Shown here in pieces: positions 1 through 64,000 of a stretch of 64,000 nt of DNA (its first letter is position 1; every line of letters starts with the position of its first letter). This stretch comes from Liolophura sinensis. Lineage: Eukaryota; Mollusca; Polyplacophora; Chitonida; Chitonidae. The position numbers were made by a program, and so were the translations under genes. Below the pieces are notes generated by a model. It worked only from the letters and a program-made list of their open reading frames with translations, was not told the origin of the DNA and did not search any database. The stretch covers positions 5,146,001 through 5,210,000 of the forward strand of contig NC_088300.1 in NCBI RefSeq assembly GCF_032854445.1, in the 5' to 3' direction.

Positions 1-3000
1 TCATTTTGTAGACAAAGCAAATGGTCTATATTATGATTGCGATTTACAGGGGGAAATAATGGCGTTAATCTTGAATGTCCATTTTGTTCTCCGCATGTGG
101 TCTGTACGGTTATCTTTATCAACATGGCGTAATTATTCACTCCCCACCGGGATACAGATAATTAAGTCTGAATATTTTAAGAAAATCGATATTTCATATT
201 TTGCAACTGCGCATCTGGAGCTGGCTGTTACATGTGGCGGTATATGGGTCATCGGTCAGCGCTGGTGCTACAGGTCGGGCGTTACATGGCCTGTAAATAC
301 TATTGCTCTTGTGTACATACATTTGTTTATGAAGTAATAATGGAGAAATCCCATGACTCTTTGTCTGTGGATGGTTGTCTTGGCCAGAAGAAAAATACTG
401 TTCACAATGAAGCTTAGTGTTTAAAAGGTTGAGCTCATGAACCTACTTATATAGCCCATTGTCATTTCCAAAAGATCGTATATTTCTAGATAGGGCCAAC
501 ACGAAAAGTAATCCTGAATTCTCCATGTGTCGCAAATAGCACCCAGTAAGCAGGCTCGTGCTATCATCTCGAATGTGGTCAGACTTCTCGTAGTCATCAT
601 TATAGGATCATAAAGTCAGGCAGAAGATTCTTGAGCTCATCATGATGATAATTACGGCTGATAGCAGACTCCTGCAGTCACCATGATGCTGGTAAGGTCA
701 GACAGCAGACTCCTGCAGTCACCATGATGTTGGCAATGTCAGATTGCAGATTATTGCATTCACCATCATGATGAGAAAATCAGATATCAGATATTTCTGG
801 AGAAATCACCGAAAGTCAAAGAGCAGACTATTCATTATCACGATAATGAGAGAACAGACTCGTGTATCCCAGAACGTACATACACTAAACTGGGAAAAGT
901 TAAGGGGCTGAAGGAATGTTTGGGAAGCAATTTCACATGATCATGTTCGTACGTGTCAGTCATTGTCTCTAGAGTACATATACTCACTTTTGTTTGCTAG
1001 TTTTGAAATCCATGATCCAGGACTTTTGCTTTGAGGAAAGTCTCAAATTCTCGGTTCAACTCTAAAAAGGGATGCAAAAGTCAAGATTCATAGACGGCAT
1101 TCCATAGCCCTCCACAAAAGGGTTCCCATAGGAAATTTTATACCATGTACCCTTCAAATCGACTCCTCGACGGCGTTCTAAACACAATATTCCACAAAAG
1201 GGCACATATACGGAGTTTTAAACCGACTTCCTCCGAAAAGCACTCCTAAATGTACGTGGAGTCCTAAACACACTACTGCACTCCACACTAGAGCTCCTAC
1301 ACGAAATCATAGGTTACTTCACAAATTGGCTCCTACACAGATGATCCTAGATAAAGAGTTAAGTACACCACTCAGGGTATCAAAGGCTACGTACTGATAA
1401 CTTGGAAAGCATTAGCAAATTGAGTAAGTATTATAGTATTCAATGTTTGTTTATGTTTGTAGGTGGTACTCATTGAGTGAAACCGCTAGGCATTTTCGCC
1501 CCAAAGCTTCACGTTTTACCTGACCATGATAATGCTTTCAGTGTAGCTTGGTAGAGATATCTATATAACCAAAGTTTCAGCTTGGCAGAACTAATGTATA
1601 ATCATCGATCCAAAACACATTTCCTTTCGCTGTGCTCGTCTCCGTGGGCAGTTTCCTGTTATACAAACACGTGTCCAAACAGTAGCGGATCAGTCGCATG
1701 CAAATTACATCAGTATGACGTCCTGGCACTAATTGTCATCGCTGATTCTGCGTTTCTCACAGTCAATGTTCTGGAACTAGCCATGACTTTCCAGGCACCG
1801 ACGCGTGACATGGACACAGCACATTAAAGGTTCTTATATATCTGACATCAAAGCTACACTCGGACAAGGTTTACCAAATACTGAATACCTTGCAGTGCGA
1901 CCTGTTATGGGCTTTACTGCTCCAGACGCTAAGACGTGTTTAACTCAAACCTATAACAGTTTTCCAGATGAGGAGTGCTGACGAGGTTTATAGATAGTAG
2001 ATACTTTCTGACAGTACTTCCAGTCTTTGCATCGTAAATATTTTCACAATTCATGATTGGATGTTGTGTTTTAAATTAACAAGGAAAAAATGGCCACACT
2101 TACCAGAAAGGTTTCCCGTGTTAGACCATGTATAGGGCGTTATCTTTGCAGTGATGAAGATAGGACAACATTTTATTGAGAGTACTATCAAAGCTCACAT
2201 TGGAACGGCAAATTTTACGGTTTGCAGTAGCCCAAGTTAGCTAATACACTACTGACTTTTAACAGTAATCCAACCCTTTAAACCTTTGAATCGAACATGT
2301 CGAACCAACGTCCGCTATGTTTTGAATTATATCTTCCACCATGTCCAGGCAAGTTAGGTGCTGACGTTTTCTTCCATCGGGGCTTTTGGTTGGGAATTTC
2401 AAGATTATCACCTTCATATACAAGGGTACTCAAATACAAGACACTGCATTTCGTAGTCAACAGTGTATCTTTTGAACAGTCAGCACGTACCTTGTCGGGA
2501 CTTGCGTTCCAACATCTGGTCGATTTACAGACTGCTTGACTGTTTAATGCCCGTGTTCCATGTTCACCTGTGGAAAATCTCGCTACAACTCGGTGTTGTT
2601 TATCTGCATGTTCAGGCTGATCTACCGCAGAGCTATAAAGATGTCAGACTCATAAAGGTGAGCATCGGGGACTACTGATCACTACGTAGACGGTATATTT
2701 AAAGAGATACAGCTCACTCACAAATACCATGCACACGTAGCACAAGGTGTAGAATTGTATGACTTTATCAATGTTCGACGCAGTGGGTTAATAAAAGGGC
2801 AGCTCTTCGATGCGCGTTGTGTATCTAGATTTTGTTTAGGCACGATCAGACGTCTCGCTCGTCGGCTATGGACAAACAAGCAGATAAAAGCATCAATGAA
2901 TTATGCAGATGACGGCTCGTGCCACTACGTTTCTGAAGGAACCGTGGGTGTAATTACAGTGCCGTGGGTGGATGGACAGAGTTTACGGTCGAATAACATC

Positions 3001-3180
3001 CACGCTTTATCCTGGACTTAGCAGAGCAGTCCTGCGTATACCGCTAACAAACCACTCAACTCATCTGTTACCACGGGGTACCGGTATGAGTGAATATACA
3101 GGAGTGATGACCAAGTTCTCTAATACAAACATGGCCATTATATGTTTTATACTGTTCAAATAATAAAAGAAGGATAAATG
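1..3180. other. intergenic, no gene recognised
   Basis: Short ORFs only (up to ~92 codons), none with recognisable domains or convincing splice context. Holds the degenerate repeat at 600-860. Confidence 0.5.
600..860. repeat. degenerate ~42-bp tandem repeat
   Basis: Units with CAGACTCCTGCAGTCACCAT recur about every 42 bp from 664, with older decayed units on both sides. Confidence 0.55.

Positions 3181-3182
<2 letters not shown>

Positions 3183-3238
<56 letters not shown>
3183..3238. repeat. (TA)n microsatellite
   Basis: GTGTG followed by about 25 uninterrupted AT dinucleotides. Confidence 0.95.
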
Positions 3239-3241
<3 letters not shown>

Positions 3242-6200
3242 TTCCAGAGGTCTCTAAACGTGCACCAAACGTGCACTGCCTGCTGTGTCTCCACACGCTC
3301 GGTTCCAGCAATGACTCCCCAGTAGTATTTTCTTAACTGTCCCATATTGTTTGATCATAGGCCTTTTAAAGTCAGCTTTATATTTCCTGTATTTACAACT
3401 TGTACTGAAGTAATTCGGAGCTGATATTTTGCCTAACTCGAAGATTTGTAATTCAATTAAGATGTAATAAAATGCAAAACATAATACAACCAAACACAAA
3501 CTCTATACCATTATAACACCAATTCTTTGCATCTTATATTCAAGGCTAATGATTCGGAGTCGTCGGGTACATAAACACGGTCAATAATTCTAGCCGGGTT
3601 TGGAATACTGTATGGGTGTGGACTGGCACGAATGAGGCGAAGTAGTGGGCGCCTCGACTCTCATTATGCTGTGTACCAAAGCTGTGCATAACACGCGCTT
3701 CATTCAAACCCCGCTGGCCTATTTTTTTTTTTTTTTTAATACTCGTGCCAGCTTTTACAGAAGAATCGATTTACTGCGCTGATCTCAGAGATGCCGAAGC
3801 CTTGGATTTTGAGGGATCTTTCCTCACCGGCAACCGCTGTCAGCCCTGCTCCTGTTTAACATCACGAGAACAAAGGCATTTGGACATCCTGTGTTGGCGT
3901 GCCTGCCATTCGAGCTTAATGCGCTCTGCGATTTTGATGCCGCTACACATGCTATGTCAACAGCCTGGCCGATGCATTAAAAAAAAATGACTGGCCTTTT
4001 AATGTAGTGACTTTTGAGTTATGAAATTTGGTTTTGCCGTTATACGTGTCTGGCATCAGGAAACACACATCTTGTGTAATAATAAGGAGCTCATTTTACC
4101 GTATGTGTGAAATTTAATTAAGTCATTAGGAATTATGGAATATCAAATAAAATAAACAACTGACGTCATGTGTGCGCTGGTATGAGATGCCACATTGTCA
4201 AGTTTTCTTCGACCTGTCCAAGAGCCGAGCTTTTTGTCGTCTATAAAGTTGGCGTATCAAATAGCACTCACCAGCTTATATCTATTTCCATTTTGCACAA
4301 CGACCTAATTATACTTTCTGCAGAGCCACTGAAAACGCTTGTAGAACGAAAACATGAGTGAACCGAAATCTTAATGTGTGTTGGCAGATTCAAAGCGCTC
4401 AACCCAGACAGACGGCATATACATCCCTCATTTCATGAATACAACTGCTGGTGTGTTGGTGTACAACCTGCTTGCAACCCATTACAGGTCTGATCTGTTA
4501 AGCGTCTTTGTTGTTGACGAATATTCAATTTAACTATGAATGTATCCCAAAGCTAGCTGGGACACTACGATATAGTTACTATATCGTAGTGTCCCTGATA
4601 CCTTTAAGCTAATATGAAGTCAATGTAAAATTCCGAAGAATGTATTCGCATCGGCAGATGACACAGAAATATCAATGTTTCCTTTTCTCAAAAGACTGTA
4701 TTATCTGTATTCTCATTCAGGAATAACAAAGAGCAGAATAGTATAGAATATACCGACCTGCTTTACTATCCAGCATCTTGCGACCACGCCCCGTCTTTCT
4801 TCTGGGTCAGGTTGTTCCCCATACCCTACTGCGACAAAAGCCTTTAATTCCAAGACAATGGTTACGGTTCCGATCTGACCGGATATAGTCTCGAGATGGT
4901 CAGAACATCTTGGAGTTTTCAACACCACCGCTGTTTTACGGCCGCTATGTGGGATGATGATGGGTTAGACTCAGCCTCTAGTAGCTTCGTTAGGTCTTCG
5001 CTCTAGCCTCGGTCTCTCGACAACTGAGGCATACTGCGGCTCAACTACCGACTCGTGGATATCAGCCTGCCTTCTCTCAGGTCCTCACTCAGCTGTGTAC
5101 TCAGTACAACGTGAGGCTAATCGCTCCACAGGGATCCACGACCGGCAGTAGAGTTATCAGGATGAACAATAATCCAGACAGCATCCACAGACTTCGTTAG
5201 TTTCAGAGGCAGTGGCTGCTTGACTGTCGCACCAGTGCCAACATGACATCTGAAGACTCCAACGTTAGCACAGTAAAGGGAGGGTTCTGTACTGCTATGT
5301 AGTACAACAGGGCCTGTAAGATGCGCATCGAAGCCAACGTAAGTGGAGAACGCCGATGGGAGGCTAGAACCGCCGCGTGTATAAAAATAACCAACCACGT
5401 GGGATATGTATAGTTCCTACAGCACAGTACAATGCTATGGAACCAACGGTTTTGCTGATGTGCTGAACAGCTCCTGGTATGTTCGATTTACAGCATGCCG
5501 TTAGTTTATGCATTGAGGACGATATCTGGGACTATAGAAACACCAGTGGTTGAATGTTCCCACTAGGAATCCACTTAAAGGTAGTCTGTTTACCATGTCT
5601 CGCACTGATCTGAATCTGCCCTTATTATTGTCAAACATTAAAAATATTTATGTCTGGACCGCGTATTTGTATTAACACGGCCCTGTCCTCCCCGTGATGG
5701 GGTTAAACCCAGATACATCATCTGCTGACCTCATATATTATTGTCTCTTGAACTGTCCTCATGCAAGCCGCCCGGCTAGTTAGCCTAGTTGATCGGCTTC
5801 GTCATTTAGCAATTGGCGCCATATTAGGAACAACAGATTGCAATTTTTGTCAGCTGTTAATAGCCATGGCTGTGCTAACGTGTTAGAGAATTTAGTATAC
5901 TAGTATACTAGCAGGTTAATAGCTCAACCTGATAATGTTATGTTGTTCTCAAGTACTGATCCACGATAACAATGCTTGGAACCTTTGTCACTGTTCTGGT
6001 CATTTTTTTTAATCATTGAAGCCAGTGTTGAGGGCTGTGTCAGCATCGATGTATATTTGGTGGAGAAAATTAGTTCTTCTAAACTTCCAGTCCGTGATAA
6101 TTCTTCTTTCTCGCTGAAACAAACAGGTCCAGAAAGTTACGTTACGGTGGTTAGTGGAATATACTGACACTGTGCACTGGTCAACGAAAGCAGTGCACCT

Positions 6201-6362
6201 CTGTCACAGAACAATGCTGGTTTACGTAATAGATGTGTATTTTTAGCTCGCCTGTACCCTGAGCGTCCACGTCGGTGCCCAATTATAACAGGGAAAGCAA
6301 TGTTAAACAACACTGGTATCTCAAAAAGTTCTGCATGTATTAAGCTCAGAGCACAGTACCAC
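3239..6362. other. intergenic, two weak exon-like stretches
   Basis: Holds the 4559-4595 hairpin, a T-run at 3722-3738, and minus-strand open stretches near 4757-4930 and 5110-5315 with acceptor-like AG upstream. These are discussed as a finding and not called as exons. Confidence 0.4.
4559..4595. repeat. perfect 17-bp-stem hairpin
   Basis: GGGACACTACGATATAG (4559-4575), a 3-nt loop TTA, then its exact reverse complement (4579-4595). No neighbouring coding sequence. Confidence 0.9.
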
Positions 6363-6391
6363 GGGCGGGGGGTGGGGGGTGGGGGGGGGGG
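6363..6391 (+). repeat. G-rich run, G-quadruplex candidate
   Basis: Successive G runs of 3, 6, 6 and 12 separated by single C or T bases. Located 60 bp before a 17-bp minisatellite. Confidence 0.7.
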
Positions 6392-6449
6392 TAAATTCTA
6401 TCTTTGATTTGGTGTGCACATATTAAAACCCTGATTTACCTGATTCACG

Positions 6450-6888
6450 ATTCAGTACTGGTATGTATTCAGTATTTGTATGTATTCAGTACTTGTATGT
6501 ATTCAGTACTTGTATGTATTCAGTACTGGTATGTATTCAGTACTGGTATGTATTCAGTACTTGTATGTATTCAGTACTTGTATGTATTCAGTACTGGTAT
6601 GTATTCAGTACTGGTATGTATTCAGTACTGGTATGTATTCAGTACTTGTATGTATTCAGTACTTGTATGTATTCAGTACTTGTATGTATTAAGCACTGGT
6701 ATGTATTCAGTACTTGTATGTATTCAGTACTTGTATGTATTCAGTACTTGTATGTATTAAGCACTGGTATGTATTCAGTACTTGTATGTATTCAGTACTG
6801 GTATGTATTCAGTACTTGTATGTATTCAGTACTGGTATGTATTCAGTACTGGAATGTATTCAATACTTGTATGTATTCAGTATGTATT
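6450..6888. repeat. 17-bp minisatellite, about 26 copies
   Basis: Unit TATGTATTCAGTACTTG with a T/G variant at one position and an AAGCACTG variant appearing twice. Because 17 is not a multiple of 3, all three plus frames pass through successive units without a stop, giving spurious ORFs of up to 158 codons. Confidence 0.95.
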
Positions 6889-7894
6889 GAGCTGAAGCTT
6901 TGCATTCGTGTTGTCTCCTACAGACGAACTCTTTGGTAGCCTTGCTACCAAATTTAAGTTCATATATTGGATTCACAGTTCCTATCAGTGAAATTATCAA
7001 TCAATAAATAATCGTTACTCTTTGAATTGAACTGTTTACCGTGTTTATAAACGAAACAACCGACGGAGGAAGAGGGTATACATGGCAGCTTTGATTTACA
7101 GCTTATCTGGATTCTTCTTGTAATAACAAGCTGGGAGATATCATACTGTAAGTCAGACATATCCAAGCTGTGGAAATCTCGATATCTGGGGGGATTAAAC
7201 TAACACAAACGTTCCAGCCCACTCAGCAGGGTGAAGAACTCCAGAGACTCACAGTAGCAAACAGGCAGTGGGCCTCAACATTGCTGACAGAAGAGGAGGT
7301 GTAGGGCAACGACCCCGTCATTACAAGGTATGCCAAACAACGATTACTGACGTTACTGACGACCAAATATTTAATTTACTAGCGTAGCTTCCAGAATCAT
7401 AATTACTGTTAGTCTTCTAATTTTGCTCTACATTAAATATATAATTGTTGTATCAATATAAATACTGAGATAAAGTATCTTTTTACACAGGTTTCATTCG
7501 ATCACAGAGCTGAGAATCCAATCCGGTGAACAATTTTCGATGATGCTTGTATGCTGAACAGATATTGCAACTTTATTTTCCAAGGTTTATGTTAATGTCT
7601 ACAGTATTAGAAGCTATTCGGTATATGCCGCGGGGATGTTTTGTAATACACAGCTTGTTGTGAGTTATTGTCGACCATCTTGGCAAGCATTCTTCGGCTG
7701 TGAAGTCATCATTACGGAGGAAATCAGAAAACATACTACAGACTCTATACTATAGACATCAAATTGCAATTTTTGTACGTTGCTGACTGTTAATGAAATT
7801 ACTAACCTGTAATATTACTAAAATATAGAAGAAATATGGTACATGTGGCTGAAAGATTCGCTTCGTGGTGATTCGTTTCATTATGAGGTGTATC

Positions 7895-9020
7895 TATGGC
7901 TATATCTGTCTGGCATAACCCGCAACAGAAGAAGCTGTTTTAGCATCGTGATGATTTGCTATATTCCGAGGTTTATTTATTTATAACCCGTGGAAGGAGA
8001 AGCTGTTTTAGCATCGTGAAGATTTGCCTCATTCAGAGTTTTATCTATCTATAATCCGTGGAAGATGAAGCTGTTTTAGCATCGTGATGATTTGCTTCAT
8101 TCTAAGGTTTATCTATCTATTACTCGTGAAAGAAGAAGCTGTTTTAGCATCGTGATGATTTGCTTCTTTCTGAGGTTTATCTATCTATAGGCCTAACCCG
8201 CGAAAGAAGAAGCTGTTTTTTTTAGATGATTTGCTTCTGTCTGAGATGTATCCATGGCTATATCTGTCTGGCATAACCCGTGGCAGGAAAAGCTGTTTTA
8301 GGGCATCGTGGTGACTTGTCTCTGCCTGAGATGTGTCTATTGCTATATCTGTTTGGCATAACCGGCGGTAGAAGATAGCATCGTCGTGATTTGCTTCTTT
8401 CTGCGATGTATCTATGGCTATATCTGTCTGGCATAACCCGCGGCAGAAGATAGCATGGTGGTGATTTGCTTCTTTCGGAGATGTAGCTATGGCTATCTGT
8501 CTAGCATAACCCGCGGCAGAAAAGTCTGTTTTAGAGCATCGTGGTGACTTGCTTCTGTCTGAGATGTATCCATGGCTATATCTGTCTGGCATAACCCGCG
8601 GCAGAAAAGTCTGTTTTAGAGCATCGTGGTGACTTGCTTCTGTCCGAGATGTATCCATGGCTATATCTATCTGGCATAACCCGCGGCAAAAAAGTCTGTT
8701 TAGAGCATCGTGGTGACTTGCTTTTGTCTGAGATGTATCCATGGCTATATCTGTCTGGCATAACCCGCGGCAGAAAAGGCTGTTTTAGAGCATCGTGGTG
8801 ACTTGCTTCTGTCTGAGATGTATTCATGGCTACATCTGTCTGGCATAACCCGCGGCAGAAAAGTCTGTTTTAGAGCATCGTGGTGACTTGCTTCTGTCTG
8901 AGATGTATCCATGGCTATATCTGTCTGGCATAACCCGCGGCAGAAAAGGCTGTTTTAGAGCATCGTGGTAACCTGCTTCATTCAGAGTTTTATCTATGAT
9001 ACATCTGTCTAGCTAACCTG
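7895..9020. repeat. ~84-bp tandem repeat, about 13 units, decayed at the left end
   Basis: Unit contains GAGATGTATCCATGGCTATA, TCTGTCTGGCATAACCCG and TTTTAGAGCATCGTGGTGA. Units from 8500 to 8990 are nearly identical; those before 8250 are shorter and diverged. Minus-strand ORFs here are repeat translations. Confidence 0.9.
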
Positions 9021-11578
9021 AAAAAGAAGAAGTTGTTTTCGCATCGTGGTGTTTTTCGTAAAGATGTAATATAGTGCGTTCCTTTCTCGATGTATACAAA
9101 CATAGTTCAAAGCTGATACAGTTGTACAGTTTGCCTATAGAATTTCACTCTCTTCGCTTAAACGATATATCCATATAAACTTCCATATTTTCATTTTTTG
9201 TTTACCATTTTTTCCTTCACGTTTTTCTTGGTTATCAGGTTAAAGACATTTTTCTCCTCTTTCATTTATTTATTTATTCATTTATTTATATATTTATTGT
9301 ATATTTTTTAAAAATATTTCTACCTAGCCAAGTCTGACATTAGGCCCTATACGTCATAAACAGCCAAGGCCGGTTTTTCTTCCCGCCTTTTGTCCACCAC
9401 ATATATATTTCAACCAATATCAGGGACAGCAGGCAGCACAGTGTCACCGATATACATACAGTATAATAACTGGGGAACATGGAGAGTAATTGGTATTATT
9501 GATTCGGAATATACATTTAACAGTTGAGGAGATTTATAGCGCAGGAAACCCGGCTGTGACGCCAGCAGGTTTGTTTCTTTGCCAGGTTGACCTTTTAATG
9601 GTTAGGTCATTATTCCACCCCTGTATATGGGTTACTGGCTGGGTCCAATCTGAGGCACAGCAACAGATACGACACACCTGCTAAACTGGTCAAACGTACA
9701 GGCTAATGGCGGGCGATGGCCGCGCTTAACCTGACCAAGGGTCTTCAGCTGGACTGGCAATAAATTACCGATTGAAAGCGTCCCACAGATGTTAAGTTGA
9801 TACTCGTATTGTTATACCTGCTTTTGGCTTCAGAGATGATCCTTACAGGAATCGTGTGACATCATCGTATGTTCTACATAGAGCCTGAGTGTTCTCAGTT
9901 TGGAGTAAAAACAGTACAGTTTTGTTGATTGTTGTTCCTCACAAGAATAAGGTCGTGAGATCGACTCCATAGTTGCCTGTCTTGTTTTCTTGTCATTCGG
10001 ATTATTTCTAACCCTGTCACTACATCTCAGGGAGGACGAGCACATTAATTCACCTTCTGGAAGCAAATAATAATCAGCCATTCAAAAAATTAAAATTCTG
10101 CAAAATTAAAGCTTGTATAATATGAAGATATCACGTGTGTCGAAATAATTTGACAACCCTCAGGAAAAGGTTTCATGCCGGGATTGTGTAGACAATGTCG
10201 GAAACACCGATATTTCCGACCATAACAGCTCTGATATTTTGCTCACTTATTTACGGCAATGAGGGTCAACCTTCAATCTCCAACACCGAATGTATGAATC
10301 ATGATTTATTATGTGGGGGTGTAAGAAGATCTATCGTTGGATATATGTGCTCTTTCATAGAATCGCGTCATTCATGACTTCACCGTGCTGGGAGCAATAC
10401 GAATACCTGCATGGCGTCAGTACACTCTGCAGGAAAGCGGAAGTGAGCTGAAGCTCTAAATGTCATGGTATTTTCATTCTACCAAAAACATGTGGATGCG
10501 CTGTGATGGAAATTGTCGGCAAATGTGGGAATTTGTCTGGGAGTTTGACTCCATTCATAAACGTTATGCCGTACACCTGCAGACCTTATCATGTGTCTAT
10601 ATCTGTAACTTTCTATAACCCAACCAAACCAGGCTTCTTCCACTGAGGATATCATCATGCTTGAAACAACGGTAAAATGTTCGCGTGGTTGATAAGCCAA
10701 GAACGTCGGTAAACCAATCGAGTAGGACATTCGTTCTGCTGGCAGCTGCCGTACAAATATATACATGTACTACAATGGCGTCGGCAGAAGGCAAAAATAC
10801 CCACTAGTGAACAAATATAATTATGCAAGCTTTAGCGGCAAGTCGAGTTACTGATTAAACGTAACAGAAATTATTAGATTGCATGATTTAAACGAAAAAT
10901 ACAAACAAATATCGTTTCCAGAATTCCATCATGTTCATGTGATACATACATACGGGAAGTTTTCATAATTTAACTCATTGTTTAGAGCTTTTTGCATTTG
11001 GTTGATACACTGGATGACCAGTTTTGCTAACTGCTTTGTTTACTGATGAAGCAATTATATATGAATAACAACCAAGATATATGTATACTTATAGTTATGT
11101 TATGATTTTCCAAGTTTCCCGATAGTTAAGTCAGATGATCAATCGACAACTGTGCCAGTAAGACCAGACAGGATTCTTCACTCCATTGTGTAAACCAGGA
11201 CGAGTGTGTTATTGCCCGCACCTCTGGGAGCATCTGAGAAAGCATGGATGCCACATGGCGAGAATTACTTCTGGAATCAAGTCCCTAAGGTACTGAAGTT
11301 CCTTCCAAATGAATCGAATGGTCCAGCCTGGCAAACCACCGACTGACTGTGGAAGAACCTTTTCCGACATTAGACTTCTAGTGCTTCTCACAGTTTCCAG
11401 CAGTAATGGAACACAACTGTGGACATGAATGAAGCGTGTGTATGATCTTCACGCAAAACACATGTGGCGTTTAGCTTGTTCACTTAGCTATATGCTTGCG
11501 TCGGCTCTGTTCTGGCTAGATAACAAATGGTAATACTATGATACATTTGAAAATCCAGTTCACGCTGACTTCCTCTCT

Positions 11579-11719
11579 GGCCGTAGGTGGAAAGGTCTCA
11601 ACAACCTGCGGATGGCCGTTGGTTTCCCCCAGGCTGTGCCCATTTTCTTTCGGCTGCCGTCGTGTAAGTGAAATATTCTTGAGTACGGCGTAGAACACCA
11701 ATTAAACAAAATAAATGAA
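11579..11719 (+). mobile_element. SINE 3' body and tail
   Basis: Plus-oriented SINE remnant: ACCTGCGGATGGCCGTTGG, then AAGTGAAATATTCTTGAGTA and an A-rich end. No tRNA head. Confidence 0.75.
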
Positions 11720-12894
11720 AATATAATTACGTCTAGTATAGCGTAATTTTTTTTTGAACAGCTTCATTACAATGACACAAACTTACTGGTTATAGAAAGT
11801 AATTAAATGTATTATTTATTTATTTCAACGCCACAATCGAGCGTTTTCCAGTGAAACCAGAGTGCCCGGAGTCAACAACTGCCCTCGTCAAAATGCCAGA
11901 CAAATCTGCTGATCTAAATCCACAGTCGTGCCAGCGAGAACTGGATTCGAATCTATGGCGTGTTTGGAGGCGGAAGAACCAGAGAATGTCTTGGCGGCAT
12001 CATTGTAGATGTTCTTCGTTCGGGAAATTAAGCGGGGAGCATATCTGGATATGGCCCGAAGCCCGTCTTTGGGAGGTTAAGGATATATAACGGATACAAA
12101 GACGTGGAAAATATATTTTAATACCGACAACTGACAAATAAAGGGTTGTTGGGAGTTGTTATGATAACTGGGTCTAGGAATGCAAAGAGATTGTCCACAA
12201 CTTTCTGCTTTTCTGTGCATACAGTTTTTAATATTTAGACATTAAGGTCTTCTAAATAACACTTCAATATCTGCTTGCAAATAACAACTATAACTACAAA
12301 GACCTTCATTAAACATCAAACATGACTTAATTTCTGAATACTAACTTTTGAATATCAAAGCTTTTCCAATTGTTGAATTAAAAACGAATGTACTAATATC
12401 TGAAGTCAAAAAAGTGTAACAAGAAAATCTTACAATTTCTCTCTAATCAGAAAATATGAAAAAGAAGCATGTTTCATCCTTACTCAGTGGCATCTAGTCC
12501 TAATAACTCAGCAAATACAGTTGCAACTGACAATCAAAACTCCAAGTTCTCAATGAAAACTAAGATAACAACCAAGTCTCTGTTTTTAGGGTTTATAATA
12601 AACATCGTTCAATACTTCATTTGGAATGCCTGGAAGGCTGAATTACATTTCTATCCACTACACTGCAATAATTCCCGTTTCTTTAGAAATTTGTTGGTGT
12701 TTTAATATTTGACTTATACGACGGCGGGCAGCATTGGGAGGAAACCAGGCAGTAAGGGGGATGCTTGATTGTAAAGTGCGGTAGTCGTAAAGACATGGAT
12801 ATGAACCACTTTCTTCCATACCTTACCTCGCCGTCATCGCTTCAGTGACAAATGACTGTAAGAACTCAATGAACCACCAACACTATCCATGAAC

Positions 12895-13029
12895 CAGGTC
12901 TCCAGCAACCTGCGGATGGTCGTGGGTTTCCACCCACCATAATTCTGGCCGACGTCGTATAAGTGAAATATTCTTGAGTACGGCGTAAAACACCTATCAA
13001 ATAAAATAAATCAAATAAATAAAAATAAA
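12895..13029 (+). mobile_element. SINE 3' body and tail
   Basis: CAGCAACCTGCGGATGGTCG, then GTCGTATAAGTGAAATATTC and an (AAATA)n tail. A short oppositely oriented scrap of the same family is at about 12716-12760. Confidence 0.75.
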
Positions 13030-14560
13030 CAATGAACCACCAAAATAATAAGTCTGCAAACGGATAAAGATATAAGGTCAGATATAGACAACATGGAATG
13101 AGATTTTAACCTTGCTCGCTGAAGAGGTGAAAGCGTATGTTACAGAACAACCTAAACGTGGAGCACATGTGAAACCGAGAGGGCGAAACGGATAATCAGT
13201 AGCTGAGGTGGGTTTGAGTGTCGGGTAACACGATAACACGTCTGCACGAGTGTAGTTTGACGATGAAAGTCAACTGAACCCTTTAGGATTAAAATCGTCG
13301 TTATCCATCATCGGAGTGTAGTCCCACAACAATTCTGGTTCAGGACACACATAAAATACAGTTGTTTTAGGCTACATTTGGTACTGTCAGTGCACAAAAT
13401 CTGAAAAGCTTTACTAATGGATCTCTGAGACTGCCTTAACTTCCTAAGAATGATACAACTCACATATCAGGTTCATAAACGTATAATATATAATTTCACA
13501 ATTCCAGTGTGGAGATTCCAACAATGTGACAGTTGTCATATTACCATCGGCCCGAAAAGCGCCTTCATAATTGGCATATCACATTTACCTTTCTCTAACT
13601 GAGATTTTATCTATTTTCACGTTCCATTATATTGACAGGTCCGCCCGAGCTTGTGGTGCTGGCTACTTCCGTCATGATGTACACAGCAAAGGTAAATACC
13701 TAGCCATCCAATGTTTACACTAAAACTTTTTATATTTATGTTTGTCGATAGTTTTACTAACACGCGCTGTCTAACGGACCAATCAATTAACAAATAGCTA
13801 TAATAACATATAATCCCAGACATGATGAATAATCTCGCTAAACACAACACTAAACGATCCTATCAGGAAAATTTAGGAAAAACATATCTGTGTCATATAA
13901 AACAAGTGAAACATATTATTACAGTTTGATTACACTTTGATTCCTGTATCCCATCACGCCAAAAAAGACGAGTACAAAATGGACATTTGCACACCCAATA
14001 ATGCTAGTTGATGCATAAAATCATGTAACTGTGTAGTTTTAGATTGCACAGATATGTATGCAGCATCAGTTTGTAGCTCCAGACAGAACAAAGCTACAAC
14101 ATACAAATATAAATAAGTTGTACATACTATGTTAGAGGAAGCAAACAGAAACAAACGAACAATAGTCTGTTCTCTTGCCATAAGACAAAATGTTGTCCAA
14201 AATATCAATAACATCTTGCATAGTATTCTGTGCAAAAAGTGATCACAAATCGTTGTTTATTGAAATGCATACACATATATACCTGTAAGAAGCAATCATC
14301 ATATATATGTACCAAGTCACAAAGTGTCTCTAAAAAGTGTGTACATAGTCAGAAACAAAATGACACGAGTAACATTTTCATACAATAATATGTACATGTG
14401 AGTATCAAAATATAAAGGTTTTTCTTGAGTACATAGTACTTGAAATTTTTCAAAATTTGAAACACTGTCCTATCCCCCCTGTAAGGTAATGCCATACTTA
14501 CTGCAAACCTTATAAACAATAAAATGTTACAGAAATATGCTCTGCTGGCAGTAATCACTT

Positions 14561-14612
14561 AATTTATTTATTTCATTCTTGTTTAAAGCCATTCTCAAGA
14601 ATATCTAATAAG
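14561..14612 (-). mobile_element. short SINE tail fragment near the GAA-like 3' end
   Basis: TTTATTTATTTCATTC followed by CATTCTCAAGAATATCTAAT matches the tail of the minus-oriented SINE copies. It supplies the AATAAA considered as a poly(A) signal. Confidence 0.4.
14563..14568 (-). promoter_or_regulatory. candidate poly(A) signal for the GAA-like gene
   Basis: AATAAA on the minus strand about 700 nt after the stop codon. It lies inside an A/T-rich SINE-tail fragment, and another AATAAA at 14261-14256 is an equal candidate. Motif only. Confidence 0.25.
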
Positions 14613-14959
14613 GACCTCCAGTTTTACTGGTGGAATCTATTTTCAAATCGTTTATCACATTAAGAATTAAAACAGTGGAATGTGTTATTGTCATATAGTA
14701 AGTACTGATCACACTATTCCAATACATACGTACATTAATGTAAAAAAGACATGTTCAATTCATGTTATCAATGATTCATGAACAACTGAGAAAATAGAAC
14801 ATAAAAAGTGTATACACAAACTCTTAGGTATAACTCCTCACATGAATCTTAAATACCTCAACTAGAAGACTTAAAATGTAAGCACCAAATGAACCTCTTG
14901 ATAAATTTGACACACTCTAGTATTATCAGTGTTAACCGGTACTGGAGACACCTACTGTC

Positions 14960-15261
14960 AAGTTATCGCACACTTCTATTTCTATTAACATTAGGTTAAA
15001 CATTTTAGGTTATTAGAGATTCGTATTTTCTGGGTACTGGAGACTCTTATTCTGAAGTTTAACACTAAACTTTCTAGAGGTTATTGAATATTGCAGTTTT
15101 CAGGTAACTGGTGAAATATGTTTTCAGGTTATTAGATATTCCTATTACCAGGCAACAAGAGACTCCAATTTCCAAATTACTGGAGGCTTCTATTTTCTGG
15201 CTAAGTGAGGCTGCTATATCCAGGCTACTGGAAACTGCTATTTTCAGGTCACCAGAAAGAT

Positions 15262-15275
<14 letters not shown>
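14960..15275. repeat. degenerate ~30-bp repeat overlapping the GAA-like stop codon
   Basis: Units of the type CTATTTTCAGGTTACTGGAG recur about ten times with decay. The last unit supplies the plus-strand CTATTTCCA that is TGG AAA TAG on the coding strand. Confidence 0.65.
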
Positions 15276-34906
<19,631 letters not shown>

Positions 34907-36063
34907 GATCCAAATGTTTTAGTTTTCCTGGAAATACCAAACAAATTAATGACTGATGAACAAATCTTCATCTATCAAGTACAGATATTTCATACTCCAA
35001 GCATGACCCTTTGTGTTTGCTGGTTTATACGTATCTGCAACATGAACTTCTACTGCAAGAACTCACAATGTATCATCGTCTGAATTTAGAATTACACATT
35101 TCTTTGATACAGTGAACCAAAAAAATATAATTATAAAGGTGGTAATAAAGGGAGAGAGTGGAATAACTATATGGATTTATTTTTGTAACACATGAATCAC
35201 TTTGCCATTGGAGACAATGATGCATTCAGCATCAGTGAGCAAGTAACATCAACATCTCTAATTAGCTATCTCACACTGACAAACCTTACACCTACACTGA
35301 ACTTGAAGAAACACACATGTATGCCTTTGCTATGCTACATGGCTAGTAATAACCTAATATACATGTAGGCCTACCTGTTTATATATGTCTGCATAGAAAA
35401 GCCACTTGATGTTTTTGATACATGTACGTCATGAAACATGCACAGAAAGAGAATTGTGCATGTTCAAGAGAATAATCCACAGTAACTATGTTAGCATCGC
35501 ACAGTTCGATCAGCCGATGAGCTATGACTAATGAATTAGCTCTGGTATCTCTTGTTCCTTTCCTTGTATCACTCGGAATATAACATATAGTCAGATTTAC
35601 ACAGCAAAATAAAAGAGCATGAACTTTTTACAGTGTCTTCTTTTTTTATCTTTTACTCATAACAAAAGTAGGGGTTGATCAGCAATGATTATGGCGCAAC
35701 CAGATATGTCTGAAGCTAGCAGTCAGCGTACTACGAAGTTTGGGCTCACTGTAATGTCCCACATAGCAACAGTTGTCGGCTGCTTGGAATGGATGATGAA
35801 TGTTGAAATAAGTACGTACATCTTTACTTTAGATGCGTCACATGGTGGCAATATACGGTACATCAGATATGAACAGATCAAATTACTCTCCATGAAGTCA
35901 AATTAAAAACATAACTTTACCCAGTACATGTACTTGTTCAGACCTCCGCAGCCGCTAGGCCTCCCACATGGGTTATCTCCGGGAGATTTACGGAAACAGC
36001 CGAAGTTAAGTACCGGTCCAGTTGGGTCACGTTGACCCTGTGTAGGTATATATATATATATAT

Positions 36064-36240
36064 ATGTATGCTTAGGGTTTTACGTCGTACTTAACAATTT
36101 TGGAGTCATATGAGGACGAGGAGTCATTAGTATGTATACTGTGTCTTGTATTGTGACAGGGCGAGTCCATGCCGTCAAAGTGTTGCCTCCACTAAAGTGT
36201 CATGCCGAAGACACCAGACATGACGCTGACACACGGCCAA
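36064..36240. mobile_element. second dispersed repeat family, copy
   Basis: GGGTTTTACGTCGTACTTAA, then GAGGAGTCATTAGTATG and GAAGACACCAGACATGACGC repeat the block order of 55333-55510. Confidence 0.6.
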
Positions 36241-36439
36241 CCAACCTCATTTACTTGCTACAACCTCTCAGTGGTTGACACCAAGCAAATCAGCAACAAG
36301 TACAATTTTAAAACTGTGGCTTGACCCATCACGGGTTTGATCGCGGTTTGAGGCTTAGGGCTACCTATATGTGTACACAGGCAGGCCCCTATATAGGCCT
36401 ATACACCCATTTGCAGAGTAGGGAAAGTCAGCCTATCTA

Positions 36440-36580
36440 CCCCGTGACCGATTCGTTGGCCTAATTTTAATTGCGCGTTCGCCCCAATGTCGGGAGACCC
36501 AGGATCAAATCCGGGTTGGCCAGTCATACCAAAGACTTTAAACATGGCACTTGTTGCTGTCTCGTTTATTGTTTAACCCC
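36440..36580 (+). mobile_element. tRNA-like SINE remnant
   Basis: TCGGGAGACCCAGGATCAAA then TCCGGGTT contains a near-canonical pol III B box (GGATCAAATCC). A degraded A-box-like TTGGCCTAATTTT lies about 45 nt upstream. Consistent with a different tRNA-derived SINE family. Confidence 0.4.
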
Positions 36581-36895
36581 ATATATATAGGCCCTACTAT
36601 ATATCTTTTTTTTTGAACGTATGTACAGGCCCATGTACCATGGCTGTCAATTATATAGGCGGATCGAGCCAACTAAAGGCCGAGTGCCCGGAATATCTCA
36701 AACCACCACCCTTAACGAACATGTCATTGACATAGATATACACACCATATATTAAACCGCACAAACGTTGACCAAAAGTTTAATTATTGTATATCACAGA
36801 CTGAACCTATGTAGACAATACAGAGCGTTGGGCTATATATCCTACAGAGAGAGAGATCATAAAGGATAATAGGCTACTATTAATCTTTATAAATT

Positions 36896-37038
36896 AGTTT
36901 ATTTATTTGAGTGGTGTTTTACGCCATACTCAAGAATATTTCACTTATACGACGGCGGCCAGCATTATGGTGGGAGGAAACCGGGCAGAGCCCGTGGGAA
37001 ACCCACCACCATCCGCAGGTTGCAGGCAGACCTTTCCA
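36896..37038 (-). mobile_element. SINE fragment lacking the tRNA head
   Basis: Body and tail of the same SINE family (GTTTTACGCCATACTCAAGA, then CGACGGCGGCCAGC) stop at CAGACCTTTCCA, before the tRNA-derived part. Confidence 0.8.
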
Positions 37039-37186
37039 TGCTATGTACATTAAACATAGCATTCTTGAATAATGTATAACAATGCGTGTCAGGTCAAAAT
37101 GGTCGAGACCTATGACCGATGACTTCAGACCGGAAATAACCCCTTGTTTATCAATAATAATAATAATAATAAAGCTTCTTTAACAT

Positions 37187-37400
37187 CTAGCAAAGCCTGG
37201 TTTCCATCCTGAACGTTGCAAAATAAAATAAAAAATTGGAAATCCCTGTTAAAAAGAGAAAATTGTCTAATATGTCGACCAACAGGAAAAACACAACGGG
37301 ATCTGTTGTCTGGCCAATGCATTGTTTGCCACACCTCTGACATACAAGTGCGTTTACAGCATATTTAGATTCACAGGACATGTTCATTTTAACAGTGAAT
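37187..37400 (-). pseudogene. Penelope-like GIY-YIG-type endonuclease fragment
   Basis: The minus frame reads MSCESKYAVNALVCQRCGKQ then CIGQTTDP. This resembles the C-S-x-IY-x-C-x-C-KQYVGQT motif of GIY-YIG domains in Penelope-like retroelements. Downstream similarity fades. It is opposed to the reverse-transcriptase-like piece beginning about 37430. Short and diverged, so tentative. Confidence 0.4.
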
Positions 37401-37429
37401 ATGGAGAGAGTTGTAATAAATTTAACACT

Positions 37430-37905
37430 CGAGCCTTCCAAAATAGGGATGCAGACCCCATATTTAGGTTTGTTACATTTATGCTTACGCGTGCATTACA
37501 TGAAATAGTTTCTGAAAAACGGGCCCTCGTTAACATTTTTTCAGTTTATAGCAGCCCAGATATCATCATCAAAGAGTCAGACAAGGGTAAAGCTGTAGTT
37601 GTTATGGACAAGAGTTACTATAATGATAAAATTCTAGAAATGCTCATCGATAAGGAGATCTACACACAAAATTCAAGTAATCCTGATAATCGTATTTTAA
37701 TGGACCTTCGTAACTTAGTTAGATCATAAATATGAACACCTCTTCACGAAAAAAGAACGGGATTATTTCACCAATGCGAAACCAGCCATTTTTATAGCCT
37801 GCCAAAAATTCACAAATCAGAGATCCTACTGAAAGTCAATAATAGGAATGCATTACTCTACCCCATCCCAGTGATCTAAAATTCAGGCCAATCATTATAT
37901 ATACA
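37430..37905 (+). pseudogene. Penelope-like reverse transcriptase fragment, degenerate
   Basis: Plus-strand reading gives DIIIKESDKGKAVVVMDKSY, then YEHLFTKKERDYF, then after frameshifts FYSLPKIHKSE and PSDLKFRPII. IK-DKG-AVVV-D, FY-LPKIHK and RPI are N-terminal reverse-transcriptase landmarks of Penelope-like elements. Stops and at least two frame changes show it is dead. Confidence 0.6.
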
Positions 37906-37918
37906 CTCTCAAAAAAAT

Positions 37919-38112
37919 ATTCCGTTAATCCCTTCCCTGACTGATGAGGGACTTTGCATTTTCGCCGATCTGACGGATTAAATGGATCATTTCTAATTAC
38001 GGATTAACTCGGTAGTTGGAACAGATTATAATTCGTTTTCAAGAAGAATTTATGCATTAGATCGACGAAAATGCAATCCGTCATCACCGAATGAAGGGAT
38101 TTAACGGAAGAT
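37919..38112. mobile_element. ~190-bp fold-back (MITE-like) element
   Basis: The left side reads TTCCGTTAATCCCTTC then TTTGCATTTTCGCCGATC. The right side reverse-complements to TTCCGTTAAATCCCTTC then TTGCATTTTCGTCGATC. The ~45-bp imperfect inverted repeats surround a short centre. No clear target-site duplication. Confidence 0.55.
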
Positions 38113-38464
38113 ATGCGTGCATTCGCCGTCGACTGTTTATTGTAAACCATGCATTTAGGTCCAGATAACAGTCGAAGCAGGAGATTCTTGCCGTTGAGGC
38201 AAGATCCCCATCAGAGGCTCAGATTGAACCAATAGCGGTAGTCTAGCTCTGTGTCCCATAAGAATTACAGTTTTAATTTTCTTTATCGAGTTCAAGGCGT
38301 CTTAAAATTCAGTGACATATAAAGGTTTGCTAACGGAATTTACACCCGTGTTGCCTCTTGACGGTATTTGTAGATTCGTTGCTGTGATAGGCCTAATATA
38401 TGTACAGATGAACGTACCATCTGGGACTTATGATTGACATATAAGTCCCACGTACCATATATAT

Positions 38465-38850
38465 ATATATTCCCGGTTCCGACAGAGCGGGCACCTGTCT
38501 GATTTGTAAGGCCTGGCTCTCATGTACACCGGCGGATGATCGCCGGTAGCCTGCAGAATACATAGGAATCTGTCGTGACCGGCTGTTCAAGCGTTTTCAA
38601 GCACACTGACGGTGAATCGGGAAAGTTGAATATGTTTCAACTTCATCGGGCCGACCGCCGGTGGCCACGTTCTCATGAGAGACCGCCGGTTCTATGAGAA
38701 TCATTAAGCCTGGTTCCCATACACCCAGGACCGGCGACTCGAGTATTCCATCACGCCAGCTGCACGAGAACACATAGCCTCTGGTGATAAGGCCTTTACT
38801 AGAGGCGGTTTCACACATATGCCAGTGGCAAAACCTATAAAGTATGGAAG
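38465..38850. other. GC-richer block with internal CCGGCG repeats
   Basis: Contains CCGGCGGATGATCGCCGG (a short palindrome) and two similar stretches, CCTGGCTCTCATGTACACCG and CCTGGTTCCCATACACCCAG, in an otherwise AT-rich spacer. It looks like mobile-element debris, but I recognise no family. Confidence 0.3.
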
Positions 38851-39045
38851 AAACAGGACAGAGAATGAGGGGAGCCACCGCACCCAAAGGTACCCGACGA
38901 ACCTCCTCCTCTTACATCTAAATAACTTCAAATTTTTATGCAATTTAACAAACAATAAAAGCATGGGATGTCGTTTTAGTCTCTTTATTTTTAGCATTGC
39001 TGAAGATAACTGCTTACACCACGTAAGCCCAAATAAAGTTAAAGA

Positions 39046-39049
<4 letters not shown>

Positions 39050-39112
<63 letters not shown>
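39050..39112. repeat. (TA)n microsatellite
   Basis: About 31 uninterrupted TA dinucleotides. ORFs reading YIYIYI across it are artefacts. Confidence 0.95.
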
Positions 39113-39115
<3 letters not shown>

Positions 39116-40432
39116 AAGAATAAAGAATGCTAAGGTGTAGCATAAAAGGGTTCTAGAACATAAAATCCAATTTTCACGAAACCAGGCACTTGATTTTATA
39201 CAGACTGAAAGGTTTACAAATTACAGGTTACATTATTTGATATTTTTTGAAAGAAAAATACCCCCTGAAATTTCTCATTTTTAGGAATTTTGATATTGAT
39301 GCAAACTGTTAAATAAATAGGATTCTAAATTTAAAACATCCAACGGTTATTGAGTCCAAATATATGGTCCACAATGCCACTGTGAAAACAAGGTAACATA
39401 GTAGTTGTAAATGTGTAGGTCATGGGGTCAGTCATGAAGCATACTTACAATGTAAGGGCTAAGCAGCTCTTAGCTAACTGCAATTCATATCTCTATGGCA
39501 GACTTTGTCACAGTGGTTAAAAGCTTATCTAAGTACCGGTATGTTTCATGGAACTTGCCCCTGGGCCCAGGGAGGCGGGATGAACAGGGGAGGTTGGGTA
39601 TGGAACAAACAAATTCACCCAGAAGTCTGGAGGATAATTTGATAGAATATCATGTCACGCTGTTAAAGCTGGCCTGAAATCAGGCATGACCACAAATTAC
39701 TGGGGCAATTCATAACCCCACAAGCTGGTCCCCTCCCATCACAGATATAGGGATATCACATTAATCACAATGTTTTTCCCATTTATCATAACAAGTACAT
39801 GTACTTATACCATAAGGTTTCTGAAATTAGCATAACAGTATGACAGAAAAGTTCTAGTAGTGATACACTGAGGCATGAAACAGAACAATATGACAACATA
39901 ACAAAGAACATTCATAGAAGAATAAATTAAGGTGAGCTTAATATTTTAAGTTAAATTCACTAAAACACTACAATTAATTTGTTTTACAAACTAGAAAAGG
40001 CACTTTGCACAAAGCTGATATATTAGATTTGAACCATACAAGGTGCATAAAAATGTACAAAGAACACTTTGTTTTTGATCCCCAAATAGCTTAAACACCA
40101 CAGCACAAACACACTAACACTGGACAAATAAAACTTATAAGCAACAAAACGTAAAAACAGTGTTTCCATCACAGAATTATGTGGAAATTTTAAAATTTGT
40201 TTAGAACACTAATTAACTTTTTGATGCACAGTATCAAACTATATCTACTAGTTATAGCTCATATTTTAGCTTAACATAACAAAAACTTTGGTCAACACAA
40301 GACATGCTTAGCAAGAATTCCGCAAACAGCCAGACGTGAAACACAATCTTACTTCTGCAAAGTACACTGCATGATCTCATTTACACTTAGCACATTCACT
40401 GTAAGCCTAATGAGAAATTTCACACAGAAAGT

Positions 40433-40438
40433 TTTAAT
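40433..40438 (-). promoter_or_regulatory. candidate poly(A) signal (ATTAAA) for SCCPDH-1
   Basis: ATTAAA variant on the minus strand about 210 nt past the stop codon. The next canonical AATAAA is roughly 1.65 kb downstream near 38982. Motif only. Confidence 0.2.
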
Positions 40439-40645
40439 ATCCAGCTCAAACTTTTGGAAAGCATAAAGCAGCTCAAGAATAGTTGTAACATCTCCAGTGC
40501 TTGTTACCTGTGTCTATATATAAGTGTGCTGAATAGAAGGTGCAATCATATTAAACTACCTAGGATACAAAGATGAATTAACAACTTTGTCAGTACGAGA
40601 TATATAATGCTAAAACAAGACTCTCGTGACCCGCGGTCAACACAA

Positions 40646-40739
40646 TCATTCCACAGTTTGGAATTTCACATTGTGTTTGTCAAGTCGCTCAATCAAAGTC
40701 GTCTCAGCAAAGGCAGCACCTGGGCTGAAGACTCCACCA
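40646..40739 (-). CDS. SCCPDH: SCCPDH-1 terminal exon
   Basis: Residues 400-430: GGVFSPGAAFAETTLIERLD, then KHNVKFQTVE and stop TGA at 40648-40646. Same architecture as the human C-terminus (GGVFTPGAAF, then LIDRLNKHGIEF). Confidence 0.94.
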
Positions 40740-43700
40740 CTGAGAAGTAGAAAAATAAAACATTATTCATTCATGTATATCATAAACAAATTAAACTATA
40801 AAAAAACCAGACATATCCATTGTTACAGCATGAGATATCTAAGGTATTACAAATTCCTACAAAAGCTTGAAACAAATGTTTAAACAAACACATCATTGTC
40901 ATCCGTAATTCTTCTCTCACATGTCAACACCACACAATTAACTACAACTCATGGTACATTCACAACCAAGGCTATGCTAACACTAGTTCCATCTCCATCT
41001 CCACCTCCACCTCCAAAGTATAGCAGAGCTGTAGAGGGTTCACATAAGAAAGCTTATAAAAAACACAAATGTTACAGCCATTGCATATATCTCATCTTGC
41101 CCTACGGGTATTTAAAAAATGCATCAACAACAAGACATACCTCACCCAAACTTCATCAATGTACATATAGTATGTGTATACATAAATAAATATGTATGAA
41201 TGCTTGAGGTTTAACGTTGTGTTTAACATGTACCCGTAGTTAATTTAAAGGATGCTTTGATATAAATATAAAATGAAACAAACTGAAGTATATTGCTAGA
41301 GAAAGACAGATGTAAATGCTGCATACTAACCCAGATGGTAGTTTATTCTTCTCCTTCAGAAGAACCAGGCCAGCCTGTACCATACAAATTGGAGTGGTGA
41401 CATATCCTGGCTCTGTTCAAACAGATAACACTCATCATGTGTCATACACTCACTGGGAGTCAGTGTTATACATTTAGATAATGCACTAATTGTGGTGTGT
41501 TATACATTTAGTTATAAACTTACTGAGAGTCAGCGTTGCACATTTAGTTATACACTAATTGCTTATCAGTGTTATACATTTAGTTATAAACTTACTGAGA
41601 GTCAGCGTTGCACATTTAGTTATACACTAATTGCTTATCAGTGTTATACATTTAGTTATACACTTACTGAGAGTCAGCGTTGCACATTTAGTTATACACT
41701 AATTGCTTATCAGTGTTATACATTTAATTATACACTTACTGAGAGTCAATGTTGCACATTTAGTTATACACTAATTGCTTATCAGTGTTATACATTTAGT
41801 TATACACTTACTGAGAGTCAGTGTTGCACGTTTAGCTATACACTAATTGATTTTGAAATTGTTTCCTGTCTTAACCCTGATTGTTACTGCCCACAGGTGA
41901 ATAATGTAAGCTGAAACTGTAATCAAAGCATGTAGACTTCTTACTGTTCTCAGAAACAAAGTACATAAATAATGCAAGATTTAGAATTTCTCTGTTGTCA
42001 AATATGTCCTCTGCCCATGTGACGATGAGAGATGACTTGAGCTGTGAGACATGAAAACAACAGCTAGGCATCAGAAGAGTCAGGATCTAGGTTGTGACTA
42101 TCTTACCTGGGCCCACCACCTTAGTGACTATCCTCTTGTCTGGGGCTTCCTCATGCTGAACATCGGGGTCAGAGATCTCCTTACTGAACCCCTCCCCCAC
42201 AAATGTCATGGAGAATGTTGTTCCATCAATCTGTCAATCATAATCATTCAGGATATGAGGTTAACAGGCATAGGGAAATTAGATACCAGAGTGCTTGTTG
42301 ATATCTGTGCCATGAGACAATGTCATCAGATCTGAAGACTTGTTATCCAGCAATAAGTCCCAAGATCTACCAGTTGATTCAAACTTTATTCAGTCCAGAT
42401 TCTGTTAAGAAATTAACACGTGATAAAATTGTGATTGCAATATGATAAATGTAACATTATTTGTTCTGATCTACCTGAAACACATAGTTTTGCCCGACAC
42501 CACCATGATCTTTTGAAAAGGGGGCCATGGTTGGTAAGTCATGATTCTACTGATGACCAGTTCCAATTTAGGAAAATCTTTCAGTTCGGGGAAAAAAAGT
42601 TATGCATGATCAATACATTACCTGAATATAAACATATTCTTCGGACAGGTATTCGATAATGTTTTCTTTAACACTATAATTTGTAAATCAGAACCTTCAT
42701 TCTATCATGTTCAAACAGTGTATGTTTGTTTGAGACAAAGTAGAATATTGTGGTAACTCCAACAAAAGAAATAAGGCATGATTCAACACTTCATTCTTGA
42801 AAAGGTTTAAATAAAACCGAAATATTGAATCATGCATCTCCTTGTATCTTTTGTTGCAGTTACCACAATACTCTACTTTGTGAAGCTTGTCAGTGGAAAT
42901 GAAAATGTTTGAGATGAAATTACCTGCTTTTTTGTTGGCCCTTGATGACTGAAAATCCCAAAAGAGAACAAACTTGGAAACTGCAAGACAAAAGAAAACA
43001 AAATCCATAAGAATCTATTCAGAAGTGAGTGACACACCCACACAATCCCCTTGGCAGTTGAAACAGTTTATTATGTGGAAAATTCAGGTAACTCGTCATC
43101 AGTTTTCAGTGGGCTGTTATAGAAACCAAAAATGTGACTCAGTTGAAAATGAAAGTGCTTTATCCCCACTAGTTTTAAATTTAAATCCCAGTGTAAAACC
43201 GTATGAATTTTATTGTATTCGCATTGCTCAAACTGGATTTTTTTTCAGTCCATTGCTATTAAAACCAGAAATTTGATCAAAAGTTTTAATTCAAAGTGGA
43301 ACCTAGTTCACCTCAACATGAAACCACATACCAAATTTGAAATAGCTTCTTGAAGAAGTTTGATTGCACTGCAATCACTTCATTGAAACCCTTTATTTCC
43401 AGTGAGCAGCCATGGAAAGTTGGAATTTGATTGAAACAGCCCCAGGTTATATAGGACCCCACTTCACTTCACTATGAACCTAGATGCCAATCATGAAATC
43501 AATCTCTGAAGCATTTTCAGTTATATTTGAGAGCAGGCCAATATGAGCCTGCACACCAGATATGAAATATTTCCCTAAAGCGGTTTCACTTATATTGCAA
43601 TCACTTCATTCAGAGAGGCCAAGGGCGGAGACATCATGATCACATACACTAATCCCTTTGGTAAAATAAAGAATTTATCACACTGCATGGTTACTTTTCT

Positions 43701-46700
43701 ATCACTTGACAGAATTTATCACACTGCATGGTTACTTTTCTATCACTTAACAGAATTTATCACACTGCATGGTTACTTTTCTATCACTTAACAGAATTTA
43801 TCACACTGCATGGTTACTTTTCTATCACTTAACAGAATTTATCACACTGCATGGTTACTTTTCTATCACTTAACAGAATTTATCACACTGCATGGTTACT
43901 TTTCTATCACTTAACAGAATTTAATTATGAAGCTTCTTTCACAGGTGTAGATTTATCATACCAGCTTTAATACACAACTGATCTATTTCTATTTTAGGCA
44001 ACAGCTGTAAACTATATAAAAGGGTTCAACCATAGCTATTTTGCACCATTATATCTGCTTCACTATTAAAGTACCATGTTATACCAGGACCAGTTAGAAT
44101 TTGGACAGAAGAAAATATTTCCTGATTTTATTTTCTGCAGAAGTGTCCAAACTAAAACAGATTGATTAATGGGACATGACTCGGAAAAGCTCTTCAGCCA
44201 CAGAAGCTAACCTTTAGAAGCAGAGTTCTACCAAGGCTGAAGGAGGCAAAAACACCAAAGATAACTCCTGCGATGACCGTCAGCACAGCACTCCAGTAGC
44301 TCGGTCTGCAGAAGTATGCATTGAATTGCACCTGAAATCATATCACATATGTCCTGAGTAGGAAACACAGATATCATCAGAAACATACACATCACATATG
44401 TCCTGAGTAGGAAACACAGATATCATCAGCAACATACACATCACATATGTCCTGAGTAGGAAACACAGATATCATCAGAAACATACACATCGTATATGTC
44501 CTGCGTAGGAAACACAGATATCATCAGCAACATACACATCGTATATGTCCTGAGTAGGAAACACAGATATCATCAGCAACATACACATCATATATGTCCT
44601 GAGTAGGAAACACAGATATCATCAGAAACATACACATCGTATATGTCCTGCGTAGGAAACACAGATATCATCAGCAACATACACATCGTATATGTCCTGA
44701 GTAGGAAACACAGATATCATCAGCAACATACACATCACATATGTCCAGAGTATGAAACACAGATATCATCAGCAACATACACATGGCATATGTCCTGAGT
44801 AGAAAAATACAGATATCATGAGCAAAATAGGAGTAAAAGAGAAAAGAGTTCTTTTGGTTGGTCAGTAACACAGACAGTCATAATTACTATAAATACAGGT
44901 ATGTAGGCCACTGCTGCATTAACAACCACTAAATCTACATCAACTTACAACATCAGTTACTAATGTGTACTCAATTTTCAGCAATACTGTAACATTAACC
45001 AAGGATTATCCTCCCCATCAGTCAGTCAGAATAGATTCTGTCAGCCTGTAATGTGGCCAACTTACAGGCCTTAGCTTCTTCTTCTCATAGAAGTATCTCT
45101 GTGAACGATTGACCACGGACCGGTCACTGCCAGGAAATGGCACACAATGACTGTTAGCCTCCTTGCTTTCAAATATCGTCGATCTACAGAAAAAAATGAA
45201 ATGCAAATCCTGACCACAGGCTGAGATTTACAAATGATTATGGACATCATGACTGGACGGTTAAGAGCTAATTCAAGCAGCATTGGGATCCATATCAACC
45301 TCTGTACAGAATATCACTACTTCAAAGAAATGCACTCGAACAGAATATCATCCGAAGTCCAAATCTGAACAAGACACCAGAATTTTGTTGGAGATTGCTC
45401 AGATGTTATGTTTGGCAAAATTGTGTTTGGCCAAGGTTAGTCCCAAACCAACATCAGAGAGCACTTCTGATGCAGTTGCTGTGGCAGTGTGTCACAGTGT
45501 TTGAGACAAAAATTATCTAGCAATTTCGTCTCCACGGCCTTCAGTTTGCAGACAGTTATGTTAAATATTGTTTCGTCTGTCGATTTATCTTAAGCACAAC
45601 ATCAATTTGTTATTTCCTAGGCCGCATGGGTCCGAGATTCCTTGGTGATGTTCAAAGCGAATGGCTCTGCCGACAGCCTAGTCATATTTGGCAAGGGCAG
45701 GTAACTACATCTGGTTTTCAAATGGAGTGTTCTCTGATGTTGGTGTGGGCTATCCATTGCCAAACAACCTTTTGCCAAACCGAATGTCAGAATAATCTCA
45801 GGATAACCGGAATTATACATTCGATAGAGTGTTTGCAGAGGATAATGGAATAGCCCATTGAGAATCTGCAGAAAATAGTGGAACAGTCCACTGAGGGTCT
45901 GTAGAAGACAACTGAACATTTCACTGACGGACTGAAGAACATAATGGAGCAGTCACTGAGTGTCTACAGAGAATAATGGACAGGTCCATTGAGGGTCTGC
46001 TGATGACAAGGTTTTGGTTTGGTTTTTTATTTGGTTAGTGTTTTACGCCATATTCGATAGCGACCTGGAAACCGGGGAGAGCCCAAGGAAACCCATGAAC
46101 AGTCCACTGAGACCCTGCAGAGGATAATGGAGCAGTACACTGAGAATCTGTTGGGAATAACAGAGCAGTTCACTGAGAATCTGTTGGGTATAATGGAGCA
46201 GTACACTGAGGATATGCAGATGACAATGGGAGATGACACTGAGGATTTGTAGAGGCTACTGTAGCAGTCAATGGGAATATTAAAAACAACATAAGAGAAC
46301 AATCCTTGTACAATGGTAATAAAGCCGTCCATGGGCTGTCTTCAGAGTATCATGGAACATTCAACTATCCACCTAATAAAGCCGTCCATGGGCCGTCTTC
46401 AGAGAATAATGGAACACTCAACTATCCACCGAATAAAGCCGTCCATGGGCCGTCTTCAGAGTATCATGGAACATTCAACTATAGACCTAATAAAGCCGTC
46501 CATGGGCCGTCTTCAGAGTATAATGGAACACTCAACTATAGACCTAATAAAGCCGTCCATGGCCGTCTTCAGAGTATAATGGAACACTCACTATAGACCT
46601 AATAAAGCCGTCCATGGGCCGTCTTCAGAGTATCATGGAACATTCAACTATAGACCTAATAAAGCCGTCCATGGGCCGTCTTCAGAGTATAATGGAACAC

Positions 46701-49700
46701 TCAACTATAGACCTAATAAAGCCGTCCATGGGCCGTCTTCAGAGTATAATGGAACACTCAACTATAGATCTAATAAAGCCGTCCATGGGCCGTCTTCAGA
46801 GTATAATGGAACACTCAACTATAGACCTAATAAAGCCGTCCATGGGCCGTCTTCAGAGTATAATGGAACACTCAACTATAGACCTAATAAAGCCGTCCAT
46901 GGGCCGTCTTCAGAGTATAATGGAACACTCAACTATAGACCTAATAAAGCCGTCCATGGGCCGTCTTCAGAGTATAATGGAACATTCAACTATAGACCCT
47001 AATAGAGGAGGATAATTCACGGAAGTTTTACAGAGAAGAATAGTCCATATAAGATAACAGAAGTCGACATCAAAAACATAATGGAGTATTCAATGAAGTA
47101 TCTACATTAGACAATGACACATGTCACAGGATGTTCTGCAAACGATAGTCAGATGGTGCCTCCATATTGTCAATATCCGATAGGATTTAAAAATTGGAGA
47201 TGCCATCTTTTTACATCTGGTAGCAAAATAAGTCAATCTGACAAATAAATGACAGTGACATGGCTAGTTATAAGTAAAAGCATTCACTATCAACATCATC
47301 GACTTTATACTTAATGCTACCTTTTGGGCATCTTGTGATTGCTCCTTGGGACTGGTGTTGGGTGGAGCTGTTTCCGCAAATCTTTCAATTCAGATGCATG
47401 AGCAAATCCATGGACAGCTGACTCAAATGTTGCAAAATGTCCGGCTATTCCCTGTAAAGAGAAACAATCTTTATGGATAGTAGCCTAATAACTGCCATGC
47501 CTACACACTGTTTTTAGCCTACCTGGAAGCATGATAACAATAGATCGGACTTGTTTTCTGTTGGCTCTCAAATGAAAAACTTCATAAAGTTAAGAGGTTG
47601 CTGCATGGAGACTCAGACCACCAACACTGCTGATGGTGGGCATAGCATGGAGACTCACACCAACACTGCTGATGGTGTGTATAGCAATGGAGACTCATAC
47701 CACCAACACAGCTGATGGTGGGTATAGCATGGAGACTCACACCAACACTGCTGATGGTGGGTATAGCATGGAGACTCGCACCACCAACATTGCTGATGGT
47801 GGGTATGGCATGGAGACTCACACCAACACTGCTGATGGTGGGTATGGCATGGAGACTCGTACCACCAACACTGCTGATGGTGGGTATAGCATGGAGACTC
47901 ACACCACCAACACCGCTGATGGTGGGTATAGCATGGAGACTCGTACCACCAACATTGCTGATGGTGGGTATGGCATGGTGACTCACACCACCAACACTGC
48001 TGATGGTGGGTATAGCATGGAGACTCATACCACCAACACTGCTGATGGTGGGTATAGCATGGAGACTCACACCAACACTGCTGATGGTGGGTATGGCATG
48101 GAGACTCACACCAACACTGCTGATGGTGGGTATAGCATGGAGACTCGTACCACCAACACTGCTGATGGTGGGTATAGCATGGAGACTCACACCACCAACA
48201 CTGCTGATGGTGGGTATAGCATGGAGACTCACACCACCAACACTGCTGATGGTGGGTATAGCATGGAGACTCGTACCACCAACACTGCTGATGGTGGGTA
48301 TAGCATGGAGACTCACACCACCAACACAGCTGATGGTGGGTATAGCATGGGGACTTGTACCACCAACATTGCTGATGGTGGGTATAGCATGGAGACTCGT
48401 ACCACCAACACTGCTGATGGTGGGTATAGCATGGAGACTCACACCACCAACACTGCTGATGGTAGGTATAGCATGGAGACTCACACCACCAACACTGCTG
48501 ATGGTGGGTATAGCATGGAGACTCACACCACCAACACTGCTGATGGTAGGTATAGCATGGAGACTCACACCAACACTGCTGATGGTGGGTATAGCATGGA
48601 GACTCGTACCACCAACACTGCTGATGGTGGCTTTAGCATGGAGACTCGTACCACCAACACCGCTGATGGTGGGTATAGCATGGAGACTCACACCAACACT
48701 GCTGATGGTGGGTATAGCATGGAGACTCGTACCACCAACACTGCTGATGGACAAACATTTGGACATGGACAATCGTTTGTTCCATTACCAAAACCTGACC
48801 GCAGCCCTGAAAACTGTATATTAATAGTGTGACACAAAATTTTGGAACAAGAAGCATCAATTTGATTTATTTATTTGATTGGTGTTTTACGCCGTACTCA
48901 AGAATATTTCACTTATACGACGGCGGCCAGCATTATGGTGGGTGGAAACCAGGCACAGCCCGGGGGAAACCAACAACCATCCACAGGTTGCTGGCAGACC
49001 TTCCCACTTACGGCCGGAGGGGAAGCCAGCATGAGCTGAACTTGAACTCACAGCGACCGCATTGGTGAGAGGCTCCTGGGTCATTACGCTGCGCTAACCG
49101 ACTGAGCCACGGAGGCCCCAAGAAGCATCAATATTAAAAACATATTTACCACTACTAAAAAAAAAAGTTAAAGTATACATATTGTATCAACAGTAATTAA
49201 AAAAAGGCTGACTTAAAATAATAAAAAAATGCAGAGAGATGTGTGTAGACAAAGTGTGTGCATCTCACCTCTGGTCCAGAATGGATGTTCACAAAACTCT
49301 CCACATGATTCAGATCCCCTAGAAACCAGAAACATGTATGTATGTATGCCTATGGTGATGAGGAGTCATTAGGTGTGTGTACATTGTGTCTTCTTGTGGC
49401 AAGTCCCACCCAGTCACATTATACAGACAATTCTAAGCTCTCAACTTTTGTAACTTTTTTTGTAAATGATGTTGCCTTATGACGCTATAATCCAGACGTC
49501 TTTTACCAAAAATGTTAGGAGAAATATGGCTAACAAAGTTTGTGAAAGTAGCCCCTGAGTACCAAGCGAGGAAACCAGAGACAATATTGCAGATAGAAAG
49601 TTCGACACGACGAAAAAATTTAACTCTTTCAAGGGGCTGAGTTTGATCAATAAATTTTAAGTGCTTAATTTTATTCTCTACTTTGCATGTTAATTTGACT

Positions 49701-52700
49701 AGTGTTTTATGTCACACTCAGTATTTCATTACTTGGATAATGGTAATCCCGATAAGCCCACGGGATTCCACTACACCTGGAATATTACCTGACATACCTC
49801 CTGACTGAAAGCAACAGTGATAGTTAACAAGTTGCATGTATTCTGATAAACATAAAGTATACAACATACGCCATGATAAACTGGATCAAACATGCATAAG
49901 TGAGGAGCTGGGGTTAATACACTTTTGAAAATAATTCAAGCCGGGTAAGAAATTATACTCAAATGTACACAAGTAATCTGCTCAAAACTCTATGAAATTT
50001 AAAATAATTAACAACAAAAAACTACTGACATGATTACATGGACAAGAAGACCTGCATAATACCATACTTCTGAAAAAATATTGCAAATAAGTTGACACTA
50101 GAAATGTCTGTGCAGATTGATGAAATTACCTTCAAACTTCTGCTGTGTGTAGACTGTTCCCATGTCTGCAGGGATACTGTCAAAGCCGCACGCTCCCACC
50201 ATGTACACGCCCACTTCCTTCGCTTTGCCATTGTACAGCAACTGTGTCTTTTCCAGAAACTGCAAAAACAAAAAGAATGTACATGACTGTTTGGAATTTA
50301 ATATTCTGGACTTTCTTTTAGTTACAAAACGGAGGCCTATGTTTATACATGTATATATATATACATATATATCCATGGTTACAACACATTAATGTGTTGT
50401 TTTGGCTTTGGAATATTAAAAAAACCTCAATTTTAGGAATCTGAAAAATCCATTTTACAATGCCTGCATTGCTTTGGCTTTTTCACGACATGAGATTTTT
50501 TAGTATAAAGATAATGGTCTTTTGAATGTGGCCACACTAGTTTAGCCTGGAATCTCCAACATTTACATGTATATTGGCAGGAGTACAAATACCTATAGTA
50601 TGTATGACTCATGCAGTTGTGTGCAGAAAAACTGCAGCAGCACATGATCTACAACACACACTCTGCATGTCCTTTGTAGCTATTTGTTTAGCCTTTATCG
50701 ACCTAAAACACTTTTTTACTCATAGTTATGCATACAATTATTATGAAAATAAGACGAAAATGGTTTGTTTGTGTCATTAAAGATGCAAGCTTTGTCAAAC
50801 TGTGGAGATTATTTCTCTACACCCCATAGTTACCTCAGAATATTTCAAGATACTGGTCACAGAGGTGGTTGAAAGGGTTAAAGAGTTAGGGTATATCTTT
50901 CAAATATCTTCAGTTAACTACGCCATTAACAAAGAGAATAACAGATGTGTAATCCATGCTGACATTCACCTGTAACAGGCCTAAATTAAGTATATTTAAT
51001 TGCACATCTGTTTATAGAGAGCTTATCAATCTGTCATTGTGATTCTATAAGTGTAGTCGACCTCATCCGTCTGCAGCTAAGAATGACACAAACTGGCCAC
51101 TTACATTGTGACAAGAGTCACATGTGTGCAGTGTGATCAACACCCTAGTGATATTGCCGAATATTCCAAACATTACTGCAGGTGTCTTTAATAGAAAAAC
51201 ACAATGTTTTCTTCAGGACAGACCATCAGATACAGGATGTTACAATTCAAGCGCTGTGGACTGGTCCCACCAACATACCTGAGGCTCCCCACTGATGTCA
51301 ATGTGATTGGCCCCAGCCTCAATGCATGCACGAACCACCTGATCGCCATAGAAACGGTACTGAAAAAAAGACAAGGCAGATGACACCACAGGTAGTGCAT
51401 CTGATGGGCCCTTGGGCAAAGGCAGCATGCTATCAGATCTATATAATAATATGCTATAATAATGTGATCATGTGGCAAATAGACACCAACACTATTAGGC
51501 CAGCCAGAACCTATGGTTCTACCTATGGGATAGTCTCTACATCTAAAGTACAACCATCATCAGCGTACTTCCCTATAGCTAGTCTCCACTGTACATCACA
51601 CATTTTACATCATCTGTAGAAGCCTGCACCACCTGGTGGAGAAATATGCCAGCTTCTTGGGTGGAAATTATGAACTGAATCGTGGGAAATCTAACTGTAA
51701 CAGCAGCTACAAGAACTGGACATACCATGAAACAGAAACACTGTGCTTAAAAACTATGATTTTCCTAATCAATGTTACTGTGCAGTTAAGAACCCATTGA
51801 CTATTTTTATATATCCAAGCAACTATTAAATAATTACTATCAAAGACACTGCTGTCCTTTTATAAAACTTTCCGTTGTTGTAATTTTTTTTCAACACAAC
51901 AGGTTTTAGAACTCATCATGCATCTGCCTTTTCCCAAACGTTTGCTGAGCAATAGAGAGAAAGAAACGTACATGGTTGTGCAGATACATCACATAATGTG
52001 TTCGAGATCAAAAAAAGAGCGTAAAGTGCCGTGGAGACTACAGGGAAGTTGCATACTTCTAGGTAATGGACTTCTGGTACAAGACATACAGTGTAGTTGT
52101 GTTACAAGATTATACTTTTTATACAAATAAATTTTGTAACTGTCACCGTCATAAAAAAAATTTCACAACATGTGTGAACATGTTTACTTTTATACAACTA
52201 TGCAATACATATTTTGTTATAGTAAATAAGACTCTATACTGAGATACAACATTGCAAACATAGTTGCATGTGCTGTACTTGATTTAAATCTTCAAACATG
52301 ATAAAGTCACTCACTGTTTCCTGTTTCAGAGTTCTGCTCATCTTAAAATGTTATTTTACTGTTTGTTTGGAAGGCAGGAAAATCTGAGTTTTAGCACCAA
52401 TAGTAATATTTTACAATCATTAAAAGCCTCCAAAAAGCTTTTTTGAGGTAAATCTGCCGTGTAAATACATTATTTGTGTTACTGACCGGTCCAACGCAGT
52501 TGAGCAGCACCCTGGCCTGCTTACACATGGCTAACAGCGACTGCTCACTGTTGATGTCAGCAATCAGGATAGGGGCCTGGGACAGGTTCTTCTCTGAAAC
52601 ACACAATGCAACAATCATAAGGTGAGTAACTCCAAAACATGAAGACTTCATAATATACAGACTTCATAATATGTGGACAATATATTAATATACAACACAG

Positions 52701-55700
52701 GTAATATATTTAGTTCATAGGGCTGTAATACAGTCCTGCCTTTATCGAACATCCAGAACAAACTGGTGTGTTTCATTCTCCAGGGTTGCTCACACATTGT
52801 ATCACTAGATGTGTTTGTAGTTACATGTAGCTCTTGCATATTTGGTTATAGACTTTCACACACACTGTCTTCTTTATGTAGGCTGTATGAAACACATACA
52901 AATTCAACAGTTCTGTAATGCAATTGTGATACTGGGGTGACCTTGACATAGTAACACAGTAATGGTTCAGACAAGTTTTTAGAAGGTTTAGTCAAGTTCA
53001 TAAATATGGGAACTGGAATGTTTAACGGCACAGAAAATATACGAAAGGTCGTCTGCTATCCTTGAATTCTGTTTGGCCAGTGTTGTCCTACTCAAGTTGA
53101 GTGCAGATGTTAAAATTCAATCAAAAAAAGCAATCTGCTGGGCGTTGTAATCCCCCAACATTCAGCTGTGTTGACACCCACACGTATGTACATGTGCTTA
53201 GTTTAAACCATACATATGGCATTGTATCTGATCCATCCATGAATATACATTTTTCTCCATTTCAATGTGATATGGCTGAATTACTGCCAATGTGGTATAG
53301 CAACCAAATCATTTATTATTTCATTCCATTTCTCACATTTTAAATTCATCATGCAATACATTATACAGTGGCGGATATACAGCTCCAGTCTGACAGTGTG
53401 TGGACGATTCATTTTGTGCTTATGTCTCCAACATGAACAAGGTAAGTCAGTCTTATTTCACTACCTGTGTATTTTTCTGCAAATAGGTGTCATAATTTGT
53501 TACCTCGATTTTTAATTTGCATATCGATGTAATTGCGGACGGTGCATACTAATTACTGTTACTATTCACAGCCCAATAAGGGCTGTCGATCTCTTATTGA
53601 ACAATAGGGCTTTACAAATTTCCTACTCAAGGTCAATGACATCTTTAATCACATGGAGCTACATTGCATAGTAATTCATATTGCTAAATGTACACAGCAT
53701 ACCTGTATGGGAATGTAACATGCTATTAGCCAAAATAACAAGTTTAAAGAGCCTGGTGTGATTTGGCATAAAATTAAGCGCGCGCAGTTTTTGGTTAGAC
53801 CGTGAGTTTTACTTGTGCAGAGGTGTAAACAGCTAGTGTACACACAAGGTGTACAAGGTATAACATGTCTGTGGTACATGTATGTAAGCGAAGTATTTTT
53901 TGTCACAACGTCAGTTATGGCTCAACAACGTGCACTAAGTTAGTCATCCTGATGCTGTCTTAATTTACTCCAGATATGACCTGATTAGCCCATGCTGTAC
54001 TGACTTGATGAGTCAGATTTAACCAGACTTGTAGGACTGTATGACTGTCTAACTGAAGCAGCACTACATCCCACATGGCTAGACCATATGGTGTGTCAGA
54101 GGCTGCCTGTTCAGAACACTGAGCGCACAGCTTTCATTCATCATGGGCATGATGTCAGGCTATGTAGATGTTATTTACACATGTGTTGTTGATAGGCTGA
54201 GTGTATATGACAGTAATTCTTATCCACAGTCCATGAGCCCACCCCAGCCAAAGTATACTGTGTGTCATAGTCCACCTTCCCCACTGTCCATGAGCCCACC
54301 CCAACCAAAGTATACTGTGTGTGTCACAGTCCACCTTCCCCACAGTCCATGAGCCCATCCAACCCCAAGTAGACTGTGTCACAGTTCACCTTCCCCAGTG
54401 TCCATGAGCCCATCCCACCCCCAGAAGACCGTGTGTGTCACAGTCCAGCTTCCCCACTGTCCATGAGCCCAAGTAGACTGTGTCACAGTCCACCTTCCCA
54501 ACAGTCCATGAGCCCATCCCACCCCAAGTAGACCGTGTATGTCACAGTCCAGCTTCCCCACTGTCCATGAGCCCAAGTAGACTGTGTCACAGTCCACCTT
54601 CCCAACAGTCCATGAGCCCATGCCACCCCAAGTAGACTGTGTGTGTCACAGTCCACCTTCCCCACTGTCCATGAGCTCATGCCACCCCAAGTAGACCGTG
54701 TGTGTCACAGTCCACCCTCCCCACTGTCCACGAGCCCACCCCACCCCAAGCTGACTGTGTGTGTCACAGTCCACCTTCCCCGCAGTCCATGAGCCCGTCT
54801 CACCCCCAAGTAAACTGTGTGTGTGTGTGTAACTTGCACCCCAAGTAGACCGTGTGTGTCACAGTCCACCTTCCCTACTGTTCATGAGCCCACCCCAACC
54901 CAAATAGACTGTGTGTGTATGTGACAGTCCCCTTGCCTGACAGTCCATCAGTCCACCCCACCCCAAGCAGGCTGTGTGTGAGTGACAGTCCACTTTTATC
55001 ACAGTCCATGAGCCCACCCCACCCAAGCAGGCTCTGTGTGAGTGACAGTCATCTTTTCTCACAGTTCAGGAGCCCACCCAACTCAAAATAGGTTGTATGT
55101 GTGTGACAATCCCCTACCTGAAAGTCCAGGAGCCCACTTCACCCAAAGTCAGCTTTGTATGTGACCCTCCTTATCTCAGTCCTGGCATACCACCCCAAGC
55201 AGGGTGTGTGTGTGACAGTCCTCCTTACTGACTGTCCTCACAGACAATGACACACAATGTGGTGTATAGCTTCATTAGAACATGTTCTCACTTTCTTTAT
55301 ATCCGAGTTATATACAATGAATGTGTGTATATATGTATGTATGCTTGGAGTTTAACGTCGTACTTAACCATTTTTTAGTCATATGATGGCCAGGGGTCAT
55401 TAGGTGTGTGAACATATGCTGTGTCTTCTTGTGCAAAGACAAGTCCAAGCTGCCAAAATGCTGCCGCCACTGAAGCATGCTGAAGACACCAGACATGACA
55501 CCCCAATCAGGCACATTATGCTGACACTATGAAGCAGGTACCCACAGGTAAATCATGACAAACATTTTCTCAACTACTGGTATTATTATAAAAATGTACA
55601 TAAAAAACCCACTAACAATTATGACAATTCTTCACAATCAAAACCCTCTCACTAATGTTGCTGTGTACTACTATTATTCATCTTCCACATCAGAAAAGCT

Positions 55701-57497
55701 TAGTTGTGCCGTTAGAGATGCAGAGACATGTTTTAAGTAGCTGCACATCTTGACTCTGTGTCCACTTGTTTTCACACAATACAAACTTCTGCAAATTGGG
55801 GTGTTTAACTATACTTATAGCTAGGCTATGATCGGATATGATCTATTTATATATTGGATGGGCGTTTTATGCCATACTTAAGAATATTTCACTTGCATGT
55901 TGGCAGGCTTCCTTGAATTACCAGAGAGGAAGCCAGCAATAGCTGGACTGGCACGATAGTAGATTTGACAGGAATTACACTTGCAAAAAAGCTTTAACAC
56001 AGAATCCTAACAATCAGCTGGATATGCAAGTCATGATGTCACATCCTTCCAGGTTATCCCCTTTTTTTTAAAACATCAGTCAACTTTTTTTAACTTGAAG
56101 TCAACTTGCTTGTATAATTATATGTTTACTCACTGCATGGTATATTTGTCATTTTTTTTTTCTTTTAAATAAGTATACCAGGTTGTTACGTATACAAATA
56201 GTAAATATGTAGCAATATTCATCACGATTACTGCCATGAGGGTTTTTAGGCCAACATTCAGCAATAACGCACATTTTATAACAGAGGAAACCTCTGGAAA
56301 TGCTGACATTCAAACACTCTGGTTGATATTTTATTATGTGACCTACTTGCAGGAGACTTGTTACCATAGCGATATCCACCTACTCCACATTCCAGCATAT
56401 CTATGTGTACATAGAGACAGTGAGTAGTGGTGAATAACCCTAGACATCTGCTCTGATTAGCTCCTTTGTTTGATCATGTGCTCTAAATCAAGTGCTATGC
56501 ATTATTCCTTCATTGTAATTCATATTATACATGTACATAACTGCAATGAACTGATCACAATTTTGCTAGCGGATCACACATATGCAAACATATAATTAAC
56601 TGGTTGCAGCTGGGATGCCCTTCCCTGCCCCCCCCCCCCCCATTCCCTCCAACCCATCTTCAAAAAAACATTCACAAGATCTAACAAGACATCCCGACAA
56701 TACATGAATTATATCCAAAAAGTTAGAAGAGAGCGTAATTCCATATATAATGAATGAACTAGCCTTACAACAGGCATGCTGGCCAGAATGACACCATCTC
56801 ATAACAATCCACATACAGTGAAACCAAGGCAAATCCATGCATTCTCCACACTACACTGTCCATAATACACAGATAGTATCAATAATATGCAATAGCTTGA
56901 CCTACTGTGGGCAAAGTTGTTTTGAATAAGAATTCATCAATTTTTTCATACCCTAGTTTAATTACGTCGTGCATGGCTACCGCTGCGCTTGGGGATTCAC
57001 TTGGGAGAATACAATGTACATGTAGGCTAGGCCTACGTCAATAACACGCTGACATGTCGTCGTAACTAATCCATGTACAGCGGTCAAAGTATCAGCCAGC
57101 AGACAGAAACAAGAGTAGTAAGCACTTCGAGTTATGTCACTCTGACATGAAAGGCCGCTGACATGTTTGTTATCTCATGCAATGTCAGTCATACTTGAAA
57201 TGTATTCGATCTTTGTTAGGCAGTCTGCAATACGATAACATTATGCGGAACACGTGCCGATTATCCCAGTTACCACGCCGCAGACTTAATACACTTACCC
57301 GTGTGTTTTGACGCCGCTTCCAAGACAGCCTGGAGCTTTTCCATGCTTCTACCCGCGATGGCCCATGTCAACCCCGGCTCTTCATCCGCGATTCTAGCTA
57401 CCTCTTCTACAACATATTTACCCGTGAATCCAGTAGCCCCAAATATTACAAAGTCGTATTTCTCCACGGTTGAACTCGTCACTTCGCCTTCTGCCAT
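40646..57497 (-). CDS. SCCPDH: saccharopine dehydrogenase-like oxidoreductase, copy 1, complete, 12 exons, 430 aa
   Basis: Full-length homolog of SCCPDH (human protein about 429 aa), a Rossmann-fold membrane-associated protein linked to lipid droplets whose reaction is not established. Exons: 57497-57299, 52593-52487, 51359-51279, 50259-50130, 49318-49269, 47451-47321, 45183-45066, 44331-44212, 42980-42924, 42230-42107, 41412-41331, 40739-40646. Phases agree at all eleven junctions, with GT donors and AG acceptors. Features: GATGFTG nucleotide-binding loop at residues 20-26, LLNCVGP near 97-102, HIDISGEPQ at 121-129, GFDSIPADMG in exon 4, one hydrophobic segment about 283-303, and a C-terminal GVFSPGAAF block. 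Start chosen at the first ATG (A at -3, G at +4), followed directly by the Rossmann strand. No TATA box seen. Introns are packed with tandem arrays. The paralog lies upstream in the same orientation. Confidence 0.95.
41331..41412 (-). CDS. SCCPDH: SCCPDH-1 exon 11
   Basis: Residues 373-400: EPGYVTTPICMVQAGLVLLK, then EKNKLPSG. GYV-TPI-MVQA is a family signature. Ends phase 2, donor GTTAGT. Confidence 0.94.
41505..41855. repeat. 72-bp tandem repeat built of two 36-bp halves
   Basis: Unit: TTACTGAGAGTCAGCGTTGC, ACATTTAGTTATACACTAAT, TGCTTATCAGTGTTATACAT, TTAGTTATAAAC. Five copies in the SCCPDH-1 intron between exons 10 and 11. 72 is a multiple of 3, hence a long plus ORF. Confidence 0.9.
42107..42230 (-). 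CDS. SCCPDH: SCCPDH-1 exon 10
   Basis: Residues 332-373: IDGTTFSMTFVGEGFSKEIS, then DKRIVTKVVGP. Corresponds to the SFTLTFFGQGYS and KICTQVKGPE region. Ends phase 1, donor GTAAGA. Confidence 0.93.
42924..42980 (-). CDS. SCCPDH: SCCPDH-1 exon 9 (57 nt)
   Basis: Residues 313-331: FPSLFSFGIFSHQGPTKKQ. The F-S-GPT-KQ string is conserved in the family. Same length and phase as its counterpart in the second copy. Confidence 0.94.
43668..43923. repeat. 41-bp tandem repeat, six near-identical copies
   Basis: Unit AGAATTTATCACACTGCATG then GTTACTTTTCTATCACTTAAC. Only one or two substitutions among copies, so recently homogenised. In the SCCPDH-1 intron between exons 8 and 9. Confidence 0.95.
44212..44331 (-). 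CDS. SCCPDH: SCCPDH-1 exon 8: hydrophobic segment
   Basis: Residues 273-312: VQFNAYFCRPSYWSAVLTVI, then AGVIFGVFASFSLGRTLLLK. Residues about 283-303 are a probable membrane helix, as in other SCCPDH proteins. The acceptor (ATTTCAG) sits 12 nt from a 49-bp tandem array. Confidence 0.94.
44344..44825. repeat. 49-bp tandem repeat abutting the exon 8 acceptor
   Basis: Plus-strand unit CACATATGTCCTGAGTAGGA then AACACAGATATCATCAGCAA and CATACACAT, about ten copies. Begins 12 nt upstream (in transcript sense) of SCCPDH-1 exon 8. In transcript sense each unit carries TGTGTTTCCTACTCAG, an acceptor-like motif. Confidence 0.93.
45066..45183 (-). CDS. SCCPDH: SCCPDH-1 exon 7
   Basis: Residues 233-272, including VPFPGSDRSVVNRSQRYFYE. 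Corresponds to the IPFMGSDVSVVRRTQRYLYE segment of human SCCPDH. Ends phase 0, donor GTAAGT. Confidence 0.94.
45830..46270. repeat. degenerate ~42-bp repeat split by a SINE scrap
   Basis: Units of the type AGGATAATGGAGCAGTACAC then TGAGAATCTGCAG recur on both sides of the SINE fragment at 46022-46094. Confidence 0.7.
46022..46094 (-). mobile_element. SINE fragment interrupting a repeat array
   Basis: TTAGTGTTTTACGCCATATT and GGAGAGCCCAAGGAAACCC are SINE body pieces with an internal deletion. Degenerate ~42-bp repeats continue on both sides. Confidence 0.6.
46310..47003. repeat. 57-bp tandem repeat, about 12 copies
   Basis: Unit GCCGTCCATGGGCCGTCTTC, AGAGTATAATGGAACACTCA, ACTATAGACCTAATAAA. 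Period exactly 57 (19 codons), so two plus frames stay open (repeats HGPSSEYNGTLNYRPNKAV and KPSMGRLQSIMEHSTIDLI). Intronic to SCCPDH-1. Confidence 0.95.
47321..47451 (-). CDS. SCCPDH: SCCPDH-1 exon 6
   Basis: Residues 190-233: GIAGHFATFESAVHGFAHAS, then ELKDLRKQLHPTPVPR. Matches the GTWKSAIYGF and LRKLR region of the family. Ends phase 2. Confidence 0.93.
47600..48752. repeat. 42/39-bp minisatellite, about 28 copies
   Basis: Unit GATGGTGGGTATAGCATGGA then GACTCACACCACCAACACTG and CT. The 39-bp form lacks one ACC. Both lengths are multiples of 3, leaving ORFs of 396-399 codons open on both strands. It lies within the intron between SCCPDH-1 exons 5 and 6, so the ORFs are not taken as genes. 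Confidence 0.95.
48862..49119 (-). mobile_element. full-length tRNA-derived SINE with perfect target-site duplication
   Basis: Read on the minus strand it starts GGGCCTCCGTGGCTCAGTCG with a pol III A box (TGGCTCAGTCGG). A B-box-like GAGTTCAAGTTC follows, then a conserved body (AGTGAAATATTCTTGAGTAC) and an A/T-rich (AAATA)n tail. The 13-bp direct repeat AAGAAGCATCAAT (14 with the preceding C) flanks it at 48849-48861 and 49120-49132. This is the best-preserved member of a family with many truncated copies in this window. Confidence 0.88.
49269..49318 (-). CDS. SCCPDH: SCCPDH-1 exon 5 (50 nt)
   Basis: Residues 173-189: GDLNHVESFVNIHSGPE. Matches the VESFLTIHSGPEG segment of human SCCPDH. Short exon with clean TAG acceptor and GTGAGA donor. 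Confidence 0.93.
49332..49430. mobile_element. second dispersed repeat family, internally deleted copy
   Basis: GTATGTATGCCTATGGTGAT, then GAGGAGTCATTAGGTGTGTG and TGTGTCTTCTTGTGGCAAGT. The TTTAACGTCGTACTTAAC part is lost. Confidence 0.45.
49688..49775 (-). mobile_element. diverged SINE fragment
   Basis: TTTGACTAGTGTTTTATGTC, then CAGTATTTCATTACTTGGAT: the SINE tail and body at lower similarity, in SCCPDH-1 intron 4. Confidence 0.45.
50130..50259 (-). CDS. SCCPDH: SCCPDH-1 exon 4
   Basis: Residues 130-173: FLEKTQLLYNGKAKEVGVYM, then VGACGFDSIPADMGTVYTQ. The G-x-GFDSIPAD-G motif is diagnostic. Ends phase 1. Confidence 0.95.
51279..51359 (-). CDS. SCCPDH: SCCPDH-1 exon 3
   Basis: Residues 103-129: YRFYGDQVVRACIEAGANHI, then DISGEPQ. 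Twenty-seven codons, phase 0 at both ends. DISGEPQF is a family signature split by this intron. Confidence 0.95.
52487..52593 (-). CDS. SCCPDH: SCCPDH-1 exon 2
   Basis: Residues 67-102: EKNLSQAPILIADINSEQSL, then ARVLLNCVGP. VLNCVGP precedes the YRFYG of exon 3 as in vertebrate SCCPDH. The donor GTCAGT is less common. Confidence 0.94.
54225..55230. repeat. degenerate ~60-bp C-rich tandem repeat
   Basis: Units of the type CAGTCCACCTTCCCCACTGT then CCATGAGCCCACCCCACCCC and AAGTAGACTGTGTGTGT, about 17 copies, in SCCPDH-1 intron 1. Strand-asymmetric: C-rich on plus. Confidence 0.9.
55333..55510. mobile_element. second dispersed repeat family (GTTTAACGTCGTACTTAAC type)
   Basis: A block beginning GTATGCTTGGAGTTTAACGT and continuing through TCATTAGGTGTGTG, GTGTCTTCTTGTG and GAAGACACCAGACATGACAC. 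The same order of blocks recurs at about 36064-36240, with partial matches at 49332-49430 and 41193-41245. No coding capacity. Confidence 0.6.
55846..55950 (-). mobile_element. diverged SINE fragment
   Basis: GGCGTTTTATGCCATACTTA, then GAATATTTCACTTGCATG and AGGAAGCCAGCAATAGCTGG: the same family with an internal deletion, in SCCPDH-1 intron 1. Confidence 0.6.
57299..57497 (-). CDS. SCCPDH: SCCPDH-1 exon 1: Rossmann nucleotide-binding motif
   Basis: Residues 1-67: MAEGEVTSSTVEKYDFVIFG, then ATGFTGKYVVEE and WAIAGRSMEKLQAVLE. The G-x-x-G-x-x-G loop and AGRS after the second strand are the expected dinucleotide-binding elements. Ends phase 1, donor GTAAGT. Followed by a 4.7-kb intron. Confidence 0.95.
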
Positions 57498-59539
57498 TTT
57501 TCTCGTCGAGAGCTAGGTCCTCGCTTTGATGGAAGTGAGCTATTTCTAGCTAGTACTTGCGTGTAATTCAGGAGGCAAGTCCATTCAATGCAGGGGGTAA
57601 GGAGGTGTATCCACTCTTTTGTTTATCAACGATAAGACTTAGCTATGCAATGTGGTTATAACTGTCAAAGCTTAGTAACATCATCTGACTACAACGCAGC
57701 CATGGAATCTTGAAGCATGCGCTTCAGTGATGCTTAACACGATTCACACATTCCATATGAGTTACCTGCATTTGAAATAGACTGTCCTCGTATGACGTGT
57801 ACAAAAGTAAGTTTCACAAGTGAAACAATGCGACAATGTCTAAATGAATTGTCGAATGAGGAAAACATGTACAGATGTGTATCATCGTCTCTGCAGGGAG
57901 AATGGAAGGTGCGGGGGAGAGGATAGGTGAAGAGTTGCTGACATATGCTATAAAATGACGAAAACGACGGTTAGGCCTTCAAGTAAAAGTAATGAATGTA
58001 AAGGAAAATGGGCATTTGCATCTGACTAAAGAGGACGAAACTCATTTAAGATGTCGGTATACCTGAAACACCAGTTATGCTCATGTTCACGCACACGTGG
58101 GCCTAAGTCTGTAGACTTACATCTCACATCTCACCAGGCATGAATGCCTTAACTGCATCTATATACTGCTTCAGATGTTTCATAATTCAGTCACATATAG
58201 GGTCCTCGCTGTCAAAGCCGACAAGGTGACCAATCAATCACATGTTCAAATAAAGCAGTACAAAGCACACTTAGCTAACCAAGACCTTTATTACATTGAC
58301 AAACCTCCGTTGTAGAGATATAAAGTGCATTAAGCCCAGGCCGGTTACTAAGCACTAAAGTACGCACAGCACACTTCATGAAATTGACCCCAGCTCTGGC
58401 TGGTTTGGATGAGTCTTACCAGCAATGAGTCATGTCAAGGGTCTTTCTGGCAATGGTGTTCTGGTTTTCCCCAAGACTTCCTAAATTTGTTCTTCTCATA
58501 AAGCTGACCTGTGCCTTAATGAAGGCGACATTCTTAGTGTGCCATACAGCATCAATCATACACCCAGGCTGTGCAGAATTTATGATTGCATGTGTCAAGA
58601 GTATGTTGTTATTATCAAGTCACCGTGACAGCCCATTACTAAGAAGACTGTTAATCTCACATGATACACTTGTTTCTAGCTCGACCCCATGCTTGGAATA
58701 ATGTATTCACTCTGAGTGAGAAAGGCCATCATGAATACTGGCATGAGATAAAAGTAAACTGTGACTGTCAAACTGACCACAACATACACTCAAGAAAAGA
58801 AAAACAAACAGCTGATTTACATTGCAGGAATTGTCTTGGGTTGATGGTAATGCTCGAATCCAAAGTTCAGGATATATACAGGTAGTTGAACATCTAATCA
58901 GCAATATGTCACCCTGTCCCTGTGGATAAATCTTGCCACTAATCACCACACTGCTGTAGTTTTTATGATGACCAATGAGTCAAGATTATATTGAGTTACA
59001 AATGTATGTTTAATTTAATGACTAGACAGTAAAAATACCATTACTGCATTACGAGCAACGGACAGGACAATCCAATAATAAAAACATTTGTTTTCTTTGT
59101 ATATTATATTTATTCCATGCAGATCAGAAAGATATAATAAAAAAGAATTAAAAAATTTCTTTGTCAATAGTAGACACTTCCTATTTCACACTAAACTGTC
59201 CATAACAAGACTGATGAGATACAAATGTGAATGTTTTTCCAGTATATTTATTCTTTCAGTATGCTAACAGAGATTGTACATGGAAAATAAAAAATAAAAC
59301 ACCTGATGTTCTTTAATTATGAATATGTGTTAGACTGTTTTCAGTTCCTACTTCAAGAAACTTTTTAGACATTTTAAAAATGTGCTTAATTTTAACAATA
59401 CCCCATTCTCCCCTACACTAGTGTCCATCTGTTTTCCTTGCTTGACGTATTTCATATTTTGAAATGCTTGTTCTTCTACCACTTATAGCACTTGTTCTTA
59501 TAACCACTTATGCAAAGCTTAATAGTGCTTTCGAAAAAT
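57498..59539. other. spacer between the tandem SCCPDH genes
   Basis: About 2.4 kb separates the copy 1 start codon from the copy 2 stop codon. It should hold the copy 1 promoter and copy 2 3' UTR. No repeat arrays or further exons seen. Confidence 0.5.
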
Positions 59540-59545
59540 TTTATT
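59540..59545 (-). promoter_or_regulatory. candidate poly(A) signal for SCCPDH-2
   Basis: AATAAA on the minus strand about 340 nt past the stop codon. Further AATAAA copies sit at 59252-59247 and 59114-59109. Motif only; no transcript evidence. Confidence 0.3.
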
Positions 59546-59887
59546 CTGACCGTATGGTTGAAACATGAGTGAAGATAAAAGTGATGAAGTATGTTCAGTG
59601 ATACTACAGTACTAAGCTAAAAGAAATTAAATTACGGTACACAAAACTGATCACAAATTGTTAGCTCTGTGTTAACGTACCTGTCTATCCATATATTTAT
59701 CTGGCATTAGCAACCATGATGTTTAATATGTTTATAATATTATAAACATATGTACATGGCAAGTAAAGTTCATGTAACAAATATCACTGTATACTGTGAA
59801 AATTTCATTCATGATAAATACTCATGATAATTATTGCAAAATATTGTGCTGCCTTAGGAGAAGTTTAAAGTCCAATAGGTCTGTCTT

Positions 59888-59987
59888 CTAGTCAGTTTCC
59901 AGGACAGAGAATTTGACATTGTGTGAGTTCAGTCTCTGGATTAAGCTGGTGTCACAGAAGGCTGCTCCAGGAGGGTACACCCCTCCT
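59888..59987 (-). CDS. SCCPDH: SCCPDH-2 terminal exon
   Basis: GGVYPPGAAFCDTSLIQRLN, then SHNVKFSVLETD and TAG. Two codons longer than the copy 1 terminal exon. Confidence 0.93.
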
Positions 59988-62900
59988 CTGAAAATGTAAA
60001 CAAAAATTCTTTCAAATAATAGCAATGTTATAATATTTCTTAAAATTTTTCAGAATTGTTGAGTGATTGATCAATTTCACTTCAATCTGAGCCTCACACC
60101 AAGCCAGAAAATCAGCAGTAGGAAAATATGTTGCACCACATAGTATTATGATTGTTTGGTACAGGTCAAAACTGTCATTTTTTAACTTTTTATTAATCAA
60201 CTGTAAGATTTGCCATTAAGTCCCACATGAACTTCAAAGTTATACGATTTCCCTCAGAAGACAGTTGTCAGGTCAGAGGGTATTGAGCGGAGTCATCCAG
60301 TATCCTGTCAAGCCTCCATAAAAACAAAGCCAATTATGTAGGTTGGGGCTTGATGAGTGGAGAAAACCAGGCAGAAGTCTGAGTAACCACTGTAACTTAT
60401 CAGGTATTCTGTCAACCCTAAAACAAGGACAAGGCCAAGCATTTAACCTGGGGATTGATGAGTGGAGGTAACGAGGCAGAGGTCAGAGTAACCACTGTAA
60501 CTCATCCGGTATCCTGTCAAGCCGCCATAAGAACAAAGCCAAGTATGTAAGTTGGGGATTGATGAGTGGAGGAAACCAGGCAAAGGTCAGAGTAACCAGT
60601 GTAACTCATCCTGTCAAGCCTCGATAAGAACAAAGCAAAGTGTGTAGGTTGGGGATTGCTGAGTGGAGGAAACCAGGCAGAACTCTGGGCAGAAAAGTGT
60701 AACTCGTCAGGTATTCTTGTCAGACTAAACCACTGTATCTGGTGACGCATTACATGCAATGTTCAAGCGACACTGAACCTTTGGAAGACAAACACATTCA
60801 TGTCATCAGGTAAGAGCTTACAGACTAACACTAGGCCTTATAGCACTGAATCAACATTTGCTGTGGAGGGCTGCAAATCTTGCACTTTTTGGGCTCCACA
60901 AAACTAGTCACTTACTCCTGAGGAAGTTTGTCTCTTTCTTTTAAGAGCACGACTGCTGCCTGAACCAAGCAGATGGGGGTTGTCACATATCCCATGTCTG
61001 GAATGACACATATTGGAGGTGGTGGTGATTTACAGTATTGGAAAAACAAATACTGTCCACTACGATTATTGGTAAGAGAAACATATTCTGGGCAAGACAG
61101 ATATAACATTTATTTGCTAAAAGGATAAAGAAAAAAAAAGCATAATAAAAACACAATCTGTGCAATCACACAGGTCATTATCACTCCTGACAAACACACC
61201 TCTTCTCACCTGGGCAAGTCACACATGATATGATCATTCTTGGCAACACTGTTGCTTTCACCTGGACTGGTCACAAAGGTTGCAACCACTCCTGATAAAC
61301 ACTACGGTTCTCGCCTGTGCCAGTCACACAGGTTGCAACCACTCCTGACAAACACTGCTGTTCTCACTTGGGCCAGTCATACAAGTTACAATCACTCCTG
61401 ACAAACACTCCTGTTCTCACCTGGTCCAGTCACACATGTTATAAGGGCTCCTGATAAACACTGCTGTTCTCACCTGTGCCAGTCACACAGGTTGCAACCA
61501 CTCCTGACAAACACTGCTGTTCTCACTTGGGCCAGTCATACAAGTTACAATCACTCCTGACAAACACTGCTGTTCTCACCTGGGCCAGTCACACATGTTA
61601 TAATGGCTCCTGATAAACACTGCTGTTCTCACCTGTGCCAGTCACACAGGTTGCAACCACTCCTGACAAACACTGCTGTTCTCACTTGGGCCAGTCACAC
61701 ATGTTATAAGGGCTCCTGATAAACACTGCTGTTCTCACCTGTGTGCCAGTCACACAGGTTGCAACCACTCCTGACAAACACTGCTGTTCTCACTTGGGCC
61801 AGTCATACAAGTTACAATCACTACTGACAAACACTGCTGTTCTCACCTGGGCCAGTCACACATGTTATAAGGGCTCCTGATAAACACTGCTGTTCTCACC
61901 TGTGCCAGTCACACAGTTTGTAATCATTCCTGACAAACAGTGATGTTCTTACCTGGACCAGTAACACGTATTATAATCACTCCTGACAAACACTGCTGTT
62001 CTCACCTGTGTGCCAGTCACACAGTTTGTAATCATTCCTGACAAACAGTGATGTTCTTACCTGGACCAGTAACACGTATTATAATCACTCCTGACAAACA
62101 CTGCTGTTCTCACCTGTGTGCCAGTCACACAGTTTGTAATCATTCCTGACAAACAGTGATGTTCTTACCTGGACCAGTAACACGTATTATAATCACTCCT
62201 GACAAACACTGCTGTTCTCACCTGGGCCAGTCAGGTGTGTTATAAGGGCTCCTGATAAACACAGCTGTTCCTGCCTGGTAAAGTTACACAAGTTATAATC
62301 ACTCCTGGCAAACACTGCTGTTCTCACCTGGGTCAGTCACACATGTTATAATCACTATTGGCAAACACTACTGTTCTCACCTGGGCCAGTCACGCATGTT
62401 ACAATTTTTTTATCTGGCTTGAGAACGTGCCGATGATTACCACTGTAACCATATCCTTCAAAGGTCATCACAAATGAAGTGCCATTGATCTAAAAAAAGA
62501 ACACACTGGCATCTGACAATGTTATCCTTCTACATCCTTCAACACAAACGTTCCAATTATTAGTCCTTGTGAAGTTTTTTTTCTTCTGTTTTACATTGCT
62601 TGCAACATAGAATAATTCAATATATTTTAAATTTTAAATGGATTGCCATGTGACATCGACACAAGTACAAGCATCTTTTACTCTTAGTCATATCTGTCCC
62701 ATCAGTAAGGTACATGTACATGCATGACTTTTAAACCAATCTTATCAACCACAGCCAGTGGCCAACTGGTAAAAAGTATTTGATTGTTAAGTGAGATATT
62801 TACCTGTTCTTTGGTTGGTCCTTGGTTAGAAAAAAATCCAGCGGTGAAAAACCTTGGAAACTGAAAATACCAGTACAATAAAAACATATTACTAGGACTG

Positions 62901-63734
62901 ATGCTTTCATAAATATGAACCTCTATATCAATCCCGCGAAGCTTTTAACTGTGTTCATGTTCTTACCTCACCAGCATCTTCCATACATTTGGTTTCTACT
63001 GTGTGCTTAATCAATATGAATAAAAATTCCATTTAAGACAACATAGTTATAAATTGATAAACATCTAATGAGCCTGTTTCCTTAAAAAACAGACAAGATC
63101 AGACCAACTGTATGCAGGCATCAATAAAGTATCCCACGTTTAGTTTAGACAGCAGAACTTTTTAAGTTTGTGATGTTGTGTAATCAGATATCAAATTTCA
63201 ATGTAAGGAAAATCGCACACATTAAGAAATCAAAAAGTGCCACCATATCAATTTTATCCATTCAGGCTCAAGATATCTCTATAAACCGAGAAGGCAGTTG
63301 AATATGCTTACATCAGCCAAGAGTTGGTTTGTCTTTTAACCGTTTGTGTTGGGTATGAATGACACAATATCATGTTTCTTAATGCTCTAACACTGCAAAC
63401 ACCATGTCTTTACAAGAATTCCAAATTTTAAAGTTTACTACTCTGATAGAGTTACTAAGCAAGTCAAAAAAATTTCTGTTGCCATTTAGGTCTGTTTCCT
63501 GCCATCTATCTAAATAACTCCGATATAAACGTATACTATTTTTCGTCTTATTCATAATTGATTTCCCCAGTCACAAGTCACAAATGATGAAGTGAGGAGG
63601 CTATCATCTCTTACCGCACACAAGAGTTTGCGACCCCAAGAGAAGAGTCCAAACATGCCCCAGACCAAACCAAACCCCAACATCGCCATGATCCACAAGA
63701 GGTTTGGCCGACACAGATAGGCACGAAACTCAAC
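59888..63734 (-). CDS. SCCPDH: saccharopine dehydrogenase-like oxidoreductase, copy 2, 3' five exons, 5' end beyond the window
   Basis: Partial paralog of the gene at 40.6-57.5 kb, same strand. Exons: 63734-63615, 62860-62804, 62489-62381, 60997-60916, 59987-59888. These correspond one-to-one to copy 1 exons 8-12 with identical phases and nearly equal lengths (120, 57, 109 versus 124, 82, 100 versus 94 nt). Readable blocks: a hydrophobic segment, FFSNQGPTKEQ, INGTSFVMTFEGYGYSG, MGYVTTPICLVQAAVVLLK, and GGVYPPGAAF to the TAG stop at 59890-59888. The upstream exons with the Rossmann motif must lie beyond 64000, so completeness cannot be judged. The intron after 62381 is filled by a minisatellite copied from that exon's own end. 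Confidence 0.93.
60260..60722. repeat. ~105-bp degenerate tandem repeat
   Basis: Units with GATTGATGAGTGGAGGAAAC, AGAGTAACCACTGTAACTCA and ATCCTGTCAAGCC, about 4.5 copies, between the last two SCCPDH-2 exons. Confidence 0.85.
60916..60997 (-). CDS. SCCPDH: SCCPDH-2 exon equivalent to copy 1 exon 11
   Basis: DMGYVTTPICLVQAAVVLLK, then ERDKLPQ: 82 nt exactly as in copy 1, phase 1 in and phase 2 out, donor GTAAGT. Confidence 0.93.
61185..62380. repeat. ~53-bp minisatellite copied from an exon-intron junction, about 23 units
   Basis: Plus-strand unit CTCCTGACAAACACTGCTGT then TCTCACCTGGGCCAGTCACA and CATGTTATAATCA. In transcript sense each unit reads TGTGACTGGCCCAG then GTGAGAACAGCAGTG, the same as the real end of the SCCPDH-2 exon at 62381 plus its donor. 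The array runs straight into that exon. Confidence 0.93.
62381..62489 (-). CDS. SCCPDH: SCCPDH-2 exon equivalent to copy 1 exon 10
   Basis: INGTSFVMTFEGYGYSGNHR, then KPDKKIVTCVTGP: phase 0 in, phase 1 out, five codons shorter than copy 1. Its last ~20 nt and the adjoining donor are the template of the downstream tandem array, so about twenty similar junctions follow it. Confidence 0.9.
62804..62860 (-). CDS. SCCPDH: SCCPDH-2 exon equivalent to copy 1 exon 9
   Basis: FPRFFTAGFFSNQGPTKEQ, 19 codons, phase 0 at both ends. Closely parallels FPSLFSFGIFSHQGPTKKQ of copy 1. Confidence 0.93.
63615..63734 (-). CDS. SCCPDH: SCCPDH-2 exon equivalent to copy 1 exon 8
   Basis: VEFRAYLCRPNLLWIMAMLG, then FGLVWGMFGLFSWGRKLLCA: 40 codons, phase 0 at both ends, with a probable membrane helix. 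Acceptor CTTGTAG, donor GTAAGA. Confidence 0.92.
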
Positions 63735-64000
63735 CTACAAGTACATGATGATGTACACCGGTGTTACTTAATTAGAAGTAAGTTTCTAGTTCTAGTTACA
63801 AGTAAGTTAACAGTACAATCCTTGATTTAGCACGTATCAAACTGCTGTACATTGGAAATCATAAAACTAGTTGTATTTTGAAATCCTTTGCTAGCAAGTA
63901 TACACTTATTTCATGGTTATATAAGATTAAAACATCATACAACAATATTAAGACACATTTTTGTGCAAAAAATGTAATGCATTACACACTGGCTGTAATG

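What the first reader, a model, noticed from the sequence alone, without database searches (positions are those of the whole stretch)
61185..62489. Minisatellite built from an exon-intron junction: about twenty decoy splice donors after one SCCPDH-2 exon
The exon ending at 62381 finishes GTGACTGGCCCAG and continues into GTGAGAACAG. The following intron is about 1.2 kb of ~53-bp units, each repeating the same ~20 exon nucleotides plus the donor and ~30 intron nucleotides. Most units keep CAG or CAA before GTGAG, so the transcript presents roughly twenty near-identical 5' splice sites in series. I infer that the array arose by tandem duplication of the junction. Use of a downstream donor would append repeat-encoded peptide or a stop. 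This could act as a splice buffer, a source of isoforms, or a neutral oddity.
Basis: partly seen in the sequence, partly recalled or inferred. Interest (0 to 1): 0.75.

Follow-up and report, generated by a model that had tools for sequence, protein, structure and literature searches.

The report
Splice-donor minisatellite in a mollusc gene
In a mollusc gene, the end of one exon together with its splice site has been copied about twenty-two times in a row, an unusual but already known kind of repeat that probably does little harm and recurs in other genes of the same genome, where it could be used to study how cells pick the right splice site.

Summary
On the minus strand a saccharopine-dehydrogenase-like exon ends at 62381; behind it, 22 full copies and a partial one of a 53-bp unit follow, each made of the last 25 exon bases plus 28 intron bases. 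GT is kept in 20 of 22 copies and 15 of 22 match the real donor in strength. Reading on to any copy gives eight added residues, then a stop. Copied donors are not specially conserved and the copied exon piece drifts without codon pattern, so I read it as a largely neutral junction minisatellite. It is not unique: the genome, taken as molluscan from its haemocyanin, has 3,351 triple-donor matches against 672 for the reversed motif. Of 25 other listed donor arrays, 12 repeat the tail of an open exon and one more starts at an exon's donor; eight of these exons have database support (OGDH, RPC1, MH2, ABCC and others). Lancelet 'mirages' and the human ABCA7 and CBS VNTRs are the same kind. I found no report from a mollusc in the library searched. 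No RNA was available, so donor use is inferred.

The parts
62381..62489 (-). coding exon INGTSFVMTFEGYGYSGNHRHVLKPDKKIVTCVTGP(G) of the saccharopine-dehydrogenase-like gene (SCCPDH-2)
   Evidence: open frame joined in phase to the next exon
62381..62405 (-). last 25 exon bases, which form the exon-derived part of the repeat unit
   Evidence: wraparound alignment, TRF
62375..62383 (-). authentic splice donor CAG|GTGAGA
   Evidence: sequence; of the donors tested only this one joins the conserved frame
61163..62380 (-). intronic part of the array, 1,218 bp: 28 bases completing the exon's own unit, then 22 full copies of 52-55 bp and a 19-base partial copy
60998..62380 (-). whole intron, 1,383 bp
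   Evidence: acceptor before ACATGGGATATG at 60997
60916..60997 (-). next coding exon, DMGYVTTPICLVQAAVVLLKERDKLPQ(E)
59888..59983 (-). likely last coding exon, GVYPPGAAFCDTSLIQRLNSHNVKFSVLETD then stop (start of exon approximate)
   Evidence: open frame; boundary inferred
42107..42230 (-). the same exon in the neighbouring paralogue (SCCPDH-1), donor CAG|GTAAGA, no array at this junction
44342..44829 (-). paralogue: 49-bp array of acceptor-like units (pyrimidine run, CTACTCAG), ending just before the exon that starts at 44331
41444..41849 (-). paralogue: 36/72-bp array with CTCAGTAAGT donor-like units inside the intron homologous to the one of the finding, not touching the exon

Best explanation
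This is a junction minisatellite (the lancelet 'mirage' kind): an early tandem duplication crossed the exon-intron boundary, and unequal exchange or slippage then expanded it into the intron. Shown from sequence: the unit is exon tail plus donor plus intron head, with nested higher-order repeats. Inferred: the first, exon-anchored donor makes nearly all functional mRNA, because it alone restores the conserved frame; a small leak to downstream donors gives a stop and probably decay of the mRNA; the array is close to neutral and variable in length between individuals. It is one of many donor arrays in a minisatellite-rich genome, formed at roughly the rate expected if repeat formation does not see splice sites.
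For: Unit anatomy and boundaries. The exon tail is coding sequence with a counterpart in the paralogue. Copies drift: exon-derived bases differ more (0.129) than the intron-derived ones behind the donor (0.066), differences show no third-position excess (0.173, 0.096, 0.115 for codon positions 1-3), donor columns rank 14 of 53 windows (13 distinct of 20 units, copies 21-23 left out). Higher-order repeats: copies 4, 6 and 8 are identical, as are 5 and 7, and units two or three apart are on average more alike than adjacent ones (6.28 and 7.29 against 9.95 differences). Reading up to any of the 22 copies gives the same stop; about 109 bases then lie between the stop and the last junction if donor 1 is used. 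Arrays of period 10 or more cover 8,915 of 64,000 bases of the window, so one falling on a junction needs no special cause. Similar structure in 12 of 25 other arrays. In human ABCA7 a VNTR whose first GT is the exon 18 donor allows canonical splicing besides retention of one unit and other events (PMC5954066, passages); lancelet mirages are reported not to disturb regular splicing (PMC3087553, PMC3902484, passages).
Against: No RNA data exist here. 15 of 22 copies are as strong as the real donor, and classical experiments (recalled) find that the intron-proximal of two equal donors can win, so leakage could be larger than supposed. In ABCA7 longer alleles go with lower expression and more skipping of the next exon, so near-neutrality is not assured. 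Triple donors exceed the reversed motif 4.99-fold (3,351 to 672) while single motifs do so only 2.53-fold (59,903 to 23,644), which would point to an excess at donors, though match counts are dominated by a few long arrays.
Confidence: 0.8

Rival explanations
1. The array tunes expression: longer arrays divert more transcripts to downstream donors or to skipping of the next exon, lowering functional mRNA in proportion to copy number (dose control by decoys plus decay).
For: Strong decoys and a uniform stop after GENSSVCQ; in human ABCA7 VNTR length is inversely correlated with expression and skipping of the following exon rises with length (PMC5954066, abstract and passages).
Against: In ABCA7 retention of one unit was not affected by length. 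No conservation of the donor columns here. No expression data.
Confidence: 0.12
2. Junction arrays are formed or kept preferentially at donors in this genome (a donor-linked process such as transcription-coupled duplication), so they are a genome-wide feature rather than accidents.
For: Excess of triple donors (4.99-fold) over the single-motif excess (2.53-fold); the 52-54 bp band again gives 372 to 75.
Against: The stricter 9-mer gives only 301 to 158. Matches are clumped: two arrays supply most of the 100 listed, so no array-level test was possible. About 60% of single motifs are in excess of the reversed control (from the counts, which include array copies), and 13 of 25 arrays start at an exon's donor, which is compatible with no preference.
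Confidence: 0.15
3. The array length is partly an assembly artefact.
For: Long tandem arrays are often misassembled; one lancelet junction array apparently was (PMC3087553, passage on supplementary file 4).
Against: 13 of 20 units compared are distinct and arranged in nested higher-order repeats; one match in the genome search.
Confidence: 0.05
4. Introner-like or transposon-derived intron whose insertion brought the repeats.
For: None found beyond the repeats themselves.
Against: The genome search finds no second copy (the tool skips very common words); intron position is shared with the paralogue, which lacks the array; the unit contains the gene's own exon end.
Confidence: 0.02

Closest known systems
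Lancelet 'mirages' (Adh3, globin Gb6 and Gb9, troponin C; PGBD5 similar)
   Same: Minisatellite-like tandem duplication of an exon-intron boundary, many units with splice signals; [quoted passage not shown] PMC3902484 passage).
   Different: Here a mollusc, not a lancelet; 22 intronic copies of 53 bp; recurrence in the genome looked at. Lancelet globin and Adh3 cases are said to have RNA support, ours has none.
Human ABCA7 intron 18 VNTR
   Same: 25-bp unit whose first GT is the exon 18 donor; second-donor use (retention of one unit) seen; out of frame (PMC5954066, abstract and passages).
   Different: The ABCA7 repeat is described as starting at the GT, whereas here 25 exon bases are copied; ABCA7 has measured splicing, length and disease data.
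Human CBS 31-bp VNTR, c.1444_1467+7(16_21)
   Same: By its coordinates the unit is 24 exon bases plus 7 intron bases, 16-21 copies: the same plan (PMC2630376 passages; the split is my reading of the notation).
   Different: Shorter unit and shorter intron part; the primary paper (Lievers 2001) was not held.
Internal tandem repeats at exon-intron boundaries of human duplicated genes
   Same: Mostly minisatellites, some at exon-intron boundaries of recent paralogues; can alter splicing (PMC2812944, abstract and passages).
   Different: There they are linked to novel introns in transcripts; here the array lies in an intron shared with the paralogue.

Membership tests
Junction minisatellite ('mirage') | Tandem units that contain both exon and intron sequence across one splice boundary | tested here: met
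   25 exon + 28 intron bases per unit, 22 of 22 full copies aligned
Junction minisatellite ('mirage') | Splice signal repeated in many units | tested here: met
   GT kept in 20 of 22; 15 of 22 as strong as the real donor
Junction minisatellite ('mirage') | Length instability between individuals or cells | not testable with these tools
   One assembly; identical copies and higher-order repeats suggest recent turnover
Junction minisatellite ('mirage') | Regular splicing not disturbed | not testable with these tools
   No RNA reads
ABCA7-type donor VNTR | First unit carries the authentic donor of the upstream exon | tested here: met
   Authentic donor at 62380 is unit 0 of the array
ABCA7-type donor VNTR | Variable number between individuals, effect on splicing | not testable with these tools
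   No population or RNA data
Regulated tandem alternative donors (isoform source) | Alternative donors give distinct usable products | tested here: not met
   Reading up to any of the 22 copies gives the same stop after GENSSVCQ
Introner-like element | Similar copies dispersed in other introns | tested here: not met
   One match in the genome search (very common words are skipped by it)

The most novel reading that the evidence does not exclude
This mollusc genome carries hundreds of junction minisatellites, made more often at donors than chance would give, in essential genes and often with copied donors stronger than the real one; the spliceosome nevertheless uses the exon-anchored first donor, so donor strength is not what decides.
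Probability: 0.22. Interest if true: 0.7.

Novelty: new member of a known kind. Interest (0 to 1): 0.45.

Why it matters
A single array is a curiosity with good precedents. The series is more useful: behind the POLR3A-, GH31- and ABCC-like exons there are donors that score higher than the authentic one, and an OGDH exon and a SMAD-type MH2 exon are followed by donors equal to their own. Such genes are a natural test of how one 5' splice site is chosen among many alike, a question usually approached with artificial constructs (recalled), and of whether junction arrays are a route to new exons and introns, as proposed for lancelets (PMC3087553).

Tried and rejected
Regulated isoform source: rejected because reading up to any copy yields the same stop. 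Selection on the donor copies: no sign in column conservation. Lancelet origin of the genome: the precedent suggested it, but eight matches to the haemocyanin beta-sandwich family PF14830 in a row, and best PDB matches to haemocyanins of that type, KLH1 among them, point to a mollusc; that this type is molluscan is recalled, and the species was not identified. The GFP family search was uninformative because its control rang nowhere. Donor excess as proof of a donor-linked process: not claimed, because match counts are dominated by long arrays. Percentile lines printed were spoiled by rounding and are replaced. In one search the 'exon tail' lengths use a loose threshold and overstate some cases, so I rely on the alignments and sequences; 'decoys' there are GT sites of at least 5 bits within 1,300 bases, not each checked to lie in a unit.

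Sampling: the 25 arrays are those distinct in the listed matches (first 100 each) (5; 14 more; 6 more), all on C1-C3, so not a random sample; L022 and L023 look like copies of one another. Exon tail in the unit: L016, L018, L019, L020, L025, L026 (its 5' end is L046), L040, L041, L042, L043, L044, L045; in L025 the shared tail is only five bases, three of them donor consensus, so that case is weak. L024 starts at an exon's donor but shares two bases. No exon seen: L008, L009, L010, L011, L012, L013, L014, L015, L017, L021, L022, L023; in L008, L009 and L011 other repeats fill much of the flank, so an exon may lie further off. L045 was left out of the table because its authentic donor is unclear. 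The names DERA-like (L019) and ARFGEF3-like (L020) are recalled: L019 had no match in PDB or Pfam, L020 none in Pfam. SCCPDH is recalled too: the likely first exon has a sub-threshold Sacchrp_dh_NADP match (24.4 bits, cut-off 25.1), and the three joined exons around the array had none.

Control arrays: of eight arrays of a scrambled motif (L027-L036) seven gave a row and were checked only for donor-like sites near their edges; three sites were seen at the edges of two arrays, the longest open frame before any being 28 codons (L032 gave no row). One control array (L035/L036) has CTGGTGAGT, itself donor-like, in its unit.

Full report
What is there. The window lies on contig C6 of a 609-Mb eukaryotic assembly. 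On its minus strand a saccharopine-dehydrogenase-like gene (SCCPDH-2; name recalled, with a sub-threshold Pfam match of its likely first exon) has an exon at 62489-62381. Its donor CAG|GTGAGA opens a 1,383-base intron; the next exon begins at 60997. From 62405 inside the exon to 61163 inside the intron the sequence is a 53-bp tandem array: 25 exon bases and 28 intron bases per unit, 22 full intronic copies and a partial one. TRF gives 23.3 copies with score 1467. The genome search finds it at one place.

The donors. GT is kept in 20 of 22 full intronic copies. Twelve have the same nine bases as the real donor, three have CAGGTAAGA, four CAAGTGAGA, one CAGGTGAAA, and two have lost GT. With a recalled donor matrix, 15 copies are as strong as the real donor or within 0.1 bit of it. 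Outside the array three sites on the minus strand of the window reach that strength.

Consequences. The first donor joins GGC CCA G to AC ATG and restores the frame whose protein resembles the paralogue's. Reading up to any of the 22 copies (20 of them with GT) adds 53 to 1,171 bases and meets the same TAG at intron bases 24-26, after GENSSVCQ. Using donor 1 would leave 27 bases of the added stretch and the 82-base next exon before the last junction, about 109 bases, enough for decay by the usual 50-55 base rule (recalled; its validity in molluscs not tested; the last exon near 59983-59888 is inferred from an open frame). So the array offers one truncated product, not a set of isoforms.

Origin and turnover. 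The exon piece is coding sequence with a counterpart in the neighbouring paralogue, where the same junction ends in CCCAG|GTAAGA without an array, so the array was made from the exon and not the reverse. Copies 4, 6 and 8 are identical, as are 5 and 7, and units two or three apart are on average more alike than neighbours (6.28 and 7.29 differences against 9.95): nested, recent expansions. The exon-derived bases vary more than the intron-derived ones behind the donor (0.129 against 0.066), without a third-position excess, and the donor stretch ranks 14th of 53 windows for conservation (13 distinct of 20 units, copies 21-23 dropped). I see no trace of selection for donors or for coding in the copies.

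Not an isolated case. The pattern of three CAGGTRAG motifs at array spacing has 3,351 matches in the genome, the same motif reversed 672, a scrambled motif 657 and its reverse 679. Single motifs stand at 59,903 against 23,644. The nine-base motif CAGGTAAGT gives 301 against 158, and the 52-54 bp band 372 against 75. From the matches listed (the first 100 of each search) I took the 25 distinct arrays and read their 5' flanks. In twelve, an open coding exon ends at the donor that opens the array and its tail is in the unit: an RNA polymerase III RPC1-like exon (POLR3A; PDB E 5.9e-9), GH31 (Pfam 1.8e-12) and a SMAD-type MH2 exon (8.9e-11; only five bases shared), an RNase_T exonuclease (1.3e-5), alpha-L-fucosidase (2.1e-8) and diacylglycerol kinase accessory domain (2.8e-9), OGDH (PDB 6e-21), an ABCC transporter (4.1e-13), and four without a database match among those tried (L019, L020, L044, L045). 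One more (L024) starts at an exon's donor but shares only two bases. For twelve no exon was seen in the stretch fetched. The copied exon tail ranges from 5 bases (MH2) to about 32-42 (L016, L020, L040, L046) in the alignments and sequences printed.

Strength of the copies. In 13 of 13 arrays tabulated, the one of the finding included (L045 left out), at least one later donor scores as high as the authentic one; in POLR3A (9.2 against 12.7 bits), GH31 (9.7 against 12.7) and ABCC (7.9 against 12.3) later donors are clearly stronger. The search patterns select strong copies, so this is partly by construction. Reading on past the authentic donor meets a stop before the second donor in 11 of 13; the exceptions are GH31 and L024. 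That genes such as OGDH and POLR3A (essential elsewhere, recalled) carry such arrays suggests, by inference, that correct splicing tolerates them.

Chance or preference. Arrays of period 10 or more cover 8,915 of 64,000 bases of the window (48 of 10,000 in the neighbouring stretch L007). With so many arrays, some must fall on junctions. About 60% of single CAGGTRAG sites are in excess of the reversed control (from, array copies included), and 13 of 25 donor arrays begin at an exon's donor: compatible with blind formation. The larger excess of triples could mean a preference, but a few long arrays dominate the matches, and I could not count arrays genome-wide. Seven of eight scrambled-motif arrays, checked at their edges for donors, showed none behind an open frame longer than 28 codons.

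A second case in the window. In the paralogue, a 49-bp array (44342-44829) repeats an acceptor-like region: nine of ten units keep AG after a pyrimidine-rich stretch, and the last copied AG lies 22 bases before the true acceptor; use of that copy would bring an in-frame TGA. The array abuts the exon and does not include it.

Known relatives. Lancelet genes have 'mirages', tandem duplications of exon-intron boundaries, reported not to disturb regular splicing and to be unstable in length (PMC3087553 abstract and passages; PMC3902484 passage; the primary Adh paper was not held). The human ABCA7 VNTR begins with the donor of exon 18; retention of one unit occurs and was not affected by length, while longer alleles go with lower expression and more skipping of exon 19 (PMC5954066, abstract and passages). 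The CBS VNTR c.1444_1467+7 has, by its notation, 24 exon and 7 intron bases per unit (PMC2630376 passages). Two full-text searches joining molluscs with minisatellites and splice terms found nothing, in a library limited to open licences.

Verdict. Observation confirmed; origin by junction duplication supported; a special function is not. New member of a known kind, in a phylum for which those searches found no report, and one of a series in this genome.

Noticed in passing
window 44342-44829, minus strand: Paralogue SCCPDH-1 has a ten-unit array of acceptor-like sequences (branch-point-like TGCTGAT in many units, pyrimidine run, CTACTCAG); the last copied AG is 22 bases before the true acceptor and nine of ten units keep AG.
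   Followed up: partly
window 41444-41849, minus strand: The intron homologous to that of the finding holds a different array whose units contain CTCAGTAAGT, so both paralogues carry donor-like arrays in the same intron by different routes.
   Followed up: no
window, whole: About 14% of the window (8,915 of 64,000 bases, 17 blocks) is tandem arrays of period 10 or more, against 48 of 10,000 bases in the stretch next to it (L007).
   Followed up: partly
L026 and L046 (G000 C3:23271050-23275728): About one hundred 44-bp copies (from the span and period) of the end of a diacylglycerol-kinase-type exon, most with CAGGTAAGT-like donors; by span the longest array traced back to an exon here.
   Followed up: partly
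L016, L018, L043: Behind the POLR3A-, GH31- and ABCC-like exons the later donors are stronger than the authentic one.
   Followed up: partly
G000 C8:37880506-37891931: Eight haemocyanin-unit matches in a row, each in an open frame of 429-529 codons, the ground for calling the genome molluscan.
   Followed up: partly
window 36873-37179 and 48866-49093; also L007, L009, L019, L020: A dispersed repeat with similar translations (such as YAVLKNISLIRRRPALWW) recurs, perhaps a short interspersed element.
   Followed up: no
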